A stretch of DNA of 39,145 nucleotides from a virus, in the IMG/VR virus record IMGVR_UViG_3300036851_000192, positions 1 to 39,145 of that record. One strand, given 5' to 3'. Every line of letters starts with the position of its first letter. Position 1 is the stretch's first letter. The notes beneath the pieces were generated by a model that saw only the letters and a list, made by a program, of their open reading frames with translations, was not told the origin of the DNA and made no database searches. The position numbers and the translations under genes are program-made. Of this stretch, positions 1 through 39,145 are shown piece by piece.

Positions 1-127
1 GATGCGCGAGCCCCAGACGACGTTCGGATAGTTAGGACTGCCCCCGGCGATGAGCCGCTGCTGATACAGGCCCACGGCCTGCGGGTACTTGTCGACCGAA
101 TTCCATTGCACCTGCCGAAGCGCCCAG
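1..127. repeat. Direct terminal repeat, left copy (circular-contig overlap)
   Basis: These 127 bases are identical to 39019-39145. The repeat lies wholly inside a tail gene, and joining the two copies restores one continuous reading frame. It therefore marks a circular or circularly permuted genome. The length of exactly 127 matches a common assembler word size, so this is more likely an assembly overlap than a physical T7-type terminal repeat. Confidence 0.95.
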
Positions 128-1077
128 CCTCCCGAGGGCGCCTGCGTGGTCGCGGCAAGGAGCGTGCGCACGATTCCCGAGACGCTCACGTCGGTCGTGA
201 AAGCCGTGATCTCGACCAGGCCGTCATTGATCTCGACGAAACTGCCGATGTGCGTGTTCTGAGCGAAGTTCTTCCATGCCGAGGCCGCTGCGGTGAGGGT
301 GATCGTTGCGCCCTCGGGCCCGGTCGCGCTCGGGGTGACCGCGGTCTTCGGCGACTCGGTGATCGACCAGCTATTCGCCGCGATCGGGCCCGTCGAGGCG
401 AAGGCATCGGCCGCCGCGATGTTCAGCGTGGCAACCGTGGTCGAGGTGAAGCCGGTGATCTCGCCAAGCCCGGCCCCGGCTTGAATGAAGCGCCCGACGT
501 CAGATGCACGGAACGAGTCCGCGCCGGCGGTTGCCGTGACAGCCCCGCCCGAGGTCGCCGAGAGCGTGAGCGTCGTGTTCGGGCGCTCGCCGATCTCCTC
601 CGATGGCGGCACCTCCCAGTCGATCTCGGAGAGCTTCCAGGCGGTGTTCCCGAAGCGCACGAGCTTTCGCATCGGATAGTCCTGGTGCGCGAGAAACATG
701 GTGTCGGCCGCCTGCACGTAGCGCAGCCCGTCGAGGTCGGTGTCGTCCCAGGGCGAGACGATCTCGTAGGGGTTGCCGCCGTCCATCACCTGGCCCGACG
801 AGGTGAAGAAGCGAATGTAGAGCTCGCCGAACTCGAGCACGAAGGCCTGCTCCCGACTGAAGACGAACGGGGCGAGCCGCGTCTGCTTGGTATTGTTCTT
901 CGCCCCGGCGGTGTAGCGCGTGCCCGGGCGGCTTCGCGCCCCGCCGTGCACGAGCGAATAGGCATTGAGCAGCGTCTTTGCCCCGTTCGCGTAGCGCGTG
1001 ACGTCGGTGCGCGCCAGCAGCCGCGGGGAGATTTCGCCCGCGGTGAAGTTGGTTTTCCAGTAGGAGAGGCGCGCCAT
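1..1077 (-). CDS. Tail tubular protein B-like (gp12-like), N-terminal part; continues at 39018
   Basis: This is the first 359 codons of an 806-residue protein; the rest is at 37675-39018 once the circle is closed, and the frames match exactly. The start ATG at 1077 overlaps the TGA of the upstream tail tube A gene by one base (TGATG). The N-terminus carries the usual short-tail nozzle signature: an early TAGEISPR, then GGARSRPGTRY at about residue 46. T7 gp12 is 794 residues, so the size fits. In T7-like phages this protein forms the tail nozzle below the gp11 adaptor and holds the fibres. Residues about 170-320 hold beta-rich repeats of the kind databases label ubiquitin-activating E1 FCCH-like. 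The role comes from family knowledge and gene order. Confidence 0.88.
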   Translation of the reverse strand, partial: MARLSYWKTNFTAGEISPRLLARTDVTRYANGAKTLLNAYSLVHGGARSRPGTRYTAGAKNNTKQTRLAPFVFSREQAFVLEFGELYIRFFTSSGQVMDGGNPYEIVSPWDDTDLDGLRYVQAADTMFLAHQDYPMRKLVRFGNTAWKLSEIDWEVPPSEEIGERPNTTLTLSATSGGAVTATAGADSFRASDVGRFIQAGAGLGEITGFTSTTVATLNIAAADAFASTGPIAANSWSITESPKTAVTPSATGPEGATITLTAAASAWKNFAQNTHIGSFVEINDGLVEITAFTTDVSVSGIVRTLLAATTQAPSGGWALRQVQWNSVDKYPQAVGLYQQRLIAGGSPNYPNVVWGSRI

Positions 1078-1646
1078 CAGCGCCGCGCGTTGAGCAGCGG
1101 AAAGTCACCGAGCTGCTCGGGCGGGTTTTCCAGCCCGTCGATCGTGCGCGCCTGGCGAAGCTTCAAGTCCCAGAGCCTGGTCATCGCCTCGAACATCGAG
1201 GCCGATTTCGTGATCGGGTAGGCGCAGGTCATGGCCATGTACGCCTCGGCGGCTTGCACGAGGAGCGCGTCCCAGCTGGGGATGTCCTCGTTTTTGTAGA
1301 CGTAGCGCAGCTTGAGCTCGGCCTCGTCGAAAAGGATCTTTCGGCCCTCGAGCTCGAATTCCGGGTACTCGCCGCGCTCGCCGATCGAAAGAAGCCGCAG
1401 GCAGTCGCCCGGTAGCGTGAAGGCGTAGGCCCATTCGAAGGCCGGCGCCACGGCGTCGGGTGCGAGGGCGACGCGCTTTATCGCGCAGTTCCACGGATGC
1501 GAGCGCAGCACCGCCTCGAGCGTATTCGGCCAGAGGTTCGCCACGAGCAGCGCCCGGTCGTTGTCATCGTCGAAGCTGTTGATCGTCTGCGCGCCCAGAA
1601 GAAGGAGCGCGTTGGAGCAAATCTGTACCTCGCTCGTCGCTGGCAT
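1077..1646 (-). CDS. Tail tubular protein A-like (T7 gp11-like adaptor)
   Basis: This 189-residue protein matches the T7 gp11 family in length (T7 gp11 is 196 residues) and pattern. It opens with an ICSNALLLLGAQTI motif, followed by DDDNDRA and then HPWNCAIKR at about residues 51-59. In T7 the protein makes a dodecameric ring between portal and nozzle. The start ATG follows a purine-rich GGGGGCAGG. The stop overlaps the start of the tail tube B gene. Its place after the capsid genes and before gp12-, gp14-, gp15- and gp16-like genes is the canonical T7 order. Confidence 0.9.
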   Translation of the reverse strand: MPATSEVQICSNALLLLGAQTINSFDDDNDRALLVANLWPNTLEAVLRSHPWNCAIKRVALAPDAVAPAFEWAYAFTLPGDCLRLLSIGERGEYPEFELEGRKILFDEAELKLRYVYKNEDIPSWDALLVQAAEAYMAMTCAYPITKSASMFEAMTRLWDLKLRQARTIDGLENPPEQLGDFPLLNARR

Positions 1647-1660
1647 CGCCTGCCCCCATC

Positions 1661-1681
1661 AAAACGCCCGGGGCGGGCGTT
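1661..1681 (-). terminator. Terminator-like hairpin between capsid and tail genes
   Basis: On the minus strand a 7-bp stem (AACGCCC and GGGCGTT) with a 5-base loop is followed by TTTTG. It lies in the 63-base gap after the capsid-associated gene and before tail tube A. The short U run suggests partial termination, which could set high capsid and lower tail expression from one transcript. That role is inferred. Confidence 0.5.
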
Positions 1682-1709
1682 AGCCTTCTTCCCCGGGCGT
1701 TGCCGGCTG

Positions 1710-2342
1710 CTACTCGACCGCGATGACGAAGTGACCGTTCAGCTTCGCCAGATCGGGGATGGTGCCGCCCTCGACCTTTGCCTGAAGCAGCACGCCTTCC
1801 TTGCTCCAGAACTGATGCGCCGCATCGTTGCCGAGCTCGTCGGACGGATTAAAGCTACCTGCGGCGGAAACGTCGGCCGCGGAATGCAGCCCGTCCTCGT
1901 CTGCGGCGACCGCATCGCCATCGGGCTCGGTGTAGGCCGTCCAGCCGACATCGAGCGTGCGCGCGGCGCCCAAGGCGTCGTGCCCGACGCGCGAGAGTGA
2001 GCCAAATAACGTCACGCGCCCGGCCGGCAGCTTCACGAGATCCACGGTCGAGTTGATGTCGCCCGCGCCCGCTTGCGTAAAGTCGAAGCGCAGCACCCGG
2101 AGCTTCCCGTAGTACGTGTCTGCCGACTGCTTCACGCTTGGCGTCTTGTCAAGGTCGGTCAGCTGCGTCGACTTCTGCGCGGTGACCACGTACGCGACCG
2201 CCATGCCCTCGAGATCCTGCGCCCAGCGATCGAAGAAGCGCGCGAGCCTTTCGGCGAGCGGCCTCGAGATCACGGCCGCCAGCGCGAGGACGCCGGCAAT
2301 CGCCATCAGCAGGAGGAACTTCGCGACTTGCAGAGTGTTCAT
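1710..2342 (-). CDS. Putative capsid-associated (decoration/head) protein with N-terminal membrane segment
   Basis: The 210-residue protein sits immediately downstream of the major capsid gene, where tailed phages often place a decoration or head-completion protein. The start ATG at 2342 has a good ribosome site (AAGGA, about 7 bases upstream); a longer in-frame extension to 2501 would run back into the capsid gene and looks non-coding. Residues about 8-24 form a hydrophobic helix (KFLLLMAIAGVLALAAVI). From residue 47 (MAVAYVV) the sequence is beta-rich, with DINSTVDLVKLPAGRV, FGSLSRV and GGTIP motifs typical of small phage structural proteins. An internal start at that Met would remove the membrane segment but has a poor ribosome site. 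No family is named with certainty. Confidence 0.6.
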   Translation of the reverse strand: MNTLQVAKFLLLMAIAGVLALAAVISRPLAERLARFFDRWAQDLEGMAVAYVVTAQKSTQLTDLDKTPSVKQSADTYYGKLRVLRFDFTQAGAGDINSTVDLVKLPAGRVTLFGSLSRVGHDALGAARTLDVGWTAYTEPDGDAVAADEDGLHSAADVSAAGSFNPSDELGNDAAHQFWSKEGVLLQAKVEGGTIPDLAKLNGHFVIAVE

Positions 2343-2430
2343 GTTGCTTTCCTTCTCGTCGCCCGGAGGCCCGGCCGCCCCGAGGTGGCAGCGGCCGAGA
2401 TAGCGGGCTTTCGCTCTGTGCCCGTCTCGA

Positions 2431-3447
2431 TTACTCGAGGCAGGCGGTTTCGACGACCTTCGCCTCTTCGACCCGCACCGCGCCGATCGACATGCGCGCA
2501 TAGGGCTGAAGGGCGTAGGACTTGTCGGCGCGCTCGGTGAGCCGCGTCATCACCTCGGCGCCGATGCCAAGGGCGATGCCCGACTTCGCCCAGGAGATGA
2601 GGAACCGGTCGTTGGTGACCTTGTCCGCTCGCTCGAATGGCACCCACTCGAAGCCCGCCCACTTGCCCTTCAGGTTGCCCTCCTGAAGCATGCGCACGGC
2701 CAGGTGATCGACCGAGGTGAGCGTGGTGTCGCCGAGCACGTCCTCGAGCGCCTCCGACGAGAAGATGTGATACAGCGTCTCGCCGTTTTCCTCGTCAGCC
2801 TCGTTCGCGCGGAAGAGCTTGCGGGCGGTGATGATCTTCGTCTTCGTGAGCCCGGCGCCCGCAACCGCGATCTTCTGCGCCGCGGTGAGCGCGACCGTGC
2901 CCGAGGCGGCGCGCGCTGCTCCGCGAGCGGCGTCATAGATCACGTCGTCTTTTGTGCGGTTCATCGCCGCGACGCCCGCCTTGAGATACTCCGACTCGGG
3001 ACTGGCCAGCATCTTTTTCTTGTCGAGCTCATCGACGAGATCCGCCCACTCGTAATCGTCGAGGTCGATCCAGCGCGTGCTGTGCGCCGTCTCGATGAGC
3101 GGGGTGTCGCCGTGGCGCGTGGTCTTTTTCTGCGCCGAGGTCGAGCCGATGCGGTTGATCTTCTTCGAATCGCCGACGATGTTCGGCTCCAGGCGCACCC
3201 GCGAGCCCAGCCGCGACTCGGTCTGCTGCGACAGGTGCACGAAGTTCGCGCTGAACTGCTGCACGAAGGCCTCCGTGATCTGGAACGACCAGGCGATGCC
3301 GTGCTTGAGCGTGAGCCACTCGGGCAGCTGCTGCTGGAAGACTGCGCGCGGCATGGCGATCGCCAGCTGCGCCGCGGTGACGAGGAGAGCAGCGACCCCG
3401 ACCGCGATGCCGAGGACCAGGGCCCCGGCGAACTTGAAAGGTTTCAT
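2431..3447 (-). CDS. Major capsid protein with N-terminal membrane segment
   Basis: The 338-residue protein carries the capsid signature of the podovirus Phage_capsid_2-like family: FVQQFSANF at about residue 59, TTRHGDTP, then a WADLVDELDKKKM stretch, and the C-terminal GAVRVEEAKVVE. The start ATG at 3447 has a strong GGGAGAGG site. Unusually, residues 5-31 are a hydrophobic helix (AGALVLGIAVGVAALLV) ending in AQLAIA, which resembles a signal-peptidase site. Typical relatives start just before the FVQQF motif, so this copy carries roughly 50 extra residues. An internal ATG at residue 32 lacks a ribosome site. Scaffold lies upstream and the capsid-associated protein downstream. Confidence 0.85.
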   Translation of the reverse strand: MKPFKFAGALVLGIAVGVAALLVTAAQLAIAMPRAVFQQQLPEWLTLKHGIAWSFQITEAFVQQFSANFVHLSQQTESRLGSRVRLEPNIVGDSKKINRIGSTSAQKKTTRHGDTPLIETAHSTRWIDLDDYEWADLVDELDKKKMLASPESEYLKAGVAAMNRTKDDVIYDAARGAARAASGTVALTAAQKIAVAGAGLTKTKIITARKLFRANEADEENGETLYHIFSSEALEDVLGDTTLTSVDHLAVRMLQEGNLKGKWAGFEWVPFERADKVTNDRFLISWAKSGIALGIGAEVMTRLTERADKSYALQPYARMSIGAVRVEEAKVVETACLE

Positions 3448-3454
3448 GACCTCT

Positions 3455-3486
3455 CCCGAAAAAAGTTGAACAAGCGTTTTTTCGGG
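3455..3486 (-). promoter_or_regulatory. Hairpin just upstream of the capsid ribosome site
   Basis: A 10-bp perfect inverted repeat (CCCGAAAAAA and TTTTTTCGGG) with a 12-base loop ends just before GGGAGAGG, the capsid ribosome site. On the minus strand it would form a stem in the capsid leader. It could be an RNA-processing or stabilising element or an attenuator; the sequence alone does not decide. Confidence 0.5.
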
Positions 3487-3730
3487 TTGTGCCGCCATTT
3501 AGCCGGCGCGTTCTTCACGCGCACCTGGCCGACGGGCCCGGCGTGCGCCGCGGTTTAACGCCCTGCGGTGCTCGGGCGGCGGGCCGGCCTATGCCGGTTA
3601 TGCCGCAATCCCGCTACGCTCGCGCCCGGGCCCCAGGTCTTTCAGGGTTATGCCGGGTGCGCGGTCGCGGTCAGCGGCTTTGTACGACGAGCGTCCCCGC
3701 AAACGGGGCGCTAATGCGTTTTTCTGCGTT
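3487..3730. other. Noncoding interval between scaffold and capsid genes
   Basis: No convincing reading frame is seen on either strand. The interval holds two copies of GGTTATGCCG about 50 bases apart, a CCCCGCAAACGGGG hairpin next to the scaffold stop, and a 17-base AT-rich word (3709-3725) repeated inside the small terminase gene. With the hairpin at 3455-3486 it makes the longest gene-free stretch of the minus arm. It is a plausible place for a late promoter or RNA-processing site, although no clear sigma-70 promoter is visible. Confidence 0.5.
3709..3725. repeat. 17-bp repeat, copy 1 (CGCTAATGCGTTTTTCT)
   Basis: This 17-base word recurs exactly at 30372-30388 in the same orientation. Here it lies just beyond the scaffold stop, in the gap before the capsid gene. 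Confidence 0.6.
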
Positions 3731-4714
3731 CTACGCGGCCTGCCGGCGCTCGCGTGCCGCCTTCGCCTCGTGATGCCTGGTGACCTTGGCGACGGTCTCC
3801 TTGTGGCGCGGGTCGGTCGCGTTCCAGTAGGGCGAGTCCTCTTTGCCCGGTCCGCCGCGCATCAGCTGCTCGAGGCTCTCGCCATCGAGGATCGCGTCGG
3901 GGTAGACGCCCGGGTCCTCACCCATCTCGGCGCCCACCTTGTCGAGCAGCCGAATGATCGCCGGGATGTTCCCCAGCTTGTCGATCTTCGACATGTCCTC
4001 GGGGCTGGCGTAAGCGGCGAACGTGCGATAGGCGCGCTGCACCGCCTTGGTCATCGCCTCCTCGGTCTTGTAGAAGCCCATGAGCTCGGAGCGCGCCTTC
4101 TCCTGCGAGAACTGGGCGACCTGGTCAGAAATGAGCGGCAGATTCTTGTAAAACTCACCGAGGAACCACTCGTATTGCTTTTGCGTGACGCCATGCTCGA
4201 GCGCGCCCTGTCGGAATGCCTTGTCGAGTCGCGGGTCGATGTCGACGCCGAGCTTTTTCACTTCCTCGGGCACGTCGAATTTGTAATCCTCGGCTGCTTT
4301 GGGCGGCAGACCCACGGTGCGCATCCTGGTCTCGAGCTCGCCCAGCGACTTGAACGCCGCTTCCTCGCGCAGCGCGCCCTTCTCGTGGTCCCAGTATTTC
4401 GGGGGGACGTGCTTCGGCCGGCGCGTGTCCTTCTCGGCCGCAGCGAGCGCTTTCGCCTCTGGGGTGTCTGCCGGCGGCGGCTCTGGGTCTTTGCCATCTG
4501 TGCCGAGTTTCTCGAGGAGCGATTTGTCGTCCTTCTTCGGCGGCGCCGGGGGCGGGGCAGCGGGCGGCGCAGGTGGCGCTGGCGGCTCCGGGGGAGCAGG
4601 CGGTGCCGGCGGCGCTGCAGGCGGGGCAGGAGGAGCGGGCGGCGCGGGCGGTTCCTGCGCGATCGACAGCAGCGGGACGAGCGACAGCAGTAGAGCGATG
4701 AGCAGCTTACGCAT
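3731..4714 (-). CDS. Capsid scaffolding protein (T7 gp9-like) with signal-like N-terminus and Pro/Ala linker
   Basis: This is a 327-residue protein directly upstream of the major capsid gene. Residues about 77-330 are helical and charged, with VPPKYWDHEKGALR followed by LKSLGELE-type residues, the pattern of T7-like capsid assembly scaffolds. Scaffolds guide procapsid assembly and then leave. The first 20 residues (MRKLLIALLLSLVPLLSIAQ) look like a cleavable signal peptide or membrane anchor. They are followed by about 40 residues of PPAPP repeats, a linker resembling the rigid periplasmic linker of TonB. Such an N-terminus is not usual for scaffolds. The ATG at 4714 overlaps the Bbp19-like stop by 8 bases and has a GAAGAGG site. 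Confidence 0.8.
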   Translation of the reverse strand: MRKLLIALLLSLVPLLSIAQEPPAPPAPPAPPAAPPAPPAPPEPPAPPAPPAAPPPAPPKKDDKSLLEKLGTDGKDPEPPPADTPEAKALAAAEKDTRRPKHVPPKYWDHEKGALREEAAFKSLGELETRMRTVGLPPKAAEDYKFDVPEEVKKLGVDIDPRLDKAFRQGALEHGVTQKQYEWFLGEFYKNLPLISDQVAQFSQEKARSELMGFYKTEEAMTKAVQRAYRTFAAYASPEDMSKIDKLGNIPAIIRLLDKVGAEMGEDPGVYPDAILDGESLEQLMRGGPGKEDSPYWNATDPRHKETVAKVTRHHEAKAARERRQAA

Positions 4715-4961
4715 GCGGGTCCTCTTCGATTTGTCCGATTTTCCTGAGAATGAAGCCGACCACTTCCTTTTGCGCGGCGCGCGCCTCGGTCTCGCGCTGC
4801 GCCTCGAGGCCGCCGACCACGTACACCGGCCGGTCGTGAAAGAGCGCGACGAGATGCTCGAGCACCTTCTGGCCCTGCCTGAAGCCGACGAAGACCGCCT
4901 TGTAATCCTCGGCCGTCGCGAGCGGCGCGCCGAGCTTCTGCGCTGGCGCGAGCTCAGGCAT
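4707..4961 (-). CDS. Bbp19-family phage protein
   Basis: The 84-residue protein has the Bbp19-like pattern: EDYKAVF, then GQKVLEHLVALFH, then a run of Ala, Arg and Glu ending in VVGFILRKI. The family is named after a Bordetella BPP-1 gene and is found between portal and capsid genes in podoviruses; its exact role is not settled. The ATG at 4961 is preceded by AGGCGAGG, and the gene overlaps the upstream stop by 8 bases. An upstream TTG (4979) is less likely. Confidence 0.75.
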   Translation of the reverse strand: MPELAPAQKLGAPLATAEDYKAVFVGFRQGQKVLEHLVALFHDRPVYVVGGLEAQRETEARAAQKEVVGFILRKIGQIEEDPHA

Positions 4962-5556
4962 TGCCCTCGCCTTTAACAAGCGTGCTCGTGGGCTTCGGCT
5001 CGGCGAGGATCACGCCGTGCGGCCCCGCGGTGAATGTCGTAGGGTCCTGCACCTGCGAGAACTGCACCGAGGCGAGCGGCCCCTTCGCACCGACGAAGAC
5101 GTGCGGCTGCGCCTCGTACGGGTCGCCCTGGGCTTCCCTCACGATGATGTAGAGGCATTTCGCGAGCTCGTCCAGGCGCCCGAACCACTGTTCCCAGCGG
5201 TTGCCCTCGATCTCGACCAGGAGGTAATGCGTCTTCACCTGGTGCCCGGTCACCTCGCACGTTGTGCTCGCCGGAAGCGGCGCGTCATTGCCGGTGTAGA
5301 GCGAATAGTCACCCCCGAGCATCTTCGTGAAGGCGAGCAGCTTTCGGCTCTTGATCTCGGGGCGGAACTTCGCCCGCAGGAGCTTCCCCGTGAGGTTCAG
5401 CATGATCATCTCGACGGCCTGGGCGAGGTCGACCACGTCGTCGAACTTGAGCTCGAAGGTGCGGCCGCAGGCGACGATCTTGCCCTTGCCGCCATCGACC
5501 GCGAATTCCTCGATGATGCGCCGGCGCGCGACTTCCTTCGGCGGGATCCACTTCAT
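4954..5556 (-). CDS. Conserved phage protein between portal and Bbp19-like gene, function unknown
   Basis: The 200-residue protein is not recognised by motif. It begins with a basic MKWIPPKEVARRR segment, has mixed alpha/beta character and shows no membrane segment or obvious catalytic motif. The start overlaps the portal stop by one base and the end overlaps the Bbp19-like gene by 8 bases, so it is translationally coupled to virion genes. By position it is probably a head-related structural or assembly protein. Confidence 0.7.
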   Translation of the reverse strand: MKWIPPKEVARRRIIEEFAVDGGKGKIVACGRTFELKFDDVVDLAQAVEMIMLNLTGKLLRAKFRPEIKSRKLLAFTKMLGGDYSLYTGNDAPLPASTTCEVTGHQVKTHYLLVEIEGNRWEQWFGRLDELAKCLYIIVREAQGDPYEAQPHVFVGAKGPLASVQFSQVQDPTTFTAGPHGVILAEPKPTSTLVKGEGNA

Positions 5557-7178
5557 CAGGCGGCTTGCTTTGCTCTCTCGGCGAGAACGTCGGTCACAAC
5601 GGCTTTCATGTTCGCCTGCTGCGCGGCTGCGGCCTTCTGCTCGCGGCGCGCTTTCACCTCGTCCTCGTCGGGGATGAGATTCGCCGGCACGCCCAGGAGC
5701 TCGGCGCGGTGCCTGCGCGCCTCGTCCCAGTTGTAAAGGTCGACCGCATCGGTGAGCCCGGCCCCCAGCTGCGCACCGAGCGCGCCCTCGTAGCGATCCA
5801 TCGCCGCCACGTCGACGGCCTTCTGTGCCCGGGCAATCGGCGAGTTATAGGTGACGCCGATCGAGCGGCTCGCCTCCATGATCGAGCGCGGCGCGGGCGG
5901 CAGCACGCCCGCCCGGTAGGCGATGCCGAAGCAGCGCTTGACGAGCCACTGCAGGTATTCCGACTGCATGCGCCCGTAGATCGGGCCGAGCAGCTGCCGG
6001 ATGAGCTCGACGCGCACGAGGATCTCGGTCGCCGTGGGCGGGGTGCCGGCCTTCAGCTGCGGCTCAAGCTGATCGGCCATGAAGATCCTGCGCACCGCGC
6101 GCTGCAGCCGGTCGAGCTCGAGCACCGCGACGTCGAACTTCCCGGCCGGCTGGATCGGCCAGAAGTTATCTTTGGCCGCCATCACGATCACCTTGCGCGG
6201 GCCGACCCGGATCGAGCGGGCGTTGAGCACGCCATCGTCAACCGCGCCATACATGCCAGAGAGGGCGAGGTCCATGTTTCCGAGGTCATACTTCACGACC
6301 TCGTTGAGCGTCTTCATGTCGGGCAGCGCTTCGAACGCAGGCCCGAAGGCGTAGGCCGAGCCCGGCACCGGGCGCCAGCGCGGCACACCGAGCGGGTTCT
6401 CGTGATAGCCCGACTCGCGCACGATCTTCTTCGTGTCGGTCTCGATGTGCACCGAGGCAAACGGCAGGTTGACCGAGAACATGCCGTGCGGGCCGGTGCG
6501 CGGGTAGGTACAGCGCACGAATTGCACCTGCTCGTCGGGCTTGGTGCGGGCGAGCTCGCGCACCTTCTCCGAGAGCATCTCGGCGCCGTAGTCGCGTTCC
6601 GCCTGCTCGGCTGAAAGCGCGAATTCATTGAACGCGGTGTCAACCGGCCCGCCTGGACGCGAGCAGGCGAAATAGCTATTCGGCAGCGGCCACTCGTCGA
6701 AGCGGTAGCCGCCCTCGTCGGGGTCCTCGTCGGCGAACATCCCGAACATGCCGGCGATGGCCATGTCGAGCATGCAGTCGAAGCTCACCGCGTCGAAGTT
6801 CGACGAATGAACGTTTTCCCAGATGAAATCGGCGGACTCGTCGAGCCAGCGGTGTTCCTCGTCGGTCTCATCGCCGAGCTCAAGGCCAGGCCAGCGCGAA
6901 TTCGAAGGCGTGAGCCCCGACTGCAGGCCCGAGGCGAGGATGCGCGCGCCGTCGGTGCCGGTGCCGTCGAGAAGATCGGCCTGCAGGGTCTTCGCGGTCG
7001 AGGCGTTCTGCGCGCCGACATCACCGCCGCTCGGGCTCCCTTGCGTCTCGAGCGCGACGCCGCGCAGCGGGTAGGTGTAGCGGTAGCACTGACGCCACGG
7101 CTCGTCGACGGTCGCAACGCGGCGAGCTTTCAGCTGCTCGAGCCGCTTCAGGAGCTTCGCGCCGTCGGCCCGCAGCAT
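5556..7178 (-). CDS. Portal (head-to-tail connector) protein
   Basis: The 540-residue protein has the size and pattern of T7 gp8-type portals. It starts with LKRLEQLKARR, has a WRQCYRYTYPL motif at about residue 31, a GLQSGLTPSNSRWP region, VSFDCMLDMAIAG and, late, GTPPTATEILVRVELIRQLLGP. That last segment is typical of the portal helix that precedes the long C-terminal region. Portals form the dodecamer through which DNA is packaged and ejected. The ATG at 7178 is 4 bases past the upstream stop. A longer in-frame extension to 7424 is arginine/serine-rich antisense-like sequence overlapping another gene and is rejected. Confidence 0.88.
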   Translation of the reverse strand: MLRADGAKLLKRLEQLKARRVATVDEPWRQCYRYTYPLRGVALETQGSPSGGDVGAQNASTAKTLQADLLDGTGTDGARILASGLQSGLTPSNSRWPGLELGDETDEEHRWLDESADFIWENVHSSNFDAVSFDCMLDMAIAGMFGMFADEDPDEGGYRFDEWPLPNSYFACSRPGGPVDTAFNEFALSAEQAERDYGAEMLSEKVRELARTKPDEQVQFVRCTYPRTGPHGMFSVNLPFASVHIETDTKKIVRESGYHENPLGVPRWRPVPGSAYAFGPAFEALPDMKTLNEVVKYDLGNMDLALSGMYGAVDDGVLNARSIRVGPRKVIVMAAKDNFWPIQPAGKFDVAVLELDRLQRAVRRIFMADQLEPQLKAGTPPTATEILVRVELIRQLLGPIYGRMQSEYLQWLVKRCFGIAYRAGVLPPAPRSIMEASRSIGVTYNSPIARAQKAVDVAAMDRYEGALGAQLGAGLTDAVDLYNWDEARRHRAELLGVPANLIPDEDEVKARREQKAAAAQQANMKAVVTDVLAERAKQAA

Positions 7179-7182
7179 GCGG

Positions 7183-7458
7183 CTAGGCGCCGAGCGTCGG
7201 TTTGCCGGGCTTCGCCTGGGGCAGCGTGAACGGCAGGTCGATGATGCTGTCGCCCATGCCGCCGGTCGCGAGGAGCGAGGAGCGCCTGCGCCGGCGCCTG
7301 GCGAGCGTCTGCTGCTGAATCGCGGTCTGCTGGGCCTGCGCGGTGATCTCGGCGGCGATCTGCGCGCCCTTCTCCACCTGCTGCGCTGGCGTGGGGGCCG
7401 GCGGCGGCAGCGGAAGATCCGCAATCGCTTGCCAGGCGTGGCTTATGACGGGCGGCAC
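7183..7458 (-). CDS. Small conserved protein preceding the portal
   Basis: The 91-residue protein has a proline-rich start, an ITAQAQQTAIQQQ helix, then RRRRRRSSLLATGGMG and a C-terminal KPTLGA. The basic stretch followed by SLLATGG, with a TLG ending, recurs in small proteins upstream of podovirus portal genes; the function is unknown. It begins 1 base after the preceding stop and ends 4 bases before the portal ATG. Confidence 0.7.
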   Translation of the reverse strand: MPPVISHAWQAIADLPLPPPAPTPAQQVEKGAQIAAEITAQAQQTAIQQQTLARRRRRRSSLLATGGMGDSIIDLPFTLPQAKPGKPTLGA

Positions 7459-7459
7459 G

Positions 7460-8080
7460 TCAGGCTCCCGCCGGGCCGGCCGGCACTTTTCTCGGCGGGG
7501 AGACCCAGCCCATCTCGGTGAGCACCGAGCGCTCGAGCGCGCCGGCTTCGAGGCGCTTCATGGCCTCCGCGTAGGTCATCTCGCGCTTCGCGTTGACCGC
7601 GGCCTCGGGCGAGCGCTCGGGATCGCCCTTCACCTTCGAGGGCGGAACCTTGGGCTTCGGCTTTGCGATCTTGCGCGCCTGGCCTTTCGCCGCGAGGTCG
7701 ATCGCCTCGTCGACGTTCGACTCGCCGTGCTCGGTCGCCGGTGCGGTTGCTGGCTCGGCGGCGCCAGGCTGGCGCACGGTCTTCGGCTTCTTCGGGGGCA
7801 TGCTGGTCTCCCTCGTGTTGGTAGAGGCTGCGGGAATGCATTGAAAACCTGCCGCCGAGCGGTCGGGGTCGCTATTGCGCCTTTTCGATTCGAGCTCGTG
7901 CAGCTTCACCAGCGCCCGGCCGTATTCGAAGCCTGGCTCGGTGCCGTCGTTCCACCAGCGCTTGAGCGTCGAGGGCGGCGCGTTGATCGCCTGCGCGATG
8001 GCTTTCAGCTTCCAGCCCCAGCGGACCAGGTCGAGCAGGATCTGCTTGAAATCAACCGGTGCGTCGAGCTCGAGCAGCAT
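7460..8080 (-). CDS. HTH-domain protein continuous with a basic Pro/Lys/Ala-rich protein
   Basis: This is one open frame of 206 residues made of two parts. Residues about 10-62 form a small helix-turn-helix domain (IAQAINAPPSTLKRWW), as in 65-residue phage regulators of the Cro type. Residues 94-206 are rich in Lys, Pro and Ala and resemble small proteins lying before phage portal genes. Residue 94 is a Met at 7801 with an excellent GAGGGAGACC site, so a 113-residue product can be made independently. Whether the HTH part is truly fused, or two genes share one frame without a stop, cannot be settled here. The ATG at 8080 overlaps the preceding gene by 29 bases. Confidence 0.6.
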   Translation of the reverse strand: MLLELDAPVDFKQILLDLVRWGWKLKAIAQAINAPPSTLKRWWNDGTEPGFEYGRALVKLHELESKRRNSDPDRSAAGFQCIPAASTNTRETSMPPKKPKTVRQPGAAEPATAPATEHGESNVDEAIDLAAKGQARKIAKPKPKVPPSKVKGDPERSPEAAVNAKREMTYAEAMKRLEAGALERSVLTEMGWVSPPRKVPAGPAGA

Positions 8081-8336
8081 CGCGTCGGGGGTCGGGCACG
8101 AGGTAGCGCTCGCCGCCGTTTTTGCTTGTTAGGTGCCAGCCGTTGCAGTGATGGCACGGGTAGACCCAGAGGCGCTTTCCGTTGCCGCAGTTCTCCTCGA
8201 GCTCGATCATGCCGACGGCCTTCGCTTGGATCTCGTCCGAGAAGCGGCGCTTCTCCTGGCAGGTGTGGTCGGTGCGATAGCGCCGCGGCTTTCCCCGGTC
8301 GCGCCACCTGTTGCGGCCGTGGGTGATCTCGGCCAT
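8052..8336 (-). CDS. Small basic protein with zinc-ribbon-like cysteines
   Basis: The 94-residue protein is not assigned a function. It has an early basic region (RNRWRDRGKPRRYR), then a TCQEKRRF cysteine and a WVYPCHHCNGWHLT motif, a metal-binding pattern seen in many uncharacterised phage proteins located near RusA. The ATG at 8336 overlaps the upstream stop by one base. An in-frame extension up to 8513 is antisense-like and rejected. Confidence 0.65.
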   Translation of the reverse strand: MAEITHGRNRWRDRGKPRRYRTDHTCQEKRRFSDEIQAKAVGMIELEENCGNGKRLWVYPCHHCNGWHLTSKNGGERYLVPDPRRDAARARRTG

Positions 8337-8536
8337 CACGCCGGGCTCGCTTTCCGCTTCTCGCGAGCCGCTCGAATAAAGGCGGCGTGGATCGCCTTGC
8401 CGATCGAGGCAAGCTGTCCGGTGTCGGTGACGTGGTGAGCGCTCTCGAACTGCTCGCCGTCGATCTCGCACCTCACGACGAGCGCGTGCTTCCCGTGCTT
8501 CGGGTCGAACCATCCCGCGATGGCGAAGATTCTCAT
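8336..8536 (-). CDS. Small hypothetical protein
   Basis: The 66-residue protein begins MRIFAIAGWFDPKHGK and ends in a basic helix. No family is recognised. It is included because it overlaps the RusA-like gene by 4 bases (ATGA) and the following gene by one base, the coupling pattern seen throughout this arm. Confidence 0.6.
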   Translation of the reverse strand: MRIFAIAGWFDPKHGKHALVVRCEIDGEQFESAHHVTDTGQLASIGKAIHAAFIRAAREKRKASPA

Positions 8537-8961
8537 GCTGTCGCCTGCGCGAAGAGCGGGCCCGGCTCGGTCACCCATTCGGTCACCTCGACGATGAGGG
8601 CGCCGTTTTCGACCGCGTCGCCGTACCTGACGCGCAGGTCCTGCACCTGCTTGTCGTTCTCGTACACGATGCCCTGCAGCGCATCCTCGGCGACCTTCAC
8701 GCAGTTGGTGAGGTCGAGCACGGTGCCGCTCGCGCTGCCGTCTTTGTTCATGCGCGGGCAGAGCGTGAGCACGAGCGCCATCGCGCGCTGACTCGGGCGA
8801 CAGCCGGCGCCCTTCGCGATCCAGCCAACCGCGCGCTTGTAGGCCTTCGCCTCGTCCGATGGCACGGTCACCGAGCGCGGCTTGCGCGTCGCCTTGTCGA
8901 TGTAGGCGAACGAGCGCCAGTAGCGGTTCGCGCTCACCGGGTAGGGAAGGACGAGCTTCAT
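8533..8961 (-). CDS. rusA: RusA-like Holliday junction resolvase
   Basis: The 142-residue protein has the RusA pattern: LPYPVSANRYWR at residues 5-16, LDLTN at 82-86, EDALQGIVYENDKQV at 92-106. RusA resolves four-way DNA junctions and in phages processes recombination intermediates before packaging. E. coli RusA uses three aspartates, two of them in a DLDN motif; here the second is Thr85 (DLTN), while Asp83 and Asp93 remain. Neighbours (NinB-like, replication proteins) fit a recombination module. The ATG at 8961 overlaps the preceding gene by 4 bases. Confidence 0.85.
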   Translation of the reverse strand: MKLVLPYPVSANRYWRSFAYIDKATRKPRSVTVPSDEAKAYKRAVGWIAKGAGCRPSQRAMALVLTLCPRMNKDGSASGTVLDLTNCVKVAEDALQGIVYENDKQVQDLRVRYGDAVENGALIVEVTEWVTEPGPLFAQATA

Positions 8962-9107
8962 CCGTGCGGCCAGTCCTTCCAGCCGGCGGCGCGCGATGCG
9001 AACAGCGTCACCGCCATGCTTGCCAGCATCAGCGCGGCGAGCACGAACGTCGTGCCGAGCGACACGATCAGCAGCAGGTAAGCGGGCGCGCGCCAGATGT
9101 GCTTCAT
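8958..9107 (-). CDS. Single-pass small membrane protein
   Basis: The 49-residue protein has one long hydrophobic segment (about residues 9-38) after a short basic start MKHIWRAP, and ends KDWPHG. Function unknown. It overlaps RusA-like by 4 bases and the gene before it by 4 bases. Small membrane proteins inside phage replication modules are often exclusion or host-takeover factors, but nothing here shows that. Confidence 0.6.
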   Translation of the reverse strand: MKHIWRAPAYLLLIVSLGTTFVLAALMLASMAVTLFASRAAGWKDWPHG

Positions 9108-9274
9108 CGGTTCGGCTTCCGCAGTTGCACGCCGCTCGCCGAGCGCCGCAGTCTTGCCTTGCGCCGAGTCCAGATCGCTGGCGGCACCCAGTCTCCGGTC
9201 GCTTGCCCTGCGAGAAAGCCGCGCACCAGCTTGCGGCGCGCGTGCTCGCGGTCCCAGTTGCGCGCTCTGCTCAT
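9104..9274 (-). CDS. Small basic hypothetical protein
   Basis: The 56-residue, Arg/Lys-rich protein starts MSRARNWDREHARRK. It has no recognised domain; the charge suggests nucleic-acid contact. ATGA overlaps on both sides support expression. Confidence 0.5.
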   Translation of the reverse strand: MSRARNWDREHARRKLVRGFLAGQATGDWVPPAIWTRRKARLRRSASGVQLRKPNR

Positions 9275-9648
9275 TCGAGCTCGCAGCCCATGTTCGCCGC
9301 CCGGGCCTGAACCCAGGTGATGTATTCGGCCATCTCGGGGCGCGTGAGGTCCGACGTGCGCCGCGCCGGCCGCTCGAAGAGAAGCGCCCCGCGCACCCGC
9401 ACCTCCTTCGTGCCGAAGCGCCCGGCGAGCAGGATCTCGTGAAGCTCGTCCGGGTCGTGGCCGCTGAAGCGCGCGAGCTCGTCCTCCATTGCCCGCAGCT
9501 TTCGGCGCTGCGCATCGGTGTGATGCGGGTTGATCGGCTCGAGCGTCATCACGTAGCTGCGCTTCGGGCCGAAGGTCAGCTGCTTGAGCGCGGCGATCGC
9601 GCGCAGCACCTGCACACCCGAGCCGATGAAGTAGGTCTGCGACTTCAC
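9271..9648 (-). CDS. Putative NinB-like recombination protein
   Basis: The 125-residue protein starts at a GTG (9648) after an AAAGG site. Its layout matches the lambda NinB/Orf family: an N-terminal beta region with KRSYVMTLEPIN, a central helical segment (RRKLRAMEDELARF), and a C-terminal TSDLTRPEMAEYITWV helix at about residues 98-113, which is the most family-like part. NinB binds single-stranded DNA and SSB and helps load recombination functions. Proximity to RusA-like fits a nin-type region. The call rests on pattern only. Confidence 0.55.
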   Translation of the reverse strand: MKSQTYFIGSGVQVLRAIAALKQLTFGPKRSYVMTLEPINPHHTDAQRRKLRAMEDELARFSGHDPDELHEILLAGRFGTKEVRVRGALLFERPARRTSDLTRPEMAEYITWVQARAANMGCELE

Positions 9649-9659
9649 GGCTTGAGCCT

Positions 9660-10277
9660 TTAGCGGAAGCGCCCGCGCCCATCCGAGCGATTGATCTCGA
9701 CGTCGCCCATCTCGGCGAGCAGCCGCGAGGTCGGATCGCCGGTTTTGGTCAGCGCCCGAATCTCGCTGCAGGTCATGCCATCGACCGGGGCCTTACGCAG
9801 CGCGCGCCGGATTTTCGCGGTGTCGCCCCTGCCGTCACCGACCAACAAGCGCCTCGTGCGGCGACGTCCCAGCGCTGGCCGCCAGCCACGGGGCGAAATC
9901 GTTTCGGCTGATTTACGAGAGCCGTGAGGCCGGCCGTAAGGTCCTGGCTCATCCTGGCACTCGTGCACGCGCACCGCGGCCCGAGCCCGCACCCGGTCGA
10001 GCGCCTCGCGCTGCTCGACGGTGACGAAGCCGGCGATCACCGCCGCACCCCCGCAACGCGCGCGCGAGGCCGAGAGAGCCCGGGCGTGTTCCGCCCATGC
10101 GTCGTTGACCTCGGCTTGATGCACCCGGTGAGAGGTCGCCGGCCCTGCTGCGATGGCGTCCATGTCGCGCTGCATCGACTCGAGCCGGGCGGCGTGATCA
10201 GGCTTCCCGAGCCACAGCAGTTTTGCTGCGACCCAGAGCGCCGCACCGCCGGAGCGTGCGCAGGTGTTCATGCTCAT
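9660..10277 (-). CDS. Hypothetical protein with C-terminal winged-helix-like segment
   Basis: The 205-residue frame is not recognised. Residues 1-90 are helical and alanine-rich; residues about 100-145 are Arg/Gly-rich and low in complexity. The last 50 residues (IRRALRKAP, MTCSEIRALTKTG, RLLAEMGDVE) look like a small winged helix of the kind found at the end of phage replication or regulatory proteins. The ATG at 10277 overlaps the preceding gene by 4 bases; a second ATG at 10271 is possible. The middle could hide a frame error or a second start. Confidence 0.5.
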   Translation of the reverse strand: MSMNTCARSGGAALWVAAKLLWLGKPDHAARLESMQRDMDAIAAGPATSHRVHQAEVNDAWAEHARALSASRARCGGAAVIAGFVTVEQREALDRVRARAAVRVHECQDEPGPYGRPHGSRKSAETISPRGWRPALGRRRTRRLLVGDGRGDTAKIRRALRKAPVDGMTCSEIRALTKTGDPTSRLLAEMGDVEINRSDGRGRFR

Positions 10278-10849
10278 GCTGCCTCCGTGTCGACGTTGCG
10301 CCGAACCACGCCCTGCGCGGCCAGCGCCGCCTCAATGCGTTCACGCTCGGCTTTTCGCGCCGCTTCCATCGCCCCGCGCCGCGCCTCGCGCTGATCGAGC
10401 GGAATCAGCTTGCGGTGCTCGTCGATCACGCCGAGGTAAAAGAGACGCTCAAGCACCTTGCGGTCGTCTGCCCCATCCGCGAGCACCAGGTAGTCGATCG
10501 TTTTCTGCGTCATCGCGCGCGCCCAGCGCTCAAACGAAGGCACGCCGCGGCCGAAGTTGCGCAGCTGCTGCTTGCAATACGCCCGGCGCTGCTCGACGGT
10601 GTCGAGGCCCTTCGATCGGCAGAACGCCTCGGCCTGTTCGTGCCGGATTCGGTCTTCGCATCCGCGGCAAAGGTTCTTGCCGTCGACGCGGTTGAACGCC
10701 GGCTGCTCGCACCCGACCGTGTCGCAATGAACGATCGGCCGGGCTGCTGCTTCCGAGCGCTCGGCAGGCATCACCCAGCCGCACCGGCACTTCGTGCGGT
10801 CTTTCCCGAGCGGGGTCGAGCAATCGGGGCAATGCGAGAAGGCGGTCAT
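10274..10849 (-). CDS. Zinc-ribbon protein, possibly replication associated
   Basis: The 191-residue protein begins with a compact zinc ribbon (CPDCSTPLGKDRTKCRCGW, residues 7-25). A second cysteine cluster, CDTVGCEQPAF then LCRGCEDRIRH, follows at about 42-70. The rest is helical and charged. It follows the YdaU/DUF1376-type replication gene with an ATGA overlap, so a role in DNA replication or transcription is plausible but unproven. The longer in-frame start at 10966 lies inside the upstream gene and is rejected. Confidence 0.6.
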   Translation of the reverse strand: MTAFSHCPDCSTPLGKDRTKCRCGWVMPAERSEAAARPIVHCDTVGCEQPAFNRVDGKNLCRGCEDRIRHEQAEAFCRSKGLDTVEQRRAYCKQQLRNFGRGVPSFERWARAMTQKTIDYLVLADGADDRKVLERLFYLGVIDEHRKLIPLDQREARRGAMEAARKAERERIEAALAAQGVVRRNVDTEAA

Positions 10850-11613
10850 TGCACCGCCGCGGGCGGGAGCTCGCCCTGGTATTTCTGCCAGAAATTCTTC
10901 GGCCCGAAGAGCGTCGCCGGCCGCAGGTATTCCCCCATCCCCTCGCGACCGGCCCACTCTCGACACTTCTTCGCGATGATGGCCCGCATGTCGTCGGCGG
11001 TTCCGCCCTCGCGCAACCGAGCGACGATGAGGTCGATGTTCGCCTTCACCGGCTGGTAGTTCTTCCCGGCTTTTTCGTTCAGGAAGGCGAGGATCTCGAC
11101 GGCCTGGGCGCGCAGCAGCCTCGCCTTTTCGCTGTCGTGGCCGTTCAGACCCTGGCGCGCATCGTCTGGCGGCAGCCCGACATCGCCTTTGATCTTCTTT
11201 GGCTTTTGGCTGTTGGTTCTTGGTTCTTGGTTATTGGGAGCATTGCCTTCGCTATGCGAACGCATTGCGCCATCCGATGCCTTCGCATCACTTTCGGAGT
11301 GCCAGCGCTTTTCAGCTGAGCCTCTCGCCTTCTGCGACTTTTCCTGCGCCTTGGCGATCTCCTTGTCGGCCCGGGCGTTGTGCCAGCCGTCGGGGCCCTC
11401 GGTCCAAAACTCGCCGAGCACGACGTCGACCGCCATCCTCTCGGCGTGGGTTCGAGCTCGCACCAGCCGATAAATCGCCTGCTGGTCCAGCGGCAGCGGC
11501 CGCTCGGTCGCATAGGTCACGTCGAGCATCCGCCGATAGGCCGCGTCCTCGAGCATCGAAAGGTGCGCGGTGTCCTTTGCATAGTCCCCGATGTGATGCG
11601 GGTAGTAGTTCAT
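10846..11613 (-). CDS. YdaU/DUF1376-type replication-associated protein with Phg_2220 C-terminal domain
   Basis: The 255-residue protein starts MNYYPHHIGDYAKDTAHLS and continues AYRRMLDVTY, the DUF1376 (YdaU) signature of phage replication modules. Residues about 95-155 are a charged, low-complexity linker. The C-terminal 85 residues (ILAFLNEKAGKNYQPV, then YLRPATLFGPKNFWQKYQ) match the conserved phage replication C-terminal domain Phg_2220_C. Such proteins act at the phage origin, much like lambda O; no helicase gene is present, so host helicase recruitment is likely. The ATG at 11613 has an AAGGG site and overlaps the dam stop. Confidence 0.82.
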   Translation of the reverse strand: MNYYPHHIGDYAKDTAHLSMLEDAAYRRMLDVTYATERPLPLDQQAIYRLVRARTHAERMAVDVVLGEFWTEGPDGWHNARADKEIAKAQEKSQKARGSAEKRWHSESDAKASDGAMRSHSEGNAPNNQEPRTNSQKPKKIKGDVGLPPDDARQGLNGHDSEKARLLRAQAVEILAFLNEKAGKNYQPVKANIDLIVARLREGGTADDMRAIIAKKCREWAGREGMGEYLRPATLFGPKNFWQKYQGELPPAAVQ

Positions 11614-12476
11614 GCGGCCCTTCCCTCCGCGGCGCGCGCCTTCGCCAATGCATTAGCAGCGGCGGCGTTGAGCCAGAGCACCTCGGTTCGGGGTCTTGCC
11701 CCGTCGGCCATGTGCGGTCGCTCGTGGCGCTCCCAGTCGTGGAAGAGCTCGCGGTCGTAAAGGTCGCAGGCGTACCCAGACAAGACGACCATCCCCCTGC
11801 CGGCGCGCAGCGCGCCGGCGAGCCGCCTGTGATCTTCGTCCGACATCTCGTGCCGGTAGGCGCGGTGCGTTCCGCCAGCGTCGAAGCCGCGGGTCGCGTG
11901 CACGTAAGGCGGGTCGACGTAGTGAAGCGTGTCCGCGGCGTCGTGCATGCGGATGACGTCGAGGGCTGATCGGTTCTCGATGATCACCCCGCGCAGACGG
12001 TCGATGATCTGAGGCAGCGCGTCGGGGTAATTGCGCCAGTCGCCGGCCGGGATGCTGCCGCGATTCTTCTTCGAATACGTCCGAAATCCCGTGCGCTGCG
12101 GACTCTGATCACGGTTGGGCCTGGTGAGGTTGCCGCCGAAGCCCATCAGGCTCCGCATCACCGTGCGCCGAGCGCGCTCTATGGGGTCTTCGGCGAAAAG
12201 GAAACTTTGATGGAACTCCTCTCGGGAGAACGGGGTGAGCTCGATCGCGCGCACGAGCTCGTCGCCACGGTCGCGCAGCACGCGGAACAGATTCACGATC
12301 TCCCCGTCGAGGTCGTTGTAAACCTCTGCGCATGCCTTGGGCTTTCGCATCAGCACCGACGCGGCGCCGCCGTAGGGCTCGACGTAGGCGCGGTGCTCTG
12401 GGAAGAAGCCGATGATCCAGGGCGCGAGCCGCCACTTCCCGCCGTGGTATCGCAGCACCGGGCGCGTCGGCGTCAC
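11610..12476 (-). CDS. dam: D12-class N6-adenine DNA methyltransferase
   Basis: The 288-residue protein has D12-class motifs in order: YHGGKWRLAPW (residues 10-20), VEPYGGAASVLMRK (motif I, 32-45), and the catalytic VDPPY (187-191). It transfers methyl groups from AdoMet to adenine in DNA, probably protecting phage DNA from host restriction. The GTG at 12476 overlaps the TGA that ends the restored frame of the upstream gene (GTGA). It is preferred over the 16-residue-longer ATG at 12524, whose extra residues are the antiparallel tail of that gene. Target sequence unknown. Confidence 0.88.
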   Translation of the reverse strand: MTPTRPVLRYHGGKWRLAPWIIGFFPEHRAYVEPYGGAASVLMRKPKACAEVYNDLDGEIVNLFRVLRDRGDELVRAIELTPFSREEFHQSFLFAEDPIERARRTVMRSLMGFGGNLTRPNRDQSPQRTGFRTYSKKNRGSIPAGDWRNYPDALPQIIDRLRGVIIENRSALDVIRMHDAADTLHYVDPPYVHATRGFDAGGTHRAYRHEMSDEDHRRLAGALRAGRGMVVLSGYACDLYDRELFHDWERHERPHMADGARPRTEVLWLNAAAANALAKARAAEGRAA

Positions 12477-12936
12477 GGCAGACGCTCCAAGATCACGAGA
12501 CGACGCTTCTTCGTCACGCCGCACCTACGCCAGCCGGCCATGAGGAAGCAGTACCCGGGGTTCGTGCTGCGCACCTTGCGCGGGTCGACGTAGGTGTAAT
12601 GGCGCTCACCCGGCCAGCGCCGCCAGGCGAACTCATCAGCCGCCCGAATGAGAATGCTGCTTTGCGGCGTACCCCCCCCTCGTTCCGAAACACGGCGCAG
12701 TTGATGCCGCGCTGGCCGTTATCGCTTTTGAACTTGCGCCACACGAAGAGCGCCCGCGCGTCGGGTGTGAGCAGAACCATCTTTCCGCCCGGGCCGACGA
12801 ACTGATCGACCTTGCGGCAATGCGCGCGCTGGCTGCTGTAGTGGCGGTCGAAGATCGCGAGCCCGGTCGGGTTGCCGTCGCGCACCTCGATCCAGGTCGC
12901 CCCGCCGATGAGGAACGGCTGCTCGGCGAGCATCAC
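12473..12936 (-). pseudogene. Conserved phage protein, frame broken in an 8-G tract
   Basis: The gene starts at GTG 12936 (or ATG 12933), overlapping the dcm stop, and reads well for about 85 residues (WIEVRDGNPTGLAIFDRHY, then LFVWRKFKSDNG and INCAVFRNEG). At a run of eight G (12672-12679) the frame fails; the same frame then gives low-complexity sequence to 12514. Reading the -1 frame after the run restores a natural continuation (SSILIRAADEFAWRRWPGER, YTYVDPRKVRSTNPGYCF, WRRCGVTKKRRLVILERLP). This ends at a TGA overlapping the dam GTG. The family recurs in phages; function unknown. Homopolymer error, phase variation and programmed slippage are all possible. Confidence 0.75.
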
Positions 12937-14585
12937 GCAGCGACCTCGATCACGCGATCTTCGAACTGAGCGCGGGCGATGGCCGCTGCGATGGGCGGGC
13001 AGACGCTGTTTCCGACCATGCGGACCTGGGCTTCTTTCGGCAGCGGGCGACCGTCGACCTCGACGTCGATCAGGTACTCATCGGGAAAGCCTTGCGCCCG
13101 GTAGAGCTCGCGCGGCGCGAGCATGCGCATGCCGATGTCGGCGATCACGTATGGCTCGCCGTGCACGGTGACGAGGCCGAAGCGGTCGGCGCCGGTCACC
13201 GTGCGCATCGGCACGTCGAGCGCTACCGCATCGTTCGAGCCGTAATACTTCACCATGAAGGCGCGGATCTCGGCCTGATGATTGCCCTGCGCCATCACCG
13301 CCGGCATCGGCCGGAAGAGGTCGCCCTGGCCGCCGTTCGTGTTCGAGGTGTAGAAGTTCGACAGGTGCGACACGACGAGCGCGTTGTGATCGCGCGCGGT
13401 CACTGTGTCGATCGGCTGCGCGAGCTTCGAGCCCGGGGTCTCGTGCCCGCCGTAGTGCTTCGCCATGAACGCGGCGACCAGCTGCGCCCCGTTCTGTGTC
13501 GGCACGATCGTCGGCATGGGCCGCTCGATCGAGATCGCCCGCGGCGCCTGGCCTTCGCGCTCGCCGTAGCGGGAGGTGAAGAAGGGCGCGAGCAGCAGGT
13601 GCTCGGCCTTCGAGGTGATCGTCGAGAGCGGCGCGCGGGCGTGCTGGCAATAGCGGCCGTTGCCGCCCGTCTGCCCGATGCGCGCGATGTAGGGCGTCAC
13701 GAGGGCGCGGTCGCCACGGTTCGCGCCGGTAATCGTGCGCATGGGCTCGTCGATGCCCCAGACGCGCGGCTCGGCGCCGTGCATCACGGGCACGATGAAG
13801 GGCTCGGGATTCTCGATCACGAACTTGCGCATGCCGCGGGCGATTCGCCTCATCGTGTTCTCCGCGAGCGGCCGCTTCACGCCGTAGCGCTTCGCCTGGT
13901 CGCGCGTGAGGAAGATCGAGTAGGTCGGCAGGGACCAGGTGATGCATTCCGCCGCGGTGCGGTGAGGGGTGAGGCCGCGGCCATGCGTGGGCGTCGGCCA
14001 CACGATCGGCTGTCCGTCGCAGCGCGCCACGAGGAAGAGCCGGTTACGGGTCGTCGGCGCGCCGTAGTCGCACGCGGCGAGCTCGCGCCACTCGACGCTG
14101 TAGCCGAGGGCCTTCAGCTTCCCGACCCAGATCCTGAACGTGAACCCGGTGCGCTCCGGGCATGGCTTGCCGTTCGGCAGGAGCGGGCCCCAGTCTTCGA
14201 ACTCCTCAACGTTCTCGAGGATGATCACGCGCGGGCGCACCGCCTTCGCCCAGCGCACGACTACCCAGGCGAGGCCCCGGATCTTCTTGTCGACGGGCTT
14301 GCCGCCTTTGGCCTTGCTGAAGTGCTTGCAATCGGGCGACGCCCAGAGGAGCCCGGGGCGCGACCGGCATGCCTTGCGCGGGTCGACCTTCCAGACGTCC
14401 TCGCAGTAGTGCTTCGTGGCGGGGTGATTCGCCTGGTGCAGCGCGATCGCCTCGCGGTCGTGATTGATCGCGACGTCGGGCGAGCGCCCGAGGCCATGCT
14501 CGATTCCGAGGGAGGCCCCTCCCCCTCCGGCGAACGAGTCGACTATGAGCTCGTCCTGGTACAGCCGAAGCGCTGGTGCGCGCAT
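12933..14585 (-). CDS. dcm: DNA cytosine-C5 methyltransferase with repeated target-recognition region
   Basis: The 550-residue protein shows C5-methyltransferase motifs: motif I VDSFAGGGGASLGIE (15-29), catalytic Cys86 in SPDCKHFSKAKGG (a PDC variant of the usual PPCQ), ENVEEF (124-129), TTRNRLFLVA (178-187) and a C-terminal MVGNSVCPP. Residues about 281-475, the presumed target-recognition region, contain six imperfect repeats of P-x-x-T-I/V-T followed by a Leu/Val-rich strand. It methylates cytosine at an unknown site, probably against restriction. It is the third gene after the minus promoter, so expression begins early in lytic growth. The ATG at 14585 follows a G-rich site. Confidence 0.9.
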   Translation of the reverse strand: MRAPALRLYQDELIVDSFAGGGGASLGIEHGLGRSPDVAINHDREAIALHQANHPATKHYCEDVWKVDPRKACRSRPGLLWASPDCKHFSKAKGGKPVDKKIRGLAWVVVRWAKAVRPRVIILENVEEFEDWGPLLPNGKPCPERTGFTFRIWVGKLKALGYSVEWRELAACDYGAPTTRNRLFLVARCDGQPIVWPTPTHGRGLTPHRTAAECITWSLPTYSIFLTRDQAKRYGVKRPLAENTMRRIARGMRKFVIENPEPFIVPVMHGAEPRVWGIDEPMRTITGANRGDRALVTPYIARIGQTGGNGRYCQHARAPLSTITSKAEHLLLAPFFTSRYGEREGQAPRAISIERPMPTIVPTQNGAQLVAAFMAKHYGGHETPGSKLAQPIDTVTARDHNALVVSHLSNFYTSNTNGGQGDLFRPMPAVMAQGNHQAEIRAFMVKYYGSNDAVALDVPMRTVTGADRFGLVTVHGEPYVIADIGMRMLAPRELYRAQGFPDEYLIDVEVDGRPLPKEAQVRMVGNSVCPPIAAAIARAQFEDRVIEVAA

Positions 14586-14604
14586 TCGCCCCGCCCCCGT
14601 TCTC

Positions 14605-14630
14605 GCGGGCCTAGGCCCGCTCTTGTTTTG
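14605..14630 (+). terminator. Perfect 16-bp palindrome with T-rich tail upstream of dcm
   Basis: GCGGGCCTAGGCCCGC (14605-14620) is a perfect palindrome, followed on the plus strand by TCTTGTTTT. It resembles an intrinsic terminator for plus-strand (antisense) transcription and lies in the 71-base gap between the RHH gene and dcm. On the minus strand it is a dyad in the dcm leader. Which role it has is not clear. Confidence 0.4.
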
Positions 14631-14656
14631 CTGCCCCTACCGCTTTTTGACGCTGC

Positions 14657-14863
14657 TTACCGCTCGTTCCCGCTTCTTGTCGCCCGCAACAGCCGCTCGG
14701 CCATTACCTTGATCGCGTGACTTTTTCCGAGCAGCGCTTCCGCCAAGAGCACCCGGCCGGCTTCGCCGAGGTTGCCCTGGTGATGAACCTTCGCCACGAT
14801 CACGAGCGCCCGATAGGCCTCGTCGTTGAGCCTCACCTGTACCGGCTTGAGCTCGAGGCTCAC
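14657..14863 (-). CDS. Ribbon-helix-helix-like small protein
   Basis: The 68-residue protein begins with a short strand (KPVQVRLNDEAYRALVIVAK), followed by two helices, the layout of Arc/MetJ-type ribbon-helix-helix DNA-binding proteins. The GTG at 14863 overlaps the TGA of the Cro-like gene (GTGA), so the two regulators are coupled. It could be a second early regulator. A longer frame start at 14914 lies inside the Cro-like gene and is not preferred. Confidence 0.6.
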   Translation of the reverse strand: MSLELKPVQVRLNDEAYRALVIVAKVHHQGNLGEAGRVLLAEALLGKSHAIKVMAERLLRATRSGNER

Positions 14864-15102
14864 GCGGCCGCGCTTCGGAGCGACTGGCGCATCGCGTCGC
14901 GCGCCCGGAACCAATCGCGGATCTTTCGCGCCGTCGGCAGGCTGGGGTTCTCGGTGTCGCCCTGGCCGACCTTTTCGAGCGTGCCGTAAGGCACCCCGGA
15001 CTCCTCGGCGATGGTCGGCCAGTTGCCCTTTTCTTCTGCGAGCCGGGCGCGCAGGTACGTCCCGCTCAGTTCGTCGTCTTGGTCTTCTGGAAGTCTAGCC
15101 AT
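14860..15102 (-). CDS. Cro-like helix-turn-helix regulator
   Basis: The 80-residue protein has a helix-turn-helix at about residues 28-50 (WPTIAEESGVPYGTLEKVGQG) and no other domain. It is divergent from the larger repressor at 15158 and is the first gene of the long minus arm, the position of Cro in lambdoid switches. The ATG is itself inside an operator palindrome (15096-15111) and lies 8 bases after a -10 element, so the mRNA is probably leaderless. There is no ribosome site. By analogy it should compete with the repressor for the five operators. Confidence 0.8.
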   Translation of the reverse strand: MARLPEDQDDELSGTYLRARLAEEKGNWPTIAEESGVPYGTLEKVGQGDTENPSLPTARKIRDWFRARDAMRQSLRSAAA

Positions 15103-15111
15103 GTGTGGCTA
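15096..15111. promoter_or_regulatory. Operator palindrome O1 (TAGCCATGTGTGGCTA)
   Basis: A 16-bp perfect dyad TAGCCA-N4-TGGCTA covers the start codon of the Cro-like gene and touches the -10 element of its promoter. It is one of five such sites. Confidence 0.85.
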
Positions 15112-15140
15112 TGTTACTCAGCCACTAATGGCTAAGTCAA
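15111..15140 (-). promoter_or_regulatory. Promoter of the minus (lytic) arm
   Basis: On the minus strand TTGACT (15140-15135), an 18-bp spacer and TAACAT (15116-15111) form a sigma-70-like promoter. Operator O2 fills the spacer and O1 abuts the -10. Predicted initiation falls at or within a few bases of the cro ATG. It appears to be the only clear promoter for the roughly 29-kb arm. Confidence 0.7.
15119..15134. promoter_or_regulatory. Operator palindrome O2 (CAGCCACTAATGGCTA)
   Basis: A 16-bp dyad with one mismatch to the consensus ends lies exactly in the -35/-10 spacer of the minus promoter. Its centre is 23 bp from that of O1. A half site, TGGCTAA, follows at 15159 inside the start of the repressor gene. 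Confidence 0.8.
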
Positions 15141-15157
15141 GGGGATACCCTCCTTTC

Positions 15158-15721
15158 ATGGCTAAGACGAGGAAAAAACTAGAGCTTCCGACCGGCCTGC
15201 GCGGGGCGCTCGCGCGCAACCTCGCGACGATCATGGATCGCTCGCCCGCCTTCGACAGCCAGCCCAAGATCGCCGCGAAGTCGAAGATCGGCCAGTCGAC
15301 GATCGGCCGCATCCTGCGCGCCGAGGTGCCGGTAACGCTCGACAATCTGGAAGCGCTGGCGAAGGGGCTCACGCTCGAGCCGTGGCAGCTGCTCGTGCCT
15401 GGGCTCGATCCGAGCCGGCCGCCGAAGCTGGGCGAGGCATCGCTGCCGACCGACGAGCGCGAGGTGCTCGAGCTCTACCGGGGCGCGTCGAGCCGCTGGA
15501 AGATCGCGATCAAATACATGGCCGGGCTGCGGCACGAAGCCCAGCAAGAGGAAGCCGGCTCGTACATCCTTTCGAAGATATTCGCGACGCCGGTGCCCGA
15601 TCGGCGCGTGGAAGAAGCGTATGGACGGCCGCCGCAGCCAGGCGAGCACCGTTTCGTCGTGCACGATCGAGAAAGCCCTACATATCATCGGACGACGAGC
15701 AAAAAGCGGGGCAAAAAGTGA
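15158..15721 (+). CDS. CI-like phage repressor (HTH only, no peptidase domain)
   Basis: The 187-residue protein has an XRE-type helix-turn-helix at about residues 35-80 (IAAKSKIGQSTIGRILRAE, then LDNLEALAKGLTLEPWQLL). This is followed by a linker and a helical C-terminal region (LELYRGASSRWKIAIKYMAG). There is no S24/LexA-type Ser-Lys peptidase domain, so classical RecA-driven self-cleavage is not expected. Divergence from the Cro-like gene and the operators between them support a lysogeny repressor. The ATG at 15158 is preferred; an in-frame ATG at 15128 lies inside operator O2. Two lipoproteins follow in the same short operon. Confidence 0.8.
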   Translation: MAKTRKKLELPTGLRGALARNLATIMDRSPAFDSQPKIAAKSKIGQSTIGRILRAEVPVTLDNLEALAKGLTLEPWQLLVPGLDPSRPPKLGEASLPTDEREVLELYRGASSRWKIAIKYMAGLRHEAQQEEAGSYILSKIFATPVPDRRVEEAYGRPPQPGEHRFVVHDRESPTYHRTTSKKRGKK

Positions 15722-15777
15722 GTGCGAGCATGTGCGGAAATTCAGTGCGGGACGCTAATTGCGAGGAGTAGGCTGGC

Positions 15778-16029
15778 TTGGTGCGCACCCCGTTCAGACT
15801 CGTAGGCGACACGATCTCCCCGGACCTCATCGAGGCGCTCGAGCACCTGCTCGACGAAGCGAAAAGTGGACGTCTGATCGGGTTCGCCTACGCCGCGATG
15901 TATAAGGGCCGCACGTACATCGTCGACACCGCCGGCGAGGCCAGGCGAAACCCCACCTTCACCCGCGGCATGCTGCGCGCCCTGGACGATCGGCTCGGCA
16001 TTTCGACCGGATCGCTGCCCGCGGCATGA
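15778..16029 (+). CDS. Small conserved phage protein
   Basis: The 83-residue protein starts at TTG 15778 or GTG 15781 behind GAGGAG. Its core (LIGFAYAAMYKGRTYIVDTA, then RNPTFTRGMLRALDD) resembles a widespread uncharacterised family in phages of proteobacteria. Expressed with the repressor, it may be active in lysogeny. It overlaps the lipoprotein start by 4 bases (ATGA). Confidence 0.65.
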   Translation: MVRTPFRLVGDTISPDLIEALEHLLDEAKSGRLIGFAYAAMYKGRTYIVDTAGEARRNPTFTRGMLRALDDRLGISTGSLPAA

Positions 16030-16226
16030 ACTGGCGCCATGCCCTGCCCGCCTTGCTGCTGCTCGCCGGCTGCGCGACGACGTGGACTCAGGCCGGTAAA
16101 TCCGAGCTCGAGGTGAAGCGCGACCTCTACGAGTGCGAGAAGGACGCAGCGCCGATCCGGTCCCCGATTCGCGCCGAGGCCATGATCGAGCGCTGCATGG
16201 AGCTCAAGGGATACAGCGCCCGGTGA
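16026..16226 (+). CDS. Small lipoprotein
   Basis: The 66-residue protein has a signal segment (MNWRHALPALLLLAGC) with a lipobox LAGC and lipidated Cys16. A short mature part follows with two further cysteines and a MELKGYSAR ending. It should be anchored to the inner or outer membrane facing the periplasm. Because it lies downstream of the repressor it is a candidate lysogenic-conversion or superinfection-exclusion factor; this is inference. Confidence 0.75.
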   Translation: MNWRHALPALLLLAGCATTWTQAGKSELEVKRDLYECEKDAAPIRSPIRAEAMIERCMELKGYSAR

Positions 16227-16286
16227 TGACAGCCGCCGCGCGCGGTGAGATGATCGCGCTGCAAAGAAGCTGAAACGAGGTGCTCC

Positions 16287-16409
16287 ATGCGTACCTTGAT
16301 CATGATGATGCTCGTGGTCGTAATGCTCGCCGGTTGCCGGGTGAAGCTGCCCTGGGACCACGACGACGACGTGTGCAGCACCGCGACCTGCGCGTCGCAA
16401 CAGCAGTAG
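16287..16409 (+). CDS. Very small lipoprotein (40 residues)
   Basis: ATG 16287 follows ACGAGG. The product has a hydrophobic start MRTLIMMMLVVVMLAGC with lipobox LAGC and Cys17, then an acidic, Cys-containing tail ending SQQQ. It is the last gene before the terminator at 16443. It may pair with the lipoprotein just upstream. Confidence 0.6.
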   Translation: MRTLIMMMLVVVMLAGCRVKLPWDHDDDVCSTATCASQQQ

Positions 16410-16442
16410 CCCGCCTCGCCCGCCCGTAAGTAGTTGACCCGC

Positions 16443-16460
16443 GGGGGCTTGTCCCCCTTT
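16443..16460 (+). terminator. Terminator of the repressor operon
   Basis: GGGGG-CTTGT-CCCCC followed by TTT lies after the second lipoprotein and before the next promoter. It separates the lysogeny operon from the second plus operon. The U tract is short, so some read-through is possible. Confidence 0.6.
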
Positions 16461-16482
16461 CCTCGATTGTTTCCCGTGGAAC

Positions 16483-16498
16483 TAGCCATATGTGGCTT
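16483..16498. promoter_or_regulatory. Operator palindrome O3 (TAGCCATATGTGGCTT)
   Basis: A 16-bp dyad with one mismatch to TAGCCA-N4-TGGCTA overlaps the first bases of the -35 of the second plus promoter. Confidence 0.8.
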
Positions 16499-16525
16499 GA
16501 CATGTTAGCCACAGGTGGCTAGAGT
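16497..16525 (+). promoter_or_regulatory. Promoter of the second plus operon (recombination/integrase arm)
   Basis: A perfect -35 TTGACA (16497-16502), a 17-bp spacer and TAGAGT (16520-16525) form a strong sigma-70-like promoter. Operator O4 fills the spacer, with O3 and O5 on either side, so it should be shut off in lysogeny. A ribosome site GGGAGG (16556-16561) precedes the first gene at 16565. Confidence 0.8.
16506..16521. promoter_or_regulatory. Operator palindrome O4 (TAGCCACAGGTGGCTA)
   Basis: A perfect consensus dyad sits between the -35 and -10 elements. Its centre is 23 bp from O3 and 22 bp from O5. Confidence 0.85.
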
Positions 16526-16527
16526 TT

Positions 16528-16543
16528 CAGCCGCACATGGCTG
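16528..16543. promoter_or_regulatory. Operator palindrome O5 (CAGCCGCACATGGCTG)
   Basis: A weaker 16-bp dyad lies over the predicted transcription start of the second plus promoter and completes a three-site array like lambda OL or OR. Confidence 0.7.
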
Positions 16544-16564
16544 GAACGCATTAACGGGAGGCAC

Positions 16565-16705
16565 ATGGAAAACGAGCGCGACAAGCCCTTCGACGCGGCC
16601 GACTTCATGAATGTCGTCGTGCTCCTCTGCGTCGCGGTGATGGTGGCGATCGGCGTCGGCTCCTGCGCGGCGATCGTCTTCACGCTCGAGAAAGTGGCCT
16701 CGTGA
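16565..16705 (+). CDS. Small single-pass membrane protein, first gene of the operon
   Basis: The 46-residue protein has a charged start (MENERDKPFDAADFM) and one hydrophobic segment (VVVLLCVAVMVAIGVG). It is the first gene behind the strong promoter, a slot where lambdoid phages keep small host-directed proteins such as Kil or cIII. The sequence shows no specific match. It overlaps the next gene by 4 bases (GTGA). Confidence 0.65.
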   Translation: MENERDKPFDAADFMNVVVLLCVAVMVAIGVGSCAAIVFTLEKVAS

Positions 16706-17109
16706 GCCGCCTCTCGATGCCCGGCGCGATGCCGGCCGAGATCGCCGAGCGGCTGTCAGACGTGCCGGCGCCGGTCATCACGCCCGCCATCATGGACCAG
16801 GCGCGCGAGGACCTGATCGAGCGCCTCATCGAAGGGAAGAACGTCAATCGCACGAACGCGCGCGACATCTTCGCCGGCGCCATCGAGGAGGGCGAGGTCG
16901 ATTACCGCACCTGCCTCGATCTACTCGAGGGCCTGCTTTCGCTCGACACGAAGTGCGGCGACTCCCGCTCGCTCGCCGTGTACGAGCTCGTGAAGAAGGC
17001 GCGCGGCATGGTCGAGGCCTACGTCGACGGCAAGGAAGACTGGATCCGCGAGCGCGCGGCCGAGATCGCCGCCGACGAGGCCGACGACTGCCTGTCGGAT
17101 CGCGACTGA
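16702..17109 (+). CDS. Hypothetical acidic protein
   Basis: The 135-residue acidic, helical protein starts with GTG inside a GTGA overlap. It has no recognised motif; the C-terminal half is rich in Asp and Glu (AADEADDCLSDRD at the end). Acidic proteins of this size in early phage operons are sometimes DNA mimics or host-enzyme inhibitors, but nothing here is specific. Confidence 0.6.
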   Translation: MSRLSMPGAMPAEIAERLSDVPAPVITPAIMDQAREDLIERLIEGKNVNRTNARDIFAGAIEEGEVDYRTCLDLLEGLLSLDTKCGDSRSLAVYELVKKARGMVEAYVDGKEDWIRERAAEIAADEADDCLSDRD

Positions 17110-17291
17110 TGGATGACCTCGCCTACAAGCGCCAGCTTGAGGAGCTCGCCGCCACGACGAAGGCGAACGGCCGGCTCGAGATGGCGACCGAGGTGCTCGC
17201 CTGGGCAAAGCGCAACGAGCGCGGGATCTCCGACATCGCGATGACCGAGCTCGTGCGGCTTTGCACGCCGAAGCTGCCCGTCAAGGCATGA
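17109..17291 (+). CDS. Small hypothetical protein
   Basis: The 60-residue helical protein starts MDDLAYKRQLEELA. The ATG overlaps the upstream TGA by one base, and its stop overlaps the next ATG by 4 bases. No family recognised. Confidence 0.55.
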   Translation: MDDLAYKRQLEELAATTKANGRLEMATEVLAWAKRNERGISDIAMTELVRLCTPKLPVKA

Positions 17292-17452
17292 AGCCCAAAT
17301 TCACCGATGCGCACCGCTTCCCGCACGGCTACGTGAAGGCCGAGGCGACCGACGTGCGCAAGACCTTCGAGAGGGTGCGCCGGCAGCGCGAGGCGAACCG
17401 GCGAGAGGCGCAGGCCAAGGTCGCGCCGATCGCGCAACGGAGGAAGGCATGA
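17288..17452 (+). CDS. Small basic hypothetical protein
   Basis: The 54-residue protein starts MKPKFTDAHRFPHGY and ends in an Arg/Lys-rich helix. ATGA overlaps occur on both sides. The charge suggests nucleic-acid binding; no family recognised. Confidence 0.5.
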   Translation: MKPKFTDAHRFPHGYVKAEATDVRKTFERVRRQREANRREAQAKVAPIAQRRKA

Positions 17453-17601
17453 GCTTCGATCAACGCTGCTTCGATCTCGCCGTCGTGTTCCTGACCGACG
17501 AGAAGGTGCCGCAGGACAAGCTTCAACGGCACGCCGCGGCGCTCGCGCAGGAGATTCAGGACGCCGTCGAGTCGTACATCGAATTCGAGGTCAAGAAATG
17601 A
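17449..17601 (+). CDS. Small hypothetical protein upstream of the exonuclease
   Basis: The 50-residue helical protein starts MSFDQRCFDLAVVFL. It has an ATGA overlap with the exonuclease gene. It resembles small proteins that precede phage recombinases only by position. Confidence 0.5.
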   Translation: MSFDQRCFDLAVVFLTDEKVPQDKLQRHAAALAQEIQDAVESYIEFEVKK

Positions 17602-18659
17602 ACGCGCCCGCCGACCCGAAGACCCTCGAGCGCCAGCGCTTCATCGGCGGATCCGACGCGGCGGCGATCCTCGGCGTCTCGCCCTGGCACACCCCGCTCG
17701 ACCTCTTCCTGATCAAGACGGGGCGCAAAGGTGAGACGCAGTTCGTCGACCCGGCCCGCGAGCGCCTGTTCCGCCGGGGTAAGCGCCTCGAGCCCGTGGT
17801 GATCGACATGCTGGTCGAGGAGCTCGGCGTGAAGGTAACAAAGCGCAGCCTGCCCGAGGCGCCGAACCGATACATCGACCAGCACCTGCCGTACCTCGCC
17901 GCGGAGATCGACTTCGAGTGGCAGGTGAGCGCCGAGATCGCCGCGCGCCATGACCTCGACCCCGCCCTCATCGGCACGGTCCAAAACGGCGAGGTGAAGA
18001 CGGTGCACCCGTTCGCCTCGGCCAAGTTCGGCGAGGAGGACACCGACGAGATCCCGGTCGAGTACGCCGCCCAGGCGATGCACGGGCTCATGGTCACCGG
18101 CCGGCAGCTTTGCATGTTCGGCGTGCTGGTCGGCGCCGACAATCTCTGCGTCTACTGGCTCAAGCGCGACGAGGAGACGATCGAGGGCCTGCGCGCGAAG
18201 GAAAGCGCTTTCTGGCAATACAACGTGCTCGCCGATCTGGCGCCGGCGCCGGTCAATCTCCCCGACGTCGTTCAGCTTTTCCGCCGCAAGGAGCCGATCC
18301 GCATCACCGCGACACCCGAGATCGCCGACCTCGTCGCGCAGCTGAACGGCCTTCGTGCAGCGCAGCGCACCGCCGAGCAGGGGCAGGAAGAGCTCAAGTT
18401 TCAGATCGGCGAATTCATGCTGGGCAAGGGCGCCATCGAGCTCACGCCCAAGGGCGAGGCCAAGCCCACGGCAGCCGCGGCGCCCGGGGTGCACGCGCTC
18501 CTTTTCGAAGGCAAGCCCATTTTGACGGTCGGCCTGCAGACGCAGAGCCGGCTCGACGGTGAGCGCCTGAAGCGCGATCACCCCGACATCGCGGCCGAGT
18601 GCACCAAGTCGATCAGCTTTGTCACGTTTTCCACTCCGAGAAAGAAAGGTAAGCAATGA
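17598..18659 (+). CDS. YqaJ/lambda-exonuclease-family recombination nuclease
   Basis: The 353-residue protein has the YqaJ pattern: RFIGGSDAAAILGVSPW (14-30), a helix with LEP (Glu65), EIDFE with Asp105, and GEVKTVHP with Glu132 and Lys134, the PD-(D/E)XK metal site. The family degrades one strand of linear duplex DNA to leave a 3' tail for annealing. The next gene overlaps by 4 bases and is a candidate annealing partner, as in lambda exo-bet. The C-terminal third is helical, with an SISFVTFSTPRKKGK ending. Confidence 0.85.
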   Translation: MNAPADPKTLERQRFIGGSDAAAILGVSPWHTPLDLFLIKTGRKGETQFVDPARERLFRRGKRLEPVVIDMLVEELGVKVTKRSLPEAPNRYIDQHLPYLAAEIDFEWQVSAEIAARHDLDPALIGTVQNGEVKTVHPFASAKFGEEDTDEIPVEYAAQAMHGLMVTGRQLCMFGVLVGADNLCVYWLKRDEETIEGLRAKESAFWQYNVLADLAPAPVNLPDVVQLFRRKEPIRITATPEIADLVAQLNGLRAAQRTAEQGQEELKFQIGEFMLGKGAIELTPKGEAKPTAAAAPGVHALLFEGKPILTVGLQTQSRLDGERLKRDHPDIAAECTKSISFVTFSTPRKKGKQ

Positions 18660-19687
18660 ATCAGGTCGTCGAAGGCGAAGTGATCGAGCGCGAGCTCCCG
18701 ATGTCGCCGGCCGATGCCGGCGCACTTGCCATGCTGAACAAGTCCGAGATCGACATGCAGATCGCGACCGCGCGCCGCTACCCGCGCTCGGTGACGAAGT
18801 TCGTCGGCGAGGCGACCTCGCTCGTCAGCCTGACCGAGGAAGTCGCGCAGGAATGCATCTACGCGCTGCCGCGCGACGGCAAAACCATCGAGGGTCCGAG
18901 TGCCCGGTTCGCCGAGATCGTCGCCTACAGCTGGGGCAACTGCCGCTCGGCTGCGCGCGTGGTCGACGAGGACGGCGAGTTCGTCACCGCCCAGGGCGTG
19001 CACTGGGACCTCGAGAAGAACACCGCCATCGGCTACGAGGTGAAGCGGCGCATCACGAACAGCAAGGGGCGCCGATATAGCGCCGACATGATCGGCGTCA
19101 CCGCGAACGCTGCCTGCTCGATCGCGCTGCGTAACGCCATCCTGAAGGGCGTGCCGAAGGCGATCTGGGCGTCGATCTACGAGTCGGCCCGCAAAACGAT
19201 CATGGGCGACTTTCAGACGCTGGCGAACCGGCGCTCGGTGTCGCTGCAGAACTTCCAGAAATTCGGCGTCAAGCCCGAGCAGGTGTTCGAAAAGCTGGGC
19301 GTGCGCGGCGAGGAGGACATCACCCTCGATCACATCGTCGTGCTGCGCGGGCTGCTCACCGCGCTGAAGGAAGGCGACACGACCGTCGAGGAGCAGTTCC
19401 CCGCGCCGCAGCAGGCGAGCGAGCGCAGCGCGAGCGCGGCCCTGAAGAACGCGGCGACCGGCGGCGCGAAGAAAGACGAGCCGAAGCCGGAGGCCGGTGC
19501 GCCGGCGGATGCCGACCGCACGGTCATCGACCACATCGCGTCGCTCGACTCGCTCACCAGCGCCGAGGAGATCACGGCCTATACCGAGAAGAACGTGCCG
19601 ATCATGCTGCGCTCCGAGGAGCGCTGGGAGAAGGCGGTCGCCGCGCGCCTCAAGGTGATCAACGAGAAGCCCAAGGCGAAGAAGTGA
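18656..19687 (+). CDS. Conserved phage recombination partner; candidate single-strand annealing protein
   Basis: The 343-residue protein is translationally coupled to the exonuclease. Residues 30-200 contain strongly conserved-looking blocks: LPRDGKTIEGPSARFAEI, WGNCRSAARV, VKRRITNSKGRRYS, and NAACSIALRNAILKGVPKAIW. This is an uncharacterised family common beside YqaJ nucleases. Residues about 245-290 are a low-complexity Ala/Lys/Pro linker and a helical tail follows. It shows no clear RecT, Erf, Rad52 or Sak motif to me. A role in strand annealing is inferred from the operon pairing. Confidence 0.6.
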   Translation: MNQVVEGEVIERELPMSPADAGALAMLNKSEIDMQIATARRYPRSVTKFVGEATSLVSLTEEVAQECIYALPRDGKTIEGPSARFAEIVAYSWGNCRSAARVVDEDGEFVTAQGVHWDLEKNTAIGYEVKRRITNSKGRRYSADMIGVTANAACSIALRNAILKGVPKAIWASIYESARKTIMGDFQTLANRRSVSLQNFQKFGVKPEQVFEKLGVRGEEDITLDHIVVLRGLLTALKEGDTTVEEQFPAPQQASERSASAALKNAATGGAKKDEPKPEAGAPADADRTVIDHIASLDSLTSAEEITAYTEKNVPIMLRSEERWEKAVAARLKVINEKPKAKK

Positions 19688-19838
19688 GCCGAGCGCCACA
19701 GCTGCAGCTGCCGTGGCGCGTCCCGCCCGGCTCGCCGTCGCGGGCGACGCTGCTCAAGAGGGCCGAAAGCGAGCGCCTGACGCGGCGCGCGATGCGGCGA
19801 TTCCGACGATTCATCAGACCAACGCAAGGGAGATCAGC

Positions 19839-19842
<4 letters not shown>
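19684..19842 (+). CDS. Small arginine-rich hypothetical protein
   Basis: The 52-residue peptide begins at a GTGA overlap and ends with an ATGA overlap. It is strongly basic (RRAMRRFRRFIRP). It may be a short nucleic-acid-binding protein or only a coupling frame. Confidence 0.45.
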
Positions 19843-20498
<656 letters not shown>

Positions 20499-20601
20499 CG
20501 CTTTCAACGGGTAGCGGGCTAGGCCACGAGCGACGAGCTTCTCTGGCAGCCCGAGAGACAGAGACGCGCCCGCGCCCACCATCAACCCAAGGGAGACCCA
20601 G

Positions 20602-21135
20602 ATGCTGAAGTTCTCGCTGCAAAACGAAAAGGTGAAGATCGTCAACGTGAACCCGCGCGCCGAGCTCCACGGCGATGAGCCGAAGTCGGCCTGCGACATC
20701 AAGATCGAGGCGACGCTCGCGAACGATGATCTCGCGGAGTTTCACCCGACGCTGAAGTCGCTGCTTTACGTGAAGGACGAGGACCGTCCCGACCTCATCA
20801 GCCAGGCCGACCCCGGCCACGCGACGATGCTGCGCTTCCCGCAGCTGAAGGGCCCGCACAAGTGGGACGGCGAGATCATCGGCGCCGCGGTGACGGTGCA
20901 CTACGGCACGACCGAGAAGTCCCATATCGTGCTGCCGACCTGCCTCGTGAACGAATTCAGGCTTGAGCCGCTCGAGGGCGGCTCGGTCGTGGTCACCTGC
21001 CGCGTTCAGGCGCACCCCGACGAGAAGGCCTTCGGCAAGCTTTGCATGCTGGTCGGCACCGAGATCGGCGTGTCGATCAAGCCGCCGGAGTCGGAGCTCG
21101 AGCACAGCACCGACGCGCGCCTGGGCGAGGAGTAG
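20602..21135 (+). CDS. Conserved phage protein of the recombination operon
   Basis: The 177-residue protein starts MLKFSLQNEKVKIVNVNPRA behind an AAGGGAGA site after a 103-base gap. It is beta-rich with TKLP-like blocks absent; visible blocks are LLYVKDEDRPDLIS, LRFPQLKGPHKWDGE and EIGVSIKPPE. A family of this type is common near phage recombination genes but uncharacterised. No catalytic motif is seen. Confidence 0.6.
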   Translation: MLKFSLQNEKVKIVNVNPRAELHGDEPKSACDIKIEATLANDDLAEFHPTLKSLLYVKDEDRPDLISQADPGHATMLRFPQLKGPHKWDGEIIGAAVTVHYGTTEKSHIVLPTCLVNEFRLEPLEGGSVVVTCRVQAHPDEKAFGKLCMLVGTEIGVSIKPPESELEHSTDARLGEE

Positions 21136-21138
21136 GCC

Positions 21139-21501
21139 GTGTTCGAGATCAAGGAAACAGCGCAGAGCATGTGGGTGATCCTCGAGCTCTTCGGGCACGC
21201 GCGCATCGCCGGCTTCATGACCGAGCAGACCATCGCCGGGCAGGGCTTCGTGCGGGTCGACGTGCCGGAGATCGAGGCCCGTAACGGTGAGGGCACGATC
21301 GCGGCGCACAGCGCGATGTACGGCGCCGGCGCGATTTACGCGATCAATCCGGTCGACGAGCAGATCGCCCGCCTGGCCGCAGCGCAGATCCGGCACGCGC
21401 CGGTCAGCAGCTACGGCCTTCGCGAGGCGCTTCGCAACATGCCCGACGATCATCGTCGGCGGCTGCTCGCCGGGCCGGATGCCGAGGAGATCGAGCCGTG
21501 A
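21139..21501 (+). CDS. Conserved phage protein, function unknown
   Basis: The 120-residue protein starts at GTG 21139, 3 bases after the previous stop. Its central block (ELFGHARIAGFMTEQTIAG, then VRVDVPEIE, then GAGAIYAINPVDEQIARLAA) is widespread among proteobacterial phages; no function is established. It overlaps the next gene by 4 bases (GTGA). Confidence 0.7.
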   Translation: MFEIKETAQSMWVILELFGHARIAGFMTEQTIAGQGFVRVDVPEIEARNGEGTIAAHSAMYGAGAIYAINPVDEQIARLAAAQIRHAPVSSYGLREALRNMPDDHRRRLLAGPDAEEIEP

Positions 21502-21974
21502 ACCTCGACCAGCAGATCGCCGCCGTGGCGCGCGAGATCGCCATGCGCGAGGGCGTTTACCCGAAGTGGGTCGCCGCCGGGAAGATGAAGCAGGAGAAGG
21601 CCGACCACGAGCTCGCCGCGATGAAGCAGGTGATCGCGACGCTGAACGCTCTGAAGGCGCTCGAACCGCTCGAAGCCAAGGCATCGCTGACGCCCTGGAA
21701 AGATGGCTCCGGCGACACGCGCGAGGCGGATACCGTTTATCACGAGGTCCGGGCCGGAAACGGCAAGGTGATCTTCGACTCGTGCAATAGCGAGGATATG
21801 CGCCTCGAGGGCGAGGCCGACGAGGGCCGCTACATCTGGCGCGACGAGATCGCCAAGGGCAATTTCAAGTTAATCTGCGCCGCGCGTAACGCGCTGCAGC
21901 AGATATTCCGGCCGGCGGCGCCGAAGCTCGATCCAGCCGCGGCTTGGCCGTTCCCGAAGGGCCCGATGCCGTGA
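21498..21974 (+). CDS. Hypothetical phage protein
   Basis: The 158-residue protein starts at GTG in a GTGA overlap. The first 55 residues are helical (QQIAAVAREIAMREGVYPKW, an arrangement common in small phage proteins). The rest is mixed and contains an NALQQIF helix near the end. No motif is assigned. Confidence 0.6.
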   Translation: MNLDQQIAAVAREIAMREGVYPKWVAAGKMKQEKADHELAAMKQVIATLNALKALEPLEAKASLTPWKDGSGDTREADTVYHEVRAGNGKVIFDSCNSEDMRLEGEADEGRYIWRDEIAKGNFKLICAARNALQQIFRPAAPKLDPAAAWPFPKGPMP

Positions 21975-22165
21975 GCGTCGCCGACCTCATCGAGGAACTG
22001 AAGAAATACCCGCCATACATCCCGGTGAAGGTGCTGACCAGCCACGTCATCACCGGCCCCGAGAGCGGCGGCGAGGCCGTCGAGATTGACCTCGGGCCGG
22101 AAGACGCGCTCGAAGCCGACGTCGTGATCTTCGAGGGTTCCCACGTCCTGATCGAAAGCAAATGA
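21971..22165 (+). CDS. Small hypothetical protein
   Basis: The 64-residue protein starts at GTG in a GTGA overlap (VSVADLIEELKKYPPYIPV). The LIEELKKYPP-P-V pattern occurs in small phage proteins of unknown role. It overlaps the next ATG by 4 bases. Confidence 0.55.
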   Translation: MSVADLIEELKKYPPYIPVKVLTSHVITGPESGGEAVEIDLGPEDALEADVVIFEGSHVLIESK

Positions 22166-22356
22166 ACGAGAAGCTTCAGCGCGAGATGGACGAGGCCGCC
22201 CGGAAAGCGATCGACGCGCTCGCCCGATACAAGTTCTGGACCTTCGCCTATAACGCCGCCTGGTGGGTGAAGCTGAACCGGCTCGCCGAGGCGAAGCGCC
22301 CGAACCCCTTCCGCCGGATCGTGCTCGTTGCAAAAGACATGGCGGCAAACGGCTGA
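22162..22356 (+). CDS. Small hypothetical helical protein
   Basis: The 64-residue protein starts MNEKLQREMDEAARKAID and is rich in aromatic residues (FWTFAYNAAWWVKLN) and basic residues. No family recognised. ATGA and TGATG overlaps on both sides. Confidence 0.5.
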   Translation: MNEKLQREMDEAARKAIDALARYKFWTFAYNAAWWVKLNRLAEAKRPNPFRRIVLVAKDMAANG

Positions 22357-22631
22357 TGCCCTGCGACCACGTCAACCTCGGCGGCTCCGGCGTGATCGTA
22401 TGCAGCCGCGGTCGCAAGCCGAAGCGCTGCGGCTGGTGCGCCGCCGAAGGCACGCTCCTCTGCGACTGGAAGGTCGGGCGCCGCAAGGGAAGCGGCGAGC
22501 CGCGCACCTGCGATAAGCCGATCTGCCAGGCCCACGCCCAGGAGGTCGCCCACGACAAGCACCTTTGCCCGGAGCATCAGGAGGCGTATCGGCAATGGCA
22601 GGCCAAGCAGCAGGAGAAGGTCGAGCCGTGA
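22356..22631 (+). CDS. Small cysteine/histidine-rich protein
   Basis: The 91-residue protein has several potential zinc ligands: CDH at the start, RCGWCAAEGTLLCDW, TCDKPICQAH and CPEH. This suggests one or two zinc knuckles. The ATG at 22356 overlaps the upstream stop by one base. Function unknown. Confidence 0.6.
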   Translation: MPCDHVNLGGSGVIVCSRGRKPKRCGWCAAEGTLLCDWKVGRRKGSGEPRTCDKPICQAHAQEVAHDKHLCPEHQEAYRQWQAKQQEKVEP

Positions 22632-22906
22632 GCACCTCTGGAATGCATTCAGAGCCCGCTGGCGCGAAGCAGCCGAAGCAGTTGACCTGCGAGACGTGCT
22701 CGACACTCTTCACGTCTAAACGCCACTGGCAGCGGTTCTGCTCGGACAAATGTCGTAACGACTATCACCATAGGCTGACCCCGGAATCGCTGCGCCGCGA
22801 CCTCGACGCCATGAGGGCCGAGCTCGCCGCCCTCAAGAACGGCAACGAGGCACTTTCTCGGCGGGTCGACGAGCTCGAGGCCGCGGTCGCCAAGGTGCCG
22901 GCATGA
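22628..22906 (+). CDS. Zinc-finger protein with C-terminal coiled coil
   Basis: The 92-residue protein starts at GTG in a GTGA overlap. Residues about 20-45 contain TCETCSTLFTSKRHWQRFCS followed by DKCRNDYH, a treble-clef-like C-x2-C...C-x3-C finger. A heptad-like helix (LRRDLDAMRAELAALKNG) follows. It could be a small DNA-binding or adaptor protein. Confidence 0.6.
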   Translation: MSTSGMHSEPAGAKQPKQLTCETCSTLFTSKRHWQRFCSDKCRNDYHHRLTPESLRRDLDAMRAELAALKNGNEALSRRVDELEAAVAKVPA

Positions 22907-23067
22907 GCGGCGCGCCGAATATCCCGCCCCGTGAGCGCCTGACCATTCCGAAGTGCGTCTGCCTCAATGCGGCGAAGCAGGTGCCGTGCACTTGGCCGCG
23001 GTGCGCCTGCCGAGTCGACATCGTGTTTAAGCCCGACACCCAGATCCCGCGGCCGGGGCGCCGATGA
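22903..23067 (+). CDS. Small cysteine-rich hypothetical protein
   Basis: The 54-residue protein contains CVCLNAAKQVPCTWPRCAC, five cysteines in a short stretch, so it probably binds zinc. ATGA overlaps on both sides. Function unknown. Confidence 0.5.
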   Translation: MSGAPNIPPRERLTIPKCVCLNAAKQVPCTWPRCACRVDIVFKPDTQIPRPGRR

Positions 23068-23261
23068 GGGCGAAGGTGCGGGTGCTAGACTCCGCGCCGG
23101 GACCCGACCCGGAGCTTGCCGCCGATGCCGCCCTTCCGCTGCTCGAGGCCTTCCTGAATGACCAAGAAGCCGAACGCGGTCCTGTACCTGCGAAGCAGCA
23201 AGGATCGCCACGACGTCTCGATCGAAGCCCAGCGCCACGAGCTCGCCAAGCTCGCGGCTGA
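23064..23261 (+). CDS. Possible small protein overlapping the integrase start
   Basis: The frame of 65 residues begins with an ATGA overlap and its first 30 residues (RAKVRVLDSAPGPDPELA) look protein-like. Its last 100 bases overlap the integrase in another frame and are basic low-complexity sequence. It may be a real coupling peptide or a chance frame. Confidence 0.35.
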   Translation: MRAKVRVLDSAPGPDPELAADAALPLLEAFLNDQEAERGPVPAKQQGSPRRLDRSPAPRARQARG

Positions 23262-24693
23262 CCGCGGCTATGCCGTCGTCGGCGAGTTCCGCGACGTCGT
23301 CGAATCCGGCAAAGACGACGACCGCCCCGGCTTTCAGGACCTGATCGAAGCGGCGGGCCGGCGCGATCGCGGCTGGCAGGTGATCATCGTGCTCGACACG
23401 AGCAGGATCGCCCGGCGCCTCGCCGCAGCGGTCAAGTTCGAAGAGGACGTCTGTCGCCAGAAGGGCGTCACCGTCGTCTATAAAAGCATCCCCGAATCCG
23501 AGGACGCCGAGCGCGCGCTCATCAAGGCGGTGCTGCACGGCGTCGACGAATGGCATTCGCTTGTGTCCAGGCGAAAGGCCATCGCCGGCATGCGCCAGAA
23601 CGTGCGCCGCGGCTTTCGCGCCGGCGGCCGAGCGCCGATCGGCTACAAGCTCGACTACGTCGACACCGGGGCAATGCGCGAGGGCAAGCCCGTCCTGAAG
23701 TCGCGCCTGGTGCCATCGAGCGATGCGCAGCTGGTGCAGCGCTACCTGAAGGAGCGAGCCGCCGGTGCCGCGCGCGTCCCGCTCGCCCGCAGGCTCGGCC
23801 TCACGCTGAACGATAGCTCGCTCGTCGGCATCGAGTGGAACGCGCTCACCTATGCCGGGCATACGGTGTGGTACGTGCACGCCGAGCCAGGCGCCGGAAC
23901 GAAACGCCGGCCGCGCGCCGAGTGGGTCGTGCAGCGCGACACGCACGAGGCGCTGATCACCGACAGCGAGGCCGAGGCGCTTGTGAGCAGGCTCGAGGAA
24001 GCGTCGGCCGCTCGCCCGCGGCGCACCGCTGCCGACTATCTGCTCACGGGCTTGCTTCGCACCTCGGCCGGCGTGCCTTGGTACGGGGAGCGCTCCCGGT
24101 ACTACCGCGCCGGCAATGCCTACCTGCCAGCGCGCGACGTCGACGAGGCGATCATGGGCCGCATCGCCCAGGATCTGCGCTCGCAGGCCTTCAGCGCCGC
24201 GCTGGTGCGCCGGGTGCGCTCATCCTACGGGCGGGAGTTCGATGCCGAGATCGAGCGCCTGCGCGCCTCCGAGGCGGCGCTCGTGGGCAGGATCTCGCGC
24301 TTCATGGAGATGGCCGAGAAGAACGACGTCGCCGAGCCGGCGCTTCGCAAGGTGGCCGAGCTCGAGCGCGATCGCAAGAGAATCGAGCGGGAGATCGCCC
24401 AGGCCCGACGCGATGCAGCGACCGCAGCTGCGGCGCGCGCGGTCACCGAGGACCAGGTCGCGGGGCTCCTCGATGCGCTCGCGACCGATATGCAGCGCTT
24501 CGACCGGGAGAAGCTGAAGGACTTCCTGCTCGCCACGGTCGAGCGCGTGACGCTGAATGCTGAGACCTTAAGCGCTCGGATTCATTACAAAATCCCGCTC
24601 ACTCGTCGGGATAGGATGGCGTCCCCACGGACAGCCGAGGCTGTTCCGCACGGGAAAATAACGAGTTACGTCAGGATTCGAAGAGCAGCCTAG
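23158..24693 (+). CDS. int: Large serine integrase (site-specific recombinase)
   Basis: The 511-residue protein has the resolvase-type catalytic domain: YLRSSKD with nucleophile Ser14, then DDDRPGF and VLDTSRIARR at about residues 78-87. This is followed by the recombinase domain (about 140-270, from RKAIAGMRQNVRRGFRAGG) and a long helical coiled coil (about 360-425). The segment at about 295-330 corresponds to the zinc ribbon of large serine integrases, but the usual cysteines are absent. The protein integrates and, with an excision factor, excises the prophage. It ends the plus arm and faces the LuxR-type gene 5 bases away. Confidence 0.9.
   Translation: MTKKPNAVLYLRSSKDRHDVSIEAQRHELAKLAADRGYAVVGEFRDVVESGKDDDRPGFQDLIEAAGRRDRGWQVIIVLDTSRIARRLAAAVKFEEDVCRQKGVTVVYKSIPESEDAERALIKAVLHGVDEWHSLVSRRKAIAGMRQNVRRGFRAGGRAPIGYKLDYVDTGAMREGKPVLKSRLVPSSDAQLVQRYLKERAAGAARVPLARRLGLTLNDSSLVGIEWNALTYAGHTVWYVHAEPGAGTKRRPRAEWVVQRDTHEALITDSEAEALVSRLEEASAARPRRTAADYLLTGLLRTSAGVPWYGERSRYYRAGNAYLPARDVDEAIMGRIAQDLRSQAFSAALVRRVRSSYGREFDAEIERLRASEAALVGRISRFMEMAEKNDVAEPALRKVAELERDRKRIEREIAQARRDAATAAAARAVTEDQVAGLLDALATDMQRFDREKLKDFLLATVERVTLNAETLSARIHYKIPLTRRDRMASPRTAEAVPHGKITSYVRIRRAA
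24628..24648. other. Imperfect palindrome at the integrase 3' end (weak attP candidate)
   Basis: CGGACAGCC-GA-GGCTGTTCCG is a near-perfect dyad with one bulged T, near the integrase stop, in the only junction between the two arms. It could be an attachment-site arm or an RNA hairpin. No tRNA-like identity block is present, and serine integrases need only a short core. Confidence 0.3.
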
Positions 24694-24698
24694 CGGCT

Positions 24699-24917
24699 TT
24701 ACAGGCCGAGCTTCTTCGTGATCCAGTCGGGCGCGACGTACCTCACCGCAGCGGCCGTTCGATTGCATGCGTTCAGCTTGCGGCAAACGGCGTGCATCGT
24801 GTTGTGCACCGTGCGCTCGCTCTTGCCGAGGATCTGCGCTATCTCGCCATTCGTCTTGCCGAGGCAGACCCATTCGATCACCTCGCGTTGCTTGTCGGTG
24901 AGCGGCTTGCTGCTCAC
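24699..24917 (-). CDS. Orphan LuxR/GerE-type helix-turn-helix protein
   Basis: The 72-residue protein is a stand-alone LuxR-type DNA-binding domain: LTDKQREVIEWVCLGKTNGEIAQIL at residues 6-30 and KSERTVHNTMHAVCRKLN at 32-49. There is no sensor domain. The GTG at 24917 overlaps the DUF1353 stop (GTGA). It is the last gene of the minus arm, convergent with the integrase. It could regulate late genes or integrase or act on host promoters; the sequence does not decide. Confidence 0.8.
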   Translation of the reverse strand: MSSKPLTDKQREVIEWVCLGKTNGEIAQILGKSERTVHNTMHAVCRKLNACNRTAAAVRYVAPDWITKKLGL

Positions 24918-25333
24918 TGCGGCGGCGCGACCTCGGGCTCTGCGCGCTCTTCGTAGTACGACCCGCCGAAGGCGCGCACCGCCGAATACATGAGCGAGCG
25001 GCGCCAAGCCGGGATGCCCTCGGCTTCCATCGCGGCGCGGAAGACCTGATCGGCGAGCTCGCGCGGCGCGCGCACGGCGTAGAGGTAATCGTGCAGGACC
25101 GCGGAACGGTGCGCCACGTTGCCGACCAGCCAGTAGGCGAACGGGATGCGCGGCACCGAGGCGAAGTCCATCTCGAAGCCGGCCGGAACGGTGAGCATGT
25201 AGCCGACAGCGCCCGGCACCTTGGCGCGGTGTAGCTCGTCGGTGTCGAGGTAAGCGCTGAAGGGCTCGGCGAGCTTCCAGCGATCGCCGCTGCCCTTGAT
25301 CACCTGCAGGAGCGTGAGGAAGTTCACCTTCAC
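24914..25333 (-). CDS. DUF1353 phage protein
   Basis: The 139-residue protein has the DUF1353 signature: EMDFASVPRIP, then HRSAVLHDYLY, ADQVFRAAME and an AVRAFGG motif near the end. DUF1353 proteins are common near phage lysis and tail genes; their activity is not established. The GTG at 25333 overlaps the endolysin TGA and is preferred over a GTG 12 bases upstream. Confidence 0.8.
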   Translation of the reverse strand: MKVNFLTLLQVIKGSGDRWKLAEPFSAYLDTDELHRAKVPGAVGYMLTVPAGFEMDFASVPRIPFAYWLVGNVAHRSAVLHDYLYAVRAPRELADQVFRAAMEAEGIPAWRRSLMYSAVRAFGGSYYEERAEPEVAPPQ

Positions 25334-25713
25334 GGGTAGCTCCACAGCCAGGGCCGCGGCTGCCCGGGCGCGTTCGGCAGGTCATCCAGGTGAATGAAGC
25401 GCTTGCCGTGCGGGCCGTGCTGCTTGACCCCGATGCCGATGAAGCCTTCCTCGATCGCGACCTGCACCAGGCGCAGCGCCTTGTCGCCGACGACCACGAT
25501 GTCGAACGCGGCGCGCGTGTGCGGGCCGTCGCGACCGGTCGAGCTTTTGTCCTCGTTATGGTCCGGGCAGCGATCGCCGCTCGACACGATGAACGGGAAG
25601 CCGCAGCGCACGCGCACCCGCTCGAGCCGCTCGATCGAGGGCATCGGGATCGTCATGCGGCCGCAATGCCTGCAGGCGAGCTCTTCGCGCGTGAAGTGCG
25701 GCGTCAGCTTCAC
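25330..25713 (-). CDS. M15A-type peptidase endolysin
   Basis: The 127-residue protein matches the peptidase M15_3 family: LTPHFTREELACRHCG at the start, SSGDRCPDHNED at about 44-55, GPHTRAAFDI (His65, Asp71) and RFIHLDDLP (His108), the likely zinc ligands. It cuts peptide cross-links of peptidoglycan, probably as a D-Ala-D-Ala-type peptidase, during lysis. It lacks its own export signal, so a holin is needed. The GTG at 25713 overlaps the TGA of the barrel gene. Confidence 0.88.
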   Translation of the reverse strand: MKLTPHFTREELACRHCGRMTIPMPSIERLERVRVRCGFPFIVSSGDRCPDHNEDKSSTGRDGPHTRAAFDIVVVGDKALRLVQVAIEEGFIGIGVKQHGPHGKRFIHLDDLPNAPGQPRPWLWSYP

Positions 25714-26192
25714 CACGGGTAGAGGAACCGGACCTGCAGCGCCGCGGCCGCGACGTTGCGCTCGGTCTTCGGCACATAGGGCACGTTGATCCCGAAGCCC
25801 TTTGCGAGCTCGACGCCCATCACCGGGAAGACTGCCTTCAGCGGCTCGCCCTTCGTGTAGCCGCTCACGAGCTCGGCCGCCATGCCGAAGCTCACCGGGC
25901 CCAGCTTGAGCGGCATCCAGGCGGCGCCGAAGTAGATCGAGTCGGTGCGCTGCGAGTTACGGTAGAAGCCCGCCGTGATGGCGATGCCGTGGTGAAGGCG
26001 CTGCTCGATGCCGAGGCCCCAGTTCCGCTGCTCGTAGCCGCGCTCGCGACCGCTGTCGAAGTGATGCGAGGCGATCGAGCCGACGAGCCAGGTCTCGCCA
26101 GCGAAGAGCTTGCCGAAGCCGCCGATCGCCACGAGCAGCACCACGCACAGGAGGATCCCGGCGATGAGGCCTTGCCGGAAATCGCTCGACAT
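25710..26192 (-). CDS. Membrane-anchored outer-membrane-barrel-like (PagP/acyloxyacyl-hydrolase-like) protein
   Basis: The 160-residue protein has an N-terminal hydrophobic segment (LIAGILLCVVLLVAIGGFG). It is followed by alternating beta strands ending in aromatic residues (TWLVGSIASHHF, GLGIEQRLHHGIAITAGFY, VRFLYPW at the C-terminus), as in small outer-membrane barrels of the PagP and PagL type. Related proteins occur next to phage endolysins. Whether it acts on lipid A is unproven; His in SIASHHF may be relevant. It starts at ATG 26192. Confidence 0.6.
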   Translation of the reverse strand: MSSDFRQGLIAGILLCVVLLVAIGGFGKLFAGETWLVGSIASHHFDSGRERGYEQRNWGLGIEQRLHHGIAITAGFYRNSQRTDSIYFGAAWMPLKLGPVSFGMAAELVSGYTKGEPLKAVFPVMGVELAKGFGINVPYVPKTERNVAAAALQVRFLYPW

Positions 26193-26414
26193 CTAAATCT
26201 CCGCGCCCTCGACCGGCGGCAGCGGCAGCCGGCATTTGCCTTCCTGCAGGTGCAGCTGTCGCACGAAGAGCTTCTCGAGGTTCTCCTGGTCTAGCAGGTA
26301 GAACCGCCCCGCCTGGGTGTCCAAAATGCCGACGTCGAAGGCCTCGCATTCCGGCACCGTGGCGCAGCCCGCGAGCGCGGTCGCCGTGGACACGGCGAGG
26401 AGCAATCGCCTCAC
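26193..26414 (-). CDS. Small lipoprotein, candidate outer-membrane spanin subunit
   Basis: The 73-residue protein starts at GTG in a GTGA overlap. It has a short basic start, a hydrophobic segment and lipobox LAGC (Cys17). The mature part is small and ends PLPPVEGAEI, and has two further cysteines. It directly follows a small membrane coiled-coil protein, the layout of i-spanin plus o-spanin pairs, though it is not especially proline-rich. Confidence 0.6.
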   Translation of the reverse strand: MRRLLLAVSTATALAGCATVPECEAFDVGILDTQAGRFYLLDQENLEKLFVRQLHLQEGKCRLPLPPVEGAEI

Positions 26415-26665
26415 CCCTGCCCTCCCAGCCCTGCCCGTCTTGCCTCTGCGAGCTCAAGCCCGTGCAGCTTGTCTTTGAGATCGTGCACGTTCTCGTGCGT
26501 ATAGGTCTCGAGCTTCTCGTGGGCGAGCTTGTCGACGTAGGTCTTCGGGAGCTCCTCGCGCAGGTTGGCGAGCGATTCGGTGTTCTTGTCGAGCGCGTAC
26601 CACACCCGCCCGACGCTGAGGATGATCAGCGCCTGCAACGCCCACGTGACCCAGTCGCCGCTCAT
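26411..26665 (-). CDS. Small membrane coiled-coil protein, candidate inner-membrane spanin or holin-like
   Basis: The 84-residue protein has one N-terminal hydrophobic segment (WALQALIILSVGRVWYAL, residues 7-24) followed by a charged helix with heptad character (LANLREELPK, then HDLKDKLHGLELAEA). This topology (N-in, coiled coil in the periplasm) fits an i-spanin; it is also common in unassigned phage lysis-region proteins. Overlaps with both neighbours are 4 bases. Confidence 0.55.
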   Translation of the reverse strand: MSGDWVTWALQALIILSVGRVWYALDKNTESLANLREELPKTYVDKLAHEKLETYTHENVHDLKDKLHGLELAEARRAGLGGQG

Positions 26666-27003
26666 GGGTTGAGCGCCTTCCAGCGCGCGATCAGCGCGGC
26701 GCGGAATTCCGCTGGCGTTAGCGGCTGCTTCAGTTCGAGAGCTCGATGTTTGTTCTCGTTGGTCAAGAGCGCGTCGAACATCAGAGGGTCGATGCGGTCG
26801 ATCGCGCAGGCTGCGAGGTCGTCCTGCGTGATGGTCGGGTCGAAGCTATCGACGACCGATTGGGCCGCCGCGCGCTGCTCAGGCGTCGCCTCGCCCTTGA
26901 AGTCGATGCGCCAGGTGGAGCGATCGTCCCAGCGCCCAATGCTGACGCCGTGGATCGGGCAGACCGCTTTGATGGCAGCGTCGAGTTTGGCAATCGCGCT
27001 CAT
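26662..27003 (-). CDS. Conserved protein after the tail fibre (possible fibre assembly chaperone)
   Basis: The 113-residue protein shows a strand-rich start with a WRIDFKGEATPEQRAAAQSV motif at about 31-50. It ends in a helical part, EFRAALIARWKALNP. Proteins with this DF-x-A-T-x-x-Q-R-A-A pattern follow tail-fibre genes in many phages; some are called chaperones, without firm proof. It overlaps the fibre stop by 4 bases. Confidence 0.6.
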   Translation of the reverse strand: MSAIAKLDAAIKAVCPIHGVSIGRWDDRSTWRIDFKGEATPEQRAAAQSVVDSFDPTITQDDLAACAIDRIDPLMFDALLTNENKHRALELKQPLTPAEFRAALIARWKALNP

Positions 27004-28568
27004 GCCATCACCTCACCGATAATTCCGTGTTGGACACGATCCGGCACGCTATCGTCGCCAAACCAAGTCGTGGTTCCGCTTGCCGTTGACCATTCGAGCC
27101 AAGCCAAGAAGCGACGGCCTATCCCCGGGATGCCTCTGTAAGACGCGAGAACTGGCATGGCTGACGCACTAACGATGTTGTTTGCGATCGTCATTTGTTG
27201 CGCGCTGGTCGTCGTGGTTGAGTCAACTCCAATGCCTGCCCTCATCCCGACGGTGTTAGCTGCTGCGTTGTTTTGTGCTGAGGCGAACACTTGAGCGAAC
27301 ACGGCGTCCTCGGCCAACCCCGCAACATAGTCCAGTTGATTCGCGGCGTTGGCATTAGCCTGTCGAAAAGTCGCGGTGGTATAAGTCCACGAGTCTGTAG
27401 TCTCAGTCGCTCCCTTCATCGCGCGCAGGACACGGTTGTAGGTGTTCCAGACGTGCCGCTTCGCGAGCGTGTCGTTGATCTGCGCGCTGCCGTCCGAGCG
27501 GATCGTGCCGACGTACAGACCGCGCCGCGCCGCCGGGCCGTTCGTGATCGCGACCTTGTTGACGTGGCGGCCCTCGAAGAGCTCGAGCTCGGTCGTGCCA
27601 GCGCCAGCGCCGCGAGCCGTGTCGGAGGTCCAAGCCGGGCCGCGCGTCGCCCGCAGCGTGCCGGCGTCGTCCCACGCGAAAACGTCGTAATTCGAATTGT
27701 TGGCGACCGCTGCCGGCGATTTCGTGTTATCGGCCGTCGTTTGGGAAAGCTCGGTGAAGACATGCGGCACCCAGGCGGTGCCGTCATAGAGCTCGACCTC
27801 GTCGCTTTGATATGGCGTGTAGAAGACCGAGGTCTTGCCGGCTTGGTCGGACGTTGAGACCGCCACGCCAGTCTCTAGGCTGAGTCGCCCGCCCGGTACG
27901 CGCCGGGTGCGCACGCGATAGGGTTTCACCTTCTTCACGGCGCTCGCACTCGTGTCGTAAGCGAGGAGGAAGTCGGCCGACTCGTCAGGGTCCGTGTCCT
28001 CGGTGAGCGCGGCGAGCAGGGTCTGCAGGAAGTCGTCGGCGGTCGCGTCGTCGAGCAGCGTGTCGACGAAGGCAGTAGTGACCGCGTTCGGCAACTGCGA
28101 GAGGAGCGTCAGCACCCCGGCGCCGCTGAAGCCGAGCGCCTTGCCGGCGCGCGCGGTCCAGTCCGCGGAGGTCAGCACCTGATCGGTGACGACGTCGACC
28201 GGAGCCTTGAATGAGCGCTTCGTGATCGCCTCGACCTGCTGAATCAGCATGACCGTGGCGTCGAAGTCAGCGTCGACCGTCTCCTCGTCGAAGCTGCCCG
28301 AGCGCTGATAATCGGTATCGCGCTTGTAAGCCCGGGCCCGCTCGATGGTGATCGCCGCGAGGTTCGCCGGCGCCGCGACAAAAGTCACGTTCCCGCCGTT
28401 CGCATCGCCCACGCCCGAGACCGTGTAATCGGTCGTGAGCACCTTCGTCACGCCGCCGACGATGACCTTCAGATCCGCCGAGGCGAGGATGCGGAAGCTA
28501 TAGGCGAAGACCGTCGCGACACCGTTTCCGGTGTAGCTATTTGCGCCTGGGTAGACTCCGACGGGCAT
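27000..28568 (-). CDS. Tail fibre / receptor-binding protein with T7 gp17-like base
   Basis: The 522-residue protein begins with a T7 gp17-type virion-attachment domain (residues about 1-110: SYTGNGVATVFAYSFRI, then DYTVSGVGDANGGNVTF, then RARAYKRDTDYQRSG). The centre is helical and low in complexity. Residues about 235-520 are beta-rich, with RRVPGGRLSLETGVAV, and end in a probable receptor-binding tip. The DNA of the last 140 codons is visibly less G+C rich than its surroundings, which suggests a swapped tip. It overlaps the large terminase stop by one base. Confidence 0.85.
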   Translation of the reverse strand: MPVGVYPGANSYTGNGVATVFAYSFRILASADLKVIVGGVTKVLTTDYTVSGVGDANGGNVTFVAAPANLAAITIERARAYKRDTDYQRSGSFDEETVDADFDATVMLIQQVEAITKRSFKAPVDVVTDQVLTSADWTARAGKALGFSGAGVLTLLSQLPNAVTTAFVDTLLDDATADDFLQTLLAALTEDTDPDESADFLLAYDTSASAVKKVKPYRVRTRRVPGGRLSLETGVAVSTSDQAGKTSVFYTPYQSDEVELYDGTAWVPHVFTELSQTTADNTKSPAAVANNSNYDVFAWDDAGTLRATRGPAWTSDTARGAGAGTTELELFEGRHVNKVAITNGPAARRGLYVGTIRSDGSAQINDTLAKRHVWNTYNRVLRAMKGATETTDSWTYTTATFRQANANAANQLDYVAGLAEDAVFAQVFASAQNNAAANTVGMRAGIGVDSTTTTSAQQMTIANNIVSASAMPVLASYRGIPGIGRRFLAWLEWSTASGTTTWFGDDSVPDRVQHGIIGEVMA

Positions 28569-30202
28569 TAGTGCAGGTCGACCGTCACGTCGTGAACGCC
28601 CGAGCTCGGCCGCCAGTTCTTACGCTTGAGCTCCGCCACGTTGCCGATCACCTTGCCGATGCGGATCGGCGTTTGCTTCACGGCGCCGGCGCCCGAGTCG
28701 ATATAGTCGTCGGCCTGGCCGTCGACGCCCGGGATCCAATCCTGCATCTGCGCGATGAGCGGCGTCTCCCATAGCGAGACGTGCGCCCAGAGGAACTGCC
28801 CCGAGAGCGGCGGCTCGAGCGCCTCAAGGATGTATTTCCACTTCTGCTGCTCGCTCGTGCGCACGACCTCGATCACCCCGCAGCCCGTGCCGGCGAGCGC
28901 TCGGCGAAGTAGCGGCGGGATGAAGGTCCCGGGCCCGTTCACCTCGAGGTGCACGTTCTCAAGCTGGAAGTGGACCGCGAGCTCGCGCACCTGATGGCAT
29001 TGGCTGTTCGCCGTGTTCTCTTCGTCGTACACATCGCCGCGCAGCGCCTGCGCGACTTGCCAGTAGAGCCGGCCGCGCTCGTCAGTGAGGACGAGCGACA
29101 CCGCCGAGGCGTGCGTGCCTTTCTTCCCCAGGGCCGGGTCCCAGTAGAGGACCGCGCCCTCGATGCGCACGGTGCCGAGCATCATGCGCACCGCGCCGCC
29201 GGCGACCGTGATCTGCGGCTCGAGCTCGTAGGCGATGAGCCGCTCGGGGTCGAGGCGCACCTGGTGCACGGGCTTCGCCTGCAGCTGATATTGCGAATCC
29301 CAGGCGTTGATCGTGCGGCACTCGCCGCGGCGGAAGGCGATCTCCTTGCGGTCGAAGCGCTCGGGCCAGTTGTTTCCGGCGTAGATGTCGACCACGCCGC
29401 CGGGCGCGCGATCGAAGACGACGGCGCTTTTCTTCACCTGGTAGTGCACGCCCTCGCGTAGGAGCTTCATGCCGTGGAAGACGTAAAGATCTTCGGCGTC
29501 GGCGGGCTCGAACGGGAACACGAAGCGCTTTTGCTTAAGCGTCGCCTTGTCCTCGTACCTGACGTGATGATCAAAGAGCGGGATCTTCAGCACATCGGCG
29601 CCCTCGGCGACGACCTGCTCGTAGATCGAGTCGTGGGTGTGCGGCGTGCCGACGTAGAGCTTGCGACCGCTGGGCACGAGGATGTGCGTCTGCTCATCGA
29701 GCCGCTCGCGCAGCTTCTCGCGGGCCTCCGGCGTCTTGATGTTCTTCGGCACCTCGACGTCGTCGTTGATCGCCTCGGTCGCGCGCGAGCTCGTGACGTT
29801 CGACATGATCCCGTGCGCGGCACAGGACGGGTCGCGCGGGTCTTCGTTACCCATGACCGAGAAGCGCTCGAGCGCCCAGTCCGCGAGGTTGATCATGTTT
29901 TCCCGGGCGAGCCACGGGTGCCGGCGGATCACGTCTTTCGCGTGCCGGCTCACCTTGCGCGCGACCTTGTCGTCGGCACCCTGCAACAGCCCGTGGTAGT
30001 TGCGGTCCTGCCAGAGCCGAAAGGCGATGTAGCAGCCGAGGATGTTCGACTTCGCGGCGCCCCTGAAGGCGAGGAGCACGCCGATGCGCCAAGCGCCGTC
30101 GAGCCACTGGCAGATCAGAACATGCAGCGCGGGCACTTTCCATTTTTTGTATTCGGCCCATTTGAGGAAGAACGCTAGAAAGCTAACGCCTCCGCTTTTC
30201 AT
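28568..30202 (-). CDS. terL: Large terminase subunit (T7 gp19-like)
   Basis: The 544-residue protein is a packaging ATPase-nuclease. It has a Walker A variant FRGAAKSN (46-53), then an INDDVEVPKN (145-154) acidic Walker B region, and later a nuclease-like segment YWDPALGKKGTHAS followed by VNGPGTF. It powers DNA translocation into the prohead through the portal and cuts the concatemer. The ATG at 30202 overlaps the small terminase end by 20 bases; AAGGCGG precedes it. Confidence 0.9.
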   Translation of the reverse strand: MKSGGVSFLAFFLKWAEYKKWKVPALHVLICQWLDGAWRIGVLLAFRGAAKSNILGCYIAFRLWQDRNYHGLLQGADDKVARKVSRHAKDVIRRHPWLARENMINLADWALERFSVMGNEDPRDPSCAAHGIMSNVTSSRATEAINDDVEVPKNIKTPEAREKLRERLDEQTHILVPSGRKLYVGTPHTHDSIYEQVVAEGADVLKIPLFDHHVRYEDKATLKQKRFVFPFEPADAEDLYVFHGMKLLREGVHYQVKKSAVVFDRAPGGVVDIYAGNNWPERFDRKEIAFRRGECRTINAWDSQYQLQAKPVHQVRLDPERLIAYELEPQITVAGGAVRMMLGTVRIEGAVLYWDPALGKKGTHASAVSLVLTDERGRLYWQVAQALRGDVYDEENTANSQCHQVRELAVHFQLENVHLEVNGPGTFIPPLLRRALAGTGCGVIEVVRTSEQQKWKYILEALEPPLSGQFLWAHVSLWETPLIAQMQDWIPGVDGQADDYIDSGAGAVKQTPIRIGKVIGNVAELKRKNWRPSSGVHDVTVDLH

Positions 30203-30521
30203 GCCGCCTTAGCAGCGCGACCCCTTGCTTCTCTAAGGCCGCGGCTTCCCGTTCGATCGAAGCTTCGCCATCACCGGAGCGCGGCTCGCCCTTGCCCTCT
30301 TCGCCAGCCGCCCCGCCGTCGGTGCGCGCATCGCGGAGCACAGTCTGAATACGGCCTACCAGCGTGAGGGTCGCTAATGCGTTTTTCTTGTGCCAATAGC
30401 GATCGCCGCGGGATTGCACCGTCTTCATGTCGGGCCACTCCCCGGGCTTGCATTCCGCGCTGAAGAGGTCGACCAGCTGCTCCTCTAGAGCTACCAGGGC
30501 GGTGACTTGTTCGGGTCTCAT
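30183..30521 (-). CDS. terS: Probable small terminase subunit
   Basis: The 112-residue protein lies directly before the large terminase. It has a helical N-terminal part (MRPEQVTALVALEEQLVDLF), a central RYWHKKNALATLTLVGRIQ segment and a charged, disordered C-terminal tail. It would recognise packaging DNA and recruit the large subunit. The ATG at 30521 is chosen because upstream in-frame sequence is the antisense of the plus-strand membrane gene. GGAG lies about 10 bases upstream. Confidence 0.65.
   Translation of the reverse strand: MRPEQVTALVALEEQLVDLFSAECKPGEWPDMKTVQSRGDRYWHKKNALATLTLVGRIQTVLRDARTDGGAAGEEGKGEPRSGDGEASIEREAAALEKQGVALLRRHEKRRR
30372..30388. repeat. 17-bp repeat, copy 2 (CGCTAATGCGTTTTTCT)
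   Basis: Exact copy of 3709-3725. Here it lies within the small terminase coding region, where the minus strand encodes KKNALA. Confidence 0.6.
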
Positions 30522-30527
30522 GGGTGT

Positions 30528-30785
30528 ATGCTCCGCGCCGTGCGTGCGCTCGTTGCCTGGCTCGCCGTCAATGCCTTCTTCGTCGCGATCAACGTCGTCG
30601 CCGCGGGCCTGATCTTCGGGCTCTTCGCCCTTGGCAAGATGCTCGTGCCCGATCTCATGGACGAGCCCTTGCTTGTGATCCCGCTCGGCCTCGCAGGCGT
30701 CGCAGGCGCGATATGGCTTGCGTACATTTCGGTGCGTGCGCTCAACGCCAGGCCGCTCCGAGGTCGGGGCCGCGGTCGGGCGTAG
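30528..30785 (+). CDS. Two-TM membrane protein on the opposite strand; holin candidate
   Basis: The 85-residue plus-strand frame has two strong hydrophobic segments (ALVAWLAVNAFFVAINVV and LLVIPLGLAGVAGAIWLAY), an acidic turn (PDLMDEP) between them and a basic C-terminal tail (RPLRGRGRGRA). This is a positive-inside layout with both ends in the cytoplasm. It fills what would otherwise be a 220-base gap inside the minus arm, and the opposite frame there is charged antisense-like sequence. The size fits a class II holin, and no other holin is clear. It has no clear promoter or ribosome site, and its end overlaps the gp16-like stop by 44 bases. Confidence 0.55.
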   Translation: MLRAVRALVAWLAVNAFFVAINVVAAGLIFGLFALGKMLVPDLMDEPLLVIPLGLAGVAGAIWLAYISVRALNARPLRGRGRGRA

Positions 30786-33282
30786 TCTCACCGGGCGCCC
30801 AGAACCAATCCTGCTGATATTCCTTCATCGTGCGCGAGCGGATCGAGGCGAGGTATCCGGGCGAGAGCGCTTCCATCACCTGCTGAAAAACGAGGTGATC
30901 GAGCGCCGCTTTCGCGTACCAAATGTTCCCGCCCGGGACGAAGCCCTTCAGGTCCTGAAACTGCCGGGCGAGAAAGTGGGACTCCTTGCCCTGGATCCTC
31001 TTGCCGATCGCATCGAGCGGCTGCACGAGCCCGAGCTCGAGAAGCGGCCCCATCGTCGGGCCTGACACCGCTTCGAGGATGCCCGAGCCGTAGCGGGTGT
31101 GCGTCGCCCCGTACAGGAAGTCGCCGTAGATGCCGAGCGCGCCGCCCTGCAGGAACGCGGCACCCCAGAAGCGCGCGTCCTTCATCTCGCGCGGGTCCTT
31201 CCCGGCGAGCATCTCGCGGGTCTGGAGCAGCAGCGCCCCGGCGAGGGTCGTCGCGGTGACGACGTAGGCGGTCATCGCCGCCTTCGACACCGGCGTCTCC
31301 TTGTTCGCGATGGCGTCCATCGAGCGCATGACGAACGCCCAGGGAAACGATTTGAACTGAAGCCAAGAGCGCACGATCTCGCCCTTCGCCGTGCCGCGCT
31401 GAAGATCGCCGTAGAAGGCCGCGCGCTCCTTCCAGCCCGGGGTGACGATGGCGAACTCGCTCTCGGTGTTCACCGCGCCGAGCAGCTTCACGATGGCGTC
31501 GTTGCGGATCTTGGCCGCATCCTCGGCGGTGCTCGCCGCGCCCGTGATGCCGGCGCGCTGCAGGTCCGCGTCCGAGATGCGCGCGATCGCCTCGGGCGTG
31601 AGCACCGCGTCGTTGCCGCCGCCCAGGTTCTCAAGGCGCGCGAGCTTCCACACCTCCCATTCGGTCTTGCTGATGCCGAAGTGCTTGAGCGCCCGGATGT
31701 CGGAGGCGTGAAGGTCACCGAAGGCGCGGCCGGCGCCGAGCTCGTGGCCGATCGCGCCCATGAGCGAAAGGCCGAAGGAGCCCTTGCGGATGTCGTTGAT
31801 GGCCTGCATGCCGGTGACCCGCATCACGCTATTCGCGAGCTTCCCGGTGAAGCCGCTCGAGCCCAGGCCCTCATAGAAGCGCTGAAGTCCCGAGCGCACG
31901 GTGTCGAGCATCAGGCCTTGACGCTGCAGGAGGCGCCGGTCCTGCGCGTTCGCTGGATTGAGCAGCGCGAGCTCGTTTCGCCAGCGTTGCACGGCGGGCA
32001 GATTGTTGAGATGCGAGACCGCTTCCAGCATCGGCTTGTCGCCGAAGAAGGACGCCAGCGCGGCGCCGCCGAGCTTGCCGGCGACGTTCAGGTGCGCGAT
32101 GCCGTCGGCGATGCCCGAAACGGTGCGGTTCGCCGTCGGCTTGATGCGTCCCGCGGCGTAGTCGTACAGGATGTCGAGCTTCACCGCGCGACCTTCGAAA
32201 TTCGTAGTTTTCCTCGGCTCTGCGGTGCTCGCTGCTTTCAGCGCCTGGTCGCGCAGCGTCGCGTAGGTCGTGTCCGGGTTCGGCCCGAAGTGCTCGACGA
32301 AGGCGATGTCGCGCGCCATCGTCTCGACGTGCCCGAGCAGGATCTCGGCTGCGGTCTTCTCGCCGAAGCCGTCCCAGTAGGTGATCACCGAGTCGGCATC
32401 CTTGAAATGGATCTGCCGGCGCTCGGCGTGGCGGTTCGATCTCTTGCCGCCGGTGCGCGCCCCGGGCTCGGCGCTCGCGTGCCCGTTCGTGGCGATCGAA
32501 TCCCAGGCCTTGCCCAGAAACGCGCGCAGCTGCGCGTCCGACCACGGCACGCCCGCGTCGTCGACGTAGCGCGCGCGATCGAGCATCGGCAGGATCTGAT
32601 CGACCCAGGCGTCGCGCCCGGCGGATGCGACCTTGAACTGCGAGTGATGCTGCGGCATGCCCCAGTCGTCGAGCCGCCCGATGTCGCCGCCCGCCGCGTT
32701 GAAACGCAGCCTCGCCTCTTCGGCGGTCTCGTGAAAGGCCTTCGCCCCGCGCGCCGCGAGCGCATCGCCCGTCTGCTCGCCGCGTAGCTCGCGCACGAGC
32801 GTCAGCAGCTTTTCCTTCGACTGGAAAAACCCGAGCCAATCGGCGCCCAGCGCCTCCCAGGTCGGCAGTAGCCGGCGCAGCAGATCCCCGCGCTGCCCGG
32901 CGACGCGCTGCTCGAGCGATTCGACGTTGACCCGCCCGGAGAAGTCGCGCGCGATGGTCTTCTCGACCGCATCGAGGGGCTTCACGCCGGCGGCCGTCAT
33001 CTGCTGCACCTCGCCCATGCGTGCGGCGAGCCGCGTCAGCTGAAGGTGCGCCTGCTTCGCAGCGACCGCCGCTTCGTGGATCAGCTGCGCCGCCGCCTCG
33101 CGGGCTGCCAGCTGGACCACGCCATCGACCGCCTGGCCCATGCCCGAGGGTCCCGTCGAGCGCCCGGCCTTGATGTCGAGCGCAGCGCGGTGAATGCGCT
33201 CGAAGACGCGCTCGATCTCCTGCTGGGTAAGCGAGCGGCCGGCGGCTTGCGTGAGGCGCCCGATGCAGTGCTGATAGGCCAT
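30742..33282 (-). CDS. Internal virion / DNA-ejection protein (T7 gp16-like)
   Basis: The 846-residue protein is the largest in the genome and is the last of three head-core genes, in the T7 gp14-gp15-gp16 order. It is largely helical, with a CIGRLTQAAGRSLTQQEIE start common to such proteins of podoviruses, a WDSIATNGHA motif at about 260 and a hydrophobic segment (TAYVVTATTLAGALLL) at about 675. T7 gp16 carries an N-terminal transglycosylase; I see none here. These proteins are ejected into the cell envelope and help form the DNA channel. It overlaps its neighbour (TGATG). Confidence 0.78.
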   Translation of the reverse strand: MAYQHCIGRLTQAAGRSLTQQEIERVFERIHRAALDIKAGRSTGPSGMGQAVDGVVQLAAREAAAQLIHEAAVAAKQAHLQLTRLAARMGEVQQMTAAGVKPLDAVEKTIARDFSGRVNVESLEQRVAGQRGDLLRRLLPTWEALGADWLGFFQSKEKLLTLVRELRGEQTGDALAARGAKAFHETAEEARLRFNAAGGDIGRLDDWGMPQHHSQFKVASAGRDAWVDQILPMLDRARYVDDAGVPWSDAQLRAFLGKAWDSIATNGHASAEPGARTGGKRSNRHAERRQIHFKDADSVITYWDGFGEKTAAEILLGHVETMARDIAFVEHFGPNPDTTYATLRDQALKAASTAEPRKTTNFEGRAVKLDILYDYAAGRIKPTANRTVSGIADGIAHLNVAGKLGGAALASFFGDKPMLEAVSHLNNLPAVQRWRNELALLNPANAQDRRLLQRQGLMLDTVRSGLQRFYEGLGSSGFTGKLANSVMRVTGMQAINDIRKGSFGLSLMGAIGHELGAGRAFGDLHASDIRALKHFGISKTEWEVWKLARLENLGGGNDAVLTPEAIARISDADLQRAGITGAASTAEDAAKIRNDAIVKLLGAVNTESEFAIVTPGWKERAAFYGDLQRGTAKGEIVRSWLQFKSFPWAFVMRSMDAIANKETPVSKAAMTAYVVTATTLAGALLLQTREMLAGKDPREMKDARFWGAAFLQGGALGIYGDFLYGATHTRYGSGILEAVSGPTMGPLLELGLVQPLDAIGKRIQGKESHFLARQFQDLKGFVPGGNIWYAKAALDHLVFQQVMEALSPGYLASIRSRTMKEYQQDWFWAPGETTPDRGPDLGAAWR

Positions 33283-35078
33283 CAGGAGCTTCCCAGCATG
33301 CAGGCCGCGGCGACATCGAAGAGCTTCGCGTCCTCCCCGGCCTCGCGCACCAGGCGCTCGGACTCGGCGAGAAAATCCTTCGCCTTCATGACGATGGGCG
33401 TGCCGTCGGCGTTGCGCCCGACGACGAGCTCGAGGTCCGGGTTCTCGGTGACGAAGCGCGCGGCCTCATCGGCGAGCGGATCGGGGCGCGGTTGACCGCC
33501 TTCGGCGTCGGGCCTTACACTGGCCGCAGAACCGCTGTCCTGACCGCGTTGAGACGAGGAGGAAGTCTCAGCGCCGGTATCCCGGGGGCTCGCCTTAGAA
33601 GCGACGCCCGGAGATTCAGGCCGGCGGTTTCGTTCTTTCGAGAGCGGCTTCGAGCTAAAGCGCGGGTCGTCGCGGTCGTTCACGAAGAGGCTCACCAGGT
33701 GATGCTGGCCGTCGCCGTCGGTGAACTTCGAGACGCTGTAGATCACCTTCTTGCCGTCGGCGCGCTTCACCTGCCAGTCGATCGAGCGCTTACCGTCTGG
33801 CGCGGTCTCATCCTTGATCGGCTCGAAATTGCGCATCACCTCCGGGGCGCGCAGCACATCCTCGCGCGTGACCTGGCTGCCCTTCGCCTTGCCGGATTTC
33901 TCGCCGTGCTTCCAGATGAACTTCACGAGGCCGAAGCCCCCGACGCGGATCTCGGCTTCGCCTTTCTGCCAGACCGGCCCGCGCTCGACGATCACCTCGC
34001 CGATCTCTTCCGGGGTGAGTCGCACCATCGGGTCGTTCACCGGGCCGATGGGATCTTCGAGAACGATGTCGTAAGCCTTGGCGAGCGCCGCGGCTTCCTT
34101 CTGCATTGCAACGAGAACCCGCTCGTTCTCGGCTGCGCGCGCCGGATCCGCCTCGCCCTTCGGTGCCGGCAGATCGGAAACGTTGACCGGCTCGTCTTTC
34201 GCCAGCTGCTCGATCGCGGTGCGCACTCGCTGCACATGCGCCTCGATGTCCGCGGGCTCAGTCAGCCGCCCCGGCGCCGTCTCGACATTGAGGTGCTGCG
34301 CCTGCCGGAGCGCGGCGAGCGCGTCGATGTCGGATGGCTTCGCCCCGGAAACCCATTCGTGAATGCGTTTCCACGCGCGCTCGCCGCTTTTGCGCTGGGC
34401 GGGGGATAGATGCGCCATCCCGCCGAACGCGAGGCCCAGGAGCGCGTCCAGCGTGACCGCCGACCAATCGAAGGCCGCGTAGTCTTCGGCCGCCGCGGTG
34501 CCTTCCAAGATCGAGCCGGAGACGCCACGGCTCACGACGCCCTGGCCGATGTTGAAACCGGCGCCGCCGACGATCATGCGCTGAAAGCCGGTCTGCCCGA
34601 GGATCGGGACCCAGATCCCCAGGCCGAGCCCTGCCGCCTGCACCGCGCCCACGGCTTGCGCTTTACCGGCATCGACGCCCTTCCTCACCAGGTCTTCGGC
34701 TGCGGATAGCTGCGTCACGGCGACCGCGGCAGCCGGGGAGGCGATGGCGAGCGGCAGCGTCGAGAGAAGCATGCCGGCGATCTCTGCCGCCGCGCCCACC
34801 TCGCCGGGCTTTGGCGTCCAATGCTCGACCGCCGAGCCGAACACCTCGTCATGGAAGCGGAAGTAGCGATCCGAGAGCTCGGTGCCGCTCGCCGCGGTGT
34901 CGAAGACGAGAAGCGGGGCCGCAGCCGCCATGCTCGCCGCACGGCCGGCCTTCGCGAACCCCTGCATCGTGAAGCGTGCGGTGCCCGAAAGAAAGTTATC
35001 CCAGGCGCCGGGCTCTGGCCTCGTTACCGGTCGCAGGTGAGCGAGATTGCGCTCGGTCTCGACGAGCTCGAAGCTCAT
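33282..35078 (-). CDS. Internal virion protein with possible PBECR-type nuclease domain
   Basis: The 598-residue protein is coupled to both core genes. Residues 50-225 are Ala/Gly-rich and partly hydrophobic (SPAAAVAVTQLSAA, LGLGIWVPILG), as in membrane-active ejection proteins. Residues about 377-470 look like a phage Barnase-EndoU-ColicinE5/D-RelE-like (PBECR) domain: VKFIWKHGEKSG with His391, then VTREDVLRAPEVM, then DGKKVIYSVSKF and HHLVSLFVN. A charged Ser/Arg-rich linker and a short helical end (ADEAARFVTENPDLELVVG) follow. If real, the nuclease would enter the cell with the DNA. The domain call is pattern-based. Confidence 0.65.
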   Translation of the reverse strand: MSFELVETERNLAHLRPVTRPEPGAWDNFLSGTARFTMQGFAKAGRAASMAAAAPLLVFDTAASGTELSDRYFRFHDEVFGSAVEHWTPKPGEVGAAAEIAGMLLSTLPLAIASPAAAVAVTQLSAAEDLVRKGVDAGKAQAVGAVQAAGLGLGIWVPILGQTGFQRMIVGGAGFNIGQGVVSRGVSGSILEGTAAAEDYAAFDWSAVTLDALLGLAFGGMAHLSPAQRKSGERAWKRIHEWVSGAKPSDIDALAALRQAQHLNVETAPGRLTEPADIEAHVQRVRTAIEQLAKDEPVNVSDLPAPKGEADPARAAENERVLVAMQKEAAALAKAYDIVLEDPIGPVNDPMVRLTPEEIGEVIVERGPVWQKGEAEIRVGGFGLVKFIWKHGEKSGKAKGSQVTREDVLRAPEVMRNFEPIKDETAPDGKRSIDWQVKRADGKKVIYSVSKFTDGDGQHHLVSLFVNDRDDPRFSSKPLSKERNRRPESPGVASKASPRDTGAETSSSSQRGQDSGSAASVRPDAEGGQPRPDPLADEAARFVTENPDLELVVGRNADGTPIVMKAKDFLAESERLVREAGEDAKLFDVAAACMLGSS

Positions 35079-37213
35079 TTGCCGGAGCTCCTGCCCTTCT
35101 TCGTGGTGATGCCCTTGCCGCCGGGCGCGCTATCTGGCGCTTCACCGGAAGGCTTGAACGGCGGCGAGACGCTGAAGTCGAGCTCGACGCGCTTGCCGCC
35201 CTTGTCCACGAGCACCGCATCGCCGACGCGGAAGATGTACCGGCCGTCGCCGGAATTCTGAAGCGGCACGCCCATAAGCTGCGACGCGGTCCAGCCCTCG
35301 ACAGCACCCTGCGCCACGAGGTGATCAACGCGCCGGCGAAGGCTGTCCCTGAAGTCGCTGTATGGCACACCGTGCGGCAGCACGACCTGACGGCCGTTGT
35401 GCTTGGCGAAGCCGCCCGTTGCCTCGTCGATCGCGCTTTCCCAGCGCGAGCCGTTCAGCGCGCCCGAGAGGTCGCCCGCGTCGTCGGCGTCCGCGGCGTA
35501 GATCGCGCGCGCGGTCTGGAAGAAAAGGTCGGCCGCTTCCGAGTTATTGGCGAAGGCGTCGCGCGAGCGCACCGCCCACACCTTGAGCATGTCCTGATCG
35601 TTCGGCATCGGCAGCACCTTGCCGGCGCCTGGCTTGCCGTCTTCACTGCGGTTCGGGCGCAGCAGCTGCTCGCCGCGCAGGATCTTCGAGGCGAGCGCCT
35701 GGCCGCGCGATGCGTCGAGCCCGCGCGCAGCCGCAAGCCCCGCCGCGGCGATCACCGGAGCGTCGGGGGCGATCTGCTGCATCGTGGCCTTGTAGACCGC
35801 GTCGTCGGCGAAGCCCTGGCGCAGCGTGGCGAGGATCTGCCGGCGGTCCTCGATCGAGCCCGAGCGCAGCATCGAGGCGAACGCCGCTGCCTCCTGCGGG
35901 AAGAGGCCCTTGGGCGCGACGCCGTATTTCTTCGAAGCCTCGGAGAGCACGGCGCTGCGGCTAGCGAGGTTCGCCCCCCACGAGGTGAGATCCGCCATGT
36001 CGAGCGGGGCGATCGCCGCGCCGTCGCGCTCGTTGACGAACGTGATGAGCGAATCGTTCAGGAGCTTGATCGACCGATCAGCGAAGCGCCTGATCTTGTC
36101 GAGGTGAATGATCTGCTCGCGCGTAGGCGTCGCGCCGTATTTCCCCTCGAGCTCCTTCACCTTGGCGACCATCTGGGCCGGGGTCATGCGCCCGAGCTCG
36201 CGCACCGAGCGCTGCTCGTCGAGGATGCCTTGCGCGAAGGGCTCGAACTCGGTTCCCTTCGCCGCCGCCACGAAGCCATTGAATTCAGCCGCCGGGATCT
36301 CGTGCCCGTTCTCGACGTACCAGGCAAGGCGCCGGCTCTGGCGCTCGAGGGCTGCGAGGCGCTTTTGCTCGTCGCGCTCCGCTTTCAGGGTGAGGGCCTG
36401 CTCGTGGCGCTGAATGTTCGCTTCGAGAAAGCGGCGGCGCTCCGGCGCCAGATCCGCCGACTGCGGCCCGGCGAGCTCTTCGCGAAGAATGGCAAGCAAG
36501 GTGGCATCGCGCTGCGACGCGGTGATGCGCCGGTCGAGGTCGATATAGGCGGCCTGCTCGCGGAAGGCCTGCAGCACCTTGCCCGCCTTCTCGGCGCCGA
36601 GCAGCGCCACGCCCTCGCCCTTGATCAGGATCTCGGCCTGGCGCACCGCGCCCGGGCGGTCGGTGAGCGCGAGGCGCTGGAATTCCTCGATCGAGGCATT
36701 GAAGCCGTCGAGGCGCTCCTGCTTGGCGTGCACCTGCAGGGCTTCGGTGAATTTCGCCCGCGCCCGGCCGTCGAAGATGATGAGGTTATTCTCGAGCTCG
36801 TCGCGGCTACGCTGATCGAGCGGCTCGAGGATCTTCTTCTTCAGATCACCGATGCCGCTCTCGAGCTCCTTTTCGGCATCCTCGCGCTTCACCACGCCGT
36901 CGGTGAGCCGCGAGCCGACGCCGGTTGCAAGGAGATCGACGTTCACCTGATAGCGGGCGAAGGTCGCCGCCATGTTGTTTCGCCGCGCCCGCTCCTCGTT
37001 CTGCAGGCGCTCGCGCTCGGCCTCTTGGGCGATGCGCTTCGCCTCGGACTCTTCCTTGCCGCGGCGGCGAAGCTCGGCCTCGTGAATGTCGACGGCCGCC
37101 TGCTGCAGGCTCTGGCCGAACGTATCGTGGCCCCTGCGCGGCAGATCCGGGCGCGGCTGGCGCACCGGGGGCGCGACCTGCTGCCCGTAATTACCGATCT
37201 TGATGCGCGCCAT
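35075..37213 (-). CDS. Internal virion protein (T7 gp15-like)
   Basis: The 712-residue, mostly helical protein starts MARIKIGNYGQQVAPPVRQ. It has a long charged coiled-coil region (residues about 40-120) and a FGQSLQQAAVDIHE motif at about 32. A C-terminal beta part (GDGRYIFRVGDAVLVDKGG) ends in a Lys/Gly tail. Its length and place between gp14-like and gp16-like genes match T7 gp15, a core and periplasmic tunnel protein. It overlaps its neighbours by 1 and 4 bases. Confidence 0.8.
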   Translation of the reverse strand: MARIKIGNYGQQVAPPVRQPRPDLPRRGHDTFGQSLQQAAVDIHEAELRRRGKEESEAKRIAQEAERERLQNEERARRNNMAATFARYQVNVDLLATGVGSRLTDGVVKREDAEKELESGIGDLKKKILEPLDQRSRDELENNLIIFDGRARAKFTEALQVHAKQERLDGFNASIEEFQRLALTDRPGAVRQAEILIKGEGVALLGAEKAGKVLQAFREQAAYIDLDRRITASQRDATLLAILREELAGPQSADLAPERRRFLEANIQRHEQALTLKAERDEQKRLAALERQSRRLAWYVENGHEIPAAEFNGFVAAAKGTEFEPFAQGILDEQRSVRELGRMTPAQMVAKVKELEGKYGATPTREQIIHLDKIRRFADRSIKLLNDSLITFVNERDGAAIAPLDMADLTSWGANLASRSAVLSEASKKYGVAPKGLFPQEAAAFASMLRSGSIEDRRQILATLRQGFADDAVYKATMQQIAPDAPVIAAAGLAAARGLDASRGQALASKILRGEQLLRPNRSEDGKPGAGKVLPMPNDQDMLKVWAVRSRDAFANNSEAADLFFQTARAIYAADADDAGDLSGALNGSRWESAIDEATGGFAKHNGRQVVLPHGVPYSDFRDSLRRRVDHLVAQGAVEGWTASQLMGVPLQNSGDGRYIFRVGDAVLVDKGGKRVELDFSVSPPFKPSGEAPDSAPGGKGITTKKGRSSGK

Positions 37214-37671
37214 CAGCGCCCCCAGCCCATCGCGAACATCTTCGCCCCGCCCGAAAGGAGCGACCCGGTCGCCCGCCGGCTCGCCTGCTTCTGTGCCGTG
37301 ACCCCGGCCCGCATCTCGAACTCGGCCTCGCGGTCAAGGGCCTCGGCTCGCTTCATGCCGTAGAGAATCTCGGTCAGCGCGTCCTCCTCGGCGAGGCTCG
37401 CGATTTCCTTTTCAACCGTCGCCGGCGTGCCCCTCGTGACGTCGACCCCGGCGCGGGCAAAGCCTGCGCGCGCAGCCGATTGCACGTCCCCTACCGATCC
37501 GCGGATCTTGTGCGCCCGCATGCCGGCGGCTTCGCGCTCTGCGGTCGCATCGAGCCCGGCCATGCGACCGCGCTCCTGATGCAGAAGCAGCGTCTCCCAG
37601 CCTTCGCGCCGGATGCTGCGCGACTCGTGCACCGTACCGGCGGCCATGAGCAGGAGTGCGGGCCAGGACAT
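37213..37671 (-). CDS. Internal virion protein (T7 gp14-like)
   Basis: The 152-residue protein has a hydrophobic start (MSWPALLLMAAG), then helices with QERGRMAGLDATAERE, then SVGDVQSAARAGFARAGVDV. It ends with a Gly/Ala-rich segment LLSGGAKMFAMGWG. Similar proteins stand at the gp14 position of T7-like head cores and insert in the outer membrane after ejection. It begins 3 bases after the tail tube B stop and overlaps the gp15-like start by one base. Confidence 0.78.
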   Translation of the reverse strand: MSWPALLLMAAGTVHESRSIRREGWETLLLHQERGRMAGLDATAEREAAGMRAHKIRGSVGDVQSAARAGFARAGVDVTRGTPATVEKEIASLAEEDALTEILYGMKRAEALDREAEFEMRAGVTAQKQASRRATGSLLSGGAKMFAMGWGR

Positions 37672-37674
37672 TAA

Positions 37675-39145
37675 TCAGCCCTCGTTCAAGGAAAGCTTCG
37701 CCACGACGCCGAGCACCTGCATCGGCAGCGGCTGATCGCGCTCGATCGTGATCGTGCCGTCTGAGTCGCCGCCGCCGGTGCGCCCCCATCCGAGGTTCTC
37801 GACGCGCTTGTCGCCAGTGAATTCAGGCACCGGCTGATCGAGTACGGCGCCCGTGCCGAACTTGCGCGAGAGGATCGGCTGCCCGTTCACCTTGCCGCCC
37901 TTCGTCTTGTGAAAACGAACGACGACCTCGTGAATCGAGATGGCGCTCCCCTGGGCGGTGCCCGTCGTGGTCGCGATCTCGGGCGGGAGCGTGACGATGG
38001 TCGATTTGAAGTCGAGGCCGATCTCGACCTTGTAGGCGGCCTTGTCGAGCACGATCGCCGCTGCGGCGACGGTCTTTGGCTTCGCGACATACCCGTCGGC
38101 GACGATGTTTACCGTCTTCGCCTCAAGGTGGCCGAGGCCCGCCCAGTTCTTCGTCGCCTGCGCATCGGTGCCGATCACGGTGATCGCGCCCGGGTCATTG
38201 GCGATCGCCACGGTGTAGGTGTTCGCCCCCGTCACCGTGATCGTGTATTCCGCGTTGATTGAGCTCGGCGTGAAGCTCGAAAGCCGGATTTTGTTCCCGG
38301 TCGAATACCCGTGGCCGGCGCGCGTGAGGGTAAGAACACCCGCCGCCCAGACCGCGGCCGTGATGGCGTTCTCGGCGACCGCGCCGGTGACGGCCGAGTC
38401 GGTCTCGAGGCCATCCTCGAATCGCTCGATGTAGCGCTTCGTGGCCCCGTTGATCGTGCGCACGACCACGGCCCAAAGCTGGCTCGAGTCCTCGGTCGGA
38501 ATCACCGCGACGCTCTCGAAAAGGCCGTCGGTTTGATGCCGCGCGAAGCCGACGGCCTCCTGATCCCGGTCGATCGACATCGAGACGAGAAAGCCGTCGT
38601 CGCGCACCATCCACAGCAGCTGATCGGGGTCCTGCTGGTAGGCCATCTCGAGAATGCCGTCGCCCGTGATGTGCTCGGCGAGCACCGAGATGTCGGGCGC
38701 GCTGAACTGCTCGATGTCCGAGCGAAAGCTCAAGGCGCGAAGCTTCTTGCCCCCGTCCTGCACGAAGATCACGTCGTTTCCGACGCGCGCCGGGCGCGCG
38801 ATCGAGCAGCCGTAGGCCGTGTCCGGGTTCGCCTGCACGTTCGTCGGCGAGATCGGCGTCTCGATGCCGCCGAGCATCGCCCACTCGGCGCCGGCGGTGA
38901 GGGGATGCAGCGCCTTGCCCGCAGCGATGTGCTCGATCTCGTCAAGCTGATCGGAGGCGAGCGCGAACGTGAAGGCATCCGAGTCACCGATGCCGTCGGC
39001 GAAGTTGTAAAGCTCCCCGATGCGCGAGCCCCAGACGACGTTCGGATAGTTAGGACTGCCCCCGGCGATGAGCCGCTGCTGATACAGGCCCACGGCCTGC
39101 GGGTACTTGTCGACCGAATTCCATTGCACCTGCCGAAGCGCCCAG
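37675..39145 (-). CDS. Tail tubular protein B-like, C-terminal part (gene continues from 1077 through the circle)
   Basis: This is the continuation of the tail nozzle gene that starts at 1077; bases 39019-39145 duplicate 1-127. It contains WGSRIGELYNF soon after the join, then repeats of the form AAVWAAGVLTLTRAGHGYST followed by TITVTGANTYTVAI, which databases label E1 FCCH-like. The C-terminus (ITIERDQPLPMQVLGVVAKL) is typical of these podovirus nozzle proteins. The stop at 37675 is followed 3 bases later by the gp14-like ATG. Confidence 0.88.
   Translation of the reverse strand, partial: WALRQVQWNSVDKYPQAVGLYQQRLIAGGSPNYPNVVWGSRIGELYNFADGIGDSDAFTFALASDQLDEIEHIAAGKALHPLTAGAEWAMLGGIETPISPTNVQANPDTAYGCSIARPARVGNDVIFVQDGGKKLRALSFRSDIEQFSAPDISVLAEHITGDGILEMAYQQDPDQLLWMVRDDGFLVSMSIDRDQEAVGFARHQTDGLFESVAVIPTEDSSQLWAVVVRTINGATKRYIERFEDGLETDSAVTGAVAENAITAAVWAAGVLTLTRAGHGYSTGNKIRLSSFTPSSINAEYTITVTGANTYTVAIANDPGAITVIGTDAQATKNWAGLGHLEAKTVNIVADGYVAKPKTVAAAAIVLDKAAYKVEIGLDFKSTIVTLPPEIATTTGTAQGSAISIHEVVVRFHKTKGGKVNGQPILSRKFGTGAVLDQPVPEFTGDKRVENLGWGRTGGGDSDGTITIERDQPLPMQVLGVVAKLSLNEG
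39019..39145. repeat. Direct terminal repeat, right copy
   Basis: Exact duplicate of 1-127; see the left copy. Confidence 0.95.

Follow-up and report, generated by a model that had tools for sequence, protein, structure and literature searches.

We found that three adjacent head genes of a phage, all on the minus strand and encoding the scaffold, the major capsid protein and a third, putative decoration protein, begin with hydrophobic N-terminal leaders (Table 1), and that the capsid leader, as judged by comparison with homologues, is translated, obligate and under purifying selection. As the most likely explanation we tentatively propose that the leaders direct the head proteins, while these are being made, to the inner membrane of the host, with heads started on or near it. 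The stretch of DNA analyzed (39,145 nucleotides, the window hereafter) looks like a complete phage genome, with a direct terminal repeat of 127 bases at its ends and a single capsid gene. The homologues used for comparison comprised 99 capsid, 96 decoration and 89 scaffold sequences from approximately 100 loci.

Table 1. Positions of the head genes, their leaders and associated elements in the window
Feature	Coordinates	Strand	Basis
Scaffold / capsid assembly protein, 327 aa	3731..4714	-	phrog_3742 match; homologue annotations; gene order
Putative scaffold signal peptide, aa 1-19 MRKLLIALLLSLVPLLSIA; PPAPP linker behind it, to ~aa 60	4658..4714	-	Kyte-Doolittle 2.81; sole start; related L006 leader
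Major capsid protein, 338 aa, Phage_capsid_2 (PF19821)	2431..3447	-	profile match; modelled HK97 fold
Capsid leader, aa 1-53	3289..3447	-	gap-free in L002, L003; dN/dS; predicted helix
Capsid gene ribosome site, GGGAG	3453..3457	-	aligned 5' contexts
Third protein, putative decoration/cement protein, 210 aa	1710..2342	-	position and similarity; function inferred
Decoration-protein leader, aa 1-46	2205..2342	-	homology to L008 leader; shuffle test; predicted helices
Decoration gene ribosome site, AAGGA	2350..2354	-	sequence
Conserved structured RNA, capsid 5' untranslated region	3482..3541	-	consensus structure and covariance model

The maximum 15-residue Kyte-Doolittle scores near the N-termini were 2.81, 2.86 and 2.87 for the scaffold, capsid and third protein, respectively, and the coordinates, strand and N-terminal sequences given for these proteins in a first-pass annotation of the sequence were all correct. 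Elsewhere among the gene calls of the window, only a PagP-like protein (25710-26192) scored 2 or more, and the portal and terminase are without a leader. A crude insertion energy was below zero for the three leaders compared to approximately +6 to +7 in leaderless homologues. By inspection, the capsid and scaffold leaders have a Sec signal layout, with a basic N-region (charge +2 to +3), a hydrophobic core (scores of 2.3-2.9) and small residues at -3 and -1, which read AIA, AVA or ALA in capsid leaders and SIA and AVA in scaffold leaders. These two kinds look like Sec signal peptides with candidate cleavage sites, whereas the decoration leader resembles a signal anchor. Such segments would most naturally be read as a link to the membrane. 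The membrane tethering of procapsid assembly suggested by the first-pass annotation is supported in part; one tether common to all three proteins is too simple for this mixture of Sec-like and anchor-like leaders. The leader sequences differ from gene to gene while the hydrophobic property is common to all three, a pattern that suggests selection for a hydrophobic N-terminus more than a single accidental event.

The capsid body matched the PF19821 profile from end to end (residues 57-338 on positions 1-293 of 293; E 4.5e-70; 236.6 bits, cut-off 25). Its AlphaFold2 model has the HK97 fold, with most of the body at pLDDT 70-93, and the best PDB match found by Foldseek was the capsid of phage LME-1 (9eg4; E 6.1e-14). 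Residues 54-338 correspond to a full-length member of this family, which includes capsids of Pelagibacter phage HTVC010P, Yersinia phages YeP4-6 and Pseudomonas and Stenotrophomonas prophages; relatives are 40-87% identical to the window capsid and have in common with the window the gene order portal, scaffold, capsid, small protein, tail tubular protein. The comparison with T7-like phages in the first-pass annotation was therefore not apt. In contrast to the window capsid with its 53-residue leader, nearly all family members are leaderless, an absence that is typical rather than strictly defining. Approximately 96 of the 99 homologues start at residue 53, usually with MSFQxTEAF or an equivalent.

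The capsid leader comprises a basic N-region, a hydrophobic helix (residues 6-31; modelled at 8-31 with pLDDT <50), an A-x-A at 29-31 and, behind it, the conserved stretch P-x-A...LP..L..K.GIAW. It is present in three of the 99 loci (the window, L002 and L003), which come from separate metagenomes; the leaders of L002 and L003 are 64-68% identical to that of the window, have no indels and keep the A-x-A. The dN/dS ratio was 0.23-0.37 in the leader compared to 0.08-0.19 in the body. In all three phages Trp replaces the ancestral start Met. None of the internal capsid starts in the window has a ribosome site, which leaves the leader start as the sole one available, and the GGGAG site of the capsid gene is common to leaderless relatives. 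No second, leaderless capsid gene was found in the genome of the window. The segments and the selection on the capsid leader follow directly from these data. The refuting condition named in the first-pass annotation, homologues that start at the internal Met, does hold for most homologues but leaves the finding standing, as in the window and two independent relatives the leader is kept under purifying selection and the internal capsid Met is gone. We also considered a SecM-type arrest peptide. The SecM arrest motif is FxxxxWIxxxxGIRAGP, in which R163 and P166 are essential; two of the three capsid leaders contain W-L-x4-G-I-A-W, the essential Arg and Pro are absent, and this candidate was rejected.

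The scaffold matched phrog_3742 (residues 80-318; E 1.8e-22), and its homologues, found in the same gene order, are annotated as 'capsid assembly protein' or 'putative protease'. Its first 130 codons contain no ATG, GTG or TTG besides the chosen start. Putative scaffold signal peptides occur in two phages, the window and L006, and are related (52% over 25 residues). The scaffold N-terminus is polar in L002 and L003, which carry the capsid leader, and L006 shows the reverse. The possibility that scaffolds as a whole inherited an amphipathic helix for membrane binding was rejected, as their hydrophobic moments were not generally higher than those of shuffles.

The third protein follows the capsid gene and is similar to the small protein found at that place in relatives; its body gave a poor model and only a weak match to a cement-protein fold. 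Its leader combines a membrane helix (approximately residues 9-25) with an amphipathic helix (27-46), modelled as helices 3-25 and 27-47 at pLDDT 80-88. The window and L008 decoration leaders are 40% identical over 80 residues (E 2e-16; z 7.2 in a class-preserving shuffle), and five phages have such a leader (window, L002, L003, L006 and L008). The ancestral start is Met47, close to which lies a weak GAGG (at a distance of 2 bases in the window and 5 in L008), and a second, short form may be made from it in the window; in L002 and L003 the internal Met is lost. Good ribosome sites at the chosen starts, as initially claimed, were confirmed for all three genes, and the lack of a usable alternative for the capsid and scaffold, with decoration Met47 as a qualification.

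Among the homologues from approximately 100 loci, leaders were confined to one clade, a small group of temperate podophage-like phages with probably Gram-negative hosts. All three leaders occur in the window, capsid and decoration leaders in L002 and L003, scaffold and decoration leaders in L006 and a decoration leader only in L008; the close relatives L004 (87% capsid identity) and L007 are leaderless. Searches of viral contigs, genome contigs and whole genomes (369 of one class and 399 of one order) revealed neither the host of the leader phages nor further leader-bearing relatives, the third match of the Trp-pattern scan (L083) being left out. Where the upstream context could be aligned, the leader start sits at the ancestral start-codon position directly behind the ancestral ribosome site, so the leaders look like in-frame 5' insertions; the clearest cases are the capsid gene and, in L006 and L008, the decoration gene. 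If this reading is true, capsid genes are able to gain targeting modules via insertion exactly at the start codon. No source gene was found among the loci and plasmids compared, and a common origin of the capsid and decoration leaders is not claimed (one clearly suggestive pair in 45 comparisons). The capsid body tree joins the window with leaderless L004 (82/94), which needs two leader changes, and synonymous divergence showed no clear difference between capsid leader and body; the history of the capsid leader may be one of transfer or of repeated loss. Close relatives with and without leaders lend themselves naturally to comparison.

From these segments we infer membrane insertion, cleavage and membrane-linked assembly in the following way. 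As many as three adjacent head genes would each have received, in frame and at the start codon, a short coding segment for a hydrophobic N-terminal helix. SRP/Sec or YidC would recognise the leaders during translation and bring the nascent proteins to the inner membrane. There the decoration protein would remain anchored, its body on the cytoplasmic side. Signal peptidase I or a phage protease would cut off the capsid and scaffold leaders, unless these are retained until maturation, and head assembly would begin on or close to the membrane, as it does in T4 with the portal. The basic N-regions and the A-x-A or S-x-A ends fit Sec signals. Against it, the positive-inside charge would export the capsid and scaffold bodies to the periplasm, where filling with DNA is impossible, the portal and terminase are leaderless although they have to come together with the capsid, and L004 and L007 manage without leaders. 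The capsid N-terminus in the HK97 fold faces the shell interior, so that a flat membrane could hardly, for geometric reasons, anchor all of the subunits. A more far-reaching version, in which the HK97-fold capsid is made as a membrane-targeted precursor, heads are built from membrane-bound subunits or around lipid, leaders are cut during maturation and modules were gained or swapped several times, we consider rather unlikely. The obligate, selected, signal-peptide-like capsid leader and those of its two neighbours would open the membrane-linked assembly of an HK97-fold shell to direct test.

Tailed-phage heads are generally taken as cytoplasmic assemblies of soluble subunits. The T4 prohead starts on the inner membrane through the gp20 portal with gp40 (PMC9958956) and was the sole example of a membrane-started prohead in a 2011 review (PMC3185693). 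Inner-membrane-linked head assembly is the effect proposed for the leader phages; in T4, however, membrane binding is the task of the portal and a chaperone rather than of the capsid, scaffold or decoration protein, whereas the window portal is leaderless. The major coat protein pVIII of filamentous phages has a cleaved leader and inserts into the inner membrane before assembly (PMC3185693), but differs in fold, virion and export route from the HK97-fold capsid of an icosahedral head. No precedent for a signal-peptide-like leader or membrane segment on a tailed-phage major capsid protein was found in the open-licence literature searched.

The main rival needs no membrane: the capsid and scaffold leaders would form an internal, lumen-facing hydrophobic scaffolding domain that sticks to itself, nucleates the shell and is cut on maturation, like a tiny HK97 delta domain. 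We regard this as unlikely. The leader lies at the capsid N-terminus, the place of the HK97 and T5 delta domains (PMC3185693), which are likewise N-terminal extensions possibly removed on maturation; the predicted helix 8-31 agrees with it, and the A-x-A with the conserved stretch behind it is a possible protease site. However, the long unbroken core, negative insertion energy and basic N-region are unlike the polar helix-loop-helix of delta domains, which replace a scaffold gene; the capsid and scaffold leaders occur independently (L002 and L003 have only the former of the two, L006 only the latter), and the decoration leader is left unexplained. An HK97-type delta domain proper was rejected, given the separate scaffold gene, the hydrophobic helix and no clear prohead protease among the head-region proteins scanned.

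Less probable still is a role at the membrane or in the periplasm that has nothing to do with assembly, such as superinfection block, envelope change or evasion of capsid-sensing defences, with two starts giving the decoration protein both a long form for the membrane and a short one for the head. The weak GAGG kept at Met47 in the window and L008, the Sec-like layout and the patchy distribution expected of an arms-race trait agree with such a role. With one capsid gene and no second start in capsid or scaffold, though, every copy bears a leader and the head would be starved unless cleavage or retention is partial, and L002 and L003 have lost the internal decoration Met.

The helices might instead be kept in the particle to hold or bind lipid, as an inner lipid patch or in finished heads attached to membranes or vesicles, which we consider very improbable. 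PM2 and PRD1 are icosahedral phages holding a membrane, but we know of no lipid-containing HK97-fold tailed phage. PRD1 also appears in PMC3185693. Hydrophobic helices do occur on the capsid and scaffold, which are inner head proteins, and on the decoration protein, probably an outer one, but packaged DNA fills the lumen and the leader set varies between phages. Slighter still is the chance that the real starts are internal or the extra residues functionless: most homologues start internally and decoration Met47 is usable in the window, but the gap-free, constrained capsid leader, the Met-to-Trp change in three phages and the conserved site and spacing before the leader ATG speak against it, and start and ribosome-site analysis, capsid dN/dS and aligned 5' contexts rule out chance or mis-annotated starts for the capsid and scaffold leaders.

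Separate in evidence from the leaders, a structured RNA was found upstream of the capsid gene as a side result. Its consensus structure has 12 pairs, four of them with compensatory changes, and its covariance model detected, in every one of the 15 clade members searched, a single strong copy directly upstream of the capsid gene.

The window is a 39,145-base viral record bounded by a 127-base direct terminal repeat, so the genome is probably complete and either circular or terminally redundant. Together with the single capsid gene and a serine integrase, the repeat makes a complete temperate phage the most likely identity. The head genes lie in the order portal, small proteins, scaffold, capsid, third (putative decoration) protein and tail tubular protein. 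The portal reading frame stays open well 5' of the recognisable portal, the match beginning at about residue 73-78. Separately, the genome encodes a PagP-like cargo protein (lipid A acylation; phrog_3600, E 1.6e-10) whose N-terminus is hydrophobic, and a small protein that begins like a lipoprotein (MRRLLLAVSTATALAGCATV) and weakly matches Cor superinfection-exclusion proteins (E 0.022).

Coordinates of the features discussed (in the window unless a relative is named)
Feature	Position	Strand	Match
Direct terminal repeat	1-127 and 39019-39145		
Tail tubular protein	1077-1646	minus	
Third (decoration) protein	1710-2342	minus	
Capsid	2431-3447	minus	PF19821
Scaffold-capsid gap	~3455-3730	minus	
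RNA element	3482-3541	minus	
Scaffold	3731-4714	minus	
Portal reading frame	5556-7424	minus	PF12236
Serine integrase	23158-24693		phrog_95, E 4.7e-45
PagP-like protein	25710-26192	minus	phrog_3600
Small protein with weak Cor similarity	26193-26414	minus	
GCTGGGTATGAGGCCCACA motif, L004	~3940-3980		
GCTGGGTATGAGGCCCACA motif, L006	~3015-3035		
GCTGGGTATGAGGCCCACA motif, L008	~2570-2590		

The window capsid clearly belongs to Phage_capsid_2 and has the HK97 fold, its best solved relative being that of LME-1 phage (9eg4), but it does not start at the capsid domain as members typically do. In profile searches, the PF19821 and phrog_3437 matches begin at residues 54-57, and across the 99 loci surveyed the usual homologue start, MSFQVTEAF or its equivalent, corresponds to residue 53 of the window capsid. 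The first-pass annotation, whose quoted N-terminal sequences were correct on checking, had placed the capsid start upstream of this point; the resulting hydrophobic extension, or leader, is kept in the window and the numbered relatives L002 and L003, and the other loci begin at the residue-53 equivalent. The three capsid leaders (MKPFKFAGALVLGIAVGVAALLVTAAQLAIAMPRAVFQQQLPEWLTLKHGIAW, MKPLKFAGGILAGIIVAVAALLLTATQIAVAVPRAILGLELPEALKLKHGIAW and MRAFKFAGGLVLGIAVAVAALFITASQLALAIPQALLQHQLPDWLKFKPGIAW) align gap-free over 53 residues, and an A-x-A is invariant across them. The ancestral start Met has become Trp in all three, and codon 32, an ATG in the window, reads GTG in L002 and ATC in L003; since no alternative start is conserved, the leader is obligate. 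Nei-Gojobori dN/dS was 0.23-0.37 for the leader and 0.08-0.19 for the body (dS roughly 0.5-1.2), which shows that the leader is translated and functional but is silent on which function. AlphaFold2 placed a free helix at 8-31 (pLDDT <50); with only three leader sequences, packing was neither supported nor excluded.

At its N-terminus the third protein belongs to a family whose members usually start at MAVVNTKST. In the window 46 residues precede this point, and they are well predicted (pLDDT 80-88) as a membrane helix followed by an amphipathic one. The L008 decoration leader is homologous to that of the window (E 2e-16), the L006 leader is of a different kind, and L002 and L003, which lack the ancestral Met, have a shorter one in common. 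The window decoration protein looks chimeric, its leader and first residues being L008-like and the rest resembling its leaderless counterpart in L082, whose capsid is of a different subtype. The window scaffold signal peptide recurs in L006 (MLKTTIAALLLALSLTAVA-QEPPPP), and the first 130 codons of the window scaffold gene hold no second start codon. In most other scaffolds, among them those of L002, L003, L005 and L008, the N-terminus is either polar or a short amphipathic stretch.

Every leader falls within one 15-row clade (support 100/100). The window carries leaders on scaffold, capsid and decoration protein, L002 and L003 on capsid and decoration protein, L006 on scaffold and decoration protein, and L008 on the decoration protein only; L004, L005 and L007 have none. 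Because the capsid-body tree groups the window with leaderless L004 (82/94) and sets L002 and L003 apart as a pair (97/95), at least two events (gains, losses or transfer) are required for the capsid leader. Aligned 5' contexts show an identical arrangement of ribosome site and spacing in leader-bearing and leaderless genes, so in-frame insertion at the start codon is the best reading of how the leaders arose. In front of the capsid gene, the run CAACTTTTTT, a GGGAG-like site and GCC come in turn before the ATG, which is either the ancestral one or that of the leader. In the L006 and L008 decoration genes, GCTGGGTATGAGGCCCACA and a GGAG site precede the leader start, and in leaderless relatives the ancestral start; these contexts are more diverged in the window, L002 and L003. 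The GCTGGGTATGAGGCCCACA motif itself is a conserved short hairpin-like element directly 5' of the decoration ribosome site, present in L004, L006, L008 and relatives.

The leaders sit on three unrelated genes and differ in sequence but have one property in common, a pattern that points to selection for hydrophobicity at the N-terminus. By a crude estimate, the insertion energy is below zero for all three capsid leaders and for the leaders of the window, L006 and L008; it is positive, between +1 and +2, for the short decoration leaders of L002 and L003, and lies at +6 to +7 for N-termini that lack a leader. The leaders of capsid and scaffold are laid out like Sec signal peptides. In the window decoration leader, positive charge after the helix equals that before it. 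This is compatible with a signal anchor that would keep the body cytoplasmic, but the charge rule is not decisive. The simplest reading, offered tentatively and at somewhat less than an even chance, is that head proteins may be targeted co-translationally to the inner membrane and that heads would, as a result, be assembled there.

The T4 prohead begins on the inner membrane via portal and gp40 (PMC9958956), and a 2011 review states that prohead membrane association had not been demonstrated in other phages (PMC3185693). The major coat protein of filamentous phages is leader-bearing and membrane-inserted (PMC3185693), like the window capsid in its leader but unrelated in fold. Within the open-licence literature searched, we found no tailed-phage capsid protein reported to carry a leader resembling a signal peptide.

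Assembly at the membrane has its difficulties. The positive-inside rule predicts export of the capsid body, useless for packaging, which fast folding, a failure to translocate or retention as an anchor could prevent. Capsid N-termini of the HK97 fold point inward, so that a hydrophobic N-terminal helix would lie in the procapsid lumen. These two points led us to consider rivals: that the leader is a small hydrophobic internal scaffolding domain; that leaders do a separate membrane job, with the decoration protein in two forms; or that the particle contains lipid.

A conserved, covarying RNA element (GGCC-stem-CGGC..GCUAAAUGG-stem-ACAACC) occupies the capsid 5' untranslated region just 5' of the ribosome site, in the same place in L002-L018. 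It has 12 consensus pairs across 13 sequences, with compensatory changes in 4, and an Rfam search gave no match at gathering level. In a covariance-model search, all 15 of the clade members covered had one strong copy each, and every match outside them was weak; 13 of the 15 had been used to make the model and match by construction, with L013 and L016 outside it. Phages that have leaders and phages that lack them both carry the element, so this evidence does not link the two. In nearly all relatives (L019-L061, 5' of the capsid), as in the window, the scaffold-capsid gap is an apparently non-coding stretch of ~200-450 bases with, by eye, GC-rich hairpins in series that end in ACAACC, ATACC or ACACC (e.g. 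CCCGGCCCGCAACGCGGATACCCGG); those in the long capsid 5' region of more distant relatives resemble the RNA element, also by eye.

Follow-up and report, generated by a model that had tools for sequence, protein, structure and literature searches.

Introduction

The immunity region of phage lambda is organised around operator clusters that flank cI, with sites lying in promoter spacers, cro transcribed divergently and the recombination arm placed behind OL. OL and OR are separated by about 2.4 kb in lambda, OR comprises three sites, and CI carries a self-cleaving S24 C-terminal domain. In the Uetakevirus phages SPC32H (Salmonella) and phiV10 (Escherichia), the order is a small ORF, OR, the repressor gene, small ORFs, OL and then RecE ... 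int, and OR and OL each hold an array of dyads. Their operator reads TTACC-N5-GGTAA, and a further site pair is present in the replication arm. SPC32H Rep, which is paired with an antirepressor, contains a middle HTH_3 domain and an extra N-terminal YdaS-like HTH.

Here we analysed a 39,145-base stretch of viral DNA, referred to as the window. Its order of cro-like gene, OR, repressor gene, small genes, OL and recombination genes is the mirror image of the lambda immunity region, and also corresponds to that of SPC32H and phiV10, including the arrays at both OR and OL. As in lambda, one cluster lies between divergent cro- and cI-type genes and the second at the other early promoter beyond the repressor gene, although the distance between OL and OR, which enclose the repressor gene, is only 1.4 kb. 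In contrast to SPC32H and phiV10, the operator is TAGCCA-N4-TGGCTA and the site pair in the replication arm is missing, while the integrase is a serine integrase instead of the P4-type enzyme annotated in phiV10. Since a virion protein is 37% identical to those of SPC32H and phiV10, among other things to be discussed below, the window phage is, judged by its sequence, an epsilon15/phiV10/SPC32H-type podovirus.

Operator dyads and early promoters

The sites were scored against the 16-bp consensus TAGCCA-N4-TGGCTA (Table 1). Five dyads of 16 bp, 22-23 bp apart, had been reported in the preliminary description, together with two HTH genes flanking the OR cluster and two opposed promoters, each with a dyad in its -35/-10 spacer. 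Re-reading of the sequence bore out the dyads, the fifth being weak, and both ORFs and both promoter-dyad overlaps (15119-15134 and 16506-16521) were likewise found. The spacings are 23 bp from 15096 to 15119 and from 16483 to 16506, and 22 bp from 16506 to 16528.

Table 1. Features of the immunity region, in window coordinates
Feature	Position	Strand	Remarks
Cro-like HTH protein, 80 aa	14860..15102	-	phrog_9425, 1.3e-16; 37% to PAJU2 'putative repressor Cro'
OR dyad, cro side, TAGCCATGTGTGGCTA	15096..15111	.	0 mismatches; contains cro-like start codon, 15102-15100 (minus strand)
Leftward early promoter (PR-like), TTGACT-18-TAACAT	15111..15140	-	promoter scan, 9/12
OR dyad, CAGCCACTAATGGCTA	15119..15134	.	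1 mismatch; within leftward promoter spacer
Candidate degenerate third OR position	15149..15164	.	right half TGGCTA perfect, left half 1/6
Repressor, 187 aa, HTH_3-like N-terminal domain	15158..15721	+	phrog_13326, 1.9e-9; PDB 5d4z/5d50
Small ORF, 83 aa (TTG start)	15778..16029	+	no match above curated cutoff
Putative lipoprotein, 66 aa, rex-like position	16026..16226	+	LAGC lipobox by eye; no family match above cutoff
OL dyad, TAGCCATATGTGGCTT	16483..16498	.	1 mismatch; overlaps first bases of -35
Rightward early promoter (PL-like), TTGACA-17-TAGAGT	16497..16525	+	promoter scan, 10/12
OL dyad, TAGCCACAGGTGGCTA	16506..16521	.	0 mismatches; in spacer and first two -10 bases
Weak OL dyad, CAGCCGCACATGGCTG	16528..16543	.	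3 mismatches; close to expected transcription start; 22 bp phasing

At one mismatch or fewer, the window contains four sites, all belonging to the OR/OL set (shuffle mean 0.01, largest 1, in 100 shuffles), and the outcome named in the preliminary description as a refutation, an abundance of equally good sites outside the clusters, did not appear. First-order Markov controls (n = 60) gave a mean of 0.017 sites and a maximum of 1. Furthermore, TAGCCA ranked first among 180 half-sites made by permuting its letters, with its four sites against three for the runner-up and a mean of 0.11. A chance origin of the four strict sites is refuted by these counts, and the sites are kept in diverged phages; the notion that the palindromes are accidental or driven by codons, for which the unexceptional window total at three mismatches may be cited, has a practically negligible probability. 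That total is nine sites against a shuffle mean of 5.76, a number reached by 11 of the 100 shuffles, and the dyad at 16528 is therefore not significant alone, its sole support being the 22-bp phasing and its own symmetry (5/6 arm pairs). When two mismatches were allowed, five sites were obtained. The additional one, at 7429 upstream of a late gene, was rejected as an extra operator, as 0.35 sites are expected and it is compatible with chance.

Each cluster has two strong sites, joined at OL by the site with three mismatches and at OR by a half-site, in contrast to the three sites of lambda OR. This half-site, ATGGCTA at 15158-15164, is absent from the preliminary description; it stands in the OR register (15149-15164) and holds the repressor start codon (15158), and the start codons of both regulators share one register within the operator half-site. 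The register of 15149 is filled by full dyads in two other loci, L017 (at 6737) and L009 (at 1383).

Three promoter-like sites were detected between 14000 and 18000, as compared with a shuffle mean of 0.5, and in this interval the promoter scan found nothing that would transcribe the repressor gene rightward. The fusion of promoter and operator at OL recurs in L007, L009 and L064. A function of the dyads in RNA, as hairpins forming attenuators or terminators, in place of protein binding is highly improbable: two dyads of L009 were flagged as terminator-like, but none of those in the window was, the sites occupy promoter spacers and so precede the expected transcription starts, and across dyads the arms are constant, the 4-base centres variable and the phasing 22-24 bp.

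Regulatory proteins

The Cro-like protein was modelled as all-helical (pLDDT 81.8). The HTH_3 domain of the repressor scored 20.9 bits, under the cutoff of 23, and the protein is homologous to SPC32H Rep with its middle HTH_3 domain, by profile (E 3.1e-15), single sequence (1.8e-5) and BLASTP (6e-10, one comparison); Rep was also its top Foldseek match (E 1.2e-3). The alignment begins at Rep residue 97, equivalent to window residue 19, and nothing aligns past residue 81. Residues of about 21-61 in SPC32H and phiV10 match YdaS, under the curated cutoff, whereas the window repressor has no such N-terminal HTH, and what the middle HTH_3 domain does can therefore be tested directly. Its C-terminal half was modelled by AlphaFold as helical, with no beta domain, at low confidence (pLDDT 45-60), so that for this 187-aa protein tetramerisation and looping are at most putative; a CAD/TetDloop C-terminal tetramerisation domain was recognised by sequence in L007.

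Pseudomonas phage PAJU2 and S24-type relatives (L058-L068, L075, L077 and L079) have the Cro family and the repressor HTH in common with the window. The TAGCC core is found in L058, L060, L061, L065, L067, L068, L075, L077 and L079, often with CGGCTA as the right half instead of the TGGCTA of the window, while no TAGCC dyad was found in PAJU2 when one mismatch was allowed. Peptidase_S24 was present in the repressors of all four relatives tested (L061, L067, L068 and L075), whereas no S24 (LexA-like) domain was matched by Pfam in the window repressor.

These S24 repressors beside a TAGCC core, together with the mirror-image gene order and the OL/OR arrays, would suit the classical lambda mechanism, in which a cooperative, RecA-cleavable CI is induced by autocleavage. 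However, we consider this quite unlikely for the window, whose repressor gave no S24 match, has a helical, low-confidence tail model in place of a beta domain, and has as its nearest structure a protein partnered by an antirepressor. Because neither an S24 domain nor the YdaS-like N-terminal HTH was found, induction by RecA-stimulated cleavage is not expected. The lambdoid comparison made earlier therefore stands for the OL/OR-like architecture, but not for the virion, which is of the epsilon15/SPC32H type, or for the repressor, a Rep homologue. No antirepressor family was identified among the ORFs scanned, and the ORFs without family matches remain candidates. The LexA box (CTGT-N8-ACAG) was dropped as a marker of an antirepressor promoter, since its four matches at one mismatch are no excess over the 6.6 expected.

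Proposed switch

The dyads, the promoter-like sequences, the gene order, the homology and the recurrence of both dyad and layout among diverged phages are observed features, on which we base a mechanistic model. The locus is probably a lambda-like OR/OL switch in which one dyad would be read both by a short repressor not subject to cleavage and by a Cro-like protein, with binding, cooperativity and looping predicted from the sequence. OR would consist of the dyads at 15096 and 15119 and a decayed site at 15149, and OL of those at 16483, 16506 and 16528. In the lysogen of what would be a temperate phage, the 187-aa repressor would occupy the dyads in the -35/-10 spacers and thereby shut RNA polymerase out of both early operons, namely the leftward arm (cro-like gene, methylase and replication) and the rightward arm (RecE ... 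integrase). The repressor may regulate its own gene through the half-site at its start codon, and looping between OL and OR is conceivable. During lytic growth, the 80-aa Cro-like protein, presumably translated from a near-leaderless mRNA, would read the same dyad, and induction would be brought about by an antirepressor instead of RecA-stimulated cleavage. Such an arrangement would join a lambda-like two-cluster switch to an antirepressor-controlled SPC32H-type repressor that is devoid of the N-terminal HTH.

The same operator in other phages

The preliminary description regarded the operator sequence as phage-specific. This view is contradicted by the presence of the same dyad and gene layout in L007/L024 (Pandoraea), L045/L064 and L009, of which L007, L024, L009 and L064 otherwise resemble the window hardly at all in their DNA. 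The Burkholderiales locus L017 has the dyad at OR, and no OL was found in the 580 bases beyond its repressor gene. Since the palindrome also occurs in other, quite different phages, the operator looks like a shared rather than a private immunity switch, common to several phages. The Pandoraea prophage L007/L024 (IMGVR_UViG_2895055527_000003) agrees with the window in operator, layout and OL promoter fusion, but its terminase, replication and integrase families differ, which places the cassette on a different backbone.

Among relatives collected by protein similarity, dyads of the TAGCC type cluster within the immunity regions. The 33 loci with both genes yielded 40 TAGCCR-type dyads in 55,203 immunity-region bases, against five in 184,987 other bases, and 27 immunity-region dyads were left after removal of the window and three motif-found loci. 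Ten near-duplicates (L046, L048, L052, L054, L057, L059, L062, L064, L070 and L072) were left out of these counts, and the close relatives L058, L060, L061 and L065 were retained. Loci were assigned to the TAGCC operator group when at least two TAGCCR-N4-YGGCTA dyads with no more than one mismatch were present in the OR and OL intervals, and 14 of the 33, window included, belong to it. Operators of loci after L069 were read by eye in the OR stretch rather than with the automatic finder, as were those of L035 and L036, for which the top automatic choice was spurious.

The repressor recognition helix [GT]Q[ST]T[IV]GR[IVA]L, a pattern defined post hoc, occurs in 13 of the 14 TAGCC loci and in 1 of the 19 others (Fisher 3e-7), and a tree-corrected test of helix against operator retained three independent pairs on supported branches, too few for significance. 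L009 combines a TAGCCA operator with a differing repressor helix, FGTIRR. The Cro helix discriminates less, at 13/14 against 8/19, and this difference would fit a scheme in which the repressor alone reads the dyads and the 80-aa protein regulates other targets, without Cro/CI competition. This scheme seems unlikely, because the Cro-like gene adjoins the array in the 33 counted loci, a window dyad covers the cro-like start codon, and in the loci with a TATCCG operator (L042 and L043) the Cro helix is altered as well, from K to H. The pairing of repressor helix and operator would allow immunity groups to be predicted from sequence, and provides, with a searchable operator, an entry to a large and mostly uncharacterised set of prophages.

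A more tentative proposal, which we hold to be possible but rather doubtful, is that the single operator TAGCC[A/G]-N4-[T/C]GGCTA constitutes an immunity code crossing phage types, read on different backbones by repressors that have the same HTH and unrelated C-terminal halves (an SPC32H-type tail or an S24 protease), and that the 'dimerisation' domain of SPC32H Rep descends from, or still is, an operator-reading HTH. Phages with otherwise unrelated genomes would therefore be mutually immune.

Single-sequence pattern scans for close relatives detected neither regulator in viral contigs and no repressor in genome contigs. The first operator pattern matched five viral contigs, of which L007 and L009 carry the cassette; in L005, L006 and L008 neither Cro nor repressor was matched. 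A further viral search returned four stretches, L007 and L009 again and the non-cassette L031 and L032. The operator sequence or a prior description was not found in a literature search, and it may have been described elsewhere. Of 21 genome stretches with the pattern, L017 and L024 carry the cassette and 19 do not, many of these resembling tandem or coding repeats. In 399 genomes sampled from the order of G001, the single match was the known Pandoraea genome, and the exact double dyad is rare in that order.

Operator dyads, promoters and gene surroundings

The window is a virus record of a temperate podovirus, whose virion protein (846 aa) shares 37-38% identity with the counterparts in Yersinia phage YeP5, the Salmonella phage SPC32H and the Escherichia phage phiV10. 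The preliminary description had proposed a lambdoid-like, five-site operator system with the consensus TAGCCA-N4-TGGCTA, and re-inspection bore out the coordinates of all five dyads. At 0 or 1 mismatch, the 39,145-base window holds four matches, all of them noted dyads, while 100 dinucleotide shuffles gave a mean of 0.01 at this threshold; the search for further copies that the description had suggested thus yielded zero extra matches. Dyad 16528 carries three mismatches, a quality reached or exceeded by 9 matches in the window against 5.76 expected, and the 22-23 bp phasing, which it extends, was our sole ground for counting it as an operator.

The arm that runs leftward from the first promoter comprises the Cro-like gene, a small ORF, two DNA methylases, a primosomal protein and RusA; the one that runs rightward from the second comprises a RecE-like exonuclease and a serine integrase. 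The stretch flanked by the two dyad clusters carries the repressor gene along with three small ORFs. Two lipoprotein-like small ORFs in the window, and one in the related locus L009 (1899-2384), with a LAGC lipobox identified by eye, occupy the rex position, past the repressor gene and before OL; they are possibly superinfection-exclusion genes expressed in lysogeny. A family search with the first of them and with the L009 ORF gave zero matches above the cutoff.

Features of the switch and its surroundings in the window
Feature	Position	Strand	Remark
Dyad near head-tail adaptor ORF	7429-7444		two mismatches; 0.35 expected by chance; short gap upstream of ORF 5556-7424 (-)
DNA methyltransferase	11610-12524	-	leftward early operon
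DNA methyltransferase	12933-14585	-	leftward early operon; C-5 cytosine type
Cro-like gene	14860-15102	-	80 aa
OR dyads	15096, 15119		
Leftward promoter	15140 to 15111	-	consensus scan; spacer contains dyad 15119
Degenerate OR dyad	15149-15164		
Repressor gene	15158-15721	+	187 aa
Lipoprotein-like ORF	16026-16226	+	
Lipoprotein-like ORF	about 16288-16410	+	
OL dyads	16483, 16506, 16528		
Rightward promoter	16497 to 16525	+	consensus scan; spacer contains dyad 16506
LuxR/GerE-type HTH protein	24699-25385	-	PF00196, 2.3e-13; adjoins serine integrase

On the minus strand, the Cro-like ATG (15102) takes up positions 10-12 of dyad 15096. The repressor ATG (15158) likewise covers positions 10-12 of the degenerate dyad, and in L009 (full dyad at 1383) and the Burkholderiales locus L017 (full dyad at 6737) the repressor ATG lies in this register as well. 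This shared register is a lead only, since alanine at position 2 alone could favour ATGGCT. The cro mRNA would be nearly leaderless, given that the -10 ends at 15111.

The same dyad and layout in other phages

The operator had seemed phage-specific in the preliminary description, a view that does not hold, as the same dyad also occurs elsewhere. A two-dyad scan of viral contigs recovered L007, a Pandoraea prophage, and L009, and that of genome contigs recovered the same prophage (L024) and L017; L064/L045 represent a second, related case. The remaining stretches from the dyad scans (3 of 5, 19 of 21 and 2 of 4) were without Cro-like or repressor regulators. In L007 and L009, a small leftward HTH gene, OR, a rightward repressor gene, more small genes and OL follow one another, and their OLs resemble that of the window: the first dyad continues directly into the -35 (TGGCTTGACA), while the promoter spacer is taken up by the second. 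The OR dyads of L007 are weak (2 mismatches). L017 has an OR with three dyads, and OL was absent from the 580 bases that could be inspected beyond its repressor gene.

Between the window and these relatives' regions, BLAST detected no DNA similarity except the dyads, a 37-base stretch within cro (against L007) and matches of ~10-17 bases; the identities of their proteins to those of the window were 29-43% for Cro and 22-36% for the repressor. Furthermore, the terminase, replication and integrase families of L007 differ from those of the window, and the cassette therefore rides on different phage backbones. Three AGCCA-N4-TGGCT dyads at 23-bp spacing were also seen in a Bacteroidaceae contig (L014 322-383), in which a Cro or repressor match is absent; these are possibly operators of some unrelated regulator.

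Relation to SPC32H and lambda

A four-repressor profile searched against the PDB matched 5d4z (3e-15) and 5d50 (9e-15), both described as 'Repressor' from a Salmonella temperate phage, and the window repressor as a single sequence matched them at 1.8e-5. Foldseek with the repressor model also ranked 5d4z top (E 1.2e-3), with zero matches passing 0.001. We take 5d4z to be residues 92-198 of the SPC32H repressor Rep, in agreement with its length of 107 residues. The window repressor aligns to Rep residues 97 to 159, a span that includes the Pfam HTH_3 domain (109-150). That 5d4z and 5d50 are SPC32H Rep is stated in the literature, where the domain between its N-terminal DNA-binding and C-terminal tetramerisation domains is termed a dimerisation domain (PMC9986798). 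The window repressor differs from Rep in that a counterpart of the N-terminal HTH is absent, and its only HTH is therefore the homologue of Rep's middle domain; unlike in lambda's repressor, no S24 domain was found. Relatives with S24 repressors likewise showed just one HTH, of this same type, which accompanies the shared operator core. L007 has a clear C-terminal tetramerisation motif; in the window repressor, with a tail model of pLDDT 45-60, the motif is not clear. Rep acts as a tetramer that is taken apart by the antirepressor Ant (PMC9638917). By analogy, induction in the window phage may proceed without cleavage, similar to Rep/Ant.

The immunity gene order of the window is the mirror image of lambda's and is the order annotated for SPC32H and phiV10. 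Our scan of these two phages revealed arrays of their own, TTACC-N5-GGTAA, at OR, at OL and, as a third location, within the replication arm. The window switch is therefore lambda-like and of the SPC32H type, yet uses a different operator, one common to several phages, and as far as its anatomy shows, the system works like lambda OL/OR. It falls outside the lambda type proper in the S24 domain, and outside the SPC32H type proper in the N-terminal HTH. The third dyad pair (L081 10973, 11035; L080 1280, 1342; 62 bases apart in both) is a feature of SPC32H and phiV10 whose counterpart is missing in the window.

Operators and helix patterns in the wider family

Profiles of the Cro-like and repressor proteins retrieved loci L042-L079. 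To these were added the window, L007, L009, L017 and five phage records (L033-L037), and removal of ten near-duplicates gave 37 loci, 33 of them with both genes. Across these 33, the OR/OL intervals (55,203 bases) contained 40 TAGCCR-N4-YGGCTA dyads (<=1 mismatch), versus 5 in 184,987 bases elsewhere; 13 of the 40 come from the window, L007, L009 and L017, and those of the latter three are circular evidence because the motif itself had found these loci. Two or more such dyads were present in the intervals of 14/33 loci, and some of the remaining loci carried other dyads, for example TATCCG (L042, L043), TATCCC (L044, L047) and AACCCA (CF418P1). Placed on a Cro tree of poor resolution, the TAGCC label requires 6 changes.

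The repressor helix [GT]Q[ST]T[IV]GR[IVA]L was found in 13/14 TAGCC loci versus 1/19 others (Fisher 3e-7), and the Cro pattern VP[YF]xTxxK in 13/14 versus 8/19 (p 0.004), with a truncated Cro match in one TAGCC locus, L077. These associations suggest that the helix types of both proteins go with the TAGCC operator, and are only suggestive because the patterns were picked post hoc, the loci are related and the supported branches offer just 3 independent pairs. Relative to the TAGCC loci, the TATCCG loci L042 and L043 have H for K in the Cro helix and QSSINR for QSTIGR in the repressor helix, changes that, alongside the altered operator, possibly represent a recognition-code switch.
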